Of a stretch of DNA of 64,000 nt, positions 1-64,000 are shown piece by piece. Under the pieces are notes generated by a model. That model made no database searches and was not told the origin of the DNA. It saw only the letters and a program-made list of their open reading frames with translations. Made by a program: the position numbers and the translations under genes. Numbering within the stretch: the first letter of the stretch is position 1; each line of letters opens with the position of its first letter. The DNA is from Tepidiformaceae bacterium (GTDB lineage: Bacteria > Chloroflexota > Dehalococcoidia > Tepidiformales > Tepidiformaceae): positions 1,403,289 through 1,467,288 of the forward strand of contig OY282446.1 in NCBI GenBank assembly GCA_958295975.1. The letters are read 5' to 3'.

Positions 1-372
1 CTCCTCGCCGACGGCCAGCGCAGCGCCCTCTTCCGCTCCCGCAGCAGCCTGCGCGGGCGCGTCGAGGAGCTCCTGCCCGGCCACGAGGTCGCCTTCTTCT
101 ACCTGCGCGCGGGCGACGACGTGGCGCGCGTCGAGCTGCCCGTCTGGGCCGCCTCCGCGGAGCGGGCGCAGCGCCTCCACGCCGCCCTCGTCGACCAGTG
201 CCGCCGCTGCGAGGGCTACCCCCGCGCCCTGCAGGAGGCGCACGAACAGGCCGTCATCTCCGCGCGCGACCGCGCCTGGTTCGAGCGCCTGCTCGAGCGG
301 TTGGAGGGGGAGCGCGGCGCGCCCCGCCGCCACGCGGGCAAGCAGCGCAGCAAGCGCGTGCGCGCGCTGTGA
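1..372 (+). CDS. nurA: DNA end-resection nuclease NurA, C-terminal part
   Basis: The frame is open from the first base, so the gene begins outside the window and only about 123 C-terminal residues are present. The tail has the NurA ending: a beta-strand segment AFFYLR, then RVELPVW, then GYPRALQEAHEQAV, which resembles the GYP...L..AH signature near the end of NurA proteins. NurA is a 5'-3' nuclease that works with the HerA translocase to resect DNA ends. The assignment is strengthened by herA two genes downstream, and the stop codon overlaps the GTG of the next gene by 4 bp, so the three genes form one operon. The catalytic acidic residues lie upstream of the window and cannot be checked. 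Confidence 0.75.
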   Translation, partial: LLADGQRSALFRSRSSLRGRVEELLPGHEVAFFYLRAGDDVARVELPVWAASAERAQRLHAALVDQCRRCEGYPRALQEAHEQAVISARDRAWFERLLERLEGERGAPRRHAGKQRSKRVRAL

Positions 373-959
373 GCGGGACCTGCCGCGTCGTCCGCGCGGG
401 CGTGCGCGCCTTCGATTGCGCCTACGCGCGCTACACGAGCGAGCCCTTCGCGCTGGGGCAGATGCTCGCCGTGCGCGAGGGGCCGTGCTTCACCTTCGGC
501 GTGGTGGCGGACAGCGAGAGCGGCCCCGAGGACCCCGCCCGCCCCATCCTCCCCCGCGGCGAGCCCGGCCAGAGCGCCGCCGAGGTGCTGGCCGGGAACC
601 CCGAAATCCCGCTGCTGCTGCGAACCACGCTCGCCGCCGCCGTCTGCGGCCACGTCGAGCGCGAGGTGGCGCGCCCCTTCCCGCCCCCGCGCCCGCCGCC
701 GCTGCTGGCCGAGGTGCACGCCGCCACCGACGAGGAGAAGGTGCGCGTCGCCGCGGGCGGCGGCTTCCTCGTGCCCCTGCTCGCCAACCCCGCCGTGGAC
801 GACGCCGTGGTGGCCGCCGCCATCCGCGACGTGGCCCGCGCCTCCGGTCCCGACGCGCGCGCCTTCACCGTCCGCGCGGGCAAGGAGCTGGCGCGCCTGC
901 TCAAGGCCGAGCCCTCGCGTCTGACCAGCATCCTGCGCGCCGTGGAGCCGGGGCCGTGA
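369..959 (+). CDS. Uncharacterised protein encoded between nurA and herA
   Basis: This 196-residue protein starts at a GTG overlapping the nurA stop (GTGA) and ends overlapping the herA start in the same way, so it is translationally coupled to both. I do not recognise a catalytic motif. The N-terminal third (FALGQMLAVREG, then TFGVVADSESG) resembles a small beta-barrel of the HAS-barrel kind found at the N-terminus of HerA. The C-terminal half looks helical and ends RLLKAEPSRLTSILRAVEPGP-like. The position inside a nurA-herA operon suggests an accessory subunit of the resection machine, which is an inference from context only. No signal peptide or membrane segment is visible. Confidence 0.7.
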   Translation: MSGTCRVVRAGVRAFDCAYARYTSEPFALGQMLAVREGPCFTFGVVADSESGPEDPARPILPRGEPGQSAAEVLAGNPEIPLLLRTTLAAAVCGHVEREVARPFPPPRPPPLLAEVHAATDEEKVRVAAGGGFLVPLLANPAVDDAVVAAAIRDVARASGPDARAFTVRAGKELARLLKAEPSRLTSILRAVEPGP

Positions 960-2662
960 GCGAATCGCCGCGCGCCCCCGACGGCGGCGGCCCCCTCGGC
1001 GCGGTGGTCGGCGGCTCCCTCGCGAAGGGGCTGGAGGTGCGCCTCGACGCGGGCCGCACGGCGCAGCTGGGCCAGTACGCCATGACGCGCATCGACGGCG
1101 GCGCGCGCCTGCTCGGCATGGTCACCGACGTCGTGCTCAAGTCCGTGGACGCCGGGCCCACCGTGTGGCCGCCGGGCGACGGCGACTCCTCCCTGCTGGG
1201 CGAGGTGCTGCGCGATACGGGCGTCTACACCGCCGTCGCCGTCGACCCCTACCTCGAACTCCCCGACGCCGGGGGCGAACCCTCCCGCGCGCGCCGCCTG
1301 CCGGGCCACTTCGCCCCGGTCCACGCCGCCGACCAGCCCGCGCTCGACCGCGCCTTCTCCACGGAGGGGCGCGCGGCCATCCCCCTCGGCGCGCCCCTGG
1401 GCATGGAGCGCCTCGACGTGGCCATCGACTTCGAGCGCCTCTTCGAGCGCTCCGCGGGCGTGTTCGGCAAGAGCGGCACGGGCAAGAGCGTGCTCGTCCT
1501 GCAGATGCTCGACGCCATGCTCATGCGCTCCGCCGCCGCCCGCGCCAACGGCGAACGCACCGTGGCCCTCGTCTTCGACATGCACGACGACTACGGCTGG
1601 GGCATGAAGTTCCAGGGTGCGGGCGTGAGCGAGCTGCGCTCCCTCAAGGACCGCCACCCGACCGACGTCGAGCTATACTCGCTCGAGGCGGACGCCCCCC
1701 GCTCGGACGGGCGGGTGCTCGTGGGCACGCGCGACATCCAGCCCGACGACCTCGAGGTGCTGCGCGAGACGCTCAACCTCACCGACCACGCCGTCGAGGC
1801 CGCGCGCGATTGCCGCGGGCGCTTCGGCCCCGGCTGGATCGACGAGATGCTCGCCAGCGACCCCACCCCCGCGCTCGTGGCCAAACTCTGGCGCGACGCT
1901 CCCGACGAGCAGGTCACCTGGCCGCAGGTCGGCGCCCGCATCGGCTATCCGGGCTCGCTCGAAAACCTGCGCCGCGGCCTCCGCAACCTCGCCCGCAAGG
2001 ACTTCGTGAAGTCGGGCGAGGCCCAGTTCGGCGACGTGATCGAGCACATCGTGCGCTCCCTGCAGGGCGGCAAGAGCGTGGTCGTGCAGTTCGGGCGGCA
2101 TGGCTCCGACCTCGTGAGCTACATGCTCGTGGCCAACATGCTCTCGCGCCGCATCTGGGCGAGCTACCGCGACGGCATCGAGCGTGCCCGCGGACGCGCC
2201 GCCGCCCCCAACCGCCTCGTCATCGTCATTGAGGAGGCGCACAAGTTCGTGGACCGCTCCGTGGCCGGGCAGAGCATCTTCGGCCAGATCGCGCGCGAGC
2301 TGCGCAAGTACAACGTCACCCTGCTGGTCATCGACCAGCGCCCCAGCCGCATCGACCCCGAGGTGCTCTCGCAGATCGGCACCAAATTCTGCCTGCAGCT
2401 GGACAGCGACGGCGACGTGGAAGCGCTGGTGGGCGGGGCCGCCGGACGGAGCGGCCTGCGCCAGGTCGTGGCCGCCCTCGAAAGCAACCGCCAGGCGCTC
2501 GTCTTCGGCCACGCCATCCCCATGCCCGTGGTCGTGCGCACGCCCGAGGCGGGCAACGCCCCCTCCGCGCGCGACTCCCTGCGCCGCCGCCTGGGCCTGC
2601 CCGAAAAGGAAGCGAAGAGCCCCGCGGGCGCCCTCTTCGGCGGCCCCGCCGCGGAGGACTAG
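956..2662 (+). CDS. herA: HerA-like hexameric DNA translocase ATPase
   Basis: Residues 10-110 or so form an N-terminal HAS-barrel (GSLAKGLEVRLDAG...GQYAM). A P-loop GKSGTGKS lies at residues 171-178, and a Walker B segment RLVIVIEEAH at about 420-429 has paired glutamates, as expected for FtsK/HerA-class ATPases. Further motifs (DQRPSRIDPEV, about 460; QIGTKFCLQL) match the C-terminal sensor and arginine region. The length, 568 residues, is normal. HerA pumps DNA ends into NurA for resection. The start is the GTG that overlaps the previous stop; longer in-frame extensions would run through the preceding gene. It ends tail-to-tail with secDF, with the stop codons overlapping. Confidence 0.9.
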   Translation: MSESPRAPDGGGPLGAVVGGSLAKGLEVRLDAGRTAQLGQYAMTRIDGGARLLGMVTDVVLKSVDAGPTVWPPGDGDSSLLGEVLRDTGVYTAVAVDPYLELPDAGGEPSRARRLPGHFAPVHAADQPALDRAFSTEGRAAIPLGAPLGMERLDVAIDFERLFERSAGVFGKSGTGKSVLVLQMLDAMLMRSAAARANGERTVALVFDMHDDYGWGMKFQGAGVSELRSLKDRHPTDVELYSLEADAPRSDGRVLVGTRDIQPDDLEVLRETLNLTDHAVEAARDCRGRFGPGWIDEMLASDPTPALVAKLWRDAPDEQVTWPQVGARIGYPGSLENLRRGLRNLARKDFVKSGEAQFGDVIEHIVRSLQGGKSVVVQFGRHGSDLVSYMLVANMLSRRIWASYRDGIERARGRAAAPNRLVIVIEEAHKFVDRSVAGQSIFGQIARELRKYNVTLLVIDQRPSRIDPEVLSQIGTKFCLQLDSDGDVEALVGGAAGRSGLRQVVAALESNRQALVFGHAIPMPVVVRTPEAGNAPSARDSLRRRLGLPEKEAKSPAGALFGGPAAED

Positions 2663-5040
2663 CCCGACGCGGTTTCGGGCGCGGCCCCCGCGCGCGGGCG
2701 CAGCCGCCGCAGGAAGCGCCCCACGTCGCCGCGCTCCCACGCCACCAGCAGCTGCGCCGCCACGAAGATGCTGCTGTAGGTGCCCGCGATCACGCCCACC
2801 AGCAGCACCAGCAGGAAGTTCTGGATGGTCACGCCCCCGATCAGGAACATGGCGATGATCGTCAGCACCGTCACGAAGGAGGTGTTGATGGAGCGCACGA
2901 GCGTCTCCGTGAGGCTCACGTTGACCGCCTCCGTGAAGGGCACGTAGGCGTCGCGCGAGGTCACCTCCCGCACGCGGTCGAACACCACGATGGTGTCGTG
3001 CACGGAGAAGCCGATGACCGTCAGGATGGCCACGATGAAGGCCGTGTCCACCTCCGTGCCCGCGAACTTGGCCAGCAGCGAGAAGAGGCCCAGCACGATC
3101 ACGGAGTCGTGGATGAGCGCCAGCACGGCGCAGAGTCCGTAGCGCCAGGGGCTGGGCTGGCGGCGGAAGGCGAAGGCCACGTAGATGAGGATGGCCGCCG
3201 CCGCCGCCCCCACCGCCAGCGTCGCGTCCCGCGCGATCTCCGTGGACACCGTCCCCGACACGGTGGCGAAGTCGCGGCGCTCGACGGGCCCGAACTCCGC
3301 CTCCAGCGCGGCGATGATGTCGTCGATTTCGCCGGGGGCCGCCGGTCCCGCCGCCGCCGTCAGGGGCGGCGCGCCCTCCAGTTCCACCGTGCGTATGAGG
3401 AAGGCGTCCGCGCCCGCGCCCTGCACGCGCGCCTCCTCGTGCCCCAGCTCCCCCAGCGCCTCGCGCAGCCCGTCGCCGTCCACCGCCCCGGGCTCGAAGG
3501 CCAGCGTGAAGGTGGAGCCGCCCGTGAACTCGATGCCCGCGCGCAGCGAGGGCGGCACCGCCAGCGTCACCACCGCCGCCGTGAACACCGCCAGCGAGAG
3601 GCCCAGCGGAATCCAGCGCCGCTGCGCGAAGGAGATGAAGCTCGGACGCGCCGCGCCCTCCGCTGCGCCCGCGGCGTCGCCCGCTGCCGGGGGCGCGGCG
3701 TTGAACAGCCACGCCGAGCGCGCCAGGCGCGTGCCCGTGAACAGCCGCAGGAAGGTGCGCGTCACCACGATCGCCGAGAACATGCTCACGGCCACGCCGA
3801 TGGCCAGCGTGATGGCGAAGCCGCGCACGAACGACGCCCCGAACTGGTCGCCGAACCAGAAGAGGATGGCGCAGGTGATGAAGGTGGCGACGTTGGAATC
3901 GCGGATCGAGGGCCACGCCCGCCGGAAACCCGTCTCCGCCGCCGCCGCCAGCGGACGCCCGCGGCGTAGCTCCTCCTTCGTGCGTTCGAAGATGAGGATG
4001 TTGGCGTCCACCGCCATGCCCACCGAGAGGATGAAGGCGGCGATGCCCGACAGCGTGAGCGTCACCGGCCACAGCTTGAACACGGTCAGCGTGATGAGCG
4101 CGTAGACGACGAGGGCGAAGGCCGCCAGCAGCCCGGGGAAGCGGTAGTACAGGATCATGAAGGCGAGCACCGCCAGCAGCCCGATCTCGGCGGCGTTCAC
4201 GGAGGCGCGCACGGAGTCGTCCCCCAGCGAGGCGCTCACCTCGTTCGCCTGGATCGTGCTCAGGGGCACCGGCAGCGCGCCCGCGTTCAGCTGCCGCGAG
4301 AGGTCCGCCGCCTCCGTGAAGCTGTCCAGCCCCGTGATCGTGCCCACGTCCGAGATCACGCCCTGCACCACGGCGTCCGAAATGCGCTCGTCGTCGAGGT
4401 AGATGAGGATGCGCCGCCGCGGGTCGTCCTGGGCGTAGCCGAGCGCGCGCGAGGTGATCTGCTCGACGATGTCGGCCCCTTCGTCCGTCGTCTGGAAGTT
4501 CACGGCGAAGGTCACGCCCCGCCGTTCGGGCTCGGTGTTGTTCTGCAGGTGCTGGCCCGACATCTGCACGGTGCGCCCGTCCACCACGCCCGTGGCCGGG
4601 ACTTCCAGGCCGTTCTCGTCGTACACGAAGTATCTGAGCGAGGCCGTGCGCCCGATGAGCCGCTCGGCGTCCGGCAGGCTCATGCCCGGCACCTGCACGT
4701 CGAGGCGGTTGCCGCTGGCGATCTGGATCTGCGGCTCCACCACGCCGAAGGCGTCCACGCGCCGCTCGATCACCTCGCGCGCCACCTCCAGCGACTCCGT
4801 CAGGTCGCCCTCGAAGTCGGCGGGCGGCTCCGCCTGCAGCACGAGGTGCGCGCCGCCCTGCAGGTCGAGCCCCAGGCGCATGGCCGTGCGCTCGAAGCCG
4901 CCGATGCTCAGGCCCCGGCCCGCGGGCCAGAAATCGCCCGGCAGGTAGCGGCTCGGCGCACTCGGCCAGACCACGATCAGGCAGAAGACGCTGGCCGCCA
5001 GAATCGCCAGGAACACCCCGCCGGTGGACGCCCTAGGCAT
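2659..5040 (-). CDS. secDF: Fused SecD-SecF protein-export membrane protein
   Basis: This 793-residue protein joins SecD and SecF in one chain. The SecD half opens with a membrane segment, then RLGLDLQGGAHLVLQ, the SecD signature, a large periplasmic/extracellular P1-like region, and a six-helix bundle around residues 270-430 with VGMAVDANILIFERTKEEL. The SecF half begins near residue 440 and carries GIEFTGGSTFTLAF and GFSVHDTIVVFDRVRE. SecDF uses proton motive force to pull secreted proteins out of the Sec channel. It overlaps yajC by 8 bp, and YajC binds SecDF, so this is the usual yajC-secDF operon. Its stop overlaps the stop of the convergent herA. Confidence 0.95.
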   Translation of the reverse strand: MPRASTGGVFLAILAASVFCLIVVWPSAPSRYLPGDFWPAGRGLSIGGFERTAMRLGLDLQGGAHLVLQAEPPADFEGDLTESLEVAREVIERRVDAFGVVEPQIQIASGNRLDVQVPGMSLPDAERLIGRTASLRYFVYDENGLEVPATGVVDGRTVQMSGQHLQNNTEPERRGVTFAVNFQTTDEGADIVEQITSRALGYAQDDPRRRILIYLDDERISDAVVQGVISDVGTITGLDSFTEAADLSRQLNAGALPVPLSTIQANEVSASLGDDSVRASVNAAEIGLLAVLAFMILYYRFPGLLAAFALVVYALITLTVFKLWPVTLTLSGIAAFILSVGMAVDANILIFERTKEELRRGRPLAAAAETGFRRAWPSIRDSNVATFITCAILFWFGDQFGASFVRGFAITLAIGVAVSMFSAIVVTRTFLRLFTGTRLARSAWLFNAAPPAAGDAAGAAEGAARPSFISFAQRRWIPLGLSLAVFTAAVVTLAVPPSLRAGIEFTGGSTFTLAFEPGAVDGDGLREALGELGHEEARVQGAGADAFLIRTVELEGAPPLTAAAGPAAPGEIDDIIAALEAEFGPVERRDFATVSGTVSTEIARDATLAVGAAAAAILIYVAFAFRRQPSPWRYGLCAVLALIHDSVIVLGLFSLLAKFAGTEVDTAFIVAILTVIGFSVHDTIVVFDRVREVTSRDAYVPFTEAVNVSLTETLVRSINTSFVTVLTIIAMFLIGGVTIQNFLLVLLVGVIAGTYSSIFVAAQLLVAWERGDVGRFLRRLRPRAGAAPETASG

Positions 5041-5392
5041 GCGGCTCGGCGGTCTCGCCCGCGCCCGAACTCGCGATGGCCGCCGCGGACGGCGCTTCCC
5101 CGGGCGCGCTCTCCAGCGTCGTCAGCCGCCGCTCGATCGCCTCCGTGAGCGCGCGCACGCGGATGCCCGGCGCGATCTCCAGCACCAGCTCCGTGGGACC
5201 GTCCGGCGGCGCGAGCACGTCCTTCACCTCGCCGATGATGCCGCCCGTCGTCACCACCTCGTCCCCCACGCGCAGCTCGCGCACGGCCCGCTTGCGCTGC
5301 CGCTGCTGCTTCAGCACGGGCTGGAGCAGGATGAAGTAGAACGCGGCCACGGCGAGCACCGTGTAGAAGATGACGCTGAGCATCACGGCCAT
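5033..5392 (-). CDS. yajC: Preprotein translocase accessory subunit YajC
   Basis: A 119-residue protein with one N-terminal membrane helix (residues 4-24, AVMLSVIFYTVLAVAAFYF) followed by a charged stretch QQRQRKRAVREL and the YajC motif VGDEVVTTGGIIGEV. A C-terminal extension of about 35 residues, rich in Ala/Glu, is variable in the family. YajC associates with SecDF at the SecYEG channel. It is the first gene of the pair, with a possible promoter box about 24 bases upstream of the ATG. Confidence 0.92.
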   Translation of the reverse strand: MAVMLSVIFYTVLAVAAFYFILLQPVLKQQRQRKRAVRELRVGDEVVTTGGIIGEVKDVLAPPDGPTELVLEIAPGIRVRALTEAIERRLTTLESAPGEAPSAAAIASSGAGETAEPHA

Positions 5393-5415
5393 GGCTGCTG
5401 TCCCCCGGCCCGGCG

Positions 5416-5421
5416 ATGGTA
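5416..5421 (-). promoter_or_regulatory. Possible -10 box of yajC-secDF
   Basis: On the minus strand the hexamer reads TACCAT, 23 nt before the yajC ATG. It fits the TANNNT pattern seen before many genes here. No convincing -35 hexamer is visible. Confidence 0.35.
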
Positions 5422-5461
5422 GGCCAGCCCCCGCGAGCGGTCCAGCCGAAGCGGCGCGGCC

Positions 5462-6184
5462 TCAGCCCGCGGGCGCCGCGTCCGTCGCCGCCGTGGCCTC
5501 CGCCGTGCGCCGCACGATGTGGCCGAGGAAGGCCACGTGCCGCTCGAAGTGCTCGCGCCCGTAGGCCGGGCCGCGCGTCGCCATCCCGTCCGCCAGCTGC
5601 AGCAGCATGAGCGGCAGCGTCTGGCCCGCCACGTCCCGCGCGAAGCGGCGCAGGGCGCGGTCGCTCGGCGGCCACGCGCGCGCGAACTCCCCCGGGCGCA
5701 GGTGCTGGCGCACCATGGCCGTCACGAAGGCGACGCCCGCGGGCGCGAAGCCGAGCGTCTCCAGCCGCCCCTCCAGCAGCTCCGCCCCCGCCGGGCCGTG
5801 CCGCGGGAAGCGCAGCCGTCCGTCCCGCTCCACCGCCGTGCGCGGCTTGGCCACGTCGTGCGTGAGGCAGGCCAGCCGCAGCAGGTGGAGGATGGGCGCC
5901 CCGTCGATCTCCCGCGCCAGCCACTCGCCCACGCGCAGCTCCGGCGCGGGATCGGGCAGCCGCAGCCCCTCCACGCCCTCCCCCAGCGCGCGGTCGAGCG
6001 CATCCACCGCCGCGAGGTTGTGGTCGAGCACGTCGTAGTGGTGGAGCGCGGGCTGCGCGAAGCCGCGCCCCTCCTCCAGCTCCGGCAGCAGCTCCGTGAG
6101 CGCGCCCGCGGCGTCGAGCGCGCGCAGCCGCGCCCCGGCCTCCGGCGAGGCCAGCGCATGGAGCAGCGCCGCGGGCGGCGTCAC
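5462..6184 (-). CDS. HD-domain protein resembling the C-terminal part of CCA-adding enzymes
   Basis: The 240-residue protein has HHYDVLDHNLAAVDAL and LTHDVAKPRT, which supply the His and His-Asp ligands of an HD phosphohydrolase fold, and a later RQHLRPGEFAR. The layout (LTELLPELEEGRG just before the HHYDV motif) matches the linker and HD region of bacterial tRNA nucleotidyltransferase/poly(A) polymerase proteins. The nucleotidyltransferase head with its DxD residues is absent. It is probably a metal-dependent phosphatase or phosphodiesterase with unknown substrate. The GTG start overlaps the Xer stop (GTGA), so it is translated with the recombinase. Confidence 0.75.
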   Translation of the reverse strand: MTPPAALLHALASPEAGARLRALDAAGALTELLPELEEGRGFAQPALHHYDVLDHNLAAVDALDRALGEGVEGLRLPDPAPELRVGEWLAREIDGAPILHLLRLACLTHDVAKPRTAVERDGRLRFPRHGPAGAELLEGRLETLGFAPAGVAFVTAMVRQHLRPGEFARAWPPSDRALRRFARDVAGQTLPLMLLQLADGMATRGPAYGREHFERHVAFLGHIVRRTAEATAATDAAPAG

Positions 6185-7089
6185 GCCCGCGGATGCGCCT
6201 TGTCGTACTGCTCGCGCCGCTGCTGGTCCGTCAGCTGCGTGTAGACCTGCGTGGTGGAGATGCTGGCGTGGCCCAGCGCCTCCTGCACGTTCCGCAGGGG
6301 CATTCCCCCCGACAGCATGTGCGTGGCGTAGGTGTGGCGCAGCATGTGCGGCGTGACCTTGCCCAGCCCCGCCTCGCGCGCGTACCGCTTCAGGATGAGC
6401 CAGAAGCCCTGCCGCGTGAGCCGCCCCCCGTGGCGGTTCACGAACAGCGCCGGCTCCTCCGGCCCCGCCGCCATCTTCGGGCGCACGTTGAAGATGTAGC
6501 GCCGCAGCTCGTCCACCACCCGCTGCTCGAGCGGCATCGACCGCTCCTGGTCGCCCTTGCCCACGCCCCGCACGGTCACGGGCACGCTCTCCAGGGAGAC
6601 CTGGGCCGCGTCCAGCGAGACCAGCTCCGTCACGCGCATGCCCGTGGCGTAGGCCAGCTCCAGCATGGCCTTGTCCCGCTGCGCCGTGGCCGCGTTGGAG
6701 CGCGCGGGCTGCTCCAGCAGCGCGTCCACCTCCTCGATCGTGAGCGCGCGCGGCAGCGACTTCCCCGTCGTGGGCGAACGCAGCTCCTTCGCCGGGTCGT
6801 GCTCCAGCCCCCCCTCCGAGGCGAGGAAGCCGAAGAACGACTTCACCGCCGCCGCCTTGCGCGCCACCGTGGCGTCCGCGTAGCCCCGCCCGCGCAGCTC
6901 CTCGACGAAGGCCACCAGCATCCCGCGCGAGACCGACTCCCACGCGGCGCGGCCATCCACGGCGACGGGGCGCAGGGCCGTGCTCCGCTCCAGCTGCCCG
7001 AGGTCGCTCTTGTAGGCCGCGATCGTGTTGCCGGAGGCGTTCTTCTCGACCTGCAGGAAGTCGAGAAACTCCGCGATCCGAGAATCCAT
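6181..7089 (-). CDS. xer: Xer-family tyrosine site-specific recombinase
   Basis: The 302-residue protein has an N-terminal SAM-like core-binding domain (FLDFLQVEKNASGNTIAAY) and a C-terminal catalytic domain with all active residues visible: Arg in YATGMRVTELV, Lys in VGKGDQERS, HMLRH, LGHAS and the nucleophile Tyr in TTQVYTQL. It resembles XerC/XerD, which resolve chromosome dimers at dif during division; no partner Xer is in the window. I chose the ATG at 7089 because a GGGAGG sequence sits about nine bases upstream, whereas the in-frame ATG at 7107 lacks one. Confidence 0.9.
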   Translation of the reverse strand: MDSRIAEFLDFLQVEKNASGNTIAAYKSDLGQLERSTALRPVAVDGRAAWESVSRGMLVAFVEELRGRGYADATVARKAAAVKSFFGFLASEGGLEHDPAKELRSPTTGKSLPRALTIEEVDALLEQPARSNAATAQRDKAMLELAYATGMRVTELVSLDAAQVSLESVPVTVRGVGKGDQERSMPLEQRVVDELRRYIFNVRPKMAAGPEEPALFVNRHGGRLTRQGFWLILKRYAREAGLGKVTPHMLRHTYATHMLSGGMPLRNVQEALGHASISTTQVYTQLTDQQRREQYDKAHPRA

Positions 7090-7145
7090 CCCCTGGTCCC
7101 TCCCCATCGGGAATTGGCGGCGCGCCGTCGCGTGGGAGCGCGCCG

Positions 7146-7151
7146 ATCCTA
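7146..7151 (-). promoter_or_regulatory. Possible -10 box of the xer-HD pair
   Basis: The minus strand reads TAGGAT, 56 nt upstream of the preferred xer ATG, in a 127-bp gap after tyrS. It fits the local TANNNT pattern. The rest of the gap (7090-7216) shows nothing else I can support. Confidence 0.35.
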
Positions 7152-7216
7152 GCCGTCGCGGCGCGGACGGGCTACGGCGCGGGCGCGGCCCGTGTGAAGA
7201 TTCGGGCGGCGCGGCC

Positions 7217-8440
7217 TCATTCCCCCGCGCCCGTGATCCGCAGCCAGCGCCGCCTGCCCACGCGCACGCGCGCGCCCGGACGCGCGGGCGCGCGCTCGTC
7301 CGTCACGGGCTCGCCGTCCACGCTCACCGCGCCCTGGCCGAAGAGCCGCCGCGCCTCCCGCCGCGAGGGGGCCGCGCCCGCCGCCACGATCACGTCGATG
7401 AGCGCCTGCCCCGCGCGCGCGGGCGCGTCCGGCGCGTCGTCCGGCGCCTGCCCGTGCTGCACCGTGCGCTCGAAATGGGTCTCGGCGCGCGCCGCCGCCG
7501 CCTCGCCGTGCAGCTCCGCCACGATCGTGCGCGCCAGCCGCTTCTTCTCCGCCAGCGGGTCGCGCTCGCCGCCCGCCAGCCCCCGCGCCGTCGCCGCCAC
7601 CTCCGCGCGGTCGAGGTTGGTGGCCAGCTCGAACCAGCTCGCCAGCGCGCCGTCGGGGATGGACATGGCCTTGCCGTACTGCTCCTCCGGGGCCTCGTCC
7701 AGCCCGATGAAGTTGCCCGCCGATTTCGACATGCGCGCGACGCCGTCCGTGCCCACGAGGATGGGCATGGTCACGGGCACGTGCTTGCGCTGCCCCGCCG
7801 CCTCCTGCAGCTTGCGCCCGGCCATCAGGTTGAACAGCTGCTCCGTGCCCCCCACCTGCACGTCGCAGGCCAGCGCGCGCGCGTCGTAGCCCTGCAGCAG
7901 GGCGTAGAGGAACTCGTGCAGGTAGATGGCGTCGCCCCGCTCCCGCCGCTCGCGGAAGTTGTCCCGCGCCAGCATCTCGGTCACCGTGAAGCGCGACATG
8001 AGGGCGATGAGGTCGGGCAGCGCGAGCTTCCCCAGCCACTCCGAATTGCGCCGCACCTCCGTCCGCGCCGGGTCCAGGATTTTGGACGCCTGCGCCAGAT
8101 AGGTGCGCTCGTTCGCCGCCGCCTCCTCGCGCGTCAGCAGCGGGCGCAGCCGGTTCTTGTCGGAGGGATCGCCGATCAGCGCCGTCGTGTCCCCGATGAG
8201 GAAGACCGTCTCGTGGCCGAACCGCTGGAACTGGCGCAGCTTGCGAAGGGGCACGGCGTGGCCCAGCGTGAGCGCGCTCGCCGTGGGGTCCACGCCCAGG
8301 TAGACGCGCAGGGGGCGGTCCTCCGCCAGCAGCGCGCGCAGCTCCGCCGCGAACGCCCGCCGCAGCTCCCCGTCGCCGTACTCCACGCCGCTCATGAGCG
8401 TGAAGAGCTGCTCGTCCACGGGGGCCATGACGCGGCTCAC
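7217..8440 (-). CDS. tyrS: Tyrosyl-tRNA synthetase
   Basis: This 407-residue class I synthetase has YLGVDPTASALTLGHAV (the HIGH-type motif, with the GH pair) near residue 45, IGDTTALIGDPSDKN, the tyrosine/tRNA-binding region CDVQVGGTEQLFN and the KMSKS-type loop ARMSKSAGN near residue 235. A C-terminal S4 RNA-binding domain (APSRREARRLFGQGAVSVDG) ends the protein. It charges tRNA-Tyr. The GTG start overlaps the ribF stop by 4 bp, making it the last gene of the long trp-aroH-scpA-ribF run. No T-box is seen before it, unlike the trpS unit. Confidence 0.93.
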   Translation of the reverse strand: MSRVMAPVDEQLFTLMSGVEYGDGELRRAFAAELRALLAEDRPLRVYLGVDPTASALTLGHAVPLRKLRQFQRFGHETVFLIGDTTALIGDPSDKNRLRPLLTREEAAANERTYLAQASKILDPARTEVRRNSEWLGKLALPDLIALMSRFTVTEMLARDNFRERRERGDAIYLHEFLYALLQGYDARALACDVQVGGTEQLFNLMAGRKLQEAAGQRKHVPVTMPILVGTDGVARMSKSAGNFIGLDEAPEEQYGKAMSIPDGALASWFELATNLDRAEVAATARGLAGGERDPLAEKKRLARTIVAELHGEAAAARAETHFERTVQHGQAPDDAPDAPARAGQALIDVIVAAGAAPSRREARRLFGQGAVSVDGEPVTDERAPARPGARVRVGRRRWLRITGAGE

Positions 8441-9372
8441 GCCAGCAGCTCCCGCACGCGGCGCACGTCCGCCGCGATCTGTTCGCGTAGCGCCTCCGGC
8501 CCGGCAAAGGCGCGCTCCGGGCGCACGCGCTCCACGATGGCGATCTCCATGCGCTCATCGTAAAGGTCGCCCTCGAAATCGAGCAGGTGCGTCTCGATGG
8601 AGACATGCCCGGCGTCGAAGGTGGGCCGCCGCCCGATGTTCGTCGCCCCCGGCAGCCGCCGCCCCGCCGCCGTCGCCACCGTGGCGTAGACGCCCAGCGC
8701 GGGCAGGGCGCGGTCCGCCGCCACGGAGATGTTGGCCGTGGGGAAGCCGATCGCGCGCCCCCGCTCGAAGCCGCGCACCACCGGCCCGGCCAGCGTGTAC
8801 GGCCGCCCCAGCAGCGCCGCCGCCGCGCCCATGTCGCCCGCCGCCAGCGCCGCCCGCACCAGCGTCGAGCTGCAGCGCTCGCCCCCCTCCGTCCGCAGCG
8901 GCGCCACGCGTGCGACCGCGAAGCCCAGCTCCGCGCCCGCGCGCTCCATGCGTTCGGCGGTGTCGGCGGGCGCGCCCCGCCCGAAGGCGGCGTCCGGCCC
9001 CAGCGTCAGCAGGCGCATGTTGAGGATGCCGTGAAAGGCCTCCGCCAGCTCCTCCGCCGTCGTCTCCGAAAGTTCGGAGGTGAAGGTGAGGGGCGCCACC
9101 CAGTCCGCGCCCGCCTCGCGCAGCAGCCGCAGGCGGTCCTCCAGCGAGGTCAGGTAGCTGGAGGGCGCGTCGGGCCGCAGCACCGTGAGCGGATGCGGAT
9201 GCAGCGTGACCACGCCCGGCGACAGTCCGCGCGCCCGCGCCTCCTCCCGCAGCCGCGCCAGCAGCGCCTGATGCCCGCGGTGCACGCCGTCGAGCACGCC
9301 GACCGTGAGCGCCGTTCCGCCCGCGGGCGCGGCGGCGGCCAGCTGCGCGAGCGTCAGCGATGGCAGGGGCAT
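8437..9372 (-). CDS. ribF: Bifunctional riboflavin kinase / FAD synthetase
   Basis: The 311-residue protein has the N-terminal nucleotidyltransferase motif VGVLDGVHRGHQALL and SSTLVRAALAAGD, and a C-terminal riboflavin kinase domain with GFPTANIS, ATNIGRRPTF and ETHLLDFEGDLYDE. It converts riboflavin to FMN and then FAD in the cytosol. It lies 4 bp after scpA and overlaps tyrS, inside the compact operon. Confidence 0.95.
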   Translation of the reverse strand: MPLPSLTLAQLAAAAPAGGTALTVGVLDGVHRGHQALLARLREEARARGLSPGVVTLHPHPLTVLRPDAPSSYLTSLEDRLRLLREAGADWVAPLTFTSELSETTAEELAEAFHGILNMRLLTLGPDAAFGRGAPADTAERMERAGAELGFAVARVAPLRTEGGERCSSTLVRAALAAGDMGAAAALLGRPYTLAGPVVRGFERGRAIGFPTANISVAADRALPALGVYATVATAAGRRLPGATNIGRRPTFDAGHVSIETHLLDFEGDLYDERMEIAIVERVRPERAFAGPEALREQIAADVRRVRELLA

Positions 9373-9376
9373 GGCG

Positions 9377-10168
9377 TCAGCGCCCGCCCGCCGCGCGCAC
9401 GCGGATGTCGCCCCAGGCCTCCGCCTGCTCCACCTCGCAGGCCCCGCGCTTGAGCAGCTCCAGCAGGGCGATGAAGGTGACCACCGCCTCCAGCCGCGTG
9501 CGGCATTCGGAGATGGCGCGCCGGAAGGAGAAGGATCGCGCCTTCCCCGCCAGCAGCGCCTCCAGCGCCGCCACGCGCGCCGCCAGGCTCACCTCCGTCC
9601 GCTCCACCACGCCCGGCGGTTCCTCCGGCAGGCGCGCCAGCACCTCCAGCATGACCGCGTGGAGCGCGTCCAGCGTGACCCCGCCGAGGGCGTCGCCCGG
9701 CGGCCCCGCGGGCGGCGTTGCTCCCCGCGGCCAGCTGCGCAGCCCCGCCGCCGCGCGCTCCCCCAGCCGCTCCGCGGCCTCGCGGAAGCGCTGGTACTCC
9801 CGCAGCATCGTCACCAGCTCGTCGCCGGGGTCGTCCTGCGGCTGGCCCTCCCCGCCCGTGGGCTCCCGCTCCGGCAGCAGCGCGCGCGACTTCAGCTCCA
9901 GCAGCTTCGCCCCGATGAAGACGAACTCCGCCAGCGCGGGCGCGCCCAGCCCCTCGTCCGCGTGCACCGCCGCCAGATACTGGTCGGCCACCGCCGCGAG
10001 CGAGACGGCGGTGATGTCGAGGTCGCGCCGCTGGATCAGCTGGAGCAGCAGGTCGAGCGGCCCCTCGAACACGGGCAGGCGGATGGCGGGCAGGGCCTCC
10101 TGCGCGCCGCCGCGCGACTCCCCCGCCGCGGGCGCCGCGTCCTCGATCACGGTGGAGGCGCCGCTCAT
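9377..10168 (-). CDS. scpA: Segregation and condensation protein ScpA
   Basis: The 263-residue kleisin shows the ScpA N-terminus [20 protein letters not shown] and [10 protein letters not shown], a helical middle with [15 protein letters not shown]-like sequence and a winged-helix C-terminus ending in [18 protein letters not shown]. ScpA bridges the SMC ATPase heads with ScpB in the condensin complex; scpB is not next to it. The start ATG at 10168 overlaps the aroH stop (ATGA); upstream in-frame codons would read through aroH. Confidence 0.92.
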
Positions 10169-10554
10169 GCCGTCTCGTCCGCCTCGTCCGGCGGCGCCAG
10201 GTCGGCGCGCAGCTTCCGCGCCTCGCGCAGGTAGACGTGGCGGATCTCGCGCGGCCCCGTCTCCGTGTTCACGTGCAGCAGGATGCGCACGCACTTCGCC
10301 AGACTGCCGGGCACGTTCATCTCGTGCCCGCAGAGCAGGGGCACGTGCTTCCAGCCCTCCAGCCGCCGCGTCGCCTCCGCCGGGAACTCCGCGTTCAGGT
10401 CCGGCGTGGTGGTGAAGTGCGCGGAGGCGACGTCGTCGGCGCGCACGCCGTTGGCCGCCACCATCGCCTCAAGCAGCTCGCGCGTTCCCTCGAGGATCGC
10501 CTCGCGCTCGTTCGCGCTCACGGTGATCGCCCCGCGGATGCCGCGAACGGTCAT
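10165..10554 (-). CDS. aroH: AroH-type chorismate mutase
   Basis: The 129-residue protein begins [17 protein letters not shown] and contains [18 protein letters not shown] and [21 protein letters not shown], the hallmark motifs of the trimeric AroH fold, with active-site arginines and the Cys-x-x-His-like region. It turns chorismate into prephenate for Phe/Tyr synthesis, competing with TrpE for chorismate. The ATG at 10554 overlaps the trpA stop; an upstream ATG at 10605 lies inside trpA and is less likely. Its place after trpA puts both chorismate branches in one transcript. Confidence 0.93.
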
Positions 10555-11369
10555 GCCCCGCTCCTCATGCGCGCTCCGTCGCGGCCGGTCATGCGCGCCA
10601 CGCACGCTCGCGCGCGCGCCACGCAGTCCTCCGCGCTGCCCCCGTCGATGGCCGCGATGATAGCAGAGCCCACCGCCACGCCATCCGCCATGCGCCCCGC
10701 CGCCGCCGCCTGTGCGGGCGTGGAAACGCCGAAGCCCACCACCACGGGCAGGCCGGTGTGCCGCCGGATGGCCGCCACGAGGCCGCCGATATCGGGCGAC
10801 AGCTCTGCCCGCTGGCCGGTCGTGCCCGTCACGCTCACGCAGTAGATGAAGGAGTCCGCCGCCGCCGCCACTTGCGCCAGCCGCGCCGCCGCCGTGGTGG
10901 GCGCGACCAGGGGCACGTAGCCGACGCCGTGGCGCGCGCAGGCCGCGCGGAAGGCCCCGCCCTCCTCCGGCGGCAGGTCCACCACGATGAAGCCGTCCGC
11001 GCCCGCCGCCGCCGCGTCCGCCGCCGCCCGCTCCTCGCCGTAGGCCAGCAGGGGGTTGTCGTAGCCCATGAACACGAGCGGGGCCGCCAGCCCGCGCGCC
11101 CGCGCCTCGCGCGCGAACCCCAGGCAGTCCGCGAAGGTCACGCCCGCGGCCACCGCCGTCTCGTTCGCGCGCTGGATGGTGGCGCCGTCCGCCAGCGGGT
11201 CGGTGAAGGGCACGCCCAGCTCGATCACGTCCGCCCCGCCCTCCTCCAGCGCCAGCAGCAGGGGCACGGTGCGCCCGGGCGCGGGGTGCCCGGCCATGAG
11301 GTAGGCCACGAAGGCCGCCCGTCCCTCCGCCCGCGCCGCCGCGAAACTGGCCCGCAAGCGCTCGGACAC
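10551..11369 (-). CDS. trpA: Tryptophan synthase alpha subunit
   Basis: The 272-residue TIM barrel shows [10 protein letters not shown], the catalytic glutamate in [26 protein letters not shown], the aspartate in [12 protein letters not shown] and [15 protein letters not shown], all TrpA signatures. It cleaves indole-3-glycerol phosphate to indole, which tunnels to TrpB. The GTG start is 2 bp after the stop of the CPBP protease gene, which separates trpA from trpB, an uncommon arrangement. Its stop overlaps aroH. Confidence 0.95.
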
Positions 11370-11371
11370 GG

Positions 11372-12100
11372 CTACGCCTCCGTCGCCAGCAGGATCGAGA
11401 ACCCGATCGCGTTGAACAGCACGTGAAAGGCCACGCTCTCCCAGAGGTCGCCGCGCCGCCAGAACAGCCACGCCAGCGCCACCCCGATGATAAAGAACGG
11501 AATGAGGCTGCCCACGTCGAAATGCGCGGCGCTGAAGATCGCCCCCGACAGGATGGCCGCCGGCCAGAAGCCCCGCTGCGCCAGCCCGCCGAACAGGAAC
11601 CCGCGGTAGAACACCTCCTCCGCCAGCGGGGCCAGCGCCACCGCCGACACCCCCGCCAGCGCCAGCGTCGCGGGCGCGAGCGCCACCTCCTCGGGAAGCG
11701 TGCTGCGCGGTTCGAGCGCGGAGAGGTCGAGCGCCTCCACCACGGCCCCGTAGGCCGCGAGCATGGCGTAGCAACCCACCAGCGCCGCCAGCGGACGCCA
11801 GAGCGCGCGCGCGCGGAAGCGGGTCAGCCCCAGCGTCGCCGCCAGCCGCCCCGGCCCCCGCCGCGTGAGCAGCGCCACCAGCCCCAGCAGCGCCACGTTG
11901 AAGGCGATGGTGACGCCCAGGCCGAGGCTGAGCGCCGCCGTCGACCGGCCGTCCTCCTCCGCGTCCAGCCCCGTGGCCGCCGCCGTCGCGACCAGCGCGA
12001 CGATCGTGAGCAGCAGCAGGGTCGCCGCCGCCAGCAGCCCGACCGCGGCGCGCCGCGGCCCCCAGGGGAGCGGCCAGGCGGGGGCGGCGGGCGCGCTCAG
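11372..12100 (-). CDS. CPBP-family intramembrane metalloprotease (CAAX protease-like) inside the trp operon
   Basis: About 242 residues with roughly seven hydrophobic segments. The family motifs are present: [16 protein letters not shown] (EExxxR), [11 protein letters not shown] (H) and [11 protein letters not shown] (HxxxN/xxN). CPBP proteins are membrane-embedded proteases; bacterial ones act in bacteriocin immunity, signalling or unknown roles. No ATG or GTG suits the start: the frame opens at a CTG overlapping the trpB stop (CTGA), which I use. The other option is a start inside trpB. The gene sits between trpB and trpA, which are normally adjacent. What it has to do with tryptophan is unknown. 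Confidence 0.8.
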
Positions 12101-13281
12101 AGCGTGACGCCCAGCGCGTCGGCGACCGTGTGCATGTCCTTGTCGCCGCGCCCGCTCAGCCCGATGAGCACGTCGCCGCCCGCGCCGATCTCGCGCGCCA
12201 GCCGCAGCGCCACGGGGATGGCGTGCGCGGGCTCCAGCGCGGGGATGATGCCCTCGCTCCGCGTCAGCCGCTGGAACCCCTCGAGCGCCGCCGCGTCGTC
12301 CACGGCCACGTACTCCGCCCGCCCGCTCGCCTTCAGCCACGAATGCTCCGGCCCCACGCCCGGATAGTCGAGCCCGGCGGAGATGCTGTGCGTGTCCAGA
12401 ATCTGCCCCGCGCCGTCCTGCAGCAGGTAGGTGCGCGCGCCGTGCAGCACGCCCGGGCGGCCCGCCGCCAGCGTGGCCGCGTTGCGCCCGGGCGCGTCCA
12501 GCCCCTCGCCCGCGGCCTCCACCCCCACCAGCCGCACGGGGTCGTCGAGCAGCGGGTGGAAGAGGCCGATGGCGTTGCTGCCCCCGCCCACGCAGGCCAC
12601 CGCCGCGTCCGGCAGCCGCCCCGCCCGCTCCAGCATCTGCGCCCGCGCCTCGCGCCCGATGACGGACTGGAAGTCGCGCACCATCGTGGGGAAGGGATGC
12701 GGGCCGATGGCCGAGCCGATCAGGTAATGCGTGTCGCGCACGTTCGTCACCCAGTCGCGCATGGCCTCGTTGATGGCGTCCTTGAGCGTGCGCGCGCCCG
12801 TGTCCACGGGCATCACCTCCGCGCCCAGCATCTTCATGCGGAACACGTTGAGCGACTGCCGCCGGATGTCCTCGGTACCCATGTAGACCGCGCACTCCAG
12901 CCCCAGCATGGCGCACACGGTGGCCGTGGCCACGCCGTGCTGGCCCGCGCCCGTCTCCGCGATGACGCGCGGCTTGCCCAGCCGCTTCGCCAGCAGCGCC
13001 TGCCCCAGCGCGTTGTTGATCTTGTGCGCGCCCGTATGCGCCAGGTCCTCGCGCTTCAGCCAGAGGCGCGCCCCGCCCGTCTCCTCCGTCAGCCGCCGCG
13101 CGAAGGAGAGCGGCGTGGGGCGGCCCGCGTAGTGCCGCCCCAGCTCCTCCAGTTCGGCGGCGAAGGCGGGGTCGCGCCGCGCCGCCGCGTACGCCTCCTC
13201 CAGCTCCTCGTGCGCCGCCACCAGCACCTCGGGCACGTAGCGCCCGCCGAATTCGCCGAAACGCGCCGCCGCATCGCTCAT
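12097..13281 (-). CDS. trpB: Tryptophan synthase beta subunit
   Basis: The 394-residue PLP enzyme has [14 protein letters not shown] at the N-terminus, [18 protein letters not shown] with the PLP-binding lysine, [31 protein letters not shown] (phosphate loop) and [13 protein letters not shown] near the C-terminus. It joins indole and serine to make tryptophan. This is the standard TrpB1 form that pairs with TrpA. The ATG overlaps the trpF stop by 4 bp. Confidence 0.97.
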
Positions 13282-13994
13282 CGCGCCGCTCCTTTCGCCG
13301 CGCGGATGAACGCGCGCACCTTGTCCGCGTCCTGCGCGCCGTCCGTCTCCACGCCGCTGGAGACGTCCACCGCCCAGGGCCGCGCCGTGGCGATGGCGCC
13401 GGCCACGTTGTCCGGCGTGAGCCCGCCCGCCAGCATGATCGGCAGCAGCCGCCCCGCCTCCGCCGCCACGCTCCAGTCGAAGGCGAGGCCCGTGCCGCCG
13501 CGCGCCGCGCCCGCGTCCGTGTCCAGATGGATGCCCGCCGCCGCGCCCGGAACCGCCGCCGCCAGCACGTCCGCCGCCGCCGTCTGCGGGCCCACGTGCA
13601 CCGTGCGCAGCACGGGGCGGCGCATGAGCCCCGCGAAGGCCTCGTCCTCGCCGCCCGACAGCTGGATCAGGTCGAGGTCCGCCGCCTCCGCGATGGCGTT
13701 CACCTCGTCCGCGCCCTGGTCGGCGAACACGCCCACGACCAGCGGACGCCCGCGCCCGAGCGCGCCGTCGATGGCCGCGTTCCAGTCCGCGAACCAGTCC
13801 GCGCCGCGCTCCGGCCCCTCGATGCGGACCGCCGCCGCGCCGCCGCGCGCGGCCCCCGCGATGTCGCGCCCCCCGGCGGGCGACGCCCGCCGCCGCGAGC
13901 GGGCGAAGATGATGCCGATGAAGTCGGCCCCCGCCGCCGCCGCCGCGCGCGCCGTGGCGGCCTCGCGCACGCCGCAGATCTTGACGCGCGTCAT
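13278..13994 (-). CDS. trpF: Phosphoribosylanthranilate isomerase
   Basis: The 238-residue barrel begins [17 protein letters not shown], with the catalytic Cys in KICG, and has [41 protein letters not shown] and the phosphate-binding [11 protein letters not shown] plus [11 protein letters not shown] with the catalytic Asp. It converts PRA to CdRP. A stretch of about 25 Ala/Gly/Arg-rich residues near position 45 is a little longer than usual. The ATG overlaps the trpC stop. Confidence 0.95.
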
Positions 13995-14800
13995 CGCGCC
14001 ACGCCCCGCAGCTCCGCGATCATGGCCGCCGGATCGGGCGCGCGCATGAGCGCCTCGCCGACGAGCACGGCGGTCGCCCCCGCAGCCTCGAAGCGCGCCA
14101 CGTCGTCGCGCCCCGCGATGCCGCTCAGCGCCGCCAGCAGCGCCCCCGCGGGCGCGCCCCCCGCCAGCCGGTCGGTCGTCGACAGGTCCACCTCGAAGCT
14201 GCGCAGGTCGCGGTTGTTGATGCCGATCAGGCGCGCCCCCGCCGCCGCCGCGCACGCCATCTCGGCGGCGGCGTTCACCTCCACCAGCGCCTCCATGCCG
14301 AGCTCGCGCGCGCACGCCAGCAGCCGCCCCAGCGCCCCGCCGTCGAGGCAGGCCGCGATCAGCAGGACCGCGTCCGCCCCGTGCGCGCGCGCCTCCAGCA
14401 GCTGGTACTCGTCGATGAGGAAGTCCTTCCGCAGGAGCCCCGGGCGCGCCGTCCCCAGCCCGTCCACCGCCGCGCGCGCCTCGCGCAGGTCGTCCAGCGA
14501 GCCCTTGAACCAGACCGGCTCCGTGAGCACGGAGACGCCCGCCGCGCCGCCGCGCGCGTAGCGCAGTGCCTGTTCGGCGGCGTCGGCGTCCGGCGCGATG
14601 TCGCCCTTGCTGGGCGAGGCGCGCTTGATTTCGGCGATGACGGCGGGCGGGTCGTGCGCCAGCCGCGCCGCGAAATTGATGGGCGCGGGCGCGCGGTTGG
14701 CGGCGCGCAGCAGCTCGCCCGCGGGGCGCGCCGCCTTCGCCGCGGCCACGTCCTCGCGGCGTTTCGCCACGATCTCGCCGAGAATGCCCGGCCCGCTCAC
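13991..14800 (-). CDS. trpC: Indole-3-glycerol phosphate synthase
   Basis: The 269-residue barrel has [15 protein letters not shown] (catalytic Glu and Lys), [34 protein letters not shown] (second catalytic Lys), [23 protein letters not shown] and a final [14 protein letters not shown] phosphate site. It closes the indole ring in tryptophan synthesis. The GTG start overlaps the trpD stop (GTGA), as for its neighbours. Confidence 0.96.
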
Positions 14801-15813
14801 GCCGCCTCCCGCGTCAACCGCACGTAATGCTCCATGACCGCGCGCGCGCGCCCGGAGGCGATCGCCTCCCGCGCGAGCGTCGCGCCCTCCGCGAAGCTTT
14901 CCGCCAGCCCCGCCGCCCAGCACCCCGCCGCCGCGTTCAGCGTCGTGAACGCCGCCGCCGCTCCCCCCGCGCCCGCCAGCACGGCGCGCAGCGTCTCCGC
15001 GTTCTCCTCCGGCGAGCCGCCCGCCACCTCGTCGAGCGCGCAGCCCTCCAGCCCGAAGGCGGCGGGCGTCAGCTCCTCCTCGCGCACCGCGCCGTGTTCG
15101 AGAATCCAGGCGGCGGTGGGCGCGGCGGGGCTGATTTCGTCCAGCCCGTCCGCCGAATGCACCACCACCGCGCGCTCCAGCCCGCGCAGCCGGAACGCCT
15201 CCGCGAAGAGCGGCCCCAGCCGCGCCGCGCCCACGCCCGTGAGCTGCGCGCGCGGTCTGGCCGGGTTCGAGATCGGCCCCAGCACGTTGAAGATGGTGCG
15301 CGTTCCCAGCTCCCGCCGCGCCGCCGCCGCGTGGCGCATGGCCGGGTGCAGGCGCTGGGCGAAGAGGAAGCCGAAGCCGCAGGCCTCGACGATGCGCGCC
15401 ACCGCCTCGCCGCCGAGGTCGATGCGCGCCCCCAGCGCCTCCAGCAGGTCCGCCGAGCCGCAGCGCGAGGAGGCCGCGCGGTTGCCGTGCTTGGCCACGC
15501 GCGCCCCCGCCCCCGCCGTCACGAACGCCGCCGCCGTCGAAACGTTGAAGGTGTCCGCCCCGTCCCCGCCCGTGCCGCACAGGTCGACCGCGCCCTCCAC
15601 CGCCACGGGCTCGGCGTGGCGTTCCAGCGCCTCCCAGCAGGCGGCCACCACGGCGGGCGTCTCGCCGTGCGCGCGCATGCCCGCGAGGAAGGCCCCGATC
15701 TGCGCCTCCGTGGCCTCGCCCGCCATGATCTCCTCGAGCGCCGCCGCCGCCAGCGCGGGCTCGATGCCGCCGCCGTCCAGCAGCGCCGCGATGGCCGCGC
15801 GCATGGCCGTCAC
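14797..15813 (-). CDS. trpD: Anthranilate phosphoribosyltransferase
   Basis: The protein (338 residues from the GTG, 335 from the internal ATG at 15804) has the TrpD motifs LCGTGGDGADTFNVST, ARVAKHGNRAASSRCGSAD and IFNVLGPISNPARP, and VVVHSADGLDEIS. It transfers phosphoribose to anthranilate. I prefer the GTG because it overlaps the trpG stop (GTGA) like the other junctions in this run, but the ATG three codons later is equally compatible with the protein family. Confidence 0.96.
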   Translation of the reverse strand: MTAMRAAIAALLDGGGIEPALAAAALEEIMAGEATEAQIGAFLAGMRAHGETPAVVAACWEALERHAEPVAVEGAVDLCGTGGDGADTFNVSTAAAFVTAGAGARVAKHGNRAASSRCGSADLLEALGARIDLGGEAVARIVEACGFGFLFAQRLHPAMRHAAAARRELGTRTIFNVLGPISNPARPRAQLTGVGAARLGPLFAEAFRLRGLERAVVVHSADGLDEISPAAPTAAWILEHGAVREEELTPAAFGLEGCALDEVAGGSPEENAETLRAVLAGAGGAAAAFTTLNAAAGCWAAGLAESFAEGATLAREAIASGRARAVMEHYVRLTREAA

Positions 15814-16394
15814 CGCCAGCTCCCGCCGCGCAGGCCGAGGAAGTTCCGCAGCAGCAGCTTGCCGTGCTCGGTGGCGATCGATTCGGGGTGGAACTGCACG
15901 CCCTCGACCGTGTGGCGCGCGTGCCGCACGCCCATCACCACGCCGCTCTCCGAGCGCGCCGACACCGTCAGCTCGGCGGGCAGGCTGGCCGCGTCCGCCG
16001 CCAGCGAGTGGTAGCGCACCGCCGTGAAGGGATCGGGCAGCCCCGCGAACACGCCCCGGCCGTCGTGGCTGATGGACGAAGTCTTGCCGTGCTTGATCTC
16101 GCCCGCGCCCTCCACGCGCCCCCCGAACGCCTCGCAGATGCACTGGTGGCCGAGGCACACGCCCAGCACCGGCGCGCGCCCCGCGAAGCGCCGCGCCAGC
16201 TCCGTCGAAAGCCCCGCCCCCGACGGCCTCCCCGGCCCCGGCGAGATCACCACCCGCTCCGGGGCCAGCGCCTCGCACGCCGCCACCGTCGTCTGGTCGT
16301 TGCGCCGCACCTCCACCTCCTCCCCCAGCTCCGCCAGGTACTGGTAGAGGTTCCAGGTGAAGCTGTCGTAGTTGTCGATGAGCAGCGTCGTCAC
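15810..16394 (-). CDS. trpG: Anthranilate synthase glutaminase subunit (TrpG/PabA)
   Basis: The 194-residue class I amidotransferase shows LLIDNYDSFTWNLYQYL, VVISPGPGRPSGAG, the nucleophile Cys in VLGVCLGHQCI, and the His-x-Glu pair in VEGVQFHPESIATEHG. It supplies ammonia to TrpE. Because no separate pabA is present, it could also serve p-aminobenzoate synthesis, as in many bacteria, although the CADD protein nearby may replace that route. trpE itself is about 14 kb upstream beyond the LRR gene. Confidence 0.94.
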   Translation of the reverse strand: MTTLLIDNYDSFTWNLYQYLAELGEEVEVRRNDQTTVAACEALAPERVVISPGPGRPSGAGLSTELARRFAGRAPVLGVCLGHQCICEAFGGRVEGAGEIKHGKTSSISHDGRGVFAGLPDPFTAVRYHSLAADAASLPAELTVSARSESGVVMGVRHARHTVEGVQFHPESIATEHGKLLLRNFLGLRGGSWR

Positions 16395-16723
16395 CGGTCC
16401 AGCGTCCCTTCCGCGGCGAGGTCCGCCGCCACCTCGCGCAGCACCGCCGCCAGCTCCTCCGGCGTGCAGCCGTAGCCCCGCCGGTCCAGCCGGAACTTGG
16501 CGGCCAGGTAGGCCGCGTCGAACGCGCCCGGCGCGCGCAGGTCGAGCGGGTAGGCCGTGCCCGGCTCCCCCAGCAGCGTCACCAGGAAGTAGCCGTCGCC
16601 CGCGCCCCGCGCGTAGGCCGCCGTTTCCCGCAGCAGCGGCACGAGCGCTAGGTCGATGCCGTCCGCGCGGTAGAAGCGCGCGGCCACGTGCGAGACCTCC
16701 TTGGCCAGCGCCGCGCCCCTCAC
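16391..16723 (-). CDS. Small protein of unknown function before trpG
   Basis: The 110-residue protein starts at a GTG overlapping the HAD gene stop and its own stop overlaps the trpG start, so it is co-translated. It contains HVAARFYRADGIDLALVPLLRETA and a C-terminal EELAAVLREVAADLAAEGTLD-type helix. I recognise no family and see no signal or membrane segment. Consistent coupling on both sides supports it as a real gene. Confidence 0.65.
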   Translation of the reverse strand: MRGAALAKEVSHVAARFYRADGIDLALVPLLRETAAYARGAGDGYFLVTLLGEPGTAYPLDLRAPGAFDAAYLAAKFRLDRRGYGCTPEELAAVLREVAADLAAEGTLDR

Positions 16724-17373
16724 GGCGCGGCCTCCGCGAGGGCCCGGACGTGCGCGAGCGCGTCCGCCGGACGCCCGGCCAGCAGGTCGGGGCCCGCCGC
16801 GCGCAGCCGTTCCGCGTCCAGCGTTCCCCACGCCGCGCCGATGGCGTGGCAGCCCGCCGCCCGCGCCGCCTCCACGTCCGCGGGCGAGTCCCCCACGTAG
16901 GCGATCTCGCGCGGCTCGTCGAGCGCCAGCCGCTCCATGGCCGTGAAGAGCGGCTCCGGCTCCGGCTTGTGCCGCTCGCAATCGTCCGCGCCCACCACCG
17001 CCGCGAAGCGGTCCAGCAGCCCCGTGCGCGCCAGCTCCGCCGTCGCCCCCCACGACACCTTCGAGGTCACGACCGCCAGCTGCAGGCCGCCCGCGCGCAG
17101 GGCGTCGAGCGCCTCCGTCACGCCGGGGAAGGGCGCGATGGGCGCTTCCCGCTCGTAGTAGCGCTCGCGGTACGCCTCCACGAAGCGCATCCAGCCGTCG
17201 CCCAGCAGCCCCCGCGCCAGCGACTCCAGCGTATGGCCGTTGTGTTCGCGCCAGAGCGCGAACGCGTCCGCGCGCGTCCCCAGGCAGCGCTCGTGGGCGT
17301 GCGCGAGCGCCTCCATGCGCCAGGGCGCCGTCTCCAGCAGGGTGTCGTCCAGGTCCCAGAACACGGCCCTCAC
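16720..17373 (-). CDS. HAD-superfamily phosphatase (PpaX/Gph-like)
   Basis: The 217-residue protein has the HAD motif I FWDLDDTLLE (DxD nucleophile), motif II VVTSK, the conserved lysine in ERHKPEPEPLF and motif IV YVGDSPADVEAARAAG, with an alpha-helical cap between motifs I and II. This is HAD subfamily IA, typical of phosphoglycolate or pyrophosphate phosphatases; the substrate cannot be told from sequence. The GTG start overlaps the stop of the nudix-CMD gene. Confidence 0.88.
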   Translation of the reverse strand: MRAVFWDLDDTLLETAPWRMEALAHAHERCLGTRADAFALWREHNGHTLESLARGLLGDGWMRFVEAYRERYYEREAPIAPFPGVTEALDALRAGGLQLAVVTSKVSWGATAELARTGLLDRFAAVVGADDCERHKPEPEPLFTAMERLALDEPREIAYVGDSPADVEAARAAGCHAIGAAWGTLDAERLRAAGPDLLAGRPADALAHVRALAEAAP

Positions 17374-18221
17374 GGCCCCCCTCCCGGCCGCGGCACGCCC
17401 CGCTCGGCGAACACCTCCTCCATCACGGGCCAAGCCGCCAGCGCCGCCGGAAAGCCCGCGTAGACCGCCACCATGCGCAGCGTCTCCACCACCTCTTCGG
17501 GCGCGGCCCCGTGGTTGAGCGCCCCGTTCAGGTGCGAGCGCAGCTGCGCCGGACGCCCCGTGAGCGCCGCCAGCATGGCCACCACCTGCAGGCTGCGCGT
17601 GCGCCGGTCCAGCCGCCCGTTCCCCCACACCTCGCCCAGCGCGAAATCGACGACGTCGTCCGCCAGTTCGGGCGCACGCGCGCGCAGGTCCGCGTGCCGC
17701 GCGTCCGCGTCGCCCCCGCCCGAAAGCGTGCGCAGCACGTCGCGCCCCGCCTCCCGCCGCGAGGCGAAGGGGCCGTCCGCGTCCGTTTCGCGCCGCAGCG
17801 CCGCGAGGATGGCGGGGCCGTCGTCGCGCGGCGGCGCCAGCCCGAAGGCCGCGAGCACGGCCTCGCGCACGCGCCCGTCCATGTCCAGCCCCGCCAGCTC
17901 GGCGGGCGCGCGCCAGCTCAGCTCCGCGCCGTCCGCCGCCCGCGGCTCGCCCGTCCACGCGCTCGTGGCGTAGAGGTTGCGGACCGCGCCCTCCGGCCCC
18001 GCTCCGGCGGGCGGCAGCAGCGTCTCGCGGAAGGCCCCGGCGATCCCGTCCACGGCCACGCCCAGCTCCGCGAGGATGGCCGCCATGCCCGCGTCCACGT
18101 CCGCGTGCTCCGGCGCCAGGTCGCCCCCCGGCAGCGCCCAGCGCGACGCCCCGCGCTCGCGCCGCAGCAGGAGTTTGCCCTCCCGCTCCAGTATCGCCGC
18201 CAGGTGGATGCGCTGCGCCAT
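17370..18221 (-). CDS. Fusion of a degenerate Nudix domain with a carboxymuconolactone decarboxylase-like domain
   Basis: The 283-residue protein has two parts. Residues 1-125 look like a Nudix fold (HLAAILEREGKLLLRR, WALPGGDLAPE), but the Nudix box keeps little beyond GG..P.E and lacks the REUxEE catalytic glutamates, so hydrolase activity is doubtful. Residues 165-283 match the CMD family: RTRSLQVVAMLAALTGRP, HLNGALNHGA, EVVETLRMVAVYAGFP. CMD proteins decarboxylate aromatic lactones or act as AhpD-like enzymes; no AhpD CxxC is visible. I know of no standard enzyme with this pair. It starts the trpG-tyrS run, with a likely promoter 15 nt upstream. Confidence 0.82.
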   Translation of the reverse strand: MAQRIHLAAILEREGKLLLRRERGASRWALPGGDLAPEHADVDAGMAAILAELGVAVDGIAGAFRETLLPPAGAGPEGAVRNLYATSAWTGEPRAADGAELSWRAPAELAGLDMDGRVREAVLAAFGLAPPRDDGPAILAALRRETDADGPFASRREAGRDVLRTLSGGGDADARHADLRARAPELADDVVDFALGEVWGNGRLDRRTRSLQVVAMLAALTGRPAQLRSHLNGALNHGAAPEEVVETLRMVAVYAGFPAALAAWPVMEEVFAERGVPRPGGGP

Positions 18222-18236
18222 GGGGAACCGCGTTCC

Positions 18237-18242
18237 AGCATA
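18237..18242 (-). promoter_or_regulatory. Likely -10 box of the nudix-trpGDCFBA operon
   Basis: The minus strand reads TATGCT, 15 nt before the ATG of the nudix-CMD gene, giving a leader of about nine bases. It lies in the 62-bp gap after the LRR gene. It is identical to the hexamer before nadE. No T-box or other riboswitch fits in this gap. Confidence 0.5.
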
Positions 18243-18283
18243 CCGCGCGCCCCCCGAAGGCGGCACGGGGGACGAACGCGGCG

Positions 18284-21200
18284 CTACCCGCTTCCGCCCC
18301 CCCGCGCCTCCGCGTCCGTGGCCTCCTCGGCGGGCGCGGCCTCCCGTTCCTCGGAGAAGACGAAGTAGATGCCGCCCGCCTCGAGCGTGGTGAGCGTGTT
18401 CACGCCCAGCGCCTCCGCGCCCGGGAACCACGTGCGCCAGCCCTGCGCGCCCGCGTCCCACAGGTGCACGGCGGTCACGCCCAGCGTGAGTCCGCCCACG
18501 GCGCGCGCCACCGGCGTCGTCCCGCCCTGCCAGCGCGCGAAGGCCCCGCCCGCCGTCAGCGTGCGCTCCAGCTGCGCCGTCGCCGCCGCCGCGCTCATCG
18601 TGGCCACGGCGGGCGCGGCGCCGTTGTCCGGCGCGGGCGTGCCCTCCGCGAAGAACATGTAGATGCCGCCCTCCTCGAGCGTGGCCAGCGTGTTCACGCC
18701 CAGCGCCTCGCTGCTGTCCGGGAACCAGGAGAGCCAGCCCTGCGCCCCCGCGTCCCAGTAGTGCACGGCGCCGACGTGCAGCGTGAGCGCGGCCACGGCC
18801 TCGCCCACGGGCGTCGTCCCGCCCTGCCAGCGCACGAATGCGGCCCCCGGCGTCAGCGCCCGCTCCAGCTGCGCGTTCGGCTCCGCGTCGTCCGGATCGG
18901 CCTCGTGCACCAGCGTCACGGTGGCGCTGATGCCGCCGCCCGCGGCGCGGCCCGTGAACTCGCCCCGCGCCTCCAGCGCCCCCCGCCGGTTCGTCACGCT
19001 CAGCGAGCAGACGGAGCCGGGGGACACCGGCGCGGAGTAGCTCCCGCCCGCCGCCAGCGAGATCGAGTACTCGGACCCCCCGCAGACCAGCCGCAGGCCG
19101 TAGCGCGCGTTCGGCGGCGCGTCCCCTTCCGTGGCCACCGTGACGGTCACGGCGGCCACCGCCGGCGCGCTCGCGCTCGTCGGGCAGGTCCCCAGCGTGA
19201 CCGAGCCGCCCGCCTTCGCGCGGATGCCGTCCAGCCACGCGTTGACGCGCGCGTCGCCGATGGAGCGCGCGCAGACGCGCGTGTCCTCCAGGTTCAGCGT
19301 GAGCAGGTTCGTCAGCCGCGTCAGCGCCGCGGGAATGCCCCCAGACAGCCCGGCGTTGTCGCTCAGGTCGAGGCTCGTGAGGCCGCTCAGGTCGCCCAGC
19401 GCCGCGGGGATGCTCCCCCGCAGCCCGTTGTCCGGCAGGGACAGCGCCGTCGCGCGCCCGGAGGTCGCCGTCACCCCGTGCCACGCGGTGCGCAGCGTCG
19501 CGTCCAGGTTGCCCGTGTTGAACGTCACGTCCGTCCGCGTGTGCCACACGAATTGGCGATACCCGCTGGTCGACGTCTCGGTCGCGTCGCCGAAGTTCAG
19601 CGTGGCCGACCCGATGACCAGGGCGAGGCCGTCGAAGTGGGAGGCCGTCCCCGCCGGGGTCACCCGCAGCGTGACGTTGCTGCTGGTGGGCTGCCGTATG
19701 AGCACGGTGAGGGTGTAGGTCGTGTCTTCCAGCGTGAACGTGGCCGTGCCCGTGCGCACCGAGCCCAGCGAGTGCGGCACGCTGTAGCCGCGGATGTTCG
19801 AACCGCTCCCCGAGGTCAGCTGGAGCGTCCTGGGGTTGAAGATGTTGCCCGTCTTCCAGTTCGTGCCCGTCGTCCAGCTGGCCCCGCCGGCGGCGTCGTA
19901 GAACGCCTCCAGCGCCGTCCTGTCCGTGGTCCCGTCCACCAGCTTCACGGTCACGTTGATGGTGTCGTCGATGCCCGCCGCGTCCGCGGCCCCGGTGGCG
20001 TCCACGCCGTCCCTGATGGAGAGATCGAGGGAGTAGGCCTCCAGCGTGCCGTCCGTGCGCGTGGCCCCCGAGCCCGTGTAGGTGACGGTGCAGACCGTGC
20101 CCGCAGCGCTGAGGGCGCTGGAGACGGTGAAGTCGGTCGTCGCGGTCCCGCCGGTGCTGAAGTCCGCGGGGTCGTCGCTGGCGTTCGCGTACGCGAAGAG
20201 GACGCAGACCGGCGCGGCCCCGCTGAGCGTGGCCGGCGTGGCGGCGAACGAGCCGATGGCGATGGCCGTGGTCGAGCCGTCCGCGCCCGCGTCGAGGTTG
20301 CGGGTGGCGGCAGCCTCCCGGAAGGCCGGGGCCCGCCCGTTGCAGGTGTTCACGCGCAGCTCGCCGCTGCCGCTCCGGATGGCGGCCAGCCACGCCTCCG
20401 CGCGCGCCTCCTGCGACGGATTCACGCACACGCCCGTGCCGTCCAGCCGCAGCGTGGTCACCGCCGTCAGCGCGTCCAGCTCCGGCGGGATGCTCCCCGT
20501 CAGCCCGGCGTTGTCCCGCAGGTCGAGGCTGACGAGCGCCGTCAGCGCGCTCAGCTGCGCGGGGATGGCCCCCGTGTGCGCGTTGCCGCCCAGGTCGAGG
20601 CTGGTGAGCGCCGTCAGCGCGCCCAGCTCCGCGGGGATGGCCCCCCGCAGCCCGGCGTTGCCGGACAGGTCAAGGGTCGTGAGCGCCGTGAGGTCGCCCA
20701 GCGCCGCGGGGATGCTCCCCGTCCAGCCGCCGTCGGACAGGTCGAGGCTCGTGAGCGTCGTGAGCGACGTGATCGCCGCGGGGATGCTCCCCGTCAGCCC
20801 GGTGGCGCCGGACAGGTCGAGGCTGGTGAGCGCCGCGAGGTCGCCCAGCGCCGCGGGGATGGGCCCCCGCAGCCCGGCGTTGCCGCCCAGGTCGAGGCTG
20901 GTGAGCGCCGTGAGGTCGCCCAGCGCCGCGGGGATGCTCCCCGTCCATCCGCCGCCGGACAGGTCGAGGCTGGTGAGGCCCGTGAGCCGCCCCAGCGCCG
21001 CGGGGATGCTCCCCGTCAGCCCGGCGTTGCCGCCCAGGTCGAGACTCGTGAGCTTGTTCAGCTCGCCCAGCTCCGCCAGCAGCGTGCCGACCAGGTTGTT
21101 GTCCGCCAGCGCCAGCCCCGTCACGCGCCCGCCCGTCGCCGTCGCCCCGTGCCACGGCCCGCTGACCAGCGCCACGTCCAGGTTGCCGCTCGAGCCGAAC

Positions 21201-24200
21201 GTCACGTCCGTCCGCGCGCTCCACAGGAAAATGCGGCCCGAGCTGGACGTCGACTCGGCTGCGTCGTCGAGGTTCAGCGTGACCGACCCGATGGTGAGGG
21301 CGGCGCCGTCGAAGTGGGAGGCCGTCCCCGCCGGGGTCACAATCAGCGAGACGTTGTTGTTGGAGGGCCACCGAATGATCCGGCTGAGGGTGTAGGTCGT
21401 GCCTCCCAGCGTGAACGTGCGCGTGCCCGCGCGCACCGACCCGATGCTCTGGGAGTAGCCGACCTGGTTCGAACCGCTCCCCGAGGTCAGCTGGAACTCC
21501 TTGACGGCGGCGGGGAAGGTGGCGCCCGAAGCCTTCCAGTTCGTGCCCGTCGTCCAGCTGGCCCCGCCGGTGGCGTCGTAGAGCGCCGCCAGCGTCTCCC
21601 GGTCCGTGTCCCCGTTCACCAGCTTCACCGTCACCTTGATGGTGCCGTCCGCGCGCTTGTCCAGCTGGCCCGCGTCGTTCACCCCGTCCGTGACCGTGAT
21701 CGTGAGGGAGTACGCCTCCAGCGTGCCCGCCGCGCGCGTCGAGGCCGACGCCGCGCCCGTGTACGTGATGGCGCAGGTGGCGGAATCGATGGTGAAGAGC
21801 GTGACCGCCGTGCCCGTCACGGTGTGCATGGCGGCGTCGTCGTCCGCGTTGGCGACCTGCGCCGTGATCTTGCACGCGTCCGCGCTGTGGCCCGTGCTCC
21901 CCGCCCGCACGGCGGGCGCGCCGATGGCGATGGCCGTGCCCGAGCCGTCCGCCCCCGAATCCAGCACGTAGGTGGTGGCCGCCTCCGTGAAGGCGGGGCC
22001 GCGCTCGTTGGCGCCCGTGTTCGAGCAGGCGGGCACGTTGATCGTGGTCCCCGTCGCCATCCGCCGCGCCGTCAGCCACGCGTGCACGCGCGTCTCCGCC
22101 GTTGGCTCCACGCAGATGAGGGCGTTCCGCAGGTCCAGCGCGGTCACCTCCGTCAGCGCGTCCAGCTCCGGGGGAATGTCCCCCGACAGCCCCGTGTCGC
22201 TCAGGTCGAGGCTGACGAGGTTGACCAGCGCCGCCAGCTCGGCGGGGATGCTCCCCGACAGCCCGCTGTTCCCGCTCAGGTCGAGGCTGGTGAGCGCCGT
22301 CAGCGCGCCCAGCTCCTCGGGGATGGCCCCCGTCGCCCCCGTGCGGGAGAGGTCGAGGCTGGTGAGCGCCGTGAGCAGGCCCAGCTGCAGGGGGATGCTC
22401 CCCGCCAGCCCGCTGCTCCCGCCCAGGTCGAGGCTCGTGAGCGCCGTGAGCGTGCTCAGCTGCACGGGGATGCCCCCCGTCAGCCCGGCGTTGCCGCCCA
22501 GGTCGAGGCTCGTGAGCGCCGTGAGCGCGCCGATGCCCGTGGGGATGTCCCCCGTCAGCGCGTTGTCCCCCAGGTCGAGGCCCGTGAGCGCCGTGAGCGA
22601 GCCGATGCCCGTGGGGATGGCCCCGGACAGCGCGTTGCCGCCCAGGTCGAGGCCCGTGAGCGCCGTCAGCCCGGTGAGCTCGGCGGGAATGGCCCCGGAC
22701 AGCGCGTTGCCGCCGAGGTCGAGGTTCGTGAGCGCCGTCAGCGAGGCGATCGCCGGATGGATGCTCCCCGTCAGCCCGGCGTTGCCGGACAGGTCGAGGC
22801 TCGTGAGCTTGTTCAGCTCGTTCAGCGAGACCGGCAGCGCGCCCGTCAGGTTGTTGTCCGCCAGCGCCAGCCCCGTCACGCGCCCGCCGCTCGCCGTCAC
22901 CCCGTGCCAGGTGCCCGGGCGGAAGTCCAGGCGGGCCAGCACCGGGTCGAAGTTGCCGCCGCCGAACGTCACGCCCGTCTGGCCCGACCACGTCCATTCG
23001 CGGGCCCCGGTGGGCGTCGTCTCGGTCGCGTCCTCGAAGTTCAGCGTGACCGACCCGATGACCATGGCGTGGCCGTTGAAGTCGGAGGAAGTCCCCGCCG
23101 GGGTCACCCGCACCGTGACGGTGTTGTCGTTGACATCCCGGAGGATCGTGACGAAGGAGTAGCTCGTGCCGCTCACCGTGGCCGAGTTCGTGCCCGCGCG
23201 CACCGCCCCCAGCATCCCCAGCGCGGCGATTCTGTAGCCGAATTTGCCCGCTCCGGACCCCGAGGTCAGCTGGAACGTCTTGATGGTGGTGGCGCTGGTC
23301 GTCTTCCAGCTCGTGTCCGTGGTCCAGCTGGTTCCGCCGGTGGCGTCGTAGAACGCGTTCAGCGTCTCTGCGTCCGTGTCCCCGTTCACCAGCTTCACGG
23401 TCACCTTGATGGTGCTGTCCACGCTGGCGTCGGCCTGTCCGGCCCCGTCCACGGCGTCGCTCGCCGTGACCGTGAGCGACCAGCCCTCCAGCGTGCCCGC
23501 CACGCGCGCCGAGGCCGAGGCCGCGCCCGTGTAGGTGATGGCGCAGGTGCTGGCGTCGATGGAGAAGAGCGTCGCGTCCGTGCCCGTCGTCGCGAACGTG
23601 TCCGCGTCGCCGGTGGGGAGCTGGTTGGCGATCGCGCAGGCGTCCGTGCCGCCGGGGGCGATGCCCGCCGTGAAGCCGGGCGCCCCGATGGCGACGGCCG
23701 TGGTCGAGCCGTTCGCGCCCGCGTCCAGCACGTAGGTGATCTCCTCGAGCGCGAAGGCCGGACCGCCCTCCCCGCAGCCGAGGATGTCCACCGTCGCGCC
23801 CGCCGTGCGCAGGCCGCCCAGCCAGACGCGCACGGCCATGTCCGTGGCCGTGCCGTCCTCATGCTCGCAGATGCCCGCGCCCGCCAGGTCGAGGCTCGTG
23901 AGGCGCGTCAGCCGCGTCAGCCCGATGGCCCCCGCGTCGGGGAAGGTCAGCCCCGCGTTGCCGGACAGGTCGAGGCTCGTGAGCCTGTTCAGATCCGCCA
24001 TCGAGGCCGGGAACGCCCCCGCCAGGTTGTTCGACGGCAGCGCCAGCCCCGTCACGCGCCCGTCCGCGTCCACCGTCACGCCGTGCCAGCCGCTCAGCAG
24101 CGTCACGCCCCAGCCCGTGTTCGCGGTCCAGCTGGCCCCCGTGGTGGCCGTGTAGAACGCGTTCAGCGCCGCCTCGTCCGTGGCCGCGTTCACCAGCTTC

Positions 24201-27200
24201 ACGGTCACGTCGATGGAGTCGTCCGGCGTCGCGGGCGCTCCCCGCCCGTCGCTCACCGTGATCGTCAGCGAGTACGCCTCCAGCGCCCCCGCCGTGCGCG
24301 TCGCCCCCGCGCCCGTGTAGGTGATGGCGCAGGTGGCGGAGTTGATGGTGAAGAGCGTGACCGCCGTGCCCGTGGTGGCGTGCATGGCGGGCACGGCGCT
24401 GGCGTTCTCCGCCTGCGCGCTGATGGCGCAGGTGTCCGTGGCCCCCGCGAGCAGGCCCTCGCGGAAGGCGGGCGTCCCCACCGCGACGGGGCCGCTTGCG
24501 CCCGCGTCGAGGTAGAGCGTGGCGGCGTCCTCCGCGAACACGGGCCCGCACACCGACACCAGCGCCTCGCCGCCCGTCTTCGCGCGGATGGCGGCCAGCC
24601 ATGCGTTCACGGCGGTGTCCGTGGCGTCCACGCACACGCCCGTGCCGCTCAGGTCCAGCGTCAGCAGGTTCCCCAGCGCCGTCCACGACGCCGGGATCGT
24701 CCCCCGCAAGTGCGGGTTGTCGCTCAGGTCGAGGTTCGTCAGCTGGCTCAGGTCGCCCAGGCCCGCGGGCAGGCTCGTCCCCCGCAGGTTGTTGTCCGTC
24801 AGCGCCAGCCCCGTCACGCGCCCGCTCGTCTCCGTCACGCCGTGCCAGGCGCCCGCCGTGAGGTACTGGATGACGTTCAGGCTGAACGTCCCGCCCGCCG
24901 CCGGGATCAGGGTCTCGGGATTGGCCAGGTTGAAGGTCAGGTAGCCGGTGCTGTTGAGGGGCACGCCCTCGAGCAGCCCGTTGAACGCGCGCACGCCAAA
25001 GCCGGTCCAGAGCGCCCCGCTGCAGGCACTCTGCAACTTCATGCGGAGCCGAATCTCGCCGGTGCCGGTGTGCCTGTCGAAATTATCGGGTTCTTCCCTG
25101 TTGCCGGGAGGGGGGCAGGCGTGCCCCGTGGTCGGGCTGCTCCAGAGGACCCCGTCGCGCGAGCCGACTAACGGCGACCGGCTGTAGCCCACACGGGCTG
25201 CTCCGCCCGACGTGTAGGCCCCCGACGTGAAGTTCCAGGTGTGGACGACCCTGGCGTCCTGCTTCCAGTCCGTGCGCGTGGTCCAGCTGGTTCCGCCGGT
25301 CCCGTCGTGGAACGCCTCCAGCGCGGCCTTGTCCGTGGTCCCGCTCACCAGCCGCACCGTCACGTTGACGGTGTCGTCCACGCTGGTGTCGGCGAAGCCA
25401 TCGGCGTCCGCGCCGTCGCTGAGCGTGACCGCCACGGAGACGGCCGCCTGCGTGGCCGAGGCCGTGAGCCCCGTGCCCGTGTAGGCGAGCACGCAGGTTC
25501 CCGAGCTGGCGGTGGCCGTGAAGCCCGTGACCGCCGTGCCCGTCGTGAGGAAATCGGACGGGTCGGCGCTGGCGTTCGCGATGGCCGTGCCGATCGCGCA
25601 GGCGTCCGTGCCCCCGCTGACGCGGCTCGCCGCGAACGCGGGCGCGATGATGGTGATGGCCGTGCTGGAGCCGTCCGTGTCCGCATCGAGGTTGCCGGAG
25701 GCGGTCGCCGCCGCGAAGCGCGGCGAGCAGTCGTCCGTCGTCACCGAGCCCCCGGGCCGCGCGCGGATGGCCATCAGCCACTCGTCCACCACCGTGGTCC
25801 CCGGGCTGATGCAGATGCTCGTGCCTTCCACGTTCAGCGTGGTCAGGCCCGGCGTCCACGTGGACAGCGCCGACACCGACGCCGCACTCAGCCCCGCGTT
25901 GCCGCTCAGGTCGAGGCTCGTGAGCTTGCTCAGGTCGCCCAGCCGCCAGTGCAGGTTCCCGACCAGGTTGTTGTCCGGCAGCGCCAGCCCCGTCACGCGC
26001 CCGTTGGTCACCGTCACCCCGTGCCAGTCGCTGACCGTGTTGACGTACTGGATGACGTCGAGGGTGAACGTCCCGCTGGCGGGGATCAGGGTCGCGGGAT
26101 TGGCCGGGTTGGCGGTCAGGAAGCTAAAGCCGGAGGGCCTGCCCTCGAAGAGCCCGTTGAACGCGCGCACGCCAAAGCCGGCCCAGTTCGCCCCGCCGCA
26201 GGCGGCCTGCTGCCTCGCGAAGAACCGAATCGTGCCGCCGGAGGTCCTCTCGAAATTCCGGGGTTCGTCCACGATGGCGGTGCAGCCGTGCCCCGTGGTC
26301 GGGCTGTCCCAGGTGCCGCCGGACACCGAGCCGTGCTCGCCCCGGCTGTAGCCCACGTCGCCGTCGGAGGCCGTCCCCGACGTGAAGGTCCAGGTGTGGA
26401 CGACCCTGAAGTTCTGCTTCCAGGTCGTGCTGGTGGTCCAGCTGGCGCCGCCGGTGGCGTCGTAGATCGCCTCCAGCGCGGCCGTGTCCGTGTCCAGGTC
26501 CAGCAGCTTCACGGTCACGGCGATGGTGTCGTCCGGGTCCGTGCCCACGCCGTCGCTCACGGTCACGGTGAGCGAGATCGCCTCCAGCGTGCCCGCCGTG
26601 CGCGTGAATCCCGTGCCCGCGTAGGCGATGGCGCAGGTCGTCCCCGAGACGGTCGCGGTGAAGCCCGTGACCGCCGTCCCCGTGGTGGCGTGGTTGGCGG
26701 GATCGGCGCTGGCGTTCTCCGCCGCCGCGCTGACCGAGCAGGCGTCCGTGCCGCCCAAAGTTCCCGCGCTGAAGGCGGGCGCGCCGATGGCCGCGGAGGT
26801 CGCGCCCGCGTCCAGCCGGTAGGAGGCGGACGTCGCCGCGAACGCGGGCGCCGCGCAGGTGTCCACCGTGGCCGAGGTGATGGCGGCCACCCAGACGCCG
26901 TGCACGGGGAGCACGCACGCGCCCGTGGTCCCCAGGTTCAGCGTGGTCAGCGCCGTCATCGACGTCCACGAGGCGGGCAGGGGGGCGTCCGTCAGCCCCG
27001 AGTTGCCGCTCAGGTTCAGCGTGGTCAGCGCCGTCAGATCGCCCATCGCCGCCGGCAGCGCCCCGACCAGGTTGTTGTTCGCCAGCGCCAGCCCCGTCAC
27101 GCGCCCGCCGGTCACCGTCACCCCGTGCCAGACGCTGGGCGGCGGGTCGTACTGGATGACGTGCAGCTGGACCGTCCCGCTCGCCGGGAACAGGGTCGCG

Positions 27201-30200
27201 GGATTGGCCAGGTTGAAGGAGATACCGTTGCCGGGCCCGCCCATGGTCTTGATGAGCCCGTTGAACGCGTACAGGCCATAACCCGTCCAGAGCGCCCCGT
27301 TGCAGCCGTTCCCGTTCTTCGTTCGGATTTCAATCCGGCCGTCGCCGGTGTGCCTGCGGAACCGGTCGAGTCTGTCGACGACGGCGGCGCCGCAACTGTG
27401 CGGGGTGTCCCAGTCGCCGCCGGACACCGAGCCGTGGTCGCCGTCGCGGTAGCCCACCCAGCTGCCGAACGACGCCACCGTCACGGTCCAGGTGTGGACG
27501 ATCCTGAAGTCCGCCTTCCAGTTCGTGCTGGTGGTCCAGCTGGCGCCGCCGGTGGCGTCGTAGAGCGCTTCCAGCGCGGCCGCGTCCGTGTCCAGGTTCA
27601 CCAGCTTCACGGTCACGAGGATGGTGTCCGGGTCCGAGCCCTGGTCGTCGTTCACGGCCACGGTGAGCGAGACCGCCTCCAGCGTGCCCGCCGTGCGCGT
27701 GATCCCCGTGCCCGCGTAGGCGATGGCGCAGGTCGTCCCCGAGACGGTCGCGGTGAAGCCCGTGACCGCCGTCCCCGTGGTGGCGTGGTCGGCGGGATCG
27801 GTGCTGGCGTTCTCCGCCGCCGCGCTGACCGAGCAGGCGTCCGTGCCGCCGCTCACGGTGCCCGCCGTGAAGGACGGCGCGCCCACGGCGATGGCCGTCG
27901 TGGAGCCGTCCGAGTCCGCCTGCAGGTAGTAGGCGACGGTCTCCTCCGCGAACGCGGGCCCCGCTCCCCCGCAGGTGTTCACCGTGGCCGAGGTGATGGC
28001 GGCCACCCAGACGCCGTGCACGGGGAGCACGCACGCGCCCGTGGTCCCCAGGTTCAGCGTGGTCAGGGCCGTCATCGACGTCCACGAGGCGGGCAGGGCG
28101 GCGTCCGCCAGCCCCACGTTGCCGCTCAGGTTCAGCGTGGTCAGCGCCGTCAGATCGCCCATCGCCGCCGGCAGCGCCCCGACCAGGTTGTTGCTCGCCA
28201 GCGCCAGCCCCGTCACGCGCCCGCTCGTCACCGTCACCCCGTGCCAGTCGCTGACCGTGTTGACGTTGTACTCGACGACGTCGATGGTGAACGTCCCGCT
28301 GGCGGGGATCAGGGTCTCGGGATTGGGCGGGTTGGCGGTTATGAAGTTAATGCCGGAGGGCGTGCCCTCGAGGAGCCCGTTGAACGCGCGCACGCCAAAG
28401 CCGGCCCAGTTCGCCCCGTTGCAGCCGGCCTGCCACCTCGCGTAGAACCGAATCGTGCCGCCGGGGGTCCTCTCGAAAGTCCGGGGTTCCTCCAGGACAC
28501 GGGCGCAGCTGTGCCCCGTGGTCGGGCTGTCCCAGGTGCCGCCGGACCACGTGCCCTGGTCGACGCCCTGCTCGTAGCCCACGTTGCCGTCGGAGTCCGT
28601 CCCCGACGTGAGGGTCCAGGTGTGGACGACCCTGAAGTTCTGCTTCCAGGTCGTGCTGGTGGTCCAGCTGGCGCCGCCGGTGGCGTCGTAGAGCGCCTCC
28701 AGCGCGGCCTTGTCCGTGTCCAGGTTCACCAGCTTCACGGTCACGTCGATGGTGTCGTCCGCGCCCGTGCCCGCGCCGTCGCTCAGCGTGACCCTGAGCG
28801 ACCAGCCCTCCAGCGTGCCCGCCGTGCGCGCCGAGTCCCCCGCCGCGCCCGTGTACGTGATGGCGCAGGTGGTGGCGTTGATGGAGAAGAGCGTCGCCTC
28901 CGTGCCCGTCGTCGCGAACGTGTCGATGTCGCCGGCGGGGAGCTGGTTGGCGATGGCGCAGGTGTCCCCGGCGCCCGCCGTGAAGGACGGCGTGCCGATG
29001 GCGATGGCCGTCGAGGAGCCGTCCGAGCCCGCCTGCAGGTAGTAGGTGACGGCCTCCTCCGCGAACGCGGGCTCCGCCCCCCCGCAGGTGCGCACCGTGG
29101 CCGAGGTGATGGCGGCCACCCAGGTGCTGTGCACGGTGTCCGCGCACGCGCCCGTGGTCCCCAGGTTCAGCGCGGTCAGGGCCGTCATCGACGTCCACGC
29201 GGCGGGCAGGGGGCCGTCCGTCAGCCCCGCGTTGCCGCTCAGGTCCAGCGTGGTCAGCGCCGTCAGATCGCCCATCGCCGCCGGCAGCGCCCCGACCAGG
29301 TTGTTGTCCGGCAGCGCCAGCCCCGTCACGCGCCCGCCGCTCACCGTCACCCCGTGCCAGTCGCCCGGGCGGAAGTCCAGGCTGGCCAGCACCGGGTCGA
29401 AGTTGCCGGCGGCGAACGTCACCGTCGACTGCGCCGACCACGCGAATTGGCGAGACCCGCTGGGCGTCGTCTCGGTCGCGTCCTCGAGGTTCAGCGTGGC
29501 CGACCCGATGGTGAGGGCGAGGTCGTCGAAGTGGGAGGCCGTCCCCTGCGGGCTCACCCTCAGCGTGACGTTGTTGGTGGAGGGCGCCCGGGTGAGCTGG
29601 TTGAGGGTGTAGGTCGTGCCTCCCAGCGTGAACGTGGCCGTGCCCGCGCGCACCGACCCTATGGTCCCGCCGTAGCCGATGGAGCCCCCCGCGGAGGTTC
29701 CCGCGGTCAGCTGGAACGTCTTGATGGTGGTGGGCATCTTCCAGGTCGTGCTGGTGGTCCAGCTGGCGCCGCCGGTGGCGTCGTAGAGCGCCTCCAGCGC
29801 CTCCCGGTCCGTGTCCAGGTTCACCAGCTTCACGGTCACGTTGATGGTGTCGTCCGTGCCCGTGCCCTGGCCGTCGCTCAGCGTGACCCTGAGCGACCAG
29901 CCCTCCAGCGTGCCCGCCACGCGCGCCGAGGCCGAGGCCGCGCCCGTGTACGTGATGGCGCAGGTGCCGGCGTCGATGGAGAAGAGCGTCGCCTCCGTGC
30001 CCGTCGTCACGAACGTGTCGATGTCGCCGGTGGGGAGCTGGTTGGCGATGGCGCAGGCGTCCGTGCCGCCGCTCACGGTGCCCGCCGTGAAGGACGGCGT
30101 GCCCACCGCCACCGCCGTCGAGGAGCCGTCCGAGCCCGCCGGCAGGTAGTAGGTGACGGCCTCCTCCGCGAACGCGGGGGGGTCGCCGGTCTGCGCCCCC

Positions 30201-30277
30201 ACCCCGCCTTCGCGCTGGAGCGCGGCGGGCGTCAGCAGGACGATGGCGGCGAGCAAGGCGATGAGCAGGCGCTTCAT
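18284..30277 (-). CDS. Giant secreted modular leucine-rich-repeat protein, 3,997 residues
   Basis: A signal peptide (KRLLIALLAAIVLLTPAALQ) is followed by nine modules starting near residues 33, 402, 772, 1143, 1519, 1911, 2172, 2759 and 3316. Each has a cadherin-like beta domain with cysteines (PAFAEE..., TDACAI, CAITYTGA), a linker ALEALYDATGGASWTT, usually an insert of one of two kinds, then WHGVT, GRVTGLAL and LRRs of the LTSLDLSGNAGLTGSIPA type. Modules 7 and 8 are longest, with about ten LRRs each. The last 300 residues hold a beta domain and two copies of a RWQGGTTPV...WDAGAQGW domain. There is no membrane anchor or sortase motif. It is probably a surface or exported adhesion/binding protein; the ligand is unknown. 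The start ATG has GGAG upstream. It splits trpE from the other trp genes. Confidence 0.9.
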   Translation of the reverse strand: MKRLLIALLAAIVLLTPAALQREGGVGAQTGDPPAFAEEAVTYYLPAGSDGSSTAVAVGTPSFTAGTVSGGTDACAIANQLPTGDIDTFVTTGTEATLFSIDAGTCAITYTGAASASARVAGTLEGWSLRVTLSDGQGTGTDDTINVTVKLVNLDTDREALEALYDATGGASWTTSTTWKMPTTIKTFQLTAGTSAGGSIGYGGTIGSVRAGTATFTLGGTTYTLNQLTRAPSTNNVTLRVSPQGTASHFDDLALTIGSATLNLEDATETTPSGSRQFAWSAQSTVTFAAGNFDPVLASLDFRPGDWHGVTVSGGRVTGLALPDNNLVGALPAAMGDLTALTTLDLSGNAGLTDGPLPAAWTSMTALTALNLGTTGACADTVHSTWVAAITSATVRTCGGAEPAFAEEAVTYYLQAGSDGSSTAIAIGTPSFTAGAGDTCAIANQLPAGDIDTFATTGTEATLFSINATTCAITYTGAAGDSARTAGTLEGWSLRVTLSDGAGTGADDTIDVTVKLVNLDTDKAALEALYDATGGASWTTSTTWKQNFRVVHTWTLTSGTDSDGNVGYEQGVDQGTWSGGTWDSPTTGHSCARVLEEPRTFERTPGGTIRFYARWQAGCNGANWAGFGVRAFNGLLEGTPSGINFITANPPNPETLIPASGTFTIDVVEYNVNTVSDWHGVTVTSGRVTGLALASNNLVGALPAAMGDLTALTTLNLSGNVGLADAALPASWTSMTALTTLNLGTTGACVLPVHGVWVAAITSATVNTCGGAGPAFAEETVAYYLQADSDGSTTAIAVGAPSFTAGTVSGGTDACSVSAAAENASTDPADHATTGTAVTGFTATVSGTTCAIAYAGTGITRTAGTLEAVSLTVAVNDDQGSDPDTILVTVKLVNLDTDAAALEALYDATGGASWTTSTNWKADFRIVHTWTVTVASFGSWVGYRDGDHGSVSGGDWDTPHSCGAAVVDRLDRFRRHTGDGRIEIRTKNGNGCNGALWTGYGLYAFNGLIKTMGGPGNGISFNLANPATLFPASGTVQLHVIQYDPPPSVWHGVTVTGGRVTGLALANNNLVGALPAAMGDLTALTTLNLSGNSGLTDAPLPASWTSMTALTTLNLGTTGACVLPVHGVWVAAITSATVDTCAAPAFAATSASYRLDAGATSAAIGAPAFSAGTLGGTDACSVSAAAENASADPANHATTGTAVTGFTATVSGTTCAIAYAGTGFTRTAGTLEAISLTVTVSDGVGTDPDDTIAVTVKLLDLDTDTAALEAIYDATGGASWTTSTTWKQNFRVVHTWTFTSGTASDGDVGYSRGEHGSVSGGTWDSPTTGHGCTAIVDEPRNFERTSGGTIRFFARQQAACGGANWAGFGVRAFNGLFEGRPSGFSFLTANPANPATLIPASGTFTLDVIQYVNTVSDWHGVTVTNGRVTGLALPDNNLVGNLHWRLGDLSKLTSLDLSGNAGLSAASVSALSTWTPGLTTLNVEGTSICISPGTTVVDEWLMAIRARPGGSVTTDDCSPRFAAATASGNLDADTDGSSTAITIIAPAFAASRVSGGTDACAIGTAIANASADPSDFLTTGTAVTGFTATASSGTCVLAYTGTGLTASATQAAVSVAVTLSDGADADGFADTSVDDTVNVTVRLVSGTTDKAALEAFHDGTGGTSWTTRTDWKQDARVVHTWNFTSGAYTSGGAARVGYSRSPLVGSRDGVLWSSPTTGHACPPPGNREEPDNFDRHTGTGEIRLRMKLQSACSGALWTGFGVRAFNGLLEGVPLNSTGYLTFNLANPETLIPAAGGTFSLNVIQYLTAGAWHGVTETSGRVTGLALTDNNLRGTSLPAGLGDLSQLTNLDLSDNPHLRGTIPASWTALGNLLTLDLSGTGVCVDATDTAVNAWLAAIRAKTGGEALVSVCGPVFAEDAATLYLDAGASGPVAVGTPAFREGLLAGATDTCAISAQAENASAVPAMHATTGTAVTLFTINSATCAITYTGAGATRTAGALEAYSLTITVSDGRGAPATPDDSIDVTVKLVNAATDEAALNAFYTATTGASWTANTGWGVTLLSGWHGVTVDADGRVTGLALPSNNLAGAFPASMADLNRLTSLDLSGNAGLTFPDAGAIGLTRLTRLTSLDLAGAGICEHEDGTATDMAVRVWLGGLRTAGATVDILGCGEGGPAFALEEITYVLDAGANGSTTAVAIGAPGFTAGIAPGGTDACAIANQLPTGDADTFATTGTDATLFSIDASTCAITYTGAASASARVAGTLEGWSLTVTASDAVDGAGQADASVDSTIKVTVKLVNGDTDAETLNAFYDATGGTSWTTDTSWKTTSATTIKTFQLTSGSGAGKFGYRIAALGMLGAVRAGTNSATVSGTSYSFVTILRDVNDNTVTVRVTPAGTSSDFNGHAMVIGSVTLNFEDATETTPTGAREWTWSGQTGVTFGGGNFDPVLARLDFRPGTWHGVTASGGRVTGLALADNNLTGALPVSLNELNKLTSLDLSGNAGLTGSIHPAIASLTALTNLDLGGNALSGAIPAELTGLTALTGLDLGGNALSGAIPTGIGSLTALTGLDLGDNALTGDIPTGIGALTALTSLDLGGNAGLTGGIPVQLSTLTALTSLDLGGSSGLAGSIPLQLGLLTALTSLDLSRTGATGAIPEELGALTALTSLDLSGNSGLSGSIPAELAALVNLVSLDLSDTGLSGDIPPELDALTEVTALDLRNALICVEPTAETRVHAWLTARRMATGTTINVPACSNTGANERGPAFTEAATTYVLDSGADGSGTAIAIGAPAVRAGSTGHSADACKITAQVANADDDAAMHTVTGTAVTLFTIDSATCAITYTGAASASTRAAGTLEAYSLTITVTDGVNDAGQLDKRADGTIKVTVKLVNGDTDRETLAALYDATGGASWTTGTNWKASGATFPAAVKEFQLTSGSGSNQVGYSQSIGSVRAGTRTFTLGGTTYTLSRIIRWPSNNNVSLIVTPAGTASHFDGAALTIGSVTLNLDDAAESTSSSGRIFLWSARTDVTFGSSGNLDVALVSGPWHGATATGGRVTGLALADNNLVGTLLAELGELNKLTSLDLGGNAGLTGSIPAALGRLTGLTSLDLSGGGWTGSIPAALGDLTALTSLDLGGNAGLRGPIPAALGDLAALTSLDLSGATGLTGSIPAAITSLTTLTSLDLSDGGWTGSIPAALGDLTALTTLDLSGNAGLRGAIPAELGALTALTSLDLGGNAHTGAIPAQLSALTALVSLDLRDNAGLTGSIPPELDALTAVTTLRLDGTGVCVNPSQEARAEAWLAAIRSGSGELRVNTCNGRAPAFREAAATRNLDAGADGSTTAIAIGSFAATPATLSGAAPVCVLFAYANASDDPADFSTGGTATTDFTVSSALSAAGTVCTVTYTGSGATRTDGTLEAYSLDLSIRDGVDATGAADAAGIDDTINVTVKLVDGTTDRTALEAFYDAAGGASWTTGTNWKTGNIFNPRTLQLTSGSGSNIRGYSVPHSLGSVRTGTATFTLEDTTYTLTVLIRQPTSSNVTLRVTPAGTASHFDGLALVIGSATLNFGDATETSTSGYRQFVWHTRTDVTFNTGNLDATLRTAWHGVTATSGRATALSLPDNGLRGSIPAALGDLSGLTSLDLSDNAGLSGGIPAALTRLTNLLTLNLEDTRVCARSIGDARVNAWLDGIRAKAGGSVTLGTCPTSASAPAVAAVTVTVATEGDAPPNARYGLRLVCGGSEYSISLAAGGSYSAPVSPGSVCSLSVTNRRGALEARGEFTGRAAGGGISATVTLVHEADPDDAEPNAQLERALTPGAAFVRWQGGTTPVGEAVAALTLHVGAVHYWDAGAQGWLSWFPDSSEALGVNTLATLEEGGIYMFFAEGTPAPDNGAAPAVATMSAAAATAQLERTLTAGGAFARWQGGTTPVARAVGGLTLGVTAVHLWDAGAQGWRTWFPGAEALGVNTLTTLEAGGIYFVFSEEREAAPAEEATDAEARGGGSG
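25700..30180 (-). repeat. Long near-identical direct repeats within the LRR gene (modules 1-5)
   Basis: Modules 1 to 4 are about 1.1 kb each and share long, almost identical DNA. The clearest pair is 26870-27110 and 27982-28222, which differ at only a few positions over about 240 bp. The segment encoding ALEALYDATGGASW recurs nearly unchanged near 26440, 27540, 28670 and 29755. Such identity indicates recent internal duplication or gene conversion and should allow loss or gain of modules by recombination. Confidence 0.8.
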
Positions 30278-30395
30278 GGGGACGCTCCGTCGTTTCAGCG
30301 GCTTGTTTCCATAATGTGGCGGTCGCGGCGGGGCGTGCGGCCCTGGGCGTCTTCGGCCCCGCGCGGACGTCGTCGTTCGCGCGGGATGCTAGCAG
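30278..30395 (-). promoter_or_regulatory. Upstream region of the LRR gene, promoter not resolved
   Basis: Between the hairpin after trpE and the LRR start there are about 118 bp. A TAGCAT hexamer on the minus strand (30386-30391) could be a -10 box, giving a leader of about 100 bases; an AT-rich ATTATG near 30311 is an alternative. GGAG precedes the ATG at a normal distance. I see no riboswitch in the leader. Confidence 0.35.
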
Positions 30396-30434
30396 GGGAA
30401 CGGGCATCGCGCCACAAGCCCGCGCGCCGTTCCC
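30396..30434 (-). terminator. Hairpin directly after trpE
   Basis: An inverted repeat GGGAACGG / CCGTTCCC (30427-30434 and 30396-30403) flanks an inner CGCGC / GCGCG pair, immediately after the trpE stop. There is no T tract, so it is either a weak intrinsic terminator or an mRNA-stabilising hairpin. It would mark the end of the T-box operon before the LRR gene. Confidence 0.5.
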
Positions 30435-31913
30435 TCAGCGCGCCCGCGCCGCCGCCGCCAGCTCGGCGCGGTCGATGGCCCGCTCCAGCGCCAGCATCTT
30501 GTTCACGCTCTCGCGGTACTCCGCCGCCGGCTCCGAGTCGTAGACGATGCCGCCGCCGGCCTGCAGCCACGCCTGCCCGTCCTTCACCACCATGGTGCGG
30601 ATGGCGATGCAGGTGTCGAGCGCCCCCGCGAAGCTGGCGTAGCCCACCGCGCCCGCGTAGACGCCGCGCCGCTCGCGCTCCAGCGCGGCGATGATCTCCA
30701 TGGCCCGCACCTTGGGCGCGCCCGACACCGTGCCCGCCGGAAAGACGGCGCGGAAGGCGTCGAAGGGCGTGCGGTCGGCGCGCAGCCGCCCGGACACGCG
30801 CGAGACGAGGTGCATCACGTGCGAATAGCGCTCGATGCCCATGAGCTGGTCCACGCGCACGCTGCCCGCCTCCGCCACGCGGCCCACGTCGTTGCGCCCC
30901 AGGTCCACCAGCATGATGTGCTCGGCGCGCTCCTTCTCGTCCGCCAGCAGCTCCGCCGCCAGCGCCTCGTCCTCCTCCGCCGTGGCCCCCCGCGGGCGCG
31001 TGCCCGCGATGGGATGCGTCGTCACCACGCCGTCCTCCACGCGCACCAGCATCTCCGGCGAGGCCCCCACGATCTGGAAGCCCCCCAGATCGAGGTAGAA
31101 CATGTAGGGCGACGGGTTCACCGTGCGCAGCTGCCGGTAGATGGCGAAGGGATGCGCCGTCACGGGCCGCCGGATGCGCTGCGAGGGCACGGCCTGGATG
31201 ATCTCCCCCGCGATCACGTCCGCGCGGATGCGCTCCACCATCAGCTCGTAGCCCTCGCGCCCCACGTTGGAGACGCCCGCCGCCCCCCCCGCGCCCGCCC
31301 GCGCCAGCGCCGCCGCGTCCTGCGCGGGCGCCGCCAGGGGCCGCTCCAGCCGCGCGGCGATGGCGTCGATGGTCTCCGCCGCGCGCCGGTACTCGGCCTC
31401 CACGTCGCCGTCCAGGCGGCAGTGCGCCAGCACGCGGATGGTGTGGCGCAGGTGGTCGAACACCACCAGCGAGTCGCACAGCAGGAACATGGCCTCGGGA
31501 ATGCCCACCGGATCGGCCTCGTTGGCGGGCACGCGCGGCTCGAAGTGGCGCACGGCCTCGTAGGCCACGTAGCCCACGGCCCCGCCCGTGAGCCGCGGCA
31601 GGCCGGGCAGCTCCACCACTTGCAGCCCCGCCAGCGCCGCCTCCAGCGGGATCAGCGGATCGCCCTCGTGCTCCTCCCCCGGCCCGGTGCGGATGACGCG
31701 CCGCGGGTTCGCCCCGATGAAGGAGTAGCGCGCCAGCCGCTCGCCGCCCTCCACCGACTCCAGCAGGAAGGAATGGCCGCCCTCGCGCACCTTCAGGTAG
31801 GCGGACACGGGCGTCTCCAGGTCCGCCGCCAGCTCGCGCGACACGGGCAGCAGGTTGCCGCGCCCGGCCCCCGCCAGCGCGCGCGCCTCCTCCAGCGTGG
31901 GCTGGTGGCTCAC
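30435..31913 (-). CDS. trpE: Anthranilate synthase component I
   Basis: The 492-residue protein has the N-terminal feedback region (HSFLLESVEGGERLARYSFIG) and the chorismate-binding domain: [89 protein letters not shown]. With TrpG it makes anthranilate from chorismate. The LLES and NPSPYM segments are those that form the Trp feedback site in TrpE. The GTG start overlaps the trpS stop. As last gene of the T-box operon it is expected to be induced when tRNA-Trp is uncharged. Confidence 0.96.
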   Translation of the reverse strand: MSHQPTLEEARALAGAGRGNLLPVSRELAADLETPVSAYLKVREGGHSFLLESVEGGERLARYSFIGANPRRVIRTGPGEEHEGDPLIPLEAALAGLQVVELPGLPRLTGGAVGYVAYEAVRHFEPRVPANEADPVGIPEAMFLLCDSLVVFDHLRHTIRVLAHCRLDGDVEAEYRRAAETIDAIAARLERPLAAPAQDAAALARAGAGGAAGVSNVGREGYELMVERIRADVIAGEIIQAVPSQRIRRPVTAHPFAIYRQLRTVNPSPYMFYLDLGGFQIVGASPEMLVRVEDGVVTTHPIAGTRPRGATAEEDEALAAELLADEKERAEHIMLVDLGRNDVGRVAEAGSVRVDQLMGIERYSHVMHLVSRVSGRLRADRTPFDAFRAVFPAGTVSGAPKVRAMEIIAALERERRGVYAGAVGYASFAGALDTCIAIRTMVVKDGQAWLQAGGGIVYDSEPAAEYRESVNKMLALERAIDRAELAAAARAR

Positions 31914-32941
31914 GCGCGTCCGCGCGCGGGGGGCGGCCCCGCCAGGTAGTCCACCTCCAGCGCCTCGCGCACGAGCGCCATGGTCTCGCGCGCCCGCGCC
32001 CGCGCCCGCGCCGTGCCCGCCTCCAGCGCGTCGCGCACGCCGTCCATGTGCGCCTCGTGGTGGGCGCGCCGCTCGCGCATGGGGTCGAGCAGCGCGTTCA
32101 GCGCGCGCGTCAGCTTCTCCTTCACCTCCACGTCGCCCACGCGCCCCTTCGCGTAGCGCTCCTTCAGGTCGGCCACCTCGTCCGCGTCCGGGTTGAAGGC
32201 GTCGTGGTAGAGGAACACGGGGTTGCCCTCCACATGCCCCGGGTCCGTGGCGCGCAGGCGCGTGGGGTCGGTGAACATGCCGCGCACCTTCCGCGCCACC
32301 GTGTCCGCGTCGTCCCCGAGGTCGATGGCGTTGCCGAGCGACTTGCTCATCTTCGCGCGCCCGTCCAGCCCCACCAGCCGCGGCACGCGCCCCACCAGCC
32401 CCCGCGGCTCCGGGAAGACCTCGCGGAACTGGCGGTTGAAGCGCCGCGCCAGCTCGCGCGTCATCTCGATGTGGGGCATCTGATCCTCCCCCACGGGCAC
32501 CAGGTGCGCGCGCGGCATGAGGATGTTCACCGCCTGCATCACCGGGTAGGTGAAGAAGGCCACGGGCGCGGAGCGCTTGCCGAACTCCGCCAGCTCCGCC
32601 TTCAGCGTGGGGTTGCGCTGCAGCATCCCCAGCGGCAGGAACCAGCTCAGCCACGCCCCCAGCTCGGCGTGCTCCGGCACGAGGCTCTCGATCACGAAGC
32701 AGCTCTCCTCCGGGTCCAGCCCCACCGCCAGCCAGTCCAGCGCCACCTCCCACACGGACTCGCGCACGCGCGCGAAATCGTCGGCGTAGTCCGACACCTG
32801 GTAGTCGGCGATGAGGAAGTGGCAGTCGTACTCGCGCTGCAGCCGCAGCCAGTTCTCCAGCGCGCCCGCGTAGTGGCCCAGGTGCAGCGGCCCCGTGGGG
32901 CGGATGCCGGTGAGGATGCGCTCGCGCTCGCCCCCGCCCAT
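31910..32941 (-). CDS. trpS: Tryptophanyl-tRNA synthetase
   Basis: The 343-residue class I synthetase begins ERILTGIRPTGPLHLGHYAGAL, with the HIGH-type HLGH, and has LVPVGEDQMPHIEMTREL, the KMSKS loop AKMSKSLGN and a helical C-terminal domain. It charges tRNA-Trp. I chose the ATG at 32941, 7 bp after the CADD stop; an ATG at 32965 would add eight residues and overlap CADD. Control by a Trp-specific T-box upstream fits this gene exactly. Confidence 0.95.
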   Translation of the reverse strand: MGGGERERILTGIRPTGPLHLGHYAGALENWLRLQREYDCHFLIADYQVSDYADDFARVRESVWEVALDWLAVGLDPEESCFVIESLVPEHAELGAWLSWFLPLGMLQRNPTLKAELAEFGKRSAPVAFFTYPVMQAVNILMPRAHLVPVGEDQMPHIEMTRELARRFNRQFREVFPEPRGLVGRVPRLVGLDGRAKMSKSLGNAIDLGDDADTVARKVRGMFTDPTRLRATDPGHVEGNPVFLYHDAFNPDADEVADLKERYAKGRVGDVEVKEKLTRALNALLDPMRERRAHHEAHMDGVRDALEAGTARARARARETMALVREALEVDYLAGPPPARGRA

Positions 32942-32948
32942 GGCGCGC

Positions 32949-33641
32949 TCAGGCCGCCCGCCCATGGCAGCCGTCGAGGAAGGCCAGCAGCCGGTCCGCG
33001 GCCCGCGCCGCCGCCAGCGTCACGCCCTCGCCGTCCTCGCACAGCTCCCCGATGGCCGCCAGCTCCGCGCCCGAATGGGCCACGTCCGACACGAGGTGCA
33101 CGGAGAAGAACTCGAACTGGTCGGGCCGCAGGCCGTAGCGCTCGTTCAGCCCCTTGATCTTCTCCCAGGCCACGGCGGGCACCTGCGATTCGTAGGCGAA
33201 CAGCGCCGCCAGCGCCTCCGCCACGGGCGCGTTCGCCGCCGCCTCCGCGTAATGCTCCACCAGCGCCCGCGTCTGCGGATGCGGCTCGGATTCCTCCACC
33301 TCCGCGCGCGAAAGCCCCAGCGCCGCCGCGAACTCCAGCCACAGGGCGGGATGGTTGCGCTCGCCGTGCTCCTCGTCCCACAGGTTGTCCAGCAGCAGCT
33401 GGCGGATGGCGGGCGACTCCGTGCGCGCGTGGATGGCGCTCAGGAAGCGCGGGAAGGCCCGCTCGAAGTGGTAGTACTGCCGCGCGTAGTCCCGCAGCCG
33501 CTCCAGCTCCAGCGCGCCCTCGCTCCACGCCCGGTAGAAGGGATGGTCGAGCAGCGAGCGCTCCGCGATCGCCGCGCGCAGGCCCCGCTCCAGCGCGGAC
33601 GCCGTCTCCGTCTCCGTCTCCGTCTTCATCGTCGCCGTCAT
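32949..33641 (-). CDS. CADD-family di-metal protein, probable p-aminobenzoate synthase
   Basis: The 230-residue helical protein resembles Chlamydia CADD and the heme-oxygenase/PqqC fold. The ligand residues expected for the di-metal site are visible: Glu and His in NLWDEEHGERNHPALW, Glu in FAYESQVPA, and His-Asp-His in FFSVHLVSDVAHS. The HPFYRAW motif holds the tyrosine matching CADD Tyr27, which in chlamydial CADD is consumed to form p-aminobenzoate (established for that protein). The length is close to CADD (231). The ATG at 33641 has GGAGG about seven bases upstream; the longer frame to 33716 would run into the T-box terminator. It is first gene of a Trp-responsive operon. Confidence 0.85.
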   Translation of the reverse strand: MTATMKTETETETASALERGLRAAIAERSLLDHPFYRAWSEGALELERLRDYARQYYHFERAFPRFLSAIHARTESPAIRQLLLDNLWDEEHGERNHPALWLEFAAALGLSRAEVEESEPHPQTRALVEHYAEAAANAPVAEALAALFAYESQVPAVAWEKIKGLNERYGLRPDQFEFFSVHLVSDVAHSGAELAAIGELCEDGEGVTLAAARAADRLLAFLDGCHGRAA

Positions 33642-33667
33642 TGCGCCCTCCGCATCGCGATTTGCCG

Positions 33668-33698
33668 AAAAAAAGCCCCGTCCCTGTGAAGGACGGGG
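33668..33698 (-). terminator. T-box regulated terminator
   Basis: A perfect 8-bp stem CCCCGTCC / GGACGGGG with a 7-nt loop is followed by seven T on the minus strand. The 5' arm follows directly after the T-box sequence, as needed for the alternative antiterminator. It ends about 26 nt before the CADD start codon. Confidence 0.9.
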
Positions 33699-33940
33699 GA
33701 ACCCCCGCGGTGCCACCTTCGTTCCCCGGCCTTCGCCGGAGCGCTCGGCGAGCGGCCCGCCATGACGGAACGCTCCGGGCCGCTAACGGCGCCCCCGCCG
33801 CCCCCGCCTACGCACCGCTTCCGGCTTCGGCGGGAGAGCTCCCGGGACCATTCGCCGCGTACGCCCCGCCGGACTTCCACCGTCTCCGGCTCGCTGCGGG
33901 GGCCGTCCGCGCGGCTACTCTCCCCGATCGTCGCTTCCGC
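33668..33940 (-). ncRNA. T-box riboswitch leader, Trp specifier (UGG)
   Basis: The minus-strand leader has the T-box element AAGGTGGCACCGCGG (33705-33719) just before the terminator. Stem I features are visible: GAGAGTAG (AGUA motif, near 33914-33921), a distal GGTGGAAGTCCGG loop motif, and a specifier loop GAA-TGG-TC followed by CCGGGAGC. The specifier codon at 33848-33850 reads UGG, tryptophan. Uncharged tRNA-Trp (anticodon CCA) should pair there and at the T-box bulge, prevent the terminator and switch on CADD-trpS-trpE. The specifier matches the downstream synthetase, which supports the reading. Confidence 0.93.
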
Positions 33941-33945
33941 GATTA

Positions 33946-33974
33946 AGCGTAGGGGGCGCGTTCCCCACGGTCAA
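33946..33974 (-). promoter_or_regulatory. Sigma-70 type promoter of the T-box operon
   Basis: On the minus strand TTGACC (33969-33974) and TACGCT (33946-33951) are separated by exactly 17 bp. The -35 overlaps the stop codon of the upstream hydrolase gene. Transcription should begin near 33939, just before stem I of the T-box. This is the only promoter in the window where I see both hexamers clearly. Confidence 0.7.
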
Positions 33975-34810
33975 TCCCGCGGCAGGAACGCCTCCAGCGC
34001 CGCCAGCGCGTCCGGCTCCGACAGCAGGGGCGGATGGGCCGCGCCCACCACCTCCGTCACGCGCGCGGTGGGGTGCTCCGCCATCTTCGCCGCCGTGTCG
34101 CGCGTGAGGATGTCGCTGTGCTCCCCGCGCAGCACGAGGATGGGGCACTCGATCGCGAGGTAGCGCCGCCACAGCTCCTCCGCCGCGGGCGCGCCCCCGC
34201 CCACGTGCCGCGCCGCCGGGTCCATCTTCCACACGTACAGCCCGCTGTCGCTGCGGCGCACGTTCCAGCGCGCGTACTCGGCCACGCGGTCGTCGGGCAG
34301 CCGCGCCGCCGCCGGGAAGTGCTCGTTGTAGTAGGCCACCACCGCCTTCATGTCGGGGAAGGCCGTGGGCGTCGCGTCCGTGCGCTCGCTGATGCGGCTG
34401 AGGCCGCCGCCGCCCACGTCCGGCCCGATGTCGTTCATCACCAGCGCCGCCACGCGCCGCGGGTGCAGGGCCGCGTAGGCCATGGCCACGCCCCCGCCCA
34501 TGGCCGTGCCCACGAGCGTGAGGCGCTGCAGCCCCAGCGCCTCGCGCACCGCCTCCACGTCGGCGACGTAGTGGTCCTGCGTGTATTCGTCGGGCGGGCC
34601 CCAGGCCGACTCCCCGCGCCCGCGGAAATCCAGCGCGAACACCGGCCGCCGTTCCGCCAGCGCCGCCGCCGCGCGGTCGAACATGCGCGCCTGCCCCACC
34701 AGGTTGTGGAGCAGCAGCACGCTCGGCCCCGTGGCCGGCCCGCGCGCGATCAGGTGCTGCCGCAGCCCGTTCGCCTCCACGAAGATGTCCCGCACCCCGA
34801 ACGAACTCAT
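33971..34810 (-). CDS. Alpha/beta-hydrolase fold protein lacking the nucleophile serine
   Basis: The 279-residue protein has the family order: VLLLHNLVGQARMFDRAA (oxyanion region, HN in place of HG), FALDFRGRGES, the nucleophile elbow LVGTAMGGGVAMAYA, ILVLRGEHSDILT (acid) and VVGAAHPPLL (histidine). The elbow normally reads GxSxG; here the DNA gives GTAMG, so alanine replaces serine. The rest of the fold looks intact, so this may be a non-catalytic binder or use another mechanism. An AAGGAG sits upstream of the ATG. It follows DUF2203 after 89 bp. Confidence 0.85.
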   Translation of the reverse strand: MSSFGVRDIFVEANGLRQHLIARGPATGPSVLLLHNLVGQARMFDRAAAALAERRPVFALDFRGRGESAWGPPDEYTQDHYVADVEAVREALGLQRLTLVGTAMGGGVAMAYAALHPRRVAALVMNDIGPDVGGGGLSRISERTDATPTAFPDMKAVVAYYNEHFPAAARLPDDRVAEYARWNVRRSDSGLYVWKMDPAARHVGGGAPAAEELWRRYLAIECPILVLRGEHSDILTRDTAAKMAEHPTARVTEVVGAAHPPLLSEPDALAALEAFLPRD

Positions 34811-34864
34811 CGCGCTCTCCTTCCGGCCCCGGCCCGTGGCCGCGCCGCGTTTCGCGTCCCCCCG

Positions 34865-34870
34865 ATTCTA
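34865..34870 (-). promoter_or_regulatory. Likely -10 box of the alpha/beta-hydrolase gene
   Basis: The minus strand reads TAGAAT, 54 nt before the ATG, leaving a leader with an AAGGAG ribosome site. No clear -35 is seen. Confidence 0.45.
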
Positions 34871-34899
34871 CGGAACGGAAGCGCGCGCGTCCGGCCCCG

Positions 34900-35292
34900 C
34901 TACAGCGGACGCCGCCCCGCGTAGCCCGCCGCCATCGTATGCCACCAGGCGATGTCCGCCTCCCCCAGCTCGTAGCAGAGGAACACCGTCTCGCCCCCGC
35001 GCTGGTGGTGGAAATCGACCAGCCCGCGCGCCGGATCCTTCAGCTCCACGCCCCACTCCTCGAGCCGCCGCAGGCACTCGCGCAGGGTCGCCTCGTGCGC
35101 CGCCCGCTCCCCGTCCGCCGCCGCGTCGTGCGGGGCCGCGATGGGGTGGCCGTCCGTGAGCGCCGCGCGCCGTTGCGCCGCCTCCAGCGCGCGCGCCCCG
35201 CGCAGCGCCGCGAAGGCCTCGCGCAGCCGCTCCAGCACGGGCCGCAGGCGCGGCAGCAGCGCGCGCGCCTCCTCCACCTCGTAGAGCCGCAC
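34900..35292 (-). CDS. DUF2203 family protein
   Basis: The 130-residue protein begins RLYEVEEARALLPRLRPVLE and ends with GVELKDPARGLVDFHHQRGG, VFLCYELGEADIAWWH and AGYAGRRPL, the DUF2203 pattern (ordered helical N-part, then a conserved GLVDF...R.G..V.LCW..GE..I..WH). The function is unknown. The GTG start is 8 bp after the glgC stop, so it is probably cotranscribed with glgC. Confidence 0.85.
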   Translation of the reverse strand: MRLYEVEEARALLPRLRPVLERLREAFAALRGARALEAAQRRAALTDGHPIAAPHDAAADGERAAHEATLRECLRRLEEWGVELKDPARGLVDFHHQRGGETVFLCYELGEADIAWWHTMAAGYAGRRPL

Positions 35293-35300
35293 GCGCGCCC

Positions 35301-36590
35301 TCAGACGAACAGGTGCAGCGGCATCTCGTCGGGCTGCACCGTCTCCCCCGAGGCGATCGCGTCCCGCCCCGCCAGCTCCCCCGCCACCCCCGGGCCGACC
35401 ACCACGTTGCGCCCCACCGTCATGCCCGCCGGAATGGCGGCGCGCTTGCCCACGATGGAGATGCCGCGGTTGACGATGTCGGGGCGCTCGCGGTTGGGCG
35501 GCGCCTCCGCCCCCGCGCCCACCACGGCCCCGCTCCCCACCGTCACCTCCTTGTCGAGGATGGCGCGGTCGACCACCGCCCCCGCGCGGATCACGCCGTC
35601 GTGGCAGACGATCGAGTCGCGCACCGCCGCCCCCGCCTCCACCACCACGCCCGGCGAGATCACGGAGCGCTCCACGGTCCCCTCGATGCGCGCCCCCGGC
35701 GAGATCAGGGCCGTGCGCGGGGCCGCGTCCGCCCCGAAACGCGCGGGCGCCAGCACCGGCCCCGAGGTTCGCAGGGGCGGGTCGTGGTTGGCCAGGCTCA
35801 GCGGCGGATGCGGGCCGGTCAGGTCCATGTTCGCCTGCCAGTAGGCCTCGATCGTGCCCACGTCGCGCCAGTAGTCCAGGTACTGGTAGCCGAACACGCG
35901 GCGGTTCGCGAAGATGCGCGGCACCACGTCCCCGCCGAAATCCCGCGCGCTCGCCTCGCCCAGTCCCGCGTCCTCCTGCAGCGCCTCGATCAGCGCCTCG
36001 CGGTTGAAGCAGTAGATGCCCATCGAGGCCCACGGCGAGCGCGGCCGCTCCGGCTTCTCCTGAAAGTCGACCACGCGCCCGCCCGCGTCCAGCTCCAGCA
36101 CGCCGAAGCGGCTCGCCTCCTCCGGCGGCACCGCGTACACGCCGATGGTCACGTCCGCCTGCTGCTGGCGGTGGTAGGCCACGAGGTTGCGGTACGACAT
36201 CAGGTAGACGTGGTCCGCCGACAGGATCAGCACCTCCTGCGCCCGCGACTGCGCGATCAGGTAGAGGTTCTGGTACACCGCGTCCGCCGTGCCCTGGTAC
36301 CAGTCCATGTCCGCCCGCCCCAGGTAGGGCTGCAGGATTTCGACGCGCCGGTCGGGCGTGTCCAGCCCCCACGCGCGCCCCGAGGCGATGTGGTTCACGA
36401 GCGAGCGCGGGCGGTACTGCGTGAGCACGGCCACGCGCGGAATGTCGCTGGCGGCGCAGTTGCTCAGCGCGAAATCGACGATGCGGTACTGCCCGCCGAA
36501 CACCACCGCCGGTTTCGCCCGCTGCTCGGAGAGCACGGACAGGCGGTCGCCCTGCCCGCCCGCGAGGATGAGCGCGAGCACGTTGTTCAT
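35301..36590 (-). CDS. glgC: Glucose-1-phosphate adenylyltransferase
   Basis: The 429-residue protein has the nucleotidyl-transfer N-terminus LALILAGGQGDRLSVLS, AKPAVVFGGQYRIVDFALSN, YQGTADAVYQNLY, LSADHVYLMSYR, VVDFQEKPE and YWRDVGTIEAYWQANMDL, then a left-handed beta-helix C-terminus with GARIEGTVERSVISPGV. It makes ADP-glucose for glycogen or trehalose. No other glg gene is adjacent. A TAGAAT box lies 6 nt before the ATG, implying a leaderless mRNA. Confidence 0.95.
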   Translation of the reverse strand: MNNVLALILAGGQGDRLSVLSEQRAKPAVVFGGQYRIVDFALSNCAASDIPRVAVLTQYRPRSLVNHIASGRAWGLDTPDRRVEILQPYLGRADMDWYQGTADAVYQNLYLIAQSRAQEVLILSADHVYLMSYRNLVAYHRQQQADVTIGVYAVPPEEASRFGVLELDAGGRVVDFQEKPERPRSPWASMGIYCFNREALIEALQEDAGLGEASARDFGGDVVPRIFANRRVFGYQYLDYWRDVGTIEAYWQANMDLTGPHPPLSLANHDPPLRTSGPVLAPARFGADAAPRTALISPGARIEGTVERSVISPGVVVEAGAAVRDSIVCHDGVIRAGAVVDRAILDKEVTVGSGAVVGAGAEAPPNRERPDIVNRGISIVGKRAAIPAGMTVGRNVVVGPGVAGELAGRDAIASGETVQPDEMPLHLFV

Positions 36591-36596
36591 GCCCGC

Positions 36597-36602
36597 ATTC
36601 TA
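36597..36602 (-). promoter_or_regulatory. -10 box of glgC, leaderless spacing
   Basis: The minus strand reads TAGAAT followed by exactly six bases and the glgC ATG. With initiation 6-7 nt downstream of the box, the mRNA would begin at the start codon. Confidence 0.6.
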
Positions 36603-36647
36603 GCCCCCGCCCGCGAGCGCCCGTGGCGTGCCCGCGCGGGCTGCCCT

Positions 36648-36653
36648 TAGACT
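36648..36653 (+). promoter_or_regulatory. -10 box before the membrane-anchored protein gene
   Basis: TAGACT lies nine bases before the GTG at 36663, on the strand opposite to glgC. The spacing allows at most a few leader bases. The 72-bp region 36591-36662 is therefore a divergent promoter. Confidence 0.5.
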
Positions 36654-36662
36654 GCCCCTCTC

Positions 36663-37580
36663 GTGACCGAGAACGCGCCGCGCCACCGCACTCCCCGCTG
36701 GGTGAAGTGGTTCGCCGGTATCTTCGCCGTCATCATCGCCCTCATGGTCCTCGTCGTCATCTTCGCTGAGGACGAGGAGTCCGGCGATGCCGCCCCCGCC
36801 GCTCCCACCGCCACGGAAACTGCTACGCCCACGATGGCCGTCACGTCCGTGCCAACCGCAACGCCTACGCCGACTCCTGCGCCGACGCCTGTCGTCGCCA
36901 TCTGCCCAGACGATTGGGATCTTGCCGGAGATGAGTTTTCCTATTACCCTGCCGAAAAATCTCGTCTTGATGCCATTTCTGATCACTGTGGGACGCTTTC
37001 CCCGATTGAGGGCGTATGCCCGGAAGATTACAGAAATGCAGGGAATGCATACACGTTTGATCCCGATGATACGTCCTTGGAAACAGCCGTGTTCGCGAAC
37101 TGTGGAAAAAGATTTCAGCGAGGCAGGTGGGTGACCAGGAGTGATCGTGATGTTGTAGACAGCAGCGTGACGATAAAATACGCTGTGCTTGGCGGTAAGT
37201 GGATAGGAACACCTGATTGGCTTGCCGATGATGAACCCACACTTGCTATTGGATGCTCTTCTAAGGCAGGGCTCCAGATTGCGGTCTTTGTTGGTGGTTA
37301 TATTTCTGCCGATATCTACACCGATGTAATCAAGGTGGAGTACTCATTCAATCGAACAGATGCCGCAGAAGGCGCGTGGAATCAGTCCACCAGTAATGAT
37401 GCTGTGGTTGTCCCTCGTCAGTCTCGAGCACACTTTGTGTCGAAGTTTCGTGCCAATTCCGAAGATGAGTTCGTGATCCGCTTTTATCAATTTGACCGTT
37501 CCGTTTATGGCACGGCATCCTTCAACCTCACGGGCATCGAGCTCCGTGTTGAGCCGGTGTTTGAGGCGTGCGGCTGGTGA
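36663..37580 (+). CDS. Membrane-anchored protein with Thr/Pro linker and VasI-like C-terminal domain
   Basis: The 305-residue protein has a single membrane helix at residues 13-34 (WFAGIFAVIIALMVLVVIF), an Ala/Thr/Pro linker (about 40-75) and a cysteine-containing outer part. The last 140 residues (LAIGCSSKAGLQIAVFVGG, VEYSFNRTDAAEGAW, FNLTGIELRVEPVFEACGW) resemble the widespread VasI-like beta domain that ends in a Cys-x-Trp. That resemblance is by eye and moderate. From about 36900 the G+C content is visibly lower than in flanking genes, suggesting acquired DNA. The GTG start follows a TAGACT box by nine bases. Confidence 0.7.
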   Translation: MTENAPRHRTPRWVKWFAGIFAVIIALMVLVVIFAEDEESGDAAPAAPTATETATPTMAVTSVPTATPTPTPAPTPVVAICPDDWDLAGDEFSYYPAEKSRLDAISDHCGTLSPIEGVCPEDYRNAGNAYTFDPDDTSLETAVFANCGKRFQRGRWVTRSDRDVVDSSVTIKYAVLGGKWIGTPDWLADDEPTLAIGCSSKAGLQIAVFVGGYISADIYTDVIKVEYSFNRTDAAEGAWNQSTSNDAVVVPRQSRAHFVSKFRANSEDEFVIRFYQFDRSVYGTASFNLTGIELRVEPVFEACGW

Positions 37581-37622
37581 CCATCACCCGGTCCTCGTCG
37601 TAGCCCCCGCGCCGCGAGCGGC

Positions 37623-37628
37623 TATGCT
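37623..37628 (+). promoter_or_regulatory. -10 box of nadE, leaderless spacing
   Basis: TATGCT is followed by GGGGCC and the nadE ATG. The same six-base spacer occurs before prfB. Confidence 0.6.
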
Positions 37629-37634
37629 GGGGCC

Positions 37635-39371
37635 ATGCGCTCGTGCCGCGTCGCCCTCGCCCAGATGAACGCCGCCGTCGGCGACATCGACGGCAACTGC
37701 GCGCGCATCCGCGAGGCCATCGCCGCCGCCCGCGAGGCTGGCTGCGCCATCGTCGCCTTCCCCGAACTGGCCGTCACCGGCTACCCGCCCGAGGACCTGC
37801 TCCTGCGCCGCGCCTTCTGCGAGGATTCGCGCGCCGCCGTCGCCGCCCTCGCCCCCGCCGCCGAGGGCGTCATCGCCGTCGTCGGCTTCGTCGACTGGCG
37901 CGACGGCGACCCCCGCAACGCCGCCGCCGTGCTCGCGGGCGGCCAGTGGCGCCACTCCTGCCACAAGCGCCGCCTGCCCAACTACGGCGTCTTCGACGAG
38001 GAGCGCTACTTCGCCGCCGGGCGCTCCGTGCCCGTCTACCGCGCGGGCGACCTCGCCTTCGGCGTGGCCATCTGCGAGGACCTCTGGTACCCCGGCCAGC
38101 CCCTCACCGGCATGGCCCTCGGCGGGGCCGAGCTCTGCGTCCACGTCAACGCCTCGCCCTACCACCGCGGACGCGCCGCCGACCGCGCCCGCATGCTGGC
38201 CACGCGCGCCATCGACAACCGCATCGCCATCGCCTACGTGAACGCCGTCGGTGGCCAGGACGAGCTCGTGTTCGACGGCGGCTCGATGGCGCTCGATGCG
38301 CGCGGCGAGGTGATCGCCGGCGGCCCCCAATTTCGCGAGGAGCTGGTCGTCGTGGACATCGACCTCGACGAGGCCGCGCGCCGCCGCCTGCACGATCCGC
38401 GCCGCCGCGCCGAGCTGCGCGAGGAGGGCGCCCTCGCCGAAGTGGAGCGCGTGGACCTCGGCGTCGCGCCCGACCTGCGCCCGCCGCCCGCGCCCCTGCG
38501 CCCCCGCGCCGCCCCCCTCGCCCCCGAAGCCGAGGTGTGGGAGGCGCTCACGCTGGGCACGCGCGACTACCTCGCCAAGACCGGCTTCACGCGCGCCTTC
38601 GTGGGCCTCTCCGGCGGCATCGACTCCAGCGTCGTGGCCGCCGTCGCCGCCGACGCCCTCGGCCCCGCCAACGTCACCGGCGTCTCCATGCCCAGCCGCT
38701 ACTCCAGCGACCACAGCCGCGCCGACGCCCGCGCCCTCGCCGCCAACCTCGGCGTCGAGCTGCTGGATGTCCCCATCGAGCCCGCGCACGCGGCCATGCT
38801 GGAGATGCTGGCCGAACCGTTCGCGGGCACGGAGCCCGGCCTCGCCGAGGAGAACCTGCAGTCCCGCCAGCGCGGCAACGTGCTCATGAGCCTCGCCAAC
38901 AAGTTCGGCGCGCTCGTCCTCACCACCGGCAACAAGAGCGAGATGGCCACCGGCTACGCCACCCTCTACGGCGACATGGCGGGCGGCTTCGCCGTGCTCA
39001 AGGACGTGCCCAAGACGCTCGTTCAGGCCCTCGCCCGCTGGCGCAACGCCGCCGCCGGACGCGCCCTCATCCCCGAATCCGTCATCGCCAAGCCCCCCAG
39101 CGCCGAGCTGCGCCCCGACCAGTTCGACGCCGACTCCCTGCCCCCCTACGAGACGCTCGACCCCATCCTCGAGGCCTACGTGGAGCACGACCTCGGCGGC
39201 CCCGAAATCGTCGCTCTCGGCCACGACGAGGCCACCGTGCGCCGCGTCCTCGCGCTGGTGGACCGCAACGAGTACAAGCGCCGCCAGGCCCCGCCGGGCG
39301 TCAAGATCACGCCGCGCGCCTTCGGGCGCGACCGCCGCCTGCCCATCGCCAACCGCTACCGTGCCTGGTAG
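37635..39371 (+). CDS. nadE: Glutamine-dependent NAD+ synthetase
   Basis: The 578-residue protein joins a nitrilase-fold glutaminase and an ATP-dependent synthetase. The glutaminase triad is visible: Glu in VAFPELAVTGYPPED, Lys in HKRRLPNYGVFDEERYF and Cys in VAICEDLWYPG. The synthetase part has the PP-loop VGLSGGIDSSVVA, ENLQSRQRGN, TTGNKSEMATGYATLYGDM and a C-terminal EYKRRQAPPGVKIT. It makes NAD+ from the deamido form. It is housekeeping DNA inside an accessory zone. Confidence 0.96.
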   Translation: MRSCRVALAQMNAAVGDIDGNCARIREAIAAAREAGCAIVAFPELAVTGYPPEDLLLRRAFCEDSRAAVAALAPAAEGVIAVVGFVDWRDGDPRNAAAVLAGGQWRHSCHKRRLPNYGVFDEERYFAAGRSVPVYRAGDLAFGVAICEDLWYPGQPLTGMALGGAELCVHVNASPYHRGRAADRARMLATRAIDNRIAIAYVNAVGGQDELVFDGGSMALDARGEVIAGGPQFREELVVVDIDLDEAARRRLHDPRRRAELREEGALAEVERVDLGVAPDLRPPPAPLRPRAAPLAPEAEVWEALTLGTRDYLAKTGFTRAFVGLSGGIDSSVVAAVAADALGPANVTGVSMPSRYSSDHSRADARALAANLGVELLDVPIEPAHAAMLEMLAEPFAGTEPGLAEENLQSRQRGNVLMSLANKFGALVLTTGNKSEMATGYATLYGDMAGGFAVLKDVPKTLVQALARWRNAAAGRALIPESVIAKPPSAELRPDQFDADSLPPYETLDPILEAYVEHDLGGPEIVALGHDEATVRRVLALVDRNEYKRRQAPPGVKITPRAFGRDRRLPIANRYRAW

Positions 39372-39380
39372 CCCCGCCTG

Positions 39381-39386
39381 TACGAT
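39381..39386 (+). promoter_or_regulatory. -10 box of HEPN cassette 1, leaderless spacing
   Basis: TACGAT is followed by GGGCGC and the ATG at 39393. The same box and spacer precede cassette 2. Confidence 0.6.
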
Positions 39387-39392
39387 GGGCGC

Positions 39393-39830
39393 ATGGACGC
39401 GCGCCTCGAACAGACGCCCCCCGTGCGCGACTTCGCCCTCGCCATCGGCGAGTGGCTGCTCGCGCAACGCTTCGGCGCCATCACCCCCCTCGCCTTCCGC
39501 TACCGCCTGTGGGAGTCGCGCGATCCCTGCCCCGGTGAGCTCCCGCATGTCGTCATCGACCTCCTCGTGAACGACCCGCCGCCCCCTCCGCCGGAGTGGC
39601 ATCGTCTGAAGGACATGAAGAAGAAGGACATGAGCCTCGCCGAAATCGGGGAATGGGCGCAGGGCCAGATCTGGCCGCGCGCCGACATGGACGCCGTGCG
39701 CGAGGCGACCGAGGCGTACGCCGCCGGGGTTGGCGTGCCGGGCGGGATCGACCGGACTTGGCCGGTCCATGTGAACCTCGTCGGCTGTTCGGATGCGGGG
39801 GAATGCGGGTTCCCGGCGGTCAATGACTGA
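39393..39830 (+). CDS. Unknown partner protein, HEPN cassette 1
   Basis: The 145-residue protein matches no family I know. Its first 37 residues (MDARLEQTPPVRDFALAIGE...) are identical to those of the cassette 2 copy; after that only scattered blocks such as VIDLLVNDPP and W/EWAQ are shared. It has no nucleotidyltransferase GSx10DxD motif, so it is not the MNT partner usual for HEPN toxins, and no obvious DNA-binding motif. The charged KDMKKKDM stretch and a final DAGECGF are specific to this copy. Its stop overlaps the next start by 8 bp, so the two are translated together. Confidence 0.75.
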   Translation: MDARLEQTPPVRDFALAIGEWLLAQRFGAITPLAFRYRLWESRDPCPGELPHVVIDLLVNDPPPPPPEWHRLKDMKKKDMSLAEIGEWAQGQIWPRADMDAVREATEAYAAGVGVPGGIDRTWPVHVNLVGCSDAGECGFPAVND

Positions 39831-40329
39831 TCCGTCCGGGCCGGACAACGATCCCGATGGGCTCTTTCCCATCGATCCCCATGACCTGCTCCGCCATGCG
39901 GCGGTCGTTACCGATGTCCTGCCCGGGCGAACCGACACCGACTACCGGCGCGCCGTCTCCGCCGCCTACTACGCCCTCTACCACGCGCTCACCCTCCGCG
40001 CGGTCGCGCTCGGCGATCCATCCGGGCGGTACGACGCGGTTCGCCGCTTCAGGCACTGGCATCTCAGGAGGGTTGCCCGCGCGGTGATTGACGGCAGTGC
40101 TGCGGGCGATGGGCAGGTGGAACGTGTTGCCCGCGTCCTGCGGTTTCTTCAGACCGAGCGGGAACATGCCGACTACAACCACCGGGAGCGCTTCACGCAA
40201 CGCCGTGCACACGATGCCATTGGCGCCGCCACTGCCGCCGTTGCCACTCTTGCGGACCCCGCCTTCACCGCGGGCGATGGTGGCCAGTCCCTCCTGCGCC
40301 AGCTCGCCGCCCTCCCCGCCGCCCCGTAG
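39823..40329 (+). CDS. HEPN-like protein, cassette 1
   Basis: The 168-residue helical protein has TDYRRAVSAAYYALYHALTL, the pattern of UPF0332-type HEPN proteins (AxxxAYYAxFH), and RFRHWHLRRVAR. Near residue 118, REHADYNH gives an Rx6H motif like the RNase motif of HEPN toxins, conserved in the cassette 2 copy. HEPN domains often form toxin-antitoxin or defence RNases, and that role is an inference here. It begins within the partner gene's stop region, 8-bp overlap, typical of toxin-antitoxin operons. The C-terminal GQSLLRQLAALPAAP is shared by both copies. Confidence 0.75.
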   Translation: MTDPSGPDNDPDGLFPIDPHDLLRHAAVVTDVLPGRTDTDYRRAVSAAYYALYHALTLRAVALGDPSGRYDAVRRFRHWHLRRVARAVIDGSAAGDGQVERVARVLRFLQTEREHADYNHRERFTQRRAHDAIGAATAAVATLADPAFTAGDGGQSLLRQLAALPAAP

Positions 40330-40339
40330 CCCCGCCCTG

Positions 40340-40345
40340 TACGAT
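40340..40345 (+). promoter_or_regulatory. -10 box of HEPN cassette 2, leaderless spacing
   Basis: TACGAT followed by GGGCGC and the ATG at 40352, a copy of the cassette 1 promoter. The box lies 11 bp after the stop of the cassette 1 HEPN gene. Confidence 0.6.
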
Positions 40346-40351
40346 GGGCGC

Positions 40352-40804
40352 ATGGACGCGCGCCTCGAACAGACGCCCCCCGTGCGCGATTTCGCCCTCG
40401 CCATCGGCGAGTGGCTGCTCGCGCAACGCTTTGGCGCCATCACCCCCCTCGCCTTCCGCTACCACTTGTGGGAGTCGTACGAGGAGTGTCCTCACGAAAT
40501 CCCCCCGCACATCGTCATCGATCTGCTCGTGAACGACCCCCCGTCCCCCTCGCCGCAGTGGCTCGACCTGAGCGAGGAGGAGCGCGCCGCGCGCCCCATC
40601 CGCGAGTGGGCGCAGCAGGGATGCTGGCCGTTCGCGGACATGGATGCGCTGGAAGAGGCCGCGCGCGAACGCGCGAACGCGCTCGGCGTGCCGGACGCGC
40701 TCGACGATGCCTGGCCAGTCGAGGTGGACCTGTTCGGGCGCACCGAGGCGAAGAAGATGGGGATGCGGTTCCCCCATGTCGCCAGCGAAGCGGTCGCGCG
40801 CTAG
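40352..40804 (+). CDS. Unknown partner protein, HEPN cassette 2
   Basis: The 150-residue paralogue of the gene at 39393 is identical over the first 37 residues, then diverges (HLWESYEECPHE, IREWAQQGCWPFADMDALEE, WPVEVDLFGRTEAKK). Conserved points outside the N-terminus are VIDLLVNDPP, WAQ, W/WP.ADMDA and WPV.V.L.G, which may mark the functional core. The start is fixed by identity with the first copy. The TAG stop is directly followed by the GTG of the second HEPN gene. Confidence 0.75.
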   Translation: MDARLEQTPPVRDFALAIGEWLLAQRFGAITPLAFRYHLWESYEECPHEIPPHIVIDLLVNDPPSPSPQWLDLSEEERAARPIREWAQQGCWPFADMDALEEAARERANALGVPDALDDAWPVEVDLFGRTEAKKMGMRFPHVASEAVAR

Positions 40805-41296
40805 GTGCGGCCGGACGGCGAACCCGAATACCTCTCGCCCATCGACCCGTATGCCCTGCTCCGCCATGCGCGTCGGCGCATCAATGCGCCGGACGCGGAG
40901 GAGACCGACTACCGGCGCGCCGTCTCCGACGCCTACTATGCGCTGTACCACGCCGTTACGCTGCTCGCCGCTCCCGTCCTGTCGTCCACCGATGATCCCC
41001 TCGAACCGTACCGGCGAATCCGACGGTTCAGGCACTGGCATCTTCGCGATGCCGCCGAGGAGGCGCGGGAGAGCGCCGACGGGCAGGTGCGAATAGTTGC
41101 GCGGGCGATTCTGCGCCTGCACGCCCGGCGGATGGCCGCTGACTACAGTCACCTTGCCCGCTTTACGCAGGTGCGCGCGAGGCGGCTCATCGGTCAGGCG
41201 GAAGCCGCCGTGGAGGCCGTCACGGCCCCGGCCTTCACCGCGGGCGGCGGCCAGTCCCTCCTGCGCCAGCTCGCCGCCCTCCCCGCGGCCCCGTAG
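40805..41296 (+). CDS. HEPN-like protein, cassette 2
   Basis: The 163-residue paralogue of the protein at 39823 keeps PIDPYALLRHA, TDYRRAVSDAYYALYHAVTL, RRFRHWHLRD, and ARRMAADYSHLARFTQVRA, in which RMAADYSH repeats the Rx6H motif. Conservation of exactly these blocks while the rest has changed suggests both copies are under selection. The GTG start abuts the stop of its partner with no gap. The final GGGQSLLRQLAALPAAP repeats the cassette 1 ending. Confidence 0.75.
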   Translation: MRPDGEPEYLSPIDPYALLRHARRRINAPDAEETDYRRAVSDAYYALYHAVTLLAAPVLSSTDDPLEPYRRIRRFRHWHLRDAAEEARESADGQVRIVARAILRLHARRMAADYSHLARFTQVRARRLIGQAEAAVEAVTAPAFTAGGGQSLLRQLAALPAAP

Positions 41297-41476
41297 CCCC
41301 GCCCGCGCCCACGCGGTAGACTACGCTCCAACGACGACCGGACCCGGAACAGGGGGCTGCGTGGTGGCTGGCCTCGCGGGACCGCAGTGGCGTGTGAAGC
41401 GTCGATGCGTTCCTTGCGAAACGCAGGCTCTTGGCGTAGCCTTACTTGAGAGACAGGAAGGAGAGACAGGAAGGCA
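41297..41476 (+). promoter_or_regulatory. Intergenic leader with two -10-like boxes and a hairpin
   Basis: This 180-bp gap holds TAGACT (41317-41322), a hairpin TGCGTT / AACGCA (41406-41425) and TAGCCT (41437-41442). Just before the next ATG a doubled GAGACAGGAAG precedes GGAAGG, a strong ribosome site. If the first box is used the leader would be about 150 nt. No coding frame is convincing here. Confidence 0.4.
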
Positions 41477-41986
41477 ATGGACATCGGAAAGTACTACCGC
41501 GTTGGTGACGTCCCTGAAAACATCGACAGCTTCCACTGTGGTTATGACTGGCAGGGGCGCCTGTTTGTCGGTGGAGCTTGGGACCAGTGCGTTGAAGAGT
41601 GTGCTGAGGACGCTGTGGGAGCTGTGCGTTGTGATTACGGAGTTATCATTGAGTGGGATCGTGTCAATGGTCTCCTCAACTCTCATCGCATCGCCCACGT
41701 TTCGCCTGTCAGTGACGTCGAGGCGGTCCCCGAGGACGAGACTGACTGGAACCCCAGCGCGTGGCATGGCCATTGCTGGTTCTGCAGCTGGGATGGTCCG
41801 AGCCGTGATTCTGAAGAGCAGGCTCACTATGACTGCCTGCGGCATTCGGATGACCCCCGGCTGTTTTCTGGAGATCGTACGCCGACTCAAGGGTGGTGGC
41901 AGTCCAGCGATGGGCAGCGGAAGTTCTTGGGTTATGGTAGTACGCTTCCTGGTACCGGACTCACGTGGACGAGACCCTCACCGTAA
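41477..41986 (+). CDS. Cys/His-rich small protein of unknown function
   Basis: The 169-residue protein has no family I recognise. Its centre reads WHGHCWFCSWDG followed by HYDCLRH, giving a His/Cys spacing (HxHCxxC...HxxC) that could bind a metal such as zinc. Aromatic and acidic residues are frequent. It lacks a signal peptide. Base composition is well below that of neighbours, suggesting recent acquisition. A GGAAGG lies 2 bases before the ATG with a longer purine-rich tract upstream. Confidence 0.6.
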   Translation: MDIGKYYRVGDVPENIDSFHCGYDWQGRLFVGGAWDQCVEECAEDAVGAVRCDYGVIIEWDRVNGLLNSHRIAHVSPVSDVEAVPEDETDWNPSAWHGHCWFCSWDGPSRDSEEQAHYDCLRHSDDPRLFSGDRTPTQGWWQSSDGQRKFLGYGSTLPGTGLTWTRPSP

Positions 41987-42083
41987 CTCGAAACGCCGCG
42001 GACACCCTGCTGGTGGTACTCGCTGGCGGACCTCCTCGCGCTCGGCTGGGCGAGCATAGGGGTGTGCTCGAAAGGAAGCACCC

Positions 42084-43058
42084 ATGAGGAATATCATTGT
42101 CAGGATGGTGGCGGCGCTGGTCGTTGCCCCCTTGCTGCTCTCCGCGTGTAGCGGCAGCGGGGTGGAGTCTCCGACGGCTACGCCCACCGCCACGCCTACG
42201 GCCACGGCCACGGCCACGGCCACGGCCACCGCCACGCCCACGCCTACCGCCACGGCCACGCCCACGCCCACGCCTACCGCCACGGCCACGCCCACGCCCA
42301 CGCCTACCGCCACGCCCACGCCCACGCCTACGGCCACGCCCACGCCCACGGCTACGCCCACCGCCACGCCCACGCCCACGGCTACGCCCACCGCCACGCC
42401 CACGCCCACGGCTACGCCCACCGCCACGCTCACGCTCAAGTGTCAGCCTGCCGCATCCATACTGCAGCTAACAGACAAGAACTCTTGGTACATACGCTAT
42501 GGGCAAGAACGAAATCATGCAGACCCGTACTCCAATATCTCCTATTCTGTCGAGCTCTTCAGTGAGTTACAGCTGGGCGGCCACATTTACCGCGTGAGGG
42601 CAGAGATAGCACGTGGATCGCGCACGGATGGTGTTTACGTGAACCACGTATACATCATCATCTCCAGTGATAGCGCCCCCGTCATGCTGGACGACATCAT
42701 GCTGGATGACATCACTCCGCGTATCAGCATTTTCTTCCAATGGTTTGACGAAACACTTAAACCGGGAGAACCAGGTGAGTGGACAGAGGTCGACCGATCT
42801 CGTGGCTGGCCAATTGAAGGCTGGGCAGGAAGATGGGAACAGCACGGTGACACAGTGCGTGCAATGGCCATCAAGCACAAAAGGCTCGAATATTATAACG
42901 GGCACGGGCATAGCCCGGTGTTTAGCACCATCGACACATGGGTATGGGGCCTACGGCTTCACGAGCCCACCGTTGATGACACTCTCAGCTGGATGCCCGT
43001 GGTGTGCGATTCGCCACCACCGCCGCAGGCCACGACACCGCCACAGGCCACGAGATGA
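42084..43058 (+). CDS. Lipoprotein with long Thr-Pro/Ala linker
   Basis: The 324-residue protein has a type II signal with lipobox LLSAC (Cys22), then about 90 residues of repeating TPTA/TPTP, then a 190-residue outer domain ([52 protein letters not shown]) that I do not recognise. The linker should hold the domain away from the membrane, across the envelope. The outer-domain DNA is of lower G+C. GAAAGGAAG precedes the ATG. Confidence 0.75.
42170..42438 (+). repeat. Hexamer-based tandem repeat inside the lipoprotein gene
   Basis: About 45 units of a 6-bp theme (ACSSCC, Thr-Pro or Thr-Ala) form higher-order blocks such as ACGGCTACGCCCACCGCC. Because units are multiples of six bases, slippage would change the linker length without breaking the frame. 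Confidence 0.9.
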
Positions 43059-43141
43059 CCGCTGGCGCAACCCCCGTATGAAAACGCGCCATGATCCAAG
43101 ACCTCACCATCCCCGCTATTCCGCAAACAAGTTCACAGTCG

Positions 43142-44833
43142 TCAGACCTCCACCCCCCGGCGCTCCGCGCTGGGCGCGAAATCCAGCACCTCCAGCTCCA
43201 TGCGCTCCCCACGCCACTCCCGGCTCAGCGTGTAGACGATGTCCAGCTCCTGCGCCAGCTCCGCCTGCTCATCGCCGCGGCGGAAGGCGATGCCCGGCCA
43301 GGTGGCCGCGCCGTCCCGCACCTTCAGGCGCAGGTGGCGCTCGTCCGCGCCCACGCGGCGGCTGTCGCGCAGCTCCACGCCGCGGCTCAGCAGCACCGGG
43401 CGGCGATTGCCCTGCCCGCACGGCTCGAAGCGCGTCAGCCCCTTGATCTCCAGCCCGTTCAGCGCCGCCAGCGGGGCCTCCGCGTCGATCGTGAAGGTCG
43501 CGCGGCGGTCGTCCGGCCCCAGCTGCTCCGCCGCCGTGTTCATGATGCGCTCGCGGAACTCCGGCAGGCGCTCGTTGCGGATGGTGAAGCCCGCCGCCGC
43601 GCGATGGCCGCCGTGGCGCTCCAGCAGATCGCGCTCCCGGCGGATGGCGCGCACGATGTCGAAGCGGCCCCGCGTGCGCGCGCTGGCGCGGCTGAACTCC
43701 GGCCCCCGCTCGTAGACGATGGCCGGGCGGCGGCGCGACTCCGCCAGCCGCCCCGCCACGATGCCGATGATGCCCGCGTGCAGCTTGCCGCTGCCCACCA
43801 GCGTGAGCGGCTCGTCCTCCGCGCCCAGCAGCGCCTCCGCCTCCGCCTGGCCGCGCTCGCACTCCTCGCGGCGCTGCGTGTTGAGCGCGTCCAGCTCCGC
43901 GGCCAGCCGTTGCGCCTCGGCGGGCGTCTCCGCCAGCAGCAGGTCGAGCGCCGTGCGCGCGTGCGTGAGGCGTCCGGCGGCGTTGAGGCGCGGCCCCAGG
44001 CCGAAGCCCAGCGTCTCCGCGCCGATGCGTTCGGGCGGGCCGCCCGCGACCGCCGCCAGCGCCTCCACGCCGGGCCGCGGCGAGGCGCGCATGTGCGCCA
44101 GCCCCTCCGTCACGATGGCGCGGTTCTCATCCGCCAGCGGGGCCACGTCCACCACCGTGCCCAGCGCCACGAGGTCGAGGAACTCCGCCGCCGGCAGTTC
44201 CCGCCCCAGCGACTCGAAGAGCGCCTGCAGGAAACGCCACGAGACGCCCACGGCGGCCAGCTCGGTGAAGGGATAGGGCGAGTCCTCGCGCTTGGGGTTG
44301 ACCACCGCCAGGGCGGCGGGCAGCTCCGGCGGCACGGAGTGGTGGTCGAGCACGATCACGTCCGCGCCGAGGCGGTTGGCGAGGGCGATCTCGGACACCG
44401 AGCTGGTGCCGCAGTCCGCCGTGATGAGCAGCCCCGCGCCCGCCGCGCGCAGCTCCGCGACCGCGCCCGCGTTCAGCCCGTAGCCCTCGCGGAAGCGGTC
44501 CGGCAGGTAGGGCGCGGTGGCCGCGCCCAGCCGCTCCAGCGCCAGCTTCAGCAGCGCGATGGAGGTCACGCCGTCCACGTCGAAGTCGCCGAAGAGCGCG
44601 ATCGTCTCGCCGTCGGCGATGGCGCGCCGCGTGCGCGCGAGCGCCTCCGCCATGCCCGGCAGCAGCAGCGGGTCGTGGCGCTCCGCCAGGTGGGGCTTGT
44701 AGAAGCGCTCCGCCGCCTCGCGCGTGGCGATGCCGCGCGCCGCCAGCGCCGTGCCCGTCACCGGCGGCAGCCCCGCCAGCCGCTCCTGCGCGGCCCCGGC
44801 GCGGCGCCAGCGCCAGCGCGCCGCCTCCGTCAC
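43142..44833 (-). CDS. recJ: Single-stranded-DNA exonuclease RecJ
   Basis: The 563-residue DHH-family protein has FGDFDVDGVTSIALL, ITADCGTSSVSEI, VIVLDHHSVPPELP, VALGTVVDVAPL (motif DxxD), RLNAAGRLTHA and the DHHA1 motif [13 protein letters not shown], followed by a C-terminal OB-type domain. RecJ degrades ssDNA 5'-3' in recombination and mismatch repair. In many RecJ proteins motif III reads SCG; here it is DCGTSS, still family-like. The GTG start overlaps the fabF stop. The 83 bp to the convergent lipoprotein gene show no clear terminator. Confidence 0.95.
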   Translation of the reverse strand: MTEAARWRWRRAGAAQERLAGLPPVTGTALAARGIATREAAERFYKPHLAERHDPLLLPGMAEALARTRRAIADGETIALFGDFDVDGVTSIALLKLALERLGAATAPYLPDRFREGYGLNAGAVAELRAAGAGLLITADCGTSSVSEIALANRLGADVIVLDHHSVPPELPAALAVVNPKREDSPYPFTELAAVGVSWRFLQALFESLGRELPAAEFLDLVALGTVVDVAPLADENRAIVTEGLAHMRASPRPGVEALAAVAGGPPERIGAETLGFGLGPRLNAAGRLTHARTALDLLLAETPAEAQRLAAELDALNTQRREECERGQAEAEALLGAEDEPLTLVGSGKLHAGIIGIVAGRLAESRRRPAIVYERGPEFSRASARTRGRFDIVRAIRRERDLLERHGGHRAAAGFTIRNERLPEFRERIMNTAAEQLGPDDRRATFTIDAEAPLAALNGLEIKGLTRFEPCGQGNRRPVLLSRGVELRDSRRVGADERHLRLKVRDGAATWPGIAFRRGDEQAELAQELDIVYTLSREWRGERMELEVLDFAPSAERRGVEV

Positions 44834-46074
44834 GACGGGCGCGCGTGCTGGCGGAAGACGAGCGAGCTGTTGTGGCCGCCGAAGCCGAAGGCGTTGGTCA
44901 TGACCGTGCGCAGCGGCGCCGAACGCGCGGCGTTGGGCACGTAGTCGAGGTCGCAGTCGGGGTCCGGCGTCTCGTAGTTGATGGTGGGGGGAATGGCCCC
45001 GTGGCGCAGGGCCAGCACGGCGATGCCCGCCTCCACCGCCCCCGCCGCTCCCAGCAGGTGCCCGGTCATGGACTTGGTCGAACTCACCGGCAGCGTGCGC
45101 GCGTACTCCCCGAAGACGCGCTTCACGGCCAGCGTCTCGAAGCGGTCGTTCATCTGCGTGGAGGTGCCGTGCGCGTTCAGGTAGTCGATGTCGTCGGGGG
45201 CGATGCCCGCGTCCGCCAGCGCCGCCTCCATGGCGAGGGCCGCGCCCTCCGCGTTCTCGGCGGGCTGGGTCACGTGGAAGGCGTCGCTGGTGGCCCCGTA
45301 GCCGGCCAGCTCGGCGAGGGGCTCGGCCCCGCGCGCCAGCGCGTGCTCCTCCGCCTCCAGCAGGAGCACGCCCGCGCCCTCGCCGATGACGAAGCCGTCG
45401 CGGTTGGCGTCGAAGGGGCGCGAGGCCGTGGCCGGGTCGGTCGATTCGGTGAGCGCGCGCGCCGCCGCGAAGCCCGCCACCACCAGCGGCGTGACGGCCG
45501 CCTCGGCCCCGCCCGCCATGGCCGCGTCCGCCTCGCCGCGGCGGATCATGCCCGCCGCCACGCCGATCGCGTCCGCCCCGCTGGCGCAGGCGCTGGCCAC
45601 CGCGAAGTTCGCGCCCTTCGCCCCCAGGCGGATGCTCAGCTGGCCGCCCGCCATGTCCGGCAGCATCTGCGTCAGCAGGAAGGGGCTCACGCGCCCGGGG
45701 CCGCGTTTCCGCAGCACCTCGTACTCGCGCTCCAGCGTGAGCACGCCCCCGATGGCCGTGCCGATGAGCACGGCCATGCGCGCGTCGCCGCCCTCCGGCG
45801 TCTCGTAGCCCGCCTGCCGCCGCGCCTCCTCCGCCGCCGCCACCGCGAACTGCGTGAAGCGGTCCGCGCGCCGCGCCTCCTTGCGCTCCATGTGGGCCGC
45901 CGGATCGAAGCCGCGCACCTCGGCGGCCACCGTCCCCCCGAAGCGCTCGTCGGTGAAATGCTCGATGCGCCGCACCCCCGAGCGCCCCGCCAGCAGCCCC
46001 TCCCAGGTGGCCCGCGCGTCCAGCCCGATCGGCGTGACCATCCCCAGTCCCGTGACGACGACGCGTCTGCTCAT
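44830..46074 (-). CDS. fabF: Beta-ketoacyl-ACP synthase II
   Basis: The 414-residue thiolase-fold enzyme has VVVTGLGMVTPIG, the active-site Cys in FAVASACASGADAIG, the first His in YLNAHGTSTQMND, KSMTGHLLGAAGAVEA with the second His, and TNAFGFGGHNSSLVF. It elongates fatty acids on ACP. acpS, which activates ACP, lies two genes upstream in the same direction. The ATG at 46074 matches the family N-terminus; an upstream ATG at 46095 would overlap nnr. Confidence 0.96.
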   Translation of the reverse strand: MSRRVVVTGLGMVTPIGLDARATWEGLLAGRSGVRRIEHFTDERFGGTVAAEVRGFDPAAHMERKEARRADRFTQFAVAAAEEARRQAGYETPEGGDARMAVLIGTAIGGVLTLEREYEVLRKRGPGRVSPFLLTQMLPDMAGGQLSIRLGAKGANFAVASACASGADAIGVAAGMIRRGEADAAMAGGAEAAVTPLVVAGFAAARALTESTDPATASRPFDANRDGFVIGEGAGVLLLEAEEHALARGAEPLAELAGYGATSDAFHVTQPAENAEGAALAMEAALADAGIAPDDIDYLNAHGTSTQMNDRFETLAVKRVFGEYARTLPVSSTKSMTGHLLGAAGAVEAGIAVLALRHGAIPPTINYETPDPDCDLDYVPNAARSAPLRTVMTNAFGFGGHNSSLVFRQHARPS

Positions 46075-46086
46075 GGCTGGGGCGCG

Positions 46087-46092
46087 ACTATA
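46087..46092 (-). promoter_or_regulatory. Possible -10 box of fabF-recJ
   Basis: The minus strand reads TATAGT overlapping the nnr stop codon, 12 nt before the fabF ATG. It could give fabF its own transcript with a short leader. Confidence 0.4.
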
Positions 46093-47656
46093 CAACGGCG
46101 CTCCCCGCGGGCTCCGCGATTTGGCGCGCGACGGCGGGCAGGCGCTCCGCGATCTCGCCCGCGCGCAGGCCGCCCTCGCCGTACTCCGCGCGCAGGGCCT
46201 CGCCCGTGGCCGCGTGCAGGTAGACGCCCAGGCTGGCGGCGTCGAAGGCGGGCAGCCCCCGCGCCAGCAGGGCCGCGATCACGCCCGCCAGCACGTCGCC
46301 GCTCCCCGCCGCGGCCAGCAGCGGGTTGGCGAAGGGCGAGACGCGCGCCCGCCCGCCGGGCTCGGCCACCACCGTGTGCGCCCCCTTGAGCGCCACCGCG
46401 CAGCCGAAGCGCGCGGCGGCCTCGCGCGCCGCCGCCACGCGGTTCGCCCCCACCTCCGCCGCGCTCGTCCCCAGCAGCCGCGCCATCTCCCCCGGATGGG
46501 GCGTCAGCACCGCGCCCGCGGGCGTGCGCGCGGGGCCGTCGTCCATGTCCGCCAGCGCGTTGAGGGCGTCGGCGTCGAGCGCGACGCGCCCCGCCATATC
46601 CTCCGCCACGTCCGCCAGCAGCGCCCACACGAGCGCGCGCGTCTCGCCCGTGCGCCCCAGCCCGGGCCCCACCGCGGCCGCGTCGAAGGCGGCCCATTCG
46701 CGCCGCAGGGCGAGCGCCGCCGCGCCCGTCAGGCCGCCGTCCGCGCCCGCCGCCTGCGGCAGCCAGACGGCCTCCGCCAGCGCGGGCGCGATGGAGGGGA
46801 TGATAGGCTCCGGGCAGGCGATGGCGGCCAGCCCCGCGCCCGCGCGCATGGCCCCCAGCGCGGCCAGCGCGGGCGCCCCCCGGTAGCGCGCGCTCCCCCC
46901 CACCACCAGCACGCTCCCGAACGTGCCCTTGTGCCCGTCCTCGGGACGCGGCGGCAGCGTCTCCCGCGCCCAGCGCGAGGTGATCAGCTCCAGCGTGGCC
47001 GTCTCCAGCGCCTCCGCGGGGATGCCGATGTCCACCACCTGCACGCGCCCCGCGGCGGCGCTCCCCCCGGCCTGATACATGCCCGCCTTCGGCAGCCCGA
47101 AGGTCACGGTCGCGTCCGCCGCCACCGTCAGCGGGTCCGCGCCGCCGCCGTCGGCGTCGAGGCCGCTGGGCAGGTCGAGCGCGAGCAGCTTCGGCGGGCG
47201 CGGGCGCGCGCGCAGTTCGGCCAGCGCCGCCAGCGCCGTCCCGATGGGCTCCTCCGCCGCCAGCGGGCGCGCGCGGCCCGTCCCCAGCAGCGCGTCGACC
47301 ACGAGGTCCGCCGCCTCCGCGCGCAGCCCCGCCACCGCCTCCGCGCCCTGCGTCACGGACACGCCGCGCGCCTCCAGTTCGCGCAGGTTGTCGTCGGCCC
47401 CGCGCCCGCGCGGCGCGATCACGGCCGTCTCCGCGCCCCAGTCGTGCAGGTGGCGCGCGGCCACGAGCCCGTCGCCGCCGTTGTTCCCGGGCCCGGCCAG
47501 CACCACGATGCGCCGCCCCTCCAGCGTGCCCAACAGCATCCACGCCTCCTGCGCCGCCGCCAGCCCGGCCTCCTCCATCAGCTGCGCCTCGCTCGATCCG
47601 GCCTCGATGGCGGCCCGCTCCAGGGCGCGCATCTCCGCCGCCGTGACCAGCTTCAC
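46088..47656 (-). CDS. nnr: Bifunctional NAD(P)H-hydrate epimerase / dehydratase
   Basis: The 522-residue protein joins YjeF_N (VVLAGPGNNGGDGLVAARHL, VDALLGTGRARPL, LALDLPSGLDADGG) and the ribokinase-like YjeF_C dehydratase (GHKGTFGSVLVVGGSARYRGAP, AAVGPGLGRTGET, LTPHPGEMARLLG, VALKGAHTVVAEPGG, AAAGSGDVLAGVIAALLA). It repairs hydrated NAD(P)H. The GTG start overlaps the acpS stop; this acpS-nnr pairing is common in bacteria. Confidence 0.95.
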   Translation of the reverse strand: MKLVTAAEMRALERAAIEAGSSEAQLMEEAGLAAAQEAWMLLGTLEGRRIVVLAGPGNNGGDGLVAARHLHDWGAETAVIAPRGRGADDNLRELEARGVSVTQGAEAVAGLRAEAADLVVDALLGTGRARPLAAEEPIGTALAALAELRARPRPPKLLALDLPSGLDADGGGADPLTVAADATVTFGLPKAGMYQAGGSAAAGRVQVVDIGIPAEALETATLELITSRWARETLPPRPEDGHKGTFGSVLVVGGSARYRGAPALAALGAMRAGAGLAAIACPEPIIPSIAPALAEAVWLPQAAGADGGLTGAAALALRREWAAFDAAAVGPGLGRTGETRALVWALLADVAEDMAGRVALDADALNALADMDDGPARTPAGAVLTPHPGEMARLLGTSAAEVGANRVAAAREAAARFGCAVALKGAHTVVAEPGGRARVSPFANPLLAAAGSGDVLAGVIAALLARGLPAFDAASLGVYLHAATGEALRAEYGEGGLRAGEIAERLPAVARQIAEPAGSAVV

Positions 47657-48078
47657 CGCGCCCCCTCCCCGCGCGGCGGGCGCGGCGCGTCCTCCGTCTC
47701 GCTGAAGGCGCGTTCGCCCACCGCCGAGGCCATGGCGAACTCGCGCGAATGCGTGAGGCTCACGTCCAGCCCGCGCAGCTCGATGCGCTCCCCGCGCCGC
47801 GCCCCCCGCCCGTGCAGGAACACCAGCGGCTTGCCCCGCCGGTTCGGCAGGATCTCGATGTCGCGCCAGCCCACCCCCCGCGCCCCCGTGCCCAGCGCCT
47901 TCATCACCGCCTCCTTGGCCGCGAAGCGCGCCGCCAGCTCCGGCGCGCGCCCGCGGCAGTGGCGCACCTCGTTCTCCGTGTAGACGCGCCGCAGGAAGCG
48001 CTCCCCGTGCCGTTCCAGCACCGCCCGCACGCGCGCGATCTCGATGATGTCGATGCCGTGGGCGAACGTGCGGGCCAC
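47653..48078 (-). CDS. acpS: Holo-[acyl-carrier-protein] synthase
   Basis: The 141-residue protein has AHGIDIIEIARVRAVLERHG with the Mg-binding Asp, VYTENEVRHC, APELAARFAAKEAVMKALG and DVSLTHSREFAMASAV, the AcpS motifs. It attaches phosphopantetheine to ACP, fitting with fabF downstream. The GTG at 48078 gives the expected N-terminus; the frame remains open far upstream but only as a shadow of folD and prfB. A TACGAT box precedes the GTG by six bases. Confidence 0.93.
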   Translation of the reverse strand: MARTFAHGIDIIEIARVRAVLERHGERFLRRVYTENEVRHCRGRAPELAARFAAKEAVMKALGTGARGVGWRDIEILPNRRGKPLVFLHGRGARRGERIELRGLDVSLTHSREFAMASAVGERAFSETEDAPRPPRGEGAR

Positions 48079-48084
48079 GCCCCC

Positions 48085-48090
48085 ATCGTA
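48085..48090 (-). promoter_or_regulatory. -10 box of acpS, leaderless spacing
   Basis: The minus strand reads TACGAT, six bases, then the acpS GTG. It is the same hexamer and spacing as before the HEPN cassettes. Confidence 0.6.
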
Positions 48091-48119
48091 GCCGCTCGCC
48101 CAGCCCCGCGCCCGCCCCG

Positions 48120-48125
48120 TAGGCT
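48120..48125 (+). promoter_or_regulatory. -10 box of folD, leaderless spacing
   Basis: TAGGCT is followed by seven bases and the folD ATG. It is divergent from the acpS box 30 bp away. Confidence 0.55.
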
Positions 48126-48132
48126 TGCGCCC

Positions 48133-49014
48133 ATGACCGCCGCCGTCATCGACGGGCGCGCCATCGCCGCCGCCGTGCGCGCCGAACTCGCCCGGGAGGT
48201 CGCCGCCCTGGCCGCGCTCGGCGTGCGCCCGGGCCTCGCCGCCGTGCTCGTGGGCGACGATCCCGCCTCCCTCAGCTACGTCTCCGCCAAGGCCGAGGCC
48301 TGCGCCGAAATCGGCGTCTTCGCCGAAACCGTGCGCCTGCCCGCCGAAACCACGCAGCACGCGCTCCTCGAACGCATCGCCGCCCTCAACGCCGACGCGC
48401 GCTTCCACGCCATCCTCCAGCAGCTGCCCCTGCCCGCCCACCTCGACGAGCGCGCCGTGCTCGACGCCATCCGCCCCGACAAGGACGCCGACGGCCTCCA
48501 TCCCGCCAACCTCGGACGCCTCCTGCGCGGCGACCCCGGCGGCCCCGCGCCCTGCACCCCCCGCGGCGTCATGGAGCTGCTCGCCCGCTCCGGCGTCGAT
48601 CCGGCGGGCAAACACGCCGTCGTCGTGGGGCGCTCCCTGCTCGTGGGGAAGCCCCTCGCCGTGCTGCTCGGCGGCAAGGCCGCGGGCGCGAACGCCACCG
48701 TCACCCTCTGCCACACCGGCACCGCCGATCTCGCCGCCCACGCGCGCCGCGCCGACATCCTCGTCGTCGCCGCCGGACGCCCCCGCACGGTCACGGCGGA
48801 CATGGTGAAGCCCGGCGCGACCGTCATCGACGTGGGCGTGAACCGCATCGACGACCCCACGCGCAAGCGCGGCTGGCGGCTCGTGGGCGACGTGGACTAC
48901 GCGGGCGTGTCGGAGGTGGCGGGGCGCATCACGAAGGTGCCGGGCGGCGTCGGCCCCATGACCATCGCCATGCTGCTCGCCAACACCGTGCGCGCCGCCC
49001 GCCTTGCCCCCTGA
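48133..49014 (+). CDS. folD: Methylenetetrahydrofolate dehydrogenase / cyclohydrolase
   Basis: The 293-residue protein has LAAVLVGDDPASLSYVSAK with the catalytic Lys, ILQQLPLPAHLDE, PDKDADGLHPANLGRL, CTPRGVMELL, AVVVGRSLLVGKPLAVLL, TLCHTGTADL and VPGGVGPMTIAMLLANT. It interconverts methylene- and formyl-tetrahydrofolate. Its start is fixed by the family N-terminus and the preceding -10 box. Confidence 0.97.
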   Translation: MTAAVIDGRAIAAAVRAELAREVAALAALGVRPGLAAVLVGDDPASLSYVSAKAEACAEIGVFAETVRLPAETTQHALLERIAALNADARFHAILQQLPLPAHLDERAVLDAIRPDKDADGLHPANLGRLLRGDPGGPAPCTPRGVMELLARSGVDPAGKHAVVVGRSLLVGKPLAVLLGGKAAGANATVTLCHTGTADLAAHARRADILVVAAGRPRTVTADMVKPGATVIDVGVNRIDDPTRKRGWRLVGDVDYAGVSEVAGRITKVPGGVGPMTIAMLLANTVRAARLAP

Positions 49015-49047
49015 GCGCGCCGCGCTGCCCCCAAGCCGGATCGCTGC

Positions 49048-49053
49048 CACACT
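49048..49053 (+). promoter_or_regulatory. Possible -10 box of prfB, leaderless spacing
   Basis: CACACT is followed by GGGGCC and the prfB ATG, the same six-base spacer as before nadE. The first base departs from the TANNNT pattern, so confidence is lower. Confidence 0.4.
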
Positions 49054-49059
49054 GGGGCC

Positions 49060-50163
49060 ATGCACCAGCTGCTGGGCCGCGCGCGCGCCCTCCTCTCCCG
49101 CGTCTCCGACACGCTGGCGCGGCTCGACCTGCCCCTGACGGAGGCGCGCCTCGCCGAGCTGGAGGAGCGCTCCGCCGGCGCCGCCTTCTGGAACGACGCC
49201 GGGGACGCCCGCGCCGTCATGCGCGAAATCGCCTCCCTGCGCGCCCGCGCCGAAACCTGGCGCGAGGTCGAGCGCCTTGCCGCCGAACAGGTCGAGCTGC
49301 TCGAACTGGCCGTGGCCGAGGACGACGGCTCCCTCGCCGATGCCGCCGCCGGGGAGCTGGACGCCCTCGAGGCGCGCCTCGAACGCCTCGAATTCGAGAT
49401 GCAGCTCTCCGGCGACTACGACCAGCGCGACGCCATCCTCGCCGTGCACGCGGGCGCGGGCGGCACCGAGTCGCAGGACTGGGTGGAGATGCTCCTGCGC
49501 ATGTACCTGCGCTGGGCCGAGGACCGCGCCTTCGACGCCGAGGTGCTCGATTCCGCCGAGGGCGAGGAGGCCGGGCTCAAGAGCGCCACCATCGAGGTGC
49601 GCGGCCCCCTCGCCTACGGCTACCTCGCCAGCGAGCGCGGCGTGCACCGCCTCGTGCGCCTCTCCCCCTTCGACGCCGCCCACGCCCGCCACACCAGCTT
49701 CGCCAAGGTCGAGGTCATGCCCGAGGTGGCCTCCGCCAGCGAGGTCGCCATCGCCCCCGACGACGTCCGCGTCGACGTCTTCCGCGCCAGCGGCCACGGC
49801 GGCCAGAACGTGCAGAAGAACTCGACCGCCATCCGCATCACCCACCTGCCCACGGGCATCGTCGTCACCTGCCAGAACGAGCGCTCCCAGCACCGCAACC
49901 GCGCCAGCGCCATGAAGGTGCTGGAAGCGCGCCTGCTCGAACGCGAGCTGCTCGCCCGCGAGGCCGAGAAGGCGCGCCTCAAGGGCGAGCACGTGGACAT
50001 GGGCTGGGGCAACCAGATCCGCAGCTACGTGCTCCATCCCTATAAGATGGTCAAGGACCACCGCACCAACTTCGAGACGAGCGACGCCGCCGCGGTGCTG
50101 GACGGCGAACTGGACGGACTGATGGGCGCATGGCTGCGCGCGCGCATGGGGAGCGAGGCGTGA
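49060..50163 (+). CDS. prfB: Peptide chain release factor 2
   Basis: The 367-residue protein has AVHAGAGGTESQDWVEML, the RF2-type stop-recognition tripeptide SPF in LVRLSPFDA, the catalytic GGQ in SGHGGQNVQKN and NQIRSYVLHPYKMVKDHRT near the end. It releases peptides at UGA and UAA. The programmed frameshift that controls many prfB genes near codon 25 is absent: the frame is continuous there. Its stop overlaps the peptidase GTG. Confidence 0.96.
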   Translation: MHQLLGRARALLSRVSDTLARLDLPLTEARLAELEERSAGAAFWNDAGDARAVMREIASLRARAETWREVERLAAEQVELLELAVAEDDGSLADAAAGELDALEARLERLEFEMQLSGDYDQRDAILAVHAGAGGTESQDWVEMLLRMYLRWAEDRAFDAEVLDSAEGEEAGLKSATIEVRGPLAYGYLASERGVHRLVRLSPFDAAHARHTSFAKVEVMPEVASASEVAIAPDDVRVDVFRASGHGGQNVQKNSTAIRITHLPTGIVVTCQNERSQHRNRASAMKVLEARLLERELLAREAEKARLKGEHVDMGWGNQIRSYVLHPYKMVKDHRTNFETSDAAAVLDGELDGLMGAWLRARMGSEA

Positions 50164-51668
50164 GGGCGGCGCTGGCGGCGCTGACGCTGTTCGCGCTCCT
50201 CGCGACCGGGGCCGCCGCGCCCGCCGCCGCCCAGTCGCCCGAATTCCGCACCGAAGTGGTCAACGAGTTCCCCCAGTTCCTGCGCTTCCGCCTCGAGGCC
50301 AGCGCCCCCCGCGAGATCGTCGAGGTCTCCCTGCGCTACGCCGTCACGGGCTCGGGCTCCCGCGCCTTCGCCAGGCCCGAGTCGATCGAGCCCGGCGTCG
50401 AAATCAGCGTCGAGGCGAGCGTGCCCACGGGCGTGCGCGGCTTCATCCCCGTGGGCAGCGAGTTCGTCTACTTCTGGGAGCTCACGCTCGACGACGGGAC
50501 CGTGCTGGAGAGCGAACCCGGGACCTTCTTCTACCTGCCGCCGGACAAGGAGTGGCTGCGCGTCGAAAACGAATTCATGCACATCCACTACCAGCCGGGC
50601 TTCGGGGACGTGGCCCGCGACTTCCTCGAAGCCGCCGGACGCACCTACGCGCGCATGGGCGCCCTGTTGCGCACGGAGCTGGAGATCGTGCCCGTCAACA
50701 CCGTGCTCTTCGCCTCCGAGGCCGGCATCGAGGAGGCGCAGCCCACCCGCAGCCCGACCTACGACGCCGCCACCATCCTCTGCGGCTCGCAGGTGGCCGA
50801 CAACGTGCTCTTCGTCATCGACCGCTCCTGCGGCACGCGCGACAGCGCCGACACCCTGCGCCACGAGTTCGCGCACATCCTCACCAAGGCCGCGGGCGAG
50901 AGCGCCCTCGGCAAAATCCCCTCCTGGCTCGACGAGGGGACGGCCGTCCTCGCGCAGACCGAGCCCGGCGCGGGCTTCGTCAACCCCTTCGCCACGGCCG
51001 TCGCCCGCGACCGCCTCATCCCCTTCTCGCAGATGGCCACGGGCAACCGCGACCCGAACGAGGTCGGCCTCTTCTACGGCCAGTCGTACGAGATGGTGCG
51101 CTTCCTGCTCGACCGCGGCGGCGAGGAGGGCTTCGCCCGCCTCTTCGCCACCATCAAGCAGGGCAACCGCTACGACGCCGCCATCGAGATGGTCTACGGC
51201 TTCGATTTCGCGGGCTTCGAGACGGCCTTCCGCGAGGCCCACGGCCTGCCCCCGCGCGAGCCGCCCGCGCCCGTCGAAGCCGCCACGGAGCCGCCCGCCG
51301 AACCCACCGCGGAGCCGCCACCCGCCGAAGCGGCCACGGAACCGCCCGCCGAACCCGCCGCCACGGAGCCGCCGCCCGCGGAGACCACGCCAACGGCCAC
51401 GCCGCAGCCGTCCGCGCCCGCCGCCTCCTCTTCCGGCGACGACGGTTTCGCCATCGGCGCCGTCTCCATCGGCGCCATCGGGGGCGGCGTGGTGCTGGCC
51501 CTGCTGGCCGTGCTGGCCTACCTGTTCTCGCTGATGCTCGACAACCGCGCGCGCGGGGCCGCGTCCGCATCCGCGCCCGCCGCTTCCCCGCCGCCGCCCG
51601 CTCCGTCCCCGCCGCCGGAACCGGAGCCGGAGTTCGACCCCGGCGAATGGGGCCCGCCCCCGCCCTGA
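50160..51668 (+). CDS. Membrane-anchored peptidase MA-like metalloprotease
   Basis: The 502-residue protein has an N-terminal signal (AALAALTLFALLATGAAAPAAAQ), a beta domain, then a gluzincin-type domain with TLRHEFAHILT (HExxH) and SWLDEGTAVLA, the downstream Glu motif. A Pro/Glu/Ala repeat linker (about residues 365-430) leads to a membrane helix (IGAIGGGVVLALLAVLAYLF) and a short Pro-rich cytoplasmic tail. It should act outside the membrane; the substrate is unknown. GAGCGAGG precedes the GTG, which overlaps the prfB stop. The last 151 bp overlap the convergent phosphotransferase gene. Confidence 0.85.
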   Translation: MRAALAALTLFALLATGAAAPAAAQSPEFRTEVVNEFPQFLRFRLEASAPREIVEVSLRYAVTGSGSRAFARPESIEPGVEISVEASVPTGVRGFIPVGSEFVYFWELTLDDGTVLESEPGTFFYLPPDKEWLRVENEFMHIHYQPGFGDVARDFLEAAGRTYARMGALLRTELEIVPVNTVLFASEAGIEEAQPTRSPTYDAATILCGSQVADNVLFVIDRSCGTRDSADTLRHEFAHILTKAAGESALGKIPSWLDEGTAVLAQTEPGAGFVNPFATAVARDRLIPFSQMATGNRDPNEVGLFYGQSYEMVRFLLDRGGEEGFARLFATIKQGNRYDAAIEMVYGFDFAGFETAFREAHGLPPREPPAPVEAATEPPAEPTAEPPPAEAATEPPAEPAATEPPPAETTPTATPQPSAPAASSSGDDGFAIGAVSIGAIGGGVVLALLAVLAYLFSLMLDNRARGAASASAPAASPPPPAPSPPPEPEPEFDPGEWGPPPP

Positions 51669-52273
51669 GCGTCCGCGCGGTCCAGCGCGCGCAGCCCGCG
51701 CCCCACGATGATCCAGCGTTGCAGCGCCGTCGCGTTCGCCAGCACGGCCAGGATGGGGACCGTGATCGTGAGCCCGTTCGCCAGCAGCCCGACGCCCAGC
51801 AGCACCACGCGCTCCTGGCGGCGGAAGAGGCCCTCGCGCGTGGGCGCGCCCTGCGCCTCCCCCCGCGCCCGCGCGTAGCTGACGGCGATGCCGCCGAAGA
51901 GCGCGGCGTAGGCGAACCCGGCCTGCACCGTCTCCCCCCGTTCGGCGAAGTACCAGACGCAGGCGCCCAGCACGAGCGCCTCGCCCACGCGGTCCATGAC
52001 GGCGTCGAGCACGGCCCCGAAGGGCGTCGCCCGGTCCGTCGCCCGCGCCACCGCGCCGTCCACGAAATCGAGGGCGCTGAAGGCGAGGAAGACCGCGCCC
52101 GCGATGAGCAGGCGCTCCTCCACGATCAGCCAGGCCGCCGTCGCGCTCCCCCCCACGCCCGCCAGCGTGATCATGTTGGGCGTGAGGCCGAGCGCCCCCA
52201 CGCGCCGCCCGATGGCGTCGCTCGCCCGCGCGGGGATGCGTTCCGGCAGGAGCCGCGGCCGCCGGGGGCTCAC
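51518..52273 (-). CDS. CDP-alcohol phosphatidyltransferase, probable phosphatidylinositol-phosphate synthase
   Basis: The 251-residue membrane protein carries the complete CDP-alcohol motif: ALDFVDGAVARATDRATPFG and AVLDAVMD, matching DxxDGxxARx8Gx3Dx3D. About six membrane segments follow. With ino1 and a PimA-like enzyme in the same operon, inositol-1-phosphate is the likely acceptor. The last 50 residues are a Gly/Ser/Ala-rich tail encoded opposite the Pro-rich tail of the peptidase, and may be read-through of the antisense strand rather than a functional part. The GTG start overlaps the glycosyltransferase stop. Confidence 0.85.
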   Translation of the reverse strand: MSPRRPRLLPERIPARASDAIGRRVGALGLTPNMITLAGVGGSATAAWLIVEERLLIAGAVFLAFSALDFVDGAVARATDRATPFGAVLDAVMDRVGEALVLGACVWYFAERGETVQAGFAYAALFGGIAVSYARARGEAQGAPTREGLFRRQERVVLLGVGLLANGLTITVPILAVLANATALQRWIIVGRGLRALDRADAQGGGGPHSPGSNSGSGSGGGDGAGGGGEAAGADADAAPRARLSSISENR

Positions 52274-53418
52274 GTCCGCGCCGGTTCCCGCCGCGGCGAG
52301 CGCGCCGCCGCCACCTGCCGCCGCTCGTAGAGCAGGCGCTCGTAGTAGGCCAGCACGCGCCGCGCCACGTTCTCCCAGCTGTAGCGCACCGCCTGGGCCT
52401 GCCCCTGCGTCCCCAGCCGCGCGCGCAGGGCGGGGTCGTCGCGCAGCCGCAGCACCGCCCGCGCCAGCGCTTCGTCGTCCTTGGGCGGCACGAGCAGCCC
52501 GTCCACCTCGTCCGTGATCACCCCCGCGAACCCCTCGATGTTGCTCGCCGCCACCGGCAGCCCCGCCGCCATCGCCTCCAGCAGGGCGATGCCCTGGCTC
52601 TCGTTGCCCGTGGCGGGCGACCAGAAGGCGTGCGCGCTGTGGTGGTAGCGCGGCAGCTCGTCGTAGGGCACGTTCGAGCGGAAGAGCACGCGCTCGTCCT
52701 CGCGCATGAGCCGCTCGTAGCGCCGGAAGCTGCCCGCGCCCACCACGATCAGGCGGCTGCGCGGCTCCGCCTCGCGGATGCGCCGGAAGGCCCGCAGCGC
52801 GTACTTCAGCCCCTTCCGCTTCTCCGGACGCCCCACGAACAGGATGTTGAAGCAGCCGTCGTCGAACTCGGGGAAGGGCGCCGCCTTCTCCGCGAAATGG
52901 GCGAAATCGATGCCGTTCGGGATCAGGTTGAAATAGCCCGGGAAGTAGCGCCCCACCAGCCGCGCCGCCGCCGGCGAGACCGCGATCTTGCCGTCCAGCT
53001 TGCGGAACCAGCGCCGCGTCAGCGGCCGCGTGTAGCCGTAGATGCGGTTGCCACCCTCCTTGGCCGCGTGGAAGGTGCCCACGTTGGCCGCGTTCGAATG
53101 GCGCAGCACCTGGTAGGTCAGCAGCGGCATGAGCGGCTCGTGCAGGTGCACGATCTCGAAGCCCCCGTCCTCCAGCAGGCTCTCGATGGCCCGCCCCTTC
53201 CAGGTGAAGCTGATGCGCGCCTTCGAGCCGCTCGTGGGCACCGTGCGCGGACGCCCCATGACCACGCACTCGCCCTCCGCCCCCTCCGGGTCGGAGGCGG
53301 GCGCGAGGATCGTGGCCTCGTGCCCCCAGCGGCGAAACTGCGTCGCCAGCTGGCCGATGTGCCGGTTCACGCCGCTGGGCACGGACCAGTCGTAGGGCGA
53401 CACGAGCGCGATCCTCAT
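52270..53418 (-). CDS. GT4 glycosyltransferase, PimA-like phosphatidylinositol mannosyltransferase
   Basis: The 382-residue GT-B protein begins RIALVSPYDWSVPSGVNRHI, the PimA pattern, with VHLHEPLMPLLTYQVL, GTFHAAKEGG, AVSPAAARL, LIPNGIDFAHF, ILFVGRPEKRKGL, and the donor-site EX7E in NESQGIALLEAMAAGLPV. PimA transfers mannose from GDP-mannose to phosphatidylinositol. Order and neighbours (phosphotransferase after it, acyltransferases before it) mirror the actinobacterial PIM cluster. The exact sugar is an inference. Confidence 0.85.
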   Translation of the reverse strand: MRIALVSPYDWSVPSGVNRHIGQLATQFRRWGHEATILAPASDPEGAEGECVVMGRPRTVPTSGSKARISFTWKGRAIESLLEDGGFEIVHLHEPLMPLLTYQVLRHSNAANVGTFHAAKEGGNRIYGYTRPLTRRWFRKLDGKIAVSPAAARLVGRYFPGYFNLIPNGIDFAHFAEKAAPFPEFDDGCFNILFVGRPEKRKGLKYALRAFRRIREAEPRSRLIVVGAGSFRRYERLMREDERVLFRSNVPYDELPRYHHSAHAFWSPATGNESQGIALLEAMAAGLPVAASNIEGFAGVITDEVDGLLVPPKDDEALARAVLRLRDDPALRARLGTQGQAQAVRYSWENVARRVLAYYERLLYERRQVAAARSPRREPART

Positions 53419-54149
53419 CCGGCCCCCCTCCAGGTGCTCCGCCGCGCCATCTTACGGGGCGTGGCCGAGAATCCCCACGCCAGCCCCAGCGCCGCCCGTC
53501 CCAGCCCGATCTGGCGCAGCGTGGGCGGCTGCGAGTGCCCCTCCCTCACCGCTCCCGCCTCCAGCGCCGCGCGCAGCTCCGCCGCCGTCGCGCCCGCGAA
53601 CTCGGTCCAGCCCGTCCCCATCTGGGGCAGGTGGTGGCCGTCGCTGCCGCCGCACACGGGCAGCCGCCAGCGTTCCGCGTTGCGCCGCGCCACGCGCCCC
53701 GCCGACACCCGCCCGGCGGGGCTGAAGTTGGCCTCGATGGCGTCGAACGTCACCCCCGCCTCGTTCCGCGCCGTCACGCGGTCGATGGTGCGCGCGCTCA
53801 GCGAGCGCGTCAGCCAGCTCATGGGGTGGGCCGCCACGGCCAGTCCCCCCTGCGCGTGGATCGCCTCCAGCGTCGCCTCCACGGAGCGGAAGACGGGCGG
53901 CGTGCGCTCGACGAACAGCGCCAGCAGGTGCCCCTGGCGGGTCGTCACCTCCGCGCCGGGGATCACCTCCACGCGCAGCCCGCGTTTGGCCGCCAGCTCC
54001 CGCGCCTCCAGCCCGCCGCGCGCGTCCTCGTGGTCGGTCACGGCGATCACGTCCAGCGTCGTGCGCTCCTCCACGTAGGTGAGCGCGTCCGCCACCGTGG
54101 CCATCCCGTCCGAGATGCGCGTGTGGATGTGCAGGTCCGCCCTACCCAC
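53415..54149 (-). CDS. PHP-domain phosphoesterase
   Basis: The 244-residue protein has the PHP metal motifs: RADLHIHTRISDG at the N-terminus, VIAVTDHEDARGG, VIPGAEVTTRQGHLLAL, VAAHPMSWLTRSL and CGGSDGHHLPQMG. It is likely a metal-dependent phosphatase or phosphoesterase. Inside this lipid operon it might be the inositol- or lipid-phosphate phosphatase that the pathway needs, which is an inference. The GTG start overlaps the preceding stop by 8 bp and its stop overlaps the glycosyltransferase ATG. Confidence 0.85.
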   Translation of the reverse strand: MGRADLHIHTRISDGMATVADALTYVEERTTLDVIAVTDHEDARGGLEARELAAKRGLRVEVIPGAEVTTRQGHLLALFVERTPPVFRSVEATLEAIHAQGGLAVAAHPMSWLTRSLSARTIDRVTARNEAGVTFDAIEANFSPAGRVSAGRVARRNAERWRLPVCGGSDGHHLPQMGTGWTEFAGATAAELRAALEAGAVREGHSQPPTLRQIGLGRAALGLAWGFSATPRKMARRSTWRGAG

Positions 54150-55035
54150 AGGCGTGCGCCTCCCAGAACGCCTCGAGCACCGTCCACTGCGCCGGGTCGC
54201 GCCGCAGATGCTCCCCGAAGCAGTCGGCCCAGCGCTGCGCCGCCGCGCGCACCGCCTCCTCGCGGTCGCCGTCGGCGGGCACCGTGAAGGGCTCCTCCAG
54301 CCACACCGTCTGGTCGTCGTTGGCGCGGCGCGTGGCGAACATGGGGATCACGGTCGCGCCCGTGCGCCGCGCCAGCTCCCAGGGTCCGCGCGGCAGCAGC
54401 ACGCGCCGGCCCAGCAGCTCCGCGCAGACGCCGTTGCCGGCGAGGTCGCGGTCCACCACCAGCGCCACCAGCCCCCCCGCGCGCAGCTCGCGCAGCGCCT
54501 GCCGGAAGCCGCCTGCGTCGGCCTCGGCCACGCGCCCGCCGCCCGCCGTCCGCAGCTTCGCCAGCTGGCGCGCCAGCGCGGGCGAGGCCAGCGGCTCCAC
54601 CAGCTCCACCCAGCTCCGCCCCCGCTGCGCGACCGCGATCAGCGCCAGCTCGGGGCTGCCCGCGTGCGCGCTGGCGATGATGGTCGCGCGCGGCTCGAGG
54701 AGGACGGGCACGCGCTCCTCGCCCATCACGCGCAGGTGCTTCCGCTCGTAGCCCGCGCGGTCGCGGTGGGGGAGCGACGCCAGGTCCACGTAGTAGCTGG
54801 CGGCGGACTGGAACACGCGCGGCGCCAGCGCCCGCGCCCGTTCGCGGTCGCCCCCGCAGGCGGGCGTCAGGTTCCCGATCACGCGCTCCCGCGCCGCCGG
54901 GCGCAGCGCCCACGCCAGCCAGCCAGCGCCCCACGCCAGCGCGTAGGCGGGCCGCGGGAAGCGCCCCGCCAGCGGCGCCCCCAGCCGCAGCCCCGCCAGC
55001 GTCAGCGCCCCGCGCACGGCCCCGCTCCGGCTCAC
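54142..55035 (-). CDS. LpxL/PatA-like lysophospholipid acyltransferase, copy 2
   Basis: The 297-residue protein belongs to the HtrB/PatA group: an N-terminal amphipathic/hydrophobic part (YALAWGAGWLAWALRPAARE), RVIGNLTPACGG, the active-site region IIASAHAGSPELALIA (H then acidic residue, in place of HxxxxD/E), DRDLAGNGVCAELLGR, LPRGPWELARRTGATVIP. Such enzymes acylate lipid A or, in actinobacteria, PI mannosides. It is distant from its neighbour copy 1. The GTG start overlaps the copy 1 stop. Confidence 0.82.
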   Translation of the reverse strand: MSRSGAVRGALTLAGLRLGAPLAGRFPRPAYALAWGAGWLAWALRPAARERVIGNLTPACGGDRERARALAPRVFQSAASYYVDLASLPHRDRAGYERKHLRVMGEERVPVLLEPRATIIASAHAGSPELALIAVAQRGRSWVELVEPLASPALARQLAKLRTAGGGRVAEADAGGFRQALRELRAGGLVALVVDRDLAGNGVCAELLGRRVLLPRGPWELARRTGATVIPMFATRRANDDQTVWLEEPFTVPADGDREEAVRAAAQRWADCFGEHLRRDPAQWTVLEAFWEAHACG

Positions 55036-55847
55036 GACGGCCAGAACTCCCGGAACATGTACCACTGGTCGGGGTACTGGCGGATGAACTCCTCGTGCGC
55101 GCTCATGATCGCCTGCGTGAGGTCGCGCACGTCGCGTTCGGCGTCGCCGCCGGGCTCGAAATCGAAGGCGAAGCGCGCGAGCACGTCGACGCGCCCGTCG
55201 CCGCGCCGCGGGAAGGCCGCCGCCGCCGCCGCCGCGCCCGTGCGCAGGGCCAGCCGCGCGGGCCCCGCGGGCACCTCCGTCTCCTCCCCGAAGAAGCGCA
55301 CGCGCACGCCGCCCTCGCGCAGGGGCCGGTCGATCAGGATCGCCACCAGCTCGTTGCGGCGCAGCGCGCGCAGCAGCGAGGGGCCCGCGCGCTCCATCTT
55401 CACGAGGCGCACGCCCAGCGCCTCGCGCCCGCCCACGATGAGCGCGTCCAGCCGCGGGTCCGCGAACGTCTCGCCCACCACCGTGAGCGGGTAGCCGCGC
55501 GCCGTGGCGCTGATCGCGCCCAGGTCCCAGTTGCCGAAATGCATCGGCGCCACCAGCGCCCCCCGCCCCCGCGCCAGCGCCCGCTCCAGCTCGGCGAAGC
55601 CCGGCGCCTCCGCCCCCACCGCCAGCCGTTCGGCGGGCGTGAGCCGCCCCGTGCCCGCGAACTCCATCACGTAGCGGAAATAGTTGGCCAGCGAGCGCCG
55701 CGCCACCCGCCGCCGCTCCGCCGCCGTGGCCCGCGGCAGCACGCGCTCGTAGTTGCGCGCCATCACCCGCCGCCCCTCCGGCCACAGGTAGTACCAGACG
55801 CTCCCGGCCAGCCCCGCCGCCCACCCCAGCGGGCGCGGCGGAACCAC
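55032..55847 (-). CDS. LpxL/PatA-like lysophospholipid acyltransferase, copy 1
   Basis: The 271-residue protein has VMARNYERVLPRATAAE, the HxxxxD-type motif in VAPMHFGNWDLGAIS, ILIDRPLREGGVRVRFFG, TEVPAGPARLALRTGAA and a final HEEFIRQYPDQWYMF, all HtrB/PatA features. The only usual start codon is GTG 55847, but the frame stays open back to the ino1 TAG stop and the intervening codons (TLSWLGWRTILALARV) look like the family's natural N-terminus. A non-standard start or readthrough is possible. Confidence 0.85.
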   Translation of the reverse strand: MVPPRPLGWAAGLAGSVWYYLWPEGRRVMARNYERVLPRATAAERRRVARRSLANYFRYVMEFAGTGRLTPAERLAVGAEAPGFAELERALARGRGALVAPMHFGNWDLGAISATARGYPLTVVGETFADPRLDALIVGGREALGVRLVKMERAGPSLLRALRRNELVAILIDRPLREGGVRVRFFGEETEVPAGPARLALRTGAAAAAAAFPRRGDGRVDVLARFAFDFEPGGDAERDVRDLTQAIMSAHEEFIRQYPDQWYMFREFWPS

Positions 55848-55913
55848 GCGCGCGAGCGCCAGAATCGTGCGCCAGCCCAGCCAGGAGAGCGTGGCGGCCC
55901 CCTTCGGCGGAGC

Positions 55914-56987
55914 CTAGTCCGCCGCCATGAACGACTCGACCATGTCGCGCGCCTCGTCGTCGTGGTACTGCACCGGCGGCGACTTCATGAACCAGGCGCT
56001 GGGCGCCAGCAGCGGCCCCTTCAGCCCCCGGTCCAGCCCCAGTTTGGCGCAGCGGATGGCGTCGATCACCACCCCCGCGCTGTTCGGGCTGTCCCACACC
56101 TCCAGCTTCAGGTCCACGTTCAGCGGCGCGTTCCCGAAGGTCGTGCCCTCCATGCGGATGTGGCACCACTTGCGGTCCTCCAGCCACGGCACGTAGTCGC
56201 TCGGCCCCACGTGCACGTCGTCCGCCGGCAGCTCGTAGTCGATCTGGCTGGTCACCGCCGACGTCTTCGAGATCTTCTTCGATTCCAGCCGCGCCCGCTC
56301 CAGCATGTTGTAGAAATCCGTGTTCCCGCCGAAATTCAGCTGGTAGGTGCGGTCCAGCCGCACCCCGCGGTCGGCGAACAGCCGCGCCAGCGTGCGGTGC
56401 ACGATGGTGGCCCCCACCTGGCTCTTGATGTCGTCCCCCACGATCGGCAGCCCCGCCTCCTCGAAGCGCCGCGGCCAGTAGCCGTTCTCGTCCCGCGCGA
56501 TGAACACCGGAATGCAGTTGATGAAGGCGCAGCCCGCCGCCAGCGTCTGCTCCACGTACCACTTCGTCGCCTCCTCCGAGCCCACCGGCAGGTAGTTCAC
56601 CACCACGTCCACCTCGTGCTCGCGCAGCAGCCGCGCGATGTCCGCCGTGCCCCCGGGCGCCTTCTCGATCACGCCCTCCAGATACTGCCCCAGCCCGTCG
56701 TGCGTCATGCCCCGCTCCACCTTCACCCCCTGGTGCGGCACCTCCGCGAAGCGCAGCGTGTTGTTGCGCCCCGCGAACACCGCCTCCGACAGGTCCTTCC
56801 CCACCTTCTCCGCGTCGATGTCGATGGCCACCGCCACGTTGATGTCGTTGATGTGGTAGCCCCCCGCCACGGGGTGCATGATGCCCGGCGCCTCGTCCCC
56901 CTCCTCCATGTGCCGGTAGAACTCCAGCCCCTGCACGAGCGAGGAGGCGCAGTTGCCCACGCCGATGATGGCCACGTTGATGCTCAC
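55914..56987 (-). CDS. ino1: Inositol-3-phosphate synthase
   Basis: The 357-residue protein has the NAD-binding [83 protein letters not shown] and [22 protein letters not shown], all typical of the short prokaryotic/actinobacterial MIPS form. It makes inositol phosphate from glucose-6-phosphate. The GTG at 56987 has GGAG nine bases upstream and gives the expected N-terminus. As first gene of the lipid operon it supplies the head group. Confidence 0.95.
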
Positions 56988-57120
56988 GGTTCGTCGCTCC
57001 GATTCCGTTGGTTCAGTGAGCGCGCGTCGTCCGCCCAAAGGCCGCGCCCGGGCCGTCGGGCCGCAACGCAGTACTCCACCGTACCAGCGCGCCCCCGCCC
57101 GCGCTACCCGCCCCCGCCGC
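56988..57120. other. Intergenic region between ino1 and tRNA-Arg
   Basis: About 130 bp separating divergent units. On the minus strand a TACGGT hexamer near 57077-57082 could serve the ino1 operon with a leader of about 85 nt. I see no riboswitch or hairpin that stands out. Confidence 0.3.
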
Positions 57121-57126
57121 TAGAAT
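57121..57126 (+). promoter_or_regulatory. -10 box of tRNA-Arg
   Basis: TAGAAT lies 12 bases before the first base of the tRNA. The hydrolase gene after the tRNA may share this transcript. Confidence 0.55.
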
Positions 57127-57138
57127 GGAGGCCGACGG

Positions 57139-57212
57139 GCCCCCGTAGCTCAGCGGACGAGAGCAGGCGTCTTCTAAACGCCCGGCCGCAGGTTCGACTC
57201 CTGCCGGGGGCA
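57139..57212 (+). tRNA. tRNA-Arg (anticodon TCT)
   Basis: The cloverleaf is complete: acceptor GCCCCCG / CGGGGGC, D-stem GCTC / GAGC, anticodon stem GGCGT / ACGCC with loop CTTCTAA giving anticodon TCT (57173-57175), and T-arm with GGTTCGACTCC. The discriminator base is A. The CCA end is not encoded (the next bases are TGA). It reads AGA/AGG codons, which are rare in this genome. Confidence 0.97.
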
Positions 57213-57258
57213 TGATCCCCGCCCCGCCGCCCCTCCGCGGCGGCCTCCGGAGCGAACC

Positions 57259-58236
57259 ATGCAGGTCTCCCCCAGCGTCCGCGCCGTCCAGGTCCCCGAC
57301 GAGAGCCCCATGCGCCCGCAGTCCACCAACGTCTACCTCGTGGGCCGCGGCCAGACGCTCACTGTCGACTCCGGCGAGGCGCTCGACCGGTACCGCTGGA
57401 TGCTGCGCGGCTACCTCGCCGCCGTCGAGCGCGCCGAGATCGCCGTCGCCGCCGTCACCCACCACCACGCCGACCACTCCGGCAACCTCAGGTGGGCGCG
57501 CGAGGTCTTCGGCGCGGACGTGGCCATCCCCGCCAACGGACGCCGCCTGCTCAGGGGCCGCCTGCCCGCCCGCGGCGTGCGCCCGCTGGCCGATGGCGAG
57601 ACCGTCGAGCTCGACGGCGGCGTGCGCCTGCGCGTGCTCGCCGCGCCCGGCCACTCCGTCGATTCCCTCTGCTTCTACCTCGAGGAGGAGGGCGTGCTCT
57701 TCACGGGCGACACCATGCTCGGCTCGACCACCACCACCGTGGACGACCTCGCCGCCTACCGCGCCACCCTGCGCCGCCTCGTCGAGCTGCCCAACCTGCG
57801 CGTCATCTGCCCCGGCCACGGCCCCCTCGTCATGGACCCGCGCGAGCGCCTCCAGTCCTACATCGACCACCGCGACGCGCGCGAGACGCAGATTCTGGCC
57901 GCGCTCGAACGGGACCGTCCCCGCACCAGCTGGGAGATCATGCTCGCCCTCTATCCCGACGTCGACGTCCGCCTGCGCCGCGCCGCCGATGGCAACGTGC
58001 GCGCCCACCTGCGCCAGCTCGAGGCGGAGGGCCGCGTGCGCGTCCACGCGGGCCGTCCCCGCCGCCCGCCCGCCCCCGGCGCGCGCGCCCGCGCCGAGGC
58101 CCGCGAACGCGAACGCCAGCGCGTCATCCGCCGCGCCCGCCGCCTTGAAGCCGCCGCCAGCCGCGCCGCCGTGCGCGCCCAGGAGAACCCGCCCGACGAG
58201 CAGTGGATCGAGCCCCCGCGCTACGAGCCGCGCTGA
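57259..58236 (+). CDS. Metallo-beta-lactamase fold hydrolase
   Basis: The 325-residue protein has AAVTHHHADHSGNLRW (HxHxDH), VLAAPGHSVDSLCFY, VLFTGDTMLGST and VICPGHGPLV, the zinc ligands of the fold. A C-terminal winged-helix-like region and a basic Arg/Ala-rich tail (about 255-300) resemble LACTB2-type endoribonuclease-like or hydroxyacylglutathione hydrolase-like proteins. The substrate is not evident. GGAG lies upstream of the ATG, 46 bp after the tRNA. Confidence 0.85.
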   Translation: MQVSPSVRAVQVPDESPMRPQSTNVYLVGRGQTLTVDSGEALDRYRWMLRGYLAAVERAEIAVAAVTHHHADHSGNLRWAREVFGADVAIPANGRRLLRGRLPARGVRPLADGETVELDGGVRLRVLAAPGHSVDSLCFYLEEEGVLFTGDTMLGSTTTTVDDLAAYRATLRRLVELPNLRVICPGHGPLVMDPRERLQSYIDHRDARETQILAALERDRPRTSWEIMLALYPDVDVRLRRAADGNVRAHLRQLEAEGRVRVHAGRPRRPPAPGARARAEARERERQRVIRRARRLEAAASRAAVRAQENPPDEQWIEPPRYEPR

Positions 58237-58263
58237 GCGCTCGCATCGCCGCCGCCAACGCGG

Positions 58264-58269
58264 TACGAT
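58264..58269 (+). promoter_or_regulatory. -10 box before the GltD-like gene
   Basis: TACGAT lies 15 bases before the ATG at 58285, so the leader would be about nine bases. Confidence 0.5.
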
Positions 58270-58284
58270 CATCCGCGACTGGCC

Positions 58285-59727
58285 ATGCCCGAAACGCACC
58301 TCGTCCACCGCAAGCTCGACATCGCCGTCCAGAAGGTCCCCAAGCAGGACGCCGGGGAGCGCGTCCGCAACTGGGACGAGACCTACCTGGGCTTCGACAT
58401 CAACTCCGCGCGCATCGAGGCCCAGCGCTGCATCCAGTGCCCCTCCGCTCCCTGCCAGGAGGCCTGCCCCGTCAGCAACGACATCCCCGGCGCCTTCGCC
58501 CTCGTCGAGGAGGGCGACATCCTCGGCGCCGCCGACAAGTTCCGCGAGACCAGCAACCTGCCCGAAATGTGCGGGCGCCTCTGCCCCCAGGAGAGCCTCT
58601 GCGAGGGCGCCTGCGTCGTCGGCTTCGCCATCCGCCCCGACGGGCGCGCCGAACCCCCCGTCACCATCGGCAAGCTCGAAGCCTTCGTCACCGACTACCA
58701 GCGCCGCGAGCTGGACGGCTACCCCCGCCCGAAATACCCGCCGCCCCCCAGCGGGCGCAAGGTCGCCGTCATCGGCGCGGGCCCCGCCGGGCTCGCCGTC
58801 GCCGAGATGCTCGCCTACCGCGGCCACGCCTCCACCGTCTTCGAATACTGGCCCGAACCCGGCGGCGTGCTCGTCTACGGCATCCCCAACTTCAAGATGC
58901 GAAAGCAGATCGTGGACGACTACATCACCCACCTCGAAGCCCTCGGCATCGAATTCCGCTGCAACACCTACGTCGGGCGCGACATCACCGTCGACGAGAT
59001 GCTCGACGGCGACTACGACGCCGTCTTCCTCGGCACCGGCGCGGGCGTCGGCAACGAACTCGGCATCGAGGGCGAGAACCTCGCGGGCGTCCACCGCGCC
59101 ACCGACTACCTCGTGCGCGGCAACCTGCGCCCCGACCAGCTGCCCCCCCACCTGCGTGACCCCCTGCCCCCGCCCCGCAGGGTCGCCGTCATCGGCGGCG
59201 GCGACACCTCCATGGACTGCGTGCGCACCGCCGTGCGCATGGGCGCCGAATCCGTCACCTGCGTCTACCGCCGCACCGAGGCCGAGATGCTGGGCCGCGG
59301 TGAGGAGCGCATCAACGCCCGCGAGGAGGGCGTCAACTTCGAAATGCTCACCGCCCCCCTGCGCATCCTCGGCGACGAAAGCGGCAAGGCCGTCGGCGTC
59401 GAATGCATCCGCATGGAACTGGGCGAACCGGACGACTCCGGACGCCGCCGCCCCGTCCCCGTCGCGGGCAGCGAATTCGTCATCGAGGCCGACACCATCC
59501 CCATCGCCATCGGCTACGGCGCCGACCCCGTCCTCCCCGAAACCACCAGCGGCCTGAGCACCAGCTGGGGCGCCCTCATCGCCATCGACGAGGGCGGGCG
59601 CACCTCGCGCAGGGGCGTCTTCGCGGGCGGCGACAACGTGAACGGCGCGGACCTCGTGGTCACGGCCCTCGCCGACGGCCGTCGCGCCGCCGACGCCATC
59701 GCCGCCTACATCGAGGGCCTGGCGTAG
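58285..59727 (+). CDS. GltD-like NAD(P)H flavoprotein with two 4Fe-4S clusters
   Basis: The 480-residue protein has an N-terminal ferredoxin-type domain with Cys49, 52, 57, 61 (CIQCPSAPCQEACP) and Cys96, 100, 106, 110 (CGRLCPQESLCEGAC), then an FAD Rossmann motif VAVIGAGPAGLAVAE and a second nucleotide motif VAVIGGGDTSMDCV, ending GVFAGGDNVNGADLVVTAL. This is the small subunit of glutamate synthase or a related electron-transfer subunit such as NfnB or PreT. No GltB is near; a molybdopterin oxidoreductase lies downstream after the repeat array, so it may pass electrons for that enzyme. Confidence 0.88.
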   Translation: MPETHLVHRKLDIAVQKVPKQDAGERVRNWDETYLGFDINSARIEAQRCIQCPSAPCQEACPVSNDIPGAFALVEEGDILGAADKFRETSNLPEMCGRLCPQESLCEGACVVGFAIRPDGRAEPPVTIGKLEAFVTDYQRRELDGYPRPKYPPPPSGRKVAVIGAGPAGLAVAEMLAYRGHASTVFEYWPEPGGVLVYGIPNFKMRKQIVDDYITHLEALGIEFRCNTYVGRDITVDEMLDGDYDAVFLGTGAGVGNELGIEGENLAGVHRATDYLVRGNLRPDQLPPHLRDPLPPPRRVAVIGGGDTSMDCVRTAVRMGAESVTCVYRRTEAEMLGRGEERINAREEGVNFEMLTAPLRILGDESGKAVGVECIRMELGEPDDSGRRRPVPVAGSEFVIEADTIPIAIGYGADPVLPETTSGLSTSWGALIAIDEGGRTSRRGVFAGGDNVNGADLVVTALADGRRAADAIAAYIEGLA

Positions 59728-59755
59728 GGCGTGTTCACGCTACGGAGCCTCTCTA

Positions 59756-59777
59756 GCTGATGGGGGCGGCCATCAGC
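59756..59777 (+). terminator. Hairpin after the GltD-like gene
   Basis: GCTGATGG and CCATCAGC form a perfect 8-bp stem with a 6-nt loop, 29 bp after the stop codon. A T tract is missing, so it would be an atypical terminator. Confidence 0.4.
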
Positions 59778-59901
59778 GGGGGAATTCGGCCTCGTCCACT
59801 TCGGATTCGCCGAACATCCGCACGTCGACCGGACCGTCGACCAGGATTTTGGGCGGCGCTCCCGGCTCGTTGCCTTTCGCATCCGCCGTCGCGCGCCCCA
59901 C
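59773..59901 (-). CDS. Candidate small ORF (42 residues) or gene remnant
   Basis: In the otherwise empty 59728-59904 stretch, the minus strand has a frame with codon use like real genes: GNEPGAPPKILVDGPVDV then MFGESEVDEAEFPR and TGA. A GTG at 59901 could start it, but the same frame stays open through the whole repeat array. It might be the tail of a decayed gene. I recognise no family. Confidence 0.25.
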   Translation of the reverse strand: MGRATADAKGNEPGAPPKILVDGPVDVRMFGESEVDEAEFPR

Positions 59902-59904
59902 GGC

Positions 59905-60640
59905 CCCCGCGTGCGCGTGCCAGACTCCGGCGCCCCACGGCGCCGCGCGGGCGTGCCAGACTCCGCGCGCCCCACGGCGCCGCGCGGGCGTGCCAGACTC
60001 CGCGCGCCCCACGGGCGCCGCGCGGGCGTGCCAGACTCCGCGCGCCCCACGGCGCCGCGCGGGCGTGCCAGACTCCGCGCGCCCCACGGCGCCGCGCGGG
60101 CGTGCCAGACTCCGCGCGCCCCACGGCGCCGCGCGGGCGTGCCAGACTCCGCGCGCCCCACGGCGCCGCGCGGGCGTGCCAGACTCCGCGCGCCCCACGG
60201 CGCCGCGCGGGCGTGCCAGACTCCGCGCGCCCCACGGCGCCGCGCGGGCGTGCCAGACTCCGCGCGCCCCACGGCGCCGCGCGGGCGTGCCAGACTCCGC
60301 GCGCCCCACGGGCGCCGCGCGGGCGTGCCAGACTCCGCGCGCCCCACGGCGCCGCGCGGGCGTGCCAGACTCCGCGCGCCCCACGGGCGCCGCGCGGGCG
60401 TGCCAGACTCCGCGCGCCCCACGGCGCCGCGCGGGCGTGCCAGACTCCGCGCGCCCCACGGGCGCCGCGCGGGCGTGCCAGACTCCGCGCGCCCCACGGC
60501 GCCGCGCGGGCGTGCCAGACTCCGCGCGCCCCACGGCGCCGCGCGGGCGTGCCAGACTCCGCGCGCCCCACGGCGCCGCGCGGGCGTGCCAGACTCCGCG
60601 CGCCCCACGGCGCCGCGCGGGCGTGCTAGACTCCGCGCGC
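59905..60640 (+). repeat. Tandem array of about 20 copies of a 37-38 bp unit
   Basis: The unit reads GGGCGTGCCAGACTCC then GCGCGCCCCACGGCGCCGC. Units are contiguous with no spacers. Most are 37 bp; four have one extra G and are 38 bp. The first (59911) and last (60622) copies are degenerate. All internal copies carry CCAGACT, but the last, next to the molybdopterin gene, carries CTAGACT, making a TAGACT -10 box. GGCGCC palindromes and CGCGCGCC arms give each unit hairpin potential. Confidence 0.95.
60627..60632 (+). promoter_or_regulatory. -10 box of the molybdopterin oxidoreductase gene
   Basis: TAGACT in the last repeat copy lies 30 nt before the ATG at 60663. The leader contains GGGGGAG, a ribosome site. 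It is the only unit in the array with T at the first position of the hexamer. Confidence 0.55.
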
Positions 60641-60662
60641 ACCAACCTGTCGGGGGAGTCCC

Positions 60663-62813
60663 ATGATCGAGACGAAGAAATCCTTCTGCCGCTTCTGCCA
60701 CGCCTTCTGCGCCATCGAGGTCGACGTCGAGGACAACAAGGTGATCGAGGTGCGGGGCGACACGAGCGACCCGATCTACGGGGGCTACACCTGCATCAAG
60801 GGCCGCCACCTGCCGGAGCAGCACAACCATCCGGAGCGGCTGCGCAGCTCGCTCAAGCGGATGCCGGACGGCTCCTTCCAGCCCATTTCGAGCGAGCAGG
60901 CGATGGACGAGATCGCGGAGCGCCTGAGCGCCATCATCGCCGAGCACGGCCCGCGCGCGGTGGCCAGCTACAACGGCACCTACGCCTTCTGCAACGCCAT
61001 CACGCTGTCGGTGACGCGCGCCTGGCACGCGGGCGTGAAGTCGCCGTCGTACTACACCAGCGTCACCATCGACCAGCCCGCGAAGGCGATCGCGCCCTCG
61101 CGCCACGGCTCCTGGCTGGGCGGCTCGCACGGCTTCGAGAGCGCGGACGTGGCCATGCTCATCGGCAACAACCCCGTGGTCTCCATGTTCGGCGGCATCC
61201 CCCCCTTCAACCCCTGGAAGCGGCTGCGCGAGGCGCAGGCGCGCGGGCTGAAGCTGGTCGTGATCGACCCGCGCGTCTCCGACGTGGCCCGGCGCGCCGA
61301 CCTGCACCTGCAGGTGCGCCCGGGCGAGGACCCCACCCTGCTGGCCGGCATCGTGCGCGTGCTCTTCGAGGAAGGGCTGGTGGACGGCGATTTCGTGGCC
61401 GGCAACGTGGCCCATGTGGAAGAGCTGCGGCAGGCCGTGGACGCCTTCACGCTGGACTACGTGGAGGAGCGCACGGGCGTGCCCGCGGCGCTGGTGGAGC
61501 GCGCCGCGCGCATGTTCGCGGAGGGCCCGCGCGGCGTCGCCTCCAGCGGCACGGGCGCGAACATGTCGCCCCATCCCAACCTCACGGAGCACCTCGTGCA
61601 CACGCTGAACACGCTTTGCGGGCGCTACCTGCGCGAGGGCGAGACGGTGCCCAATCCGGGCGTGATCGGCCCCGCGCGCCCCTTCCTGGCGCAGGCCAAT
61701 CCGCCCAACCCGGCCTGGGGCAAGGGCGAGCCGAGCCGCGTGCGCGGGCTGGGCGAGATCTTCGGGGAGATGCCCACGGCGGCGCTCAGCGACGAGATCA
61801 TCACGCCCGGCGAGGGCCGCGTGCGCGCCCTCATCAGCGTGGGCGGCAACCCCGTGGGCGCCTGGCCCGACCAGCTGAAGACGATCGAGGCCATGAAGCA
61901 CCTCGACCTCAACGTCAGCATCGACATCAAGATGTCGCAGACGGCCAAGCTGGCCGACTACGTGATCGCGCCCAAGCTCTCGCTGGAGCGCCCCGACCTG
62001 ACCGTGCTCACGGACTCGTGGTATCCCGTCCCCTACGCCCACCACACGCCCGCCATGGTGGAGGCCGAGGACGACGTGATCGAGGAGTGGGAGTTCTTCT
62101 GGGGCATCGCCCACCGCATGAACACGGAGATCAACCTGCCCGGCGGGCCGCTGCCCATGGACGCGAAGCCGACCACTGAGCAGGTGCTGGACGTGGTGGC
62201 GGCGAAGTCCCGCATCCCGCTGGACCGCGTGCGCGCGGCGGACGGTGGCGGCGTCTTCGACGACGGCGAAGCCGTGCGCGTCGGCCCCAAGGCGGCGGGC
62301 GTGGACGCGCGCCTGGACGCGGCCCCGCCGGACCTGGCCGAGGAGCTGCGCGAGGTGCGCGCGGAGCCGCTGGTGGAAGGCGCGGGCTACCTCCCCGGCG
62401 AGGAGTTCACGCACCGCCTCATCAGCCGCCGCATGCGCGAGTTCTACAACTCCTCCGGGCGCGACATCGCCGGGCTGACGGCGCGCGACGGCGGCACCAA
62501 CCCGGCCTTCATGAACCCGCGCGACGGGGCCGAGCACGGCATCGAGGACGGCGCCGTCGTCGAGATCGAGTCGAGCCGCGCCACCATCCTCGGCGTGGCC
62601 GCCTTCAGCGACGACGTGCCCTCGGGCGTCATCTCCATGGCGCACTCGTGGGGCGACGTGCCCGCGCTCGACGCGGAGGTGCGCAGCATCGGCGGCAGCA
62701 CCAACCGCCTCGTGAACAACGAGGAGGCGTACGACCCGATCACGGGCATGGCCCGCCAGAGCGCCATCCCCGTGAACGTCCGCCCCGCCAAAGTCCCCGT
62801 GGCGGCGGGCTAG
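60663..62813 (+). CDS. Molybdopterin-dependent oxidoreductase (formate dehydrogenase/DMSO-reductase family)
   Basis: The 716-residue protein has a 4Fe-4S site Cys9-x2-Cys12-x3-Cys16-x27-Cys44 (FCRFCHAFC ... GYTCIKGR), then LIGNNPVVSMFGG, VVIDPRVSDVARRADLHLQ, ISVGGNPVGAWPD, and a C-terminal molydopterin dinucleotide domain (NPRDGAEHGIEDGAVVEIES, SIGGSTNRLVNNEE). The Mo-ligand position, Cys or Sec in formate dehydrogenases, falls in APSRHGSWLGG (residues 145-154), where no Cys is present; Ser146 may serve. The substrate is therefore open. The nitroreductase follows after 10 bp. Confidence 0.88.
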   Translation: MIETKKSFCRFCHAFCAIEVDVEDNKVIEVRGDTSDPIYGGYTCIKGRHLPEQHNHPERLRSSLKRMPDGSFQPISSEQAMDEIAERLSAIIAEHGPRAVASYNGTYAFCNAITLSVTRAWHAGVKSPSYYTSVTIDQPAKAIAPSRHGSWLGGSHGFESADVAMLIGNNPVVSMFGGIPPFNPWKRLREAQARGLKLVVIDPRVSDVARRADLHLQVRPGEDPTLLAGIVRVLFEEGLVDGDFVAGNVAHVEELRQAVDAFTLDYVEERTGVPAALVERAARMFAEGPRGVASSGTGANMSPHPNLTEHLVHTLNTLCGRYLREGETVPNPGVIGPARPFLAQANPPNPAWGKGEPSRVRGLGEIFGEMPTAALSDEIITPGEGRVRALISVGGNPVGAWPDQLKTIEAMKHLDLNVSIDIKMSQTAKLADYVIAPKLSLERPDLTVLTDSWYPVPYAHHTPAMVEAEDDVIEEWEFFWGIAHRMNTEINLPGGPLPMDAKPTTEQVLDVVAAKSRIPLDRVRAADGGGVFDDGEAVRVGPKAAGVDARLDAAPPDLAEELREVRAEPLVEGAGYLPGEEFTHRLISRRMREFYNSSGRDIAGLTARDGGTNPAFMNPRDGAEHGIEDGAVVEIESSRATILGVAAFSDDVPSGVISMAHSWGDVPALDAEVRSIGGSTNRLVNNEEAYDPITGMARQSAIPVNVRPAKVPVAAG

Positions 62814-62823
62814 GAGGCGCGCG

Positions 62824-63483
62824 ATGACGGACGCCCGCTCCGGCACCAACGACCTCTGGGAGGCGATCTACACGCAGCGCGCCATCCGCCGCTGGCGGGA
62901 CGAGCCCGTGCCCGATGCCCTCATCTGGAAGGTGATCGAGGCGGGCACGAAGGCGCCCTCCGGGAGCAACCTGCAGCCTTGGCGCTTCGTCGTCATCCGC
63001 GACGCGGAGACGCGCGAGGCCATCGCCGCCGAGCTGCGCCAGGGGCTGGAGAACCCCGGCCTGCGCCAGATGATCGACAACGCCATCAAGTCCGGCCCCA
63101 GGGGCGAGCGGCTGATGATGGCCGGGGCGAAAGGGCTCTTCGAGAACCTCGCCAGCGCGCCGGTGCTGATCGTGCCCTGCCTGTACGGGCTGCAGTCGCC
63201 CACGCAGGACCCGGCCACGCTGCTGGCGGGCAGCTCCATCTACCAGGCCGTGCAGAACATGATGCTGGCGGCGCGGGGGCTGGGGCTGGGCACGGTGATG
63301 ACGACCTTCCAGGGCGCAGTGGACGGCGTGCTGCGCGAGCGTTGCGGCATCCCCGCGGAGGCCACGCCCGCGGCCATCATCCCCATGGGCTTCCCCGACG
63401 CGAACTTCGGCCCGACCAACCGCAAGCCCGTCGAGGACGTGACCGGCTGGGAGCGCTGGGACGCGACGCGGGCGCGCGACTGA
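62824..63483 (+). CDS. Nitroreductase-family FMN oxidoreductase
   Basis: The 219-residue protein has YTQRAIRRWRDEPVPD (FMN-phosphate arginines), AGTKAPSGSNLQPWRFVVI, QAVQNMMLAARGLGLGTVMT and IPMGFPDANFGPTNRKPVEDV, standard for the family. It reduces nitro compounds, quinones or flavins with NAD(P)H. GGAGG lies eight bases upstream of the ATG, and it is in one operon with the molybdopterin enzyme. Confidence 0.9.
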   Translation: MTDARSGTNDLWEAIYTQRAIRRWRDEPVPDALIWKVIEAGTKAPSGSNLQPWRFVVIRDAETREAIAAELRQGLENPGLRQMIDNAIKSGPRGERLMMAGAKGLFENLASAPVLIVPCLYGLQSPTQDPATLLAGSSIYQAVQNMMLAARGLGLGTVMTTFQGAVDGVLRERCGIPAEATPAAIIPMGFPDANFGPTNRKPVEDVTGWERWDATRARD

Positions 63484-63510
63484 GGCCCGCCGCGTCCCCG
63501 ACGGGACGGC

Positions 63511-64000
63511 ATGATCGCGCTCTACCGCTTCTGGCCGGAGGCGCGCGAGGCCGTGCGCGCTTCCGTCGCGTCCGCCACCGCCACGCCCCTCCCCGCCGGG
63601 ACGGGCGCGACGCCCCTGGCGGAGGTCGTCACGACGCTGGGCGCGTACGACCTCGCCGTGCGCATGGAGACGGGGGACGGCGCGGGCGCGGACGCGACGG
63701 CGGCGCTGGCCGTGGCCCGGGCGATCCTGACTGGACGGCTGCGCCGCGTGGACGGCGGCTGGCTGGCCGCCATGACGCCGCCGCCGGTCGTCGCGCCGCC
63801 CGCCATCGACGCCTTTGCGGACCTCGCGGCGGAGACGCCCCTGTCGCTGCTGCGGGCGAAGGGCGGCTGGAACCTGGTGGCCGCCCCCGACCGCGAGACG
63901 TGGCTGACCTTCTCCATGACCTTCCTCAACCGGCGCACGTGGGAGCGCTTCGGCCCGCAGTCGGCCTGGCGCAGCCCCGACGTGAACGAGCTGGCCACGC
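63511..64000 (+). CDS. Partial gene of unknown function running off the window
   Basis: An ATG at 63511 opens a frame that stays open to the last base (163 residues). It starts IALYRFWPEAREAVRASV and includes GAYDLAVRMETGDGAG, TGRLRRVDGGWLAAM and TWLTFSMTFLNRRTWERFG. Codon third positions are G/C-rich in this frame, which supports coding. A GACGGGACGG tract precedes the ATG, 27 bp after the nitroreductase. I recognise no family from this part. Confidence 0.65.
   Translation, partial: MIALYRFWPEAREAVRASVASATATPLPAGTGATPLAEVVTTLGAYDLAVRMETGDGAGADATAALAVARAILTGRLRRVDGGWLAAMTPPPVVAPPAIDAFADLAAETPLSLLRAKGGWNLVAAPDRETWLTFSMTFLNRRTWERFGPQSAWRSPDVNELAT

Follow-up and report, generated by a model that had tools for sequence, protein, structure and literature searches.

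The window analysed here, a 64,000-nt stretch of a contig from a Tepidiformaceae bacterium (an uncultured relative of Tepidiforma, which is known from hot springs), carries on its minus strand a series of tryptophan genes that is led by a gene for a CADD-type protein and preceded by a structured leader (Table 1). The gene order CADD-trpS-trpE, which an earlier note had read from the sequence, was borne out by three TIGRFAM profiles, each scoring over its cut-off. The three genes are closely packed: the CADD gene has a ribosome site (GGAGGG) at 33651-33646, the trpS start, at either 32965 or 32941, overlaps or abuts the CADD stop codon, and the GTG start of trpE overlaps the stop of trpS. Beyond trpE, a 12-kb gene for a leucine-rich-repeat (LRR) protein sits between trpE and the remaining operon. 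In relatives from the same genus, the gene for a protein with Nudix-like and carboxymuconolactone-decarboxylase (CMD) domains lies within about 60 nt 3' of trpE at all eight loci, none of which has the LRR gene at this position, and HAD, the 98-aa protein, trpG and trpD come next, each at seven of the eight loci (at the eighth, the contig breaks off within the Nudix gene). The same gene series resumes in the window only after the LRR gene. Given that trpE and the Nudix/CMD gene are no more than about 60 nt apart in all eight relatives, the giant LRR gene looks like a lineage-specific insertion into a biosynthetic operon.

Table 1. Genes and regulatory features of the T-box-CADD-trp locus in the window.
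Feature	Position (nt)	Strand	Basis
Promoter TTGACC (33974-33969), 17 nt, TACGCT (33951-33946)	33946..33974	-	Sequence, genus conservation
Tryptophan T-box leader (Stem I, Stem II, Stem III, antiterminator)	33686..33940	-	RF00230 and covariation, 19 leaders
Specifier codon UGG (Trp), context GAA-UGG-U-CCC, 3' of conserved GAA	33848..33850	-	Sequence and RF00230 alignment
T-box bulge UGGC, complementary to GCCA end of tRNA-Trp	33712..33715	-	Sequence
Intrinsic terminator, 8-10 bp hairpin and seven U	33668..33698	-	Terminator search
CADD-type self-sacrificing p-aminobenzoate synthase (putative), 230 aa	32949..33641	-	TIGR04305 226.9 bits, cut-off 200
trpS, tryptophanyl-tRNA synthetase	31910..32965	-	TIGR00233 254.1 bits, cut-off 176.75
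trpE, anthranilate synthase component I	30435..31913	-	TIGR00564 561.6 bits, cut-off 517.7
Leucine-rich-repeat protein, 3997 aa	18284..30277	-	Pfam LRR
Nudix-like and carboxymuconolactone-decarboxylase-domain protein	17370..18221	-	PF02627; Nudix part read by eye
Conserved 98-aa protein, directly before trpG	16394-16687	-	Position in genus relatives
trpG (part)	15903..16394	-	TIGR00566 191.3 bits, cut-off 121
trpB, canonical	12097..13281	-	TIGR00263 606.2 bits, cut-off 392
trpD, trpC, trpF, trpA around trpB	about 10551-16278	-	ORFs recognised by eye

The earlier note had described the leader as a T-box with an AGUA motif, a UGG specifier and a terminator. The Rfam T-box model RF00230 matched the minus-strand leader over its whole length (model positions 1-219) with 53.8 bits and an E-value of 3.8e-11, or 5.3e-11 when the same match was scored over the 2.40-Mb genome, and placed UGG in the specifier position. 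The AGUA motif, specifier, bulge and terminator all lay where the earlier note had put them. The score is below the RF00230 gathering score of 93 bits, which is a curation threshold and corresponds to no anatomical feature; for this reason a scan at the gathering threshold missed the leader and gave only a tRNA. When the RF00230-derived structure was imposed on 19 aligned leaders (that of the window, eight from its genus and ten from its family), 93.9% of cells were paired and double-sided changes were seen in 23 of the 47 pairs, with none of 500 shuffles reaching either value, while shifting the structure by 1-3 columns lowered the pairing to 38-56%. Folded alone, the window leader was no more stable than shuffled sequences (z 0.22), so that single-sequence folding was dropped as a proof of structure, and the support for the T-box comes from the family model together with covariation. 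Over a wider set of 29 leaders, the specifier is UGG in 28 (the 29th is truncated by a contig end) and the variable bulge base is C in 28, with U in L124. The base 3' of the specifier is U in the window and a purine in most relatives. Matches of the leader to other RNA families (anti-hemB, ClpQY promoter, tfoR and asponA) fell below their own cut-offs and were discarded as chance matches.

The terminator, CCCCGTCC-TTCACAG-GGACGGGG followed by CTTTTTTT (33698-33668), was the single one found in a scan of the leader, against 0.2 expected from shuffles, and its 5' arm is also the 3' strand of the antiterminator, such that the two structures overlap. A column-wise count of terminator pairs across leaders gave 60.5% paired, equal to shuffles and without covariation support; this count fails because the register of the hairpin shifts between leaders. 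A separate search of each leader, which reports the best candidate in every case, gave a hairpin for all 29; the majority have a T-rich tail, and a few hairpins are weak. Upstream, the promoter proposed in the earlier note was likewise seen, with its -35 element overlapping the TGA stop codon of the preceding alpha/beta hydrolase gene. The pattern TTGACC-17-TA[C/G]GCT is kept in 9/9 genus members, and a strict sigma-70 scan did not list the leader promoter (0 found). At the other end of the leader, only 27 nt separate the U tract from the CADD ATG, and transcription of CADD must therefore pass the terminator. An internal promoter for CADD in this genome was ruled out, since the 27-nt gap leaves no room for one.

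The pairing partner expected from the leader is present in the genome, which has 44 tRNA matches. Its tRNA-Trp(CCA) ends in GCCA (discriminator G73), which complements the UGGC bulge, a pairing that the earlier note had named as a check, and the UGG specifier fits both this tRNA and the amino acid of the operon (trpS, trpE). Of the 44 tRNAs, 38 were checked; CCA is encoded at the predicted end of 35 of them, and G73 occurs in seven of these 35. Two further T-boxes were observed in the genome, one before a gene read as thrS (L002:1501-1714, minus strand) and one before a gene read as ileS (L003:1501-1555, plus strand). The former has a specifier read as ACC and a UGGA bulge, and tRNA-Thr(CGT) has U73; the latter has a UGGU bulge, and tRNA-Ile has A73. 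Thus the three T-boxes found have three different bulge bases and three matching discriminators (Trp C-G73, Thr A-U73, Ile U-A73). A leader that is a decayed or chance resemblance with no T-box function would fit the score under the curated cut-off and the U after the specifier. Given the covariation, the conserved promoter, the matching discriminator and a terminator with seven U, this is very improbable, and the leader is confirmed as a full-length tryptophan T-box.

The first gene of the operon encodes a protein that the earlier note had called a probable CADD protein making p-aminobenzoate (pABA), an assignment in line with its TIGR04305 score, its residues and the rest of the genome. In the pertinent passages of PMC11965152, the sacrificial residues of Chlamydia trachomatis CADD are Tyr27 and Lys152, and each active site yields at most one pABA. 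These two map to Y36 and K161 in the window CADD, which also has a second essential tyrosine, Y52 (equivalent to Tyr43); the residue numbering follows the relevant parts of PMC11965152 and PMC13108848, with Tyr43 equated to Tyr41 of NePabS. The relatives of the window CADD in the PDB are 9pj4, 1rcw and 8va9, the best being 4-aminobenzoate synthases. We take its metal ligands to be E90, H97, E151, H182, D186 and H189. Across the class, 53 CADD sequences were surveyed (52 loci and the window): Tyr36 and the six metal ligands are invariant (53/53), Lys161 is kept in 48, Y52 in 50, Phe at position 178 in all 53 and Tyr at position 150 in 45.

Profile searches of the genome found neither PabB nor PabC. 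There are two chorismate-binding enzymes, TrpE and the isochorismate synthase MenF (TIGR00543, 316.6 versus 224.75 bits; followed by a gene read as menD), a single class-IV aminotransferase, IlvE (TIGR01122, 332.4 versus 245.55 bits), and two DHPS matches. Profile, catalytic residues and the absence of PabB/PabC together identify the window CADD as a putative pABA synthase, which would be expected to produce pABA.

Five CADDs of the family have no sacrificial lysine, with valine in its place in G309, G162 and G338 and threonine in G077 and G304 (genes L127, L129, L131, L128 and L130, respectively). The same five genomes encode an additional enzyme that scores over the cut-off of the PabB model (333-369 versus 328.4 bits), whose partner class-IV aminotransferase is adjacent in G077 and G304 and fused in G162, G338 and G309. 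Thus pabB and pabC are present in 5/5 genomes with a Lys-less CADD versus 0/23 others (Fisher p 1e-5, a value behind which stand few independent events because the five CADDs form one clade, with support of 96/93). Elsewhere, a third chorismate-enzyme match in G118 is a split operon trpE, and G271 has a second aminotransferase alone. The two kinds of pabB are 43-46% alike over their shared core, and this low likeness together with the different architectures suggests that pabB and pabC were gained twice. That the lysine is lost only where pabBC is present speaks for CADD as the supplier of pABA in the other members of the family. Three of the five Lys-less CADDs also have Y52 replaced by F, while Y36 and all metal ligands are kept, and their genes remain in the T-box operon; from this retention of residues and operon place, these proteins may have another product.

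These observations bear on a different reading of the gene, in which the CADD relative is a tryptophan-pathway oxygenase of the same fold and no pABA synthase. Its place among trp genes and away from folate genes would suit such an enzyme, and heme-oxygenase-like enzymes with tryptophan substrates exist, AetD being one according to the part of PMC10654658 that concerns it. The presence of the sacrificial Tyr and Lys, Y52 and all six metal ligands, the 4-aminobenzoate synthases as best structural relatives, the missing PabB/PabC and the loss of Lys in step with pabBC presence all argue for a pABA synthase, and we consider the oxygenase improbable. Two genomes count against a simple account in which CADD supplies the pABA. 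In G195 (97% complete), the T-box operon and two DHPS matches are present, and both CADD and pabB/pabC are missing; in G173, the CADD gene is broken, with no additional chorismate enzyme in the genome. At L214 (G195) and L217 (G353), the operon has no CADD between trpB2 and the helical protein gene, two genes of the family operon that are described below.

The association of T-box and CADD extends across the family. CADD scores over the TIGR04305 cut-off in 53 of 393 class genomes, 28 of them Tepidiformaceae, and a T-box precedes the CADD operon at 27 of these 28 family loci, the contig of the 28th (G328) starting inside trpB2. An RF00230 match was found at the operon position in at least 26 of the 28, with the T-box position of G328 and G338 falling at a contig end in the covariance search, and ten of the 26 score above 93 bits. 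The order T-box-CADD-trpS-trpE is found in nine genomes of the window's genus and in G271. In the other 17 family genomes, the T-box lies ~1.4 kb upstream of CADD, and trpS follows a gap of ~450 nt; in the 15 of the 17 that were inspected, trpB2 and the gene for a helical protein fill these spaces, and from the spacing G141 and G206 probably carry both as well. The commonest order in the family is thus T-box-trpB2-CADD-helical protein-trpS-trpE. The trpB-like gene trpB2 passes TIGR01415 (694.8 versus 518.85 bits); it is missing from the window's genome, in which the sole match is the canonical trpB. The helical protein between CADD and trpS (L116:3732-4271, minus strand, 180 aa) has orthologs at 15 named family loci and a weak Pfam match to 23S_rRNA_IVP that is below the cut-off; the window's genus no longer has its gene in the operon. 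Judged from this distribution, CADD is an old member of the predicted Trp regulon in Tepidiformaceae. This conservation, the continuation of the operon with the rest of trp and the coupling of pabBC to the lost lysine go beyond what the earlier note had described.

Outside the family, a T-box lies before CADD in one of 25 class genomes, some of the stretches ending at contig ends. In this genome, G055, a Trp T-box of 91.3 bits stands directly before CADD, with trpS and trpE further downstream on the same strand. Of 80 named CADD loci, 24 have trpS and trpE, all of them from the family, and the T-box motif is present in 23 of these, L156 being cut; at the remaining 56 the motif is absent upstream of CADD. 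L163 has one imperfect match to the motif, downstream of CADD. The T-box-CADD link may have had one origin or more: in the tree, the G055 CADD, flagged as a long branch, does not group with those of the family. The CADDs L105, L117 and L123 from the family f2 branch among those of Tepidiformaceae and lie outside any T-box operon, a placement that suggests transfer.

Taken together, these data make it highly likely that a transcription-attenuating tryptophan T-box controls the CADD-trpS-trpE operon, with CADD as a single-use pABA synthase. Uncharged tRNA-Trp(CCA) would bind the leader through base pairs of its anticodon with UGG and of its free GCCA end with the UGGC bulge. The antiterminator would then form, and polymerase would read into CADD-trpS-trpE. 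Charged tRNA-Trp would leave the terminator in place. In relatives without the interruption, the controlled operon would run on to trpG and trpD. T-box control of CADD is well supported, and we infer from it that tryptophan could set the supply of pABA or folate; the rise in folate precursor that the earlier note had predicted for uncharged tRNA-Trp would follow from this anatomy. Since one CADD polypeptide gives at most one pABA, the leader would, where PabB/PabC are missing, set the amount of pABA and not the enzyme level alone, and vitamin supply thus appears tied to tryptophan supply.

It is also quite plausible, at somewhat under an even chance, that the T-box serves trpS-trpE while CADD rides along, its dose hardly mattering because read-through covers a tiny folate need. 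The first gene in most family members is trpB2, so that CADD probably held an internal place until the window's genus lost trpB2, and CADD occurs without a T-box in 24 of the 25 genomes outside the family, some of these stretches being cut by contig ends. Against such incidental membership, T-box and CADD have stayed together throughout the family and are found together again in G055, which belongs to a different family and has a CADD not grouping with those of Tepidiformaceae, nothing else can drive CADD in the window genome, and a single-use enzyme makes dose matter. The explanation in which the T-box controls CADD as such has in turn the three f2 CADDs against it, which show no T-box although they lie inside the family's branch.

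A broader scenario, which we put forward tentatively and would not expect to hold in full, is that pABA and folate in Tepidiformaceae are metered by uncharged tRNA-Trp at one molecule per translated CADD, such that plentiful tryptophan would bring pABA limitation, and that two lineages escaped through the gain of PabB and PabC, with CADD afterwards losing the sacrificial lysine but keeping its place in the operon. The scenario predicts that tryptophan feeding limits pABA or folate in strains without PabBC, and the combination of pabBC presence with loss of the sacrificial Lys would provide a natural experiment. The known targets of T-boxes are amino acid genes and tRNA synthetases; at this locus, one would govern a single-action enzyme of a cofactor precursor, for which transcriptional control comes close to metabolite dose. 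The locus also shows self-sacrificing pABA synthases in a genomic setting that is new for them, in a family that includes the cultured genus Tepidiforma. The relevant part of PMC10284905 describes cultured Tepidiforma strains as strict aerobes, which fits an O2-dependent route to pABA. A loose parallel may be drawn with iron-starved C. trachomatis, in which, according to the pertinent passages of PMC5811630, the CADD gene and trpBA both rise.

No paper joining T-box and CADD was present among the top-ranked literature matches; the surveys of Vitreschak 2008 and Gutierrez-Preciado 2009 were outside this scope, and an earlier mention there is possible. Like the transcriptional T-boxes of Bacillota as described by RF00230 and in passages on TBDB (PMC7778990), the window leader has a Stem I, a specifier, a UGGN bulge and an antiterminator/terminator pair; it differs in being GC-rich and in scoring below the curated cut-off. 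That T-boxes occur in Chloroflexi, as the earlier note stated, holds, whereas its view of how much was already known of Trp T-boxes in the phylum was an underestimate: Wels et al. 2008 (PMC2494555), in the passages dealing with Dehalococcoides, place Trp T-boxes upstream of trpE and of a trpB-like gene. Those share with the present case the phylum, the specifier amino acid and the targets trpE and a trpB-like gene, but the same passages mention no CADD or folate gene, whereas in the window CADD comes first and trpS is part of the operon. Putative CADD-family members in Chloroflexi are mentioned in a passage of PMC11965152. With the CADD of C. trachomatis and NePabS of N. europaea, as characterised in the relevant sections of that paper, the window protein shares TIGR04305, the sacrificial Tyr/Lys and the metal ligands, and its metal-side aromatics, Y150 and F178, are a mix of those in the two characterised enzymes. 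The genes for CADD and NePabS are found close to folate genes or glyA, whereas the window gene lies in a trp operon under a tRNA-sensing leader.

Follow-up and report, generated by a model that had tools for sequence, protein, structure and literature searches.

Tandem copies of a gene pair in a Tepidiformaceae genome: a predicted HEPN protein with a small non-nucleotidyltransferase partner as a candidate toxin–antitoxin-like module

Gene order and mosaic structure of the tandem pairs

The window analysed here, a 64,000-nucleotide stretch of the genome of a Tepidiformaceae bacterium, carries two direct copies of a gene pair at 39393–41296, in which a gene for a small protein (A) comes first and a gene for a HEPN protein (B) second. 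These coupled pairs in direct repeat had been described in a first-pass annotation and were confirmed; A and B stand in this order a third time elsewhere in this genome (G000:C1:1863806–1864775), and the double pair in the window is therefore not a matter of chance. The features are as follows.

39372–39523, plus strand: near-identical left end of copy 1 (152 nt, 95% identical to 40331–40482)
39379–39386, plus strand: extended –10-like box TGTACGAT, 6 nt 5′ of the A1 start; a candidate promoter, which would give a near-leaderless transcript
39393–39830, plus strand: A1, small partner protein and presumed antitoxin (145 aa)
39823–40329, plus strand: B1, HEPN protein and presumed ribonuclease toxin (168 aa)
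40279–40337, plus strand: near-identical right end of copy 1 (59 nt, 97% identical to 41246–41304)
40331–40482, plus strand: near-identical left end of copy 2, counterpart of 39372–39523
40338–40345, plus strand: identical –10-like box TGTACGAT ahead of A2
40352–40804, plus strand: A2, the partner protein in copy 2 (150 aa)
40805–41296, plus strand: B2, second HEPN copy (163 aa; GTG start)
41246–41304, plus strand: near-identical right end of copy 2, counterpart of 40279–40337

A1 and B1 overlap by 8 nt, as do A3 and B3 of the third pair, and the B2 start directly abuts the A2 stop; this partner-first order with overlapping or abutting genes is like that of type II toxin–antitoxin systems. A second box, TGTACAAT, precedes the A genes directly 5′ of B in two relatives (G184 and G242), the likeness of both boxes to the –10 consensus being judged by eye; neither box was seen ahead of A3 or of the six first-position A genes of relatives.

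The 152-nt block covers the start of A, and the 59-nt block the end of B with the spacer. In codon alignments, A1 and A2 share 98% identity in the first 90 nt and 57–60% in the second half, and B1 and B2 share 97% in the last 63 nt and 52–60% in the middle; whole-protein identities are 63% for A and 57–58% for B. Permutation of this mosaic of near-identical ends and diverged middles gave p values of 1e-4 to 0.0014. Because A1 in its middle part resembles the distant third copy more closely than it does the neighbouring A2, we attribute the pattern to recombination or gene conversion; such a mosaic is by itself no sign of new specificity. The earlier description of near-identical ends and diverged middles thus stands, without its rider that the middles keep only presumed functional residues (they retain much more), and its reading of the divergence as the mark of paralogous pairs evolving separate specificity gives way to recombination or gene conversion. 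Separate specificities of the two copies are possible. The dN/dS values between copies (0.45–0.76 for A, 0.35–0.47 for B) are fairly high and therefore indicate moderate constraint, which we counted against a toxin–antitoxin reading.

The predicted HEPN fold of B and the absence of a nucleotidyltransferase motif from A

The AF2 model of B1 (pLDDT 84.5, pTM 0.81) bore out the HEPN features previously ascribed to the second gene, as HEPN folds lead the fold search with the B model. The best solved match is the HEPN structure 2hsb (Z 13.0, rmsd 3.6, 116 aligned), with further matches to 1wol (Z 10.8) and the sacsin HEPN (Z 10.1), and with Z 5.8–8.2 for HEPN chains of HEPN–MNT entries. Within the first eight ranks, 2hsb, 1wol, 3o10 and 1o3u are titled HEPN, 2q00 is HEPN according to PMC3710099 (Table 1), 2jpu has a target name that marks it as this same protein, and 1ufb and 3mfn bear no HEPN label in the output. 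A profile search of PDB sequences with B also found 2hsb (E 7.7e-5); Foldseek alone returned nothing below E 0.001 with the B model, and the Pfam HEPN family (PF05168) scored 19 and 15.1 bits, under its gathering cut-off of 22 bits. Judged by its predicted structure, B is a HEPN protein nearest to the HEPN-T/PF05168 group.

The Rx6H motif, originally noted as conserved in both copies, is present in B1 (REHADYNH) and B2 (RMAADYSH), and also in the B of G184 and in a broken copy. Among aligned proteins (R113–H120, B1 numbering), it occurs in four of four from the genus and none of three others, the histidine not being kept in most HEPN relatives outside the genus. Restriction of the motif to this genus was considered and dropped, since L056, a locus in a genome outside the class, carries it (RHSADYDH). 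RxxxDY is found in all seven aligned HEPN proteins and is nearly general in the family, and the tyrosine Y118 is conserved; the RX4HXY motif of type VII HEPN proteins occurs in none of the seven. In HEPN-T proteins, the usual histidine is replaced by aspartate, and other histidines are conserved (PMC3710099, Table 1).

Searches of Pfam, NCBIfam, PADLOC and PDB sequences with protein A found nothing, in keeping with the claim that the first gene encodes no known antitoxin domain; from its sequence, A would be a small protein of undescribed kind. The AF2 model of A1 (pLDDT 75.3, pTM 0.70) predicts a helix–strand–strand–helices–strand topology. Its best fold match, at Z 7.2, lies at a noise level that unrelated models also reach, and the top matches, at Z about 7 and likewise noise, include RimP and ribosomal chains, which we take to be S3-type. 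KH-II/RimP-like RNA binding by A, suggested by the arrangement that the top matches share, was set aside on this noise-level score and on inspection by eye, which revealed no GxxG loop.

A rather improbable explanation is that the pair represents a variant type VII MNT–HEPN system, with A as a heavily degenerated minimal nucleotidyltransferase that AMPylates, or merely binds, B. MNT genes lie almost always 5′ of HEPN genes (PMC3710099, section 14), Y118 is conserved, and the VVIDLLV strand of A resembles the SDIDLLV strand of MNTs, exactly these strands being paired by hhalign, albeit without significance. However, the hhalign probability of A versus MNT is 0.3%, and the model of A has no helix between strands 1 and 2. 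The GSX8-12DXD nucleotidyltransferase motif, already reported as missing from the first gene, occurs in 0 of 11 A homologues, compared to 8/8 MNTs of the genus, a positive control comprising 8 of 12 PF01909 loci chosen with a pattern requiring similar residues. In addition, ordinary MNT and PF05168 matches stand side by side in relatives (G152:C61 and G216:C33), and in this genome a PF05168 match lies beside a partial MNT match (G000:C1:881783–882327); the canonical kind therefore coexists. MNTs are absent among the fold matches listed for the A model, which excludes nothing. A degenerate MNT identity, suggested by strand order and VVIDLLV, is thus unsupported by profile comparison, motif count and topology.

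Distribution of A, B and their relatives

Of 294 genomes of the class, seven have A, all of them from this genus (7 of its 8 genomes), and three of the eight have B-like genes. Five of the six B-like genes in the eight genomes lie directly 3′ of an A; the sixth is broken, split over two frames. G184 has a stop near the start of the B frame, with both A genes open; initiation further along the frame may still give a shortened product, and dN/dS for B between G184 and G242 is 0.149. Four genomes have A with no B match, and their A genes show dN/dS of 0.17–0.39 among themselves; A may therefore have a function of its own. Retention of A without B would suit a domesticated nucleic-acid-binding or regulatory complex that is no toxin, as would the RimP and ribosomal matches, noise-level as they are, and the missing RNase motif of some HEPN proteins (PMC3710099, section 14). 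We consider this distinctly improbable: B is found in few genomes of the genus, at sites with exchangeable content, unlike a housekeeping complex, and like pairs are carried on conjugative plasmids.

One site was compared in seven named relatives, which were found through A, so that A stands there by construction. The first A is followed by A–B in two, by a different 838-bp minus-strand cassette in three, by a longer insertion, which includes part of the cassette, in one, and by nothing in one. The window copies are located between nadE and recJ, which are about 180 nt apart in G251 versus 3.8 kb in this genome; in relatives, the site lies beside an acyl-CoA dehydrogenase gene. Such variable insertion sites would also fit a two-part anti-phage or restriction-linked defence, with B a phage-triggered abortive-infection RNase and A its sensor or inhibitor. 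Clustering with restriction operons is known for several HEPN-T instances (PMC3710099, Table 1). Copy 3 has a NucS_C-domain gene (E 5.1e-12) as a neighbour, and an HNH gene lies 5′ of the broken HEPN relative (Pfam HNH, E 3.2e-7; PADLOC REase_II, down to 9.6e-6; SRA match under cut-off). Nevertheless, PADLOC gave no match for A1, B1, A2 or B2, the nadE–recJ setting speaks against defence, and copy 3 may have its neighbours by chance; we regard defence as unlikely.

Diverged HEPN relatives occur in other Chloroflexota and on Rhizobium plasmids, adjoined by a small partner that belongs to no family; these neighbours, and the secondary structure of the partners, were judged by eye. A small adjacent partner is found at 11 of 14 assigned loci among those listed outside the genus (L030, L031, L032, L033, L034, L038, L041, L042, L045, L047 and L056), with longer neighbours instead at L035, L036 and L037, a count that leaves out L039, L040, L043 and L046. 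On viral contigs, one of four HEPN loci has such a partner (L101), and L100, L102 and L103 have longer neighbours. Among 72,556 plasmid records, the partner is on 35, the HEPN on 36 and both on 32, with all 32 pairs within 75 nt and 28 of them within 10 nt; the plasmids with this A–B-like arrangement include conjugative ones, and the Rhizobium partner is represented by WP_017958513.1. Searches of viral contigs with the A alignment or A6, of plasmids with A1 or the G282 partner, and of phages and plasmids with B2 found nothing.

Profile comparison of A with single partner families of other HEPNs gave probabilities of only 0.2–0.6%, and with a pooled nine-sequence partner profile a weak hhalign probability of 10.8% (pairwise E 0.0029). 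The observed scores for the pooled comparison (12.2 global, 22.8 local) are higher than those of controls with the reversed profile (4.6 and 10.0), MNTs (6.5 and 13.3) and A8 (5.3 and 13.8), but one of 200 column shuffles exceeded the observed scores in each mode, at a very high 128.6 and 135.0. Two other partner families look related (probability 56%). For A8, a type of small partner encoded downstream, comparison with A, A6 and MNTs revealed no relationship. Across 196 class genomes, in which this genome (G000) was possibly not sampled, G264 alone appears among the matches listed for the pooled profile. Tentatively, and with more doubt than conviction, we suggest that A and the small partners of diverged HEPN-T genes (from Chloroflexota, Rhizobium and Acidisoma plasmids, and one viral contig) may constitute one fast-diverging, non-enzymatic HEPN antitoxin family with an alpha-beta-beta-alpha-beta core, spread by plasmids. 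If true, this family, without a name so far, would provide a second way, besides MNT AMPylation, to restrain HEPN toxins, and A genes that lack a B would be remnants of such modules or guards against them.

Proposed module and relation to known systems

Overall, A–B is probably a toxin–antitoxin-like module, combining a HEPN ribonuclease toxin with a binding, non-nucleotidyltransferase antitoxin at sites of variable content. The first-pass annotation had proposed a toxin–antitoxin or defence system; the predicted fold, pairing, variable sites and plasmid pairs argue for the former, and the indications of the latter are circumstantial. In the proposed module, B would be an HEPN-T-type toxin acting on a presumed target, most likely as a dimeric endoribonuclease, with a putative site that includes R113-xxx-D117-Y118 and nearby H54 and H78, and in this genus also H120 (B1 numbering). 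A, a predicted small alpha/beta protein, would be co-transcribed with B and translated first from the common message, and may neutralise B through direct binding rather than AMPylation. The module would sit in insertion sites that differ in content among relatives, and adjacent copies would have swapped ends through homologous recombination. A HEPN branch with a non-nucleotidyltransferase partner, also on transmissible plasmids, offers short clonable pairs, which allow testing of whether binding alone restrains HEPN toxins, and of which residues replace the missing histidine.

AbiV (9bj6, titled in the PDB as a HEPN RNase of a two-component antiphage system), compared by its HEPN chain only, shares the HEPN fold as a distant match (Z 6.4). 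With HEPN–MNT systems of type VII (HepT–MntA), the module has in common two small adjoining genes, partner then HEPN, and the HEPN fold; in contrast, A has no GSX10DXD-type motif or MNT similarity, and B has no RX4HXY. The Class II HEPN/MNT pairs of PMC7641770 likewise have HEPNs without RX4H and with a conserved tyrosine, and are probably PF05168-type, whereas their MNTs keep the GSX10DXD that A lacks. Although B scores under the Pfam cut-off and has no MNT neighbour, its closest group in fold and sequence is HEPN-T/PF05168 (UPF0332; 2hsb, 1wol and the sacsin HEPN), with which it shares aspartate where histidine is usual, and the conservation of other histidines.

Tandem A-B pairs and the origin of their mosaic

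The window (bases 1403289-1467288) comes from a genome assembled as one 2.40-Mb contig and carries four co-directional genes (A1-B1-A2-B2) in its nadE-recJ interval, where A denotes a small partner protein, the presumed antitoxin, and B a HEPN protein, the presumed ribonuclease toxin. Only 21 nt separate the end of nadE from A1, and 22 nt the end of B1 from A2.

Genes of the nadE-recJ interval (window coordinates; nadE and recJ named from their translations)
ends 39371: nadE
39393-39830, same direction as B1, A2 and B2: A1
39823-40329, same direction as A1: B1
40352-40804, same direction as A1: A2
40805-41296, same direction as A1: B2
43142-44833, strand opposite to the A-B genes: recJ-like gene

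Downstream of both pairs lies a 169-aa ORF (41477-41986) that matches nothing in Pfam and, by tblastn, nothing in the nadE-recJ intervals of relatives. A further ORF (42084-43058), lipoprotein-like by reading, includes an extended stretch of Thr-Pro/Thr-Ala repeats (family D1).

The first-pass annotation had described near-identical ends and diverged middles in the two copies, and had read them as pairs evolving separate specificity. The pattern stands: the end blocks, which take in non-coding spacer, agree at 95% and 97%, with third positions 90-93% identical at the extreme ends; overall identity in the middles is 52-78%. It is not in itself a sign of separate specificity, which the copies may nonetheless have; permutation favours a recombination mosaic (maximum chi-square; A, p 1e-4 and 0.0014; B, p 2e-4 and 6e-4). 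Relative to the third copy in this genome (A3/B3), the start of A1 is nearer A2 than A3 (0.98 vs 0.87) and its second half nearer A3 than A2 (e.g. 0.80 vs 0.57); B1 and B2 agree at 0.97 over their last 63 nt, upstream of which their mutual distance about equals that from B3. Exchange between the copies, by recombination or gene conversion, explains this more simply than selection acting on the ends would.

Predicted structure and motifs of B and A

On profile and model evidence, B is a HEPN protein, in line with the HEPN features initially claimed for the second gene. Pfam HEPN matches fall below threshold (19 and 15.1 bits vs a cut-off of 22); AlphaFold2, run on B1 with a seven-row alignment, gave an all-helical bundle (pLDDT 84.5, pTM 0.81). 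Among solved folds HEPN 2hsb fits this model best (Z 13.0), and a sequence profile reaches the same entry independently (E 7.7e-5). Next come 1wol (Z 10.8), 1ufb (10.6), and 2q00 and the sacsin HEPN (10.1), with HEPN chains of entries pairing HEPN with a minimal nucleotidyltransferase (MNT) below this group at Z 5.8-8.2; the search tool itself cautions that for helical bundles Z under about 13 can reflect a common arrangement. With Foldseek by itself, no match to the model reached an E below 0.001 (2hsb, E 0.016, probability 1.00). B also hits a PHROG without an assigned function (E 7.1e-8 and 2.3e-9).

The proposed conservation of Rx6H (R113-H120 in B1) holds in part: the motif occurs in 4/4 aligned genus proteins and in none of the three homologues aligned from a different family, where P stands at that position. 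RxxxDY (R113/D117/Y118) is present in all seven aligned HEPN proteins and, across 25 scanned loci, in all but L042 and L106, where no frame taken as HEPN held it, and L056, where the pattern was missed. That scan placed Rx6H in genus loci only, yet L056 reads RHSADYDH; the motif thus occurs beyond the genus. A nearly general RxxxDY without a general Rx6H histidine agrees with the remark in PMC3710099 that HEPN-T proteins often have D in place of H, with another conserved H.

A is, judged by its sequence, undescribed. It matched nothing in Pfam, NCBIfam, PADLOC or PDB sequences, and had one insignificant match in PHROGs. GSX8-12DXD, the MNT motif, is found in 0/11 A proteins, and profile comparison detects no likeness between A and the MNTs of its genus; the original description, a small protein with neither a known antitoxin domain nor a nucleotidyltransferase motif, is borne out. 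The A1 model (11 rows; pLDDT 75.3, pTM 0.70) runs helix, strand, strand, helices, strand, with fold matches topping out at Z 7.2, a level that the tool regards as usual where a model has no clear match.

Pairing and insertion in related genomes

At G000:C1:1863806-1864775 lies the third A-B pair, with a NucS_C-domain gene next to it. Near 711774 is another HEPN relative, its reading split over two frames; it follows an HNH gene whose SRA match is weak, and the two together (L009:5040-6214) resemble a restriction-HEPN unit in decay. A (E <= 0.01) occurs in 7/294 class genomes, all within this genus (7/8), and B-like matches in 14/294, three of them in the genus, both counts covering eight genus genomes with a ninth, G557, outside the searches. 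The co-occurrence expected of a coupled pair was found: five of the six B-like genes in those eight directly follow an A, including one in G184 (L021:4780-5415) whose B frame is interrupted by a stop close to the start, both neighbouring A genes being open.

The nadE-recJ spacing varies from about 180 nt (G251) through 480 (G233), 580 (G557), 1.4 kb (G224), 2.0 kb (G184) and 3.5 kb (G242) to 3.8 kb in the window genome; neither A1 nor B1 gave a tblastn match in the intervals of the other six. Seven relatives, metagenome-assembled Chloroflexi or Dehalococcoidia found via the A alignment and so containing A by construction, share one hydrolase gene some way downstream of A; the same gene end, read as acyl-CoA dehydrogenase, precedes A in the six copies with upstream bases read (L052 not among them). 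Between A and the hydrolase gene, L053 has nothing inserted, L049 and L050 a second A plus B, L051, L054 and L055 two minus-strand ORFs that form an unrelated 838-bp cassette, and L052 about 3.4 kb including part of that cassette. The cassette, also at L023:4847-5663, has no Pfam match and may itself be a two-gene module. Among B-less A genes, dN/dS is 0.17-0.39.

Diverged relatives and the proposed mechanism

The HEPN relatives of G264 and G282 are immediately preceded by a small partner of another type; this partner type occurs in 2/294 class genomes, beside a HEPN in 3/3 cases. Relatives of the G282 HEPN lie on 30 plasmid records (27 Rhizobium, 20 typed conjugative). With Rhizobium queries against 72,556 plasmid records, the partner was found on 35, the HEPN on 36 and both on 32, where the matches lie within 10 nt in 28 and within 75 nt in all, the HEPN match covering only about half in 4/32. 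Three records hold the partner without the HEPN and four the HEPN without the partner, of which three match over 30 residues only; in the fourth, from Acidisoma, a different small gene overlaps the HEPN. The genes adjoin, annotated as hypothetical protein, in two annotated Rhizobium records, and one of these pairs sits between repC and a ParB-family gene; a third record carries no annotation, and that of an Aquibium record does not show the pair. On viral contig L101 a pair of this kind lies downstream of an ORF whose translation looks terminase-like by reading; a HEPN relative is present at three more viral loci with no small partner, and such partnerless loci number six in all. At L056:187-1110 (G453), a small HEPN partner is present twice within one open frame upstream of the HEPN gene.

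By eye, partners of diverged HEPNs have the common order helix-strand-strand-helix-strand. Their sequences hint weakly that A may belong with them; that A and the small partners of other diverged HEPN-T genes form one family of non-enzymatic HEPN antitoxins is a possibility we lean slightly against. For the pair itself we infer, as the best and a fairly probable reading, that B would act as a HEPN ribonuclease toxin and that A would restrain it by binding. That A precedes B, that the genes overlap and that A is tolerated without B are consistent with A being an antitoxin; the six partnerless loci and an Rx6H not confined to the genus count slightly against both this reading and the single-family possibility.

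No description of a HEPN with an A-type partner was recognised in titles and starts of abstracts of the open-licence literature; further literature is PMC13284704, PMC2701414, PMC10714953, PMC7641770 and PMC11586414. Compared with type VII HEPN-MNT systems, the missing nucleotidyltransferase motif in A argues against AMPylation. A HEPN with a ParA-like partner is reported in PMC3710099, and is a different case from A-B.

Follow-up and report, generated by a model that had tools for sequence, protein, structure and literature searches.

The window analyzed here, i.e., the whole 64,000-nucleotide stretch of DNA, comes from a 2.40-Mb single-contig genome whose closest named relatives are metagenome-assembled genomes of Dehalococcoidia (Chloroflexota); the isolate names of these relatives suggest sponge or marine sources. 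Within the window, a molybdopterin oxidoreductase gene is preceded by a long tandem array, which ends 18 bp from the ATG. The features of this region, in window coordinates, are as follows.

58285-59727, plus strand: gene for an NADPH-dependent glutamate synthase-type oxidoreductase, the neighbor 5' of the array
59890-60644, plus strand: tandem array of 20 YAGACT units of 37/38 bp, 86% G+C, 19 units of which carry TGC-CAGACT
59890-59896, plus strand: 5' CGCGCGC direct repeat, one of two bounding the presumed pre-duplication unit
60624-60632, plus strand: terminal TGC-TAGACT, a predicted extended -10 element (from its conservation in the genus and the association of the T form with gene starts)
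60634-60640, plus strand: 3' CGCGCGC direct repeat, closing the last unit
60652-60658, plus strand: purine-rich GGGGGAG, a likely ribosome-binding site judged from its sequence
60663-62813, plus strand: molybdopterin oxidoreductase gene (716 aa; Molybdop_Fe4S4, Molybdopterin and Molydop_binding domains; formate dehydrogenase/acetylene hydratase-like)
62824-63483, plus strand: nitroreductase-family gene, probably the second gene of an operon, with the same order in congeners

The nearest solved structures to the molybdopterin oxidoreductase are formate dehydrogenases and acetylene hydratase. Its orthologues in 8 congeners show 86-89% identity, and there, too, the nitroreductase gene comes next. 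A small conserved gene lies 5' of the orthologue in the congeners, while its counterpart in the source genome is found elsewhere, at 712 kb; the glutamate synthase-type oxidoreductase gene of the congeners is followed by other sequence. Because the upstream neighbor differs between the source genome and its congeners, the array is located at a synteny break. On the minus strand, positions 59773-59889 encode a peptide ending in DAKGNEPGAPPKILVDGPVDVRMFGESEVDEAEFPR, with its stop just outside the array; this peptide is weakly similar (44%, E 0.013) to the C-terminus of a 148-aa frame at G000:C1:1864121 and may be what is left of a gene that the array or a rearrangement truncated. GC-rich hairpin-like repeats (CTCAGCGCGGCGCAGCCGCGCGCTCTCCTC) were also observed, at L151:12182-12357 and, in G003, at L130, 3' of the glutamate synthase-type gene there, and may represent a dispersed REP-like family of the genus.

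Tandem Repeats Finder assigned the array a period of 37, 20.3 copies and 97% matches, with a score of 1423 that was the highest of all arrays in the window. Cutting the sequence at [CT]AGACT yielded 20 units, 19 with CAGACT (59921 to 60590) and one with TAGACT (60627), which confirms the original prediction of about 20 contiguous units with CAGACT in all but the last; the span that had been proposed for them (59905-60660) was close, with the array proper running from 59890 to 60644 according to Tandem Repeats Finder. Units are spaced by 36 bp (once), 37 bp (14 times) or 38 bp (four times); an extra G in CACGG(G)CGCC is the source of the 38-bp units, and interior units are otherwise identical. 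The order of units along the array is sABAAAAAAABABABAAAA. The first unit and the 5' edge of the array have diverged; the interior is uniform and both edges deviate, and the last unit differs from the interior consensus, over the 37 bp that they share, solely by a T for a C inside the -10 box. Outside the array, the window contains CAGACT only twice (once per strand) and TAGACT only twice; the array is not a product of chance. G+C content is 86% in the array, 71% in the downstream gene and about 74% in the window. The copy number of the array is that of one assembly, from one genome of the species.

In the terminal copy, TGn stands directly 5' of TAnnnT (TGC-TAGACT, 60624-60632), the arrangement of an extended -10 (TGn) sigma70-type promoter, and 30 nt separate the end of this element from the ATG. 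The motif TGnTAGACTC is invariant in 9/9 members of the genus (the source genome and 8/8 same-genus orthologues), in which 30-34 nt lie between the end of the hexamer and the start codon; no other non-coding stretch upstream of the gene is invariant over such a length or as well conserved across the genus. While the congeners carry the form TGG-TAGACT, TGC-TAGACT precedes the orthologue in two further genera of the family, and a third genus has TAGAAT. By contrast, a search with the unit sequence detected no array in 29 relatives, and a generic triple-AGACT pattern detected no array like that of the source genome in 38 genomes of the family; besides the source array, it matched one unrelated array of 41 bp and 4.8 copies (L163:1491-1688, in G009, which belongs to another genus of the family), located between the 3' ends of convergent genes. 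At the 8 congeneric loci, on contigs that span the region, we found one TAGACT and no CAGACT within 400 bp. With TAGACT conserved before the orthologues and the array absent from the relatives searched, T is most simply taken as ancestral and C as derived. Lack of conservation of the unit in relatives had been put forward as a finding that would speak against the original prediction; the outcome was divided, in that the promoter core is conserved and the array is absent in the relatives searched.

Transcription starts about 6-8 nt downstream of a -10 element, a spacing that would place the start of the molybdopterin oxidoreductase transcript at about 60639-60641. A sigma70 two-hexamer scan of 59700-60700 returned neither a -35 match nor a pair of hexamers of the sigma70 type, and the promoter is therefore called from its conserved extended -10 element; a missing -35 match is not disqualifying for promoters of this class, in which the -35 is optional and in which the extended -10 is able to compensate for its absence (PMC2613000). 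The T of the terminal -10 element also creates an in-frame TAG (60627-60629), 12 codons before the ATG, and translation reading through the array in that frame would therefore stop there; this is probably a coincidence, as the distance to the ATG in some congeners is not a multiple of three.

Comparisons across the source genome covered all sites of the T form, TG[CG]TAGA[AC]T (13 sites), and all sites of the C form, TG[CG]CAGA[AC]T, outside the array (18 sites), each scored for a coding-like reading frame starting 5-45 nt downstream, with random positions as background (4%). The T form preceded a coding start at 8 of 13 sites, or at 7 of 12 when the terminal site of the array was left out (P = 1e-7 against background for the latter), as compared to 2 of 18 sites for the C form (P = 0.16 against background); the two forms differed with a Fisher P of 0.005, or 0.009 without the terminal site of the array. 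With looser motifs in a 464-kb sample, 21/95 TGnTAnnnT sites and 7/129 TGnCAnnnT sites preceded a coding start (P = 0.0002; background 4%), which bears out the original assumption that this genome uses TANNNT -10 boxes; over-representation of the 9-mer in the genome as such was not found. These associations support a role of TGn-TAnnnT as an extended -10 promoter of the source genome and support the view that a C at -12 would be damaging to it. In E. coli, replacing T:A by C:G at -12 is a classic promoter mutation that is suppressed by sigma70 Q437H or T440I (PMC2613000). The C copies may nevertheless not be dead, because two C-form sites precede starts and because TGn can compensate for a weak -10. 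At several T sites (L011, L013, L178, L181 and L182; TGSTAGAMT), the -10-like motif lies only 6-9 nt before the ATG, including that of a uvrA-like gene, read from MPLDHIAVRGAREHN; these distances suggest leaderless mRNAs in the source genome. Because the terminal copy is conserved in relatives and the T form is associated with start codons genome-wide, the last copy most likely serves as the gene's working promoter, of the extended -10 type. The original description of an expanded promoter with one active-looking terminal copy is thus well supported, with TGCTAGACT at the same position in all same-genus orthologues and the T form, not the C form, tied to gene starts.

Several other origins were searched for and rejected. 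A dispersed repeat family was considered, and the genome-wide search for further copies of the unit that had been proposed with the original prediction returned no good second copy; of the matches outside the array, the three that were examined lie over predicted coding sequence. As to a viral origin, none of the viral contigs matched the unit core exactly. For a coding repeat there was no protein family match, and the open frames are explained by composition. A scan for other tandem arrays covered about 19% of the genome (464 kb), and apart from the 37-bp array, none in this sample was at once long, near-perfect and located outside predicted genes. Two further arrays there were one of 34 bp and 4 copies (L151) and one of 18/24 bp, which lies beside a leucine-rich-repeat-like gene (L143). 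Coding arrays of ~72-75 bp with leucine-rich-repeat-like periodicity were observed at window positions 20455-21076 and 22150-22808, as well as at L138:10790-14062 and L143:1022-2200.

The base composition of the array also bears on two further proposals for its function. In favor of a set of operators for a DNA-binding regulator that recognizes an imperfect palindrome centered on GGCGCC, the array has about one GGCGCC per unit (20 occurrences in the array) at a regular 37-bp spacing. Such palindromes are, however, frequent at 86% G+C, and given this G+C content of the array, as compared to about 74% for the window, the palindrome is weak evidence for a binding array; it was not found to be conserved upstream of the orthologues, and elsewhere in the genome the unit has only weak matches that overlap predicted coding sequence. 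We consider an operator array very unlikely, and the earlier suggestion of a protein-binding array found no positive evidence, as the unit and array are absent elsewhere in the genome and in the relatives searched. Least likely of all is a role of the array as a structured leader RNA, transcribed as hairpins, or as a repeat encoding a repetitive protein. A 227-nt RNA from the array does fold strongly (z = -4.3), because neighboring units pair with each other, but a single unit folds no better than shuffled sequence (585/1000 dinucleotide shuffles fold at least as well), and an mRNA from the predicted start would not contain the array, since this start lies at the array end; the RNA hairpins that had been proposed to control the gene thus did not gain support. 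Similarly, long open reading frames run through the array on both strands, but G+C-rich units lack stop codons in any frame, and the 36-, 37- and 38-bp units shift the frame.

We propose, with a probability of about 0.7, that the array is a lineage-specific promoter minisatellite that arose from a 37-bp duplication, that a mutant copy was amplified and that the edge copy is the working promoter. In the single-copy ancestor, the molybdopterin oxidoreductase/nitroreductase operon would have had an extended -10 promoter flanked on both sides by CGCGCGC, and slippage or recombination between these repeats would have duplicated exactly one 37-bp unit. Slippage or unequal recombination would then have multiplied a copy with the T-to-C change at -12 until there were about 19, keeping the interior uniform, while the gene-proximal edge copy would have escaped and retained the ancestral TGC-TAGACT as working promoter; the upstream copies would be weak promoters at most. 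Here, we infer the order of mutation and amplification, that the promoter is active and that the C copies are weak. A uniform interior, two deviating edges and 37- and 38-bp units that alternate over part of the array, where the order ABABABA points to two-unit duplications, would be expected from unequal exchange in multi-unit steps. By chance alone, the one T/C difference would land within the -10 hexamer with a probability of about 6/37, and its position therefore does not establish selection against the copies.

The same unit order is relevant to a further reading, which is compatible with a minisatellite origin and adds a function to it, i.e., that the array is a copy-number-variable switch whose frequent changes in length modulate operon transcription. 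Near-identical tandem units are expected to be unstable, the unit order suggests two-unit duplications, and promoter repeats of 54-58 bp in M. tuberculosis vary in copy number within populations (PMC12817950). As the extra copies lack an intact -10, however, copy number would have to act indirectly, through spacing, supercoiling or factor binding, and we regard such a switch as possible but doubtful. Retention of TGn and AGACT in the copies, in which only -12 has changed, could alternatively mean that RNA polymerase or a regulator is held at the 19 TGC-CAGACT copies with no productive initiation, so that these copies titrate it or concentrate it at the terminal promoter; terminal and interior copies differ solely in the -10 box, and binding at a poor -10 can be sustained by TGn (PMC2613000). 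Against such a decoy or loading array, which seems unlikely, the array is not conserved and has no known factor, a single array would be a weak sink for polymerase, and amplification of one mutant founder predicts the same pattern.

The minisatellite reading finds its closest described kind in the promoter tandem repeats of M. tuberculosis, which are found at dop (57 bp), lpdA (lpdA-glpD2; 58 bp) and cysG (cysG-efpA; 54-56 bp), whose copy number has been reported to vary within populations and for which tuning of expression has been proposed (PMC12817950). In both cases, the genome is high in G+C, the promoter region just 5' of a gene is repeated in short tandem units (54-58 bp in M. tuberculosis, 37 bp in the source array), and units differ in the length of a G tract (cysG there). 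The units of the source array, each tens of bp long, are joined head to tail directly 5' of a gene, and each unit contains the promoter element of that gene (TGC-YAGACT), the terminal one being the element conserved in the orthologues. It differs from the M. tuberculosis repeats in that it has about 20 copies rather than a few and in that only the gene-proximal copy has an intact -10; an intact element in the copies is a feature read from the M. tuberculosis cases rather than part of a stated definition. Because 19/20 copies have C at -12, a form that is not significantly above background at gene starts, the source array is, on its sequence, best called a variant of the promoter tandem repeat. 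Phase-variable simple sequence repeats in promoters, e.g., those of Neisseria nadA and Haemophilus hifA, have units of a few bases that change spacing; they resemble the source array in that a repeat tract lies beside a core promoter, whereas the unit described here spans the whole promoter core. In animal rRNA gene spacers, e.g., the 60/81-bp elements of Xenopus, promoter-derived repeats act as enhancers, and there, as here, imperfect promoter copies are arrayed upstream of one true promoter; with a different polymerase and factors and no homology, this comparison is only one of how the two might work. That the ~19 copies silenced at -12 form a bacterial counterpart of these enhancer repeats, loading or titrating polymerase or a regulator for one terminal promoter, appears quite improbable.

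The array extends promoter tandem repeats from M. tuberculosis to uncultured Dehalococcoidia and represents an unusually clean natural experiment, in which one conserved promoter stands next to about 19 copies distinguished from it, within the -10 box, by the single base at -12. Any effect of the array on expression would have to come about with no gain of intact promoters, and repeat number would then act in a way that is new; a neutral array would instead show that the copies of an amplified core promoter can be silenced while the gene keeps its own start.
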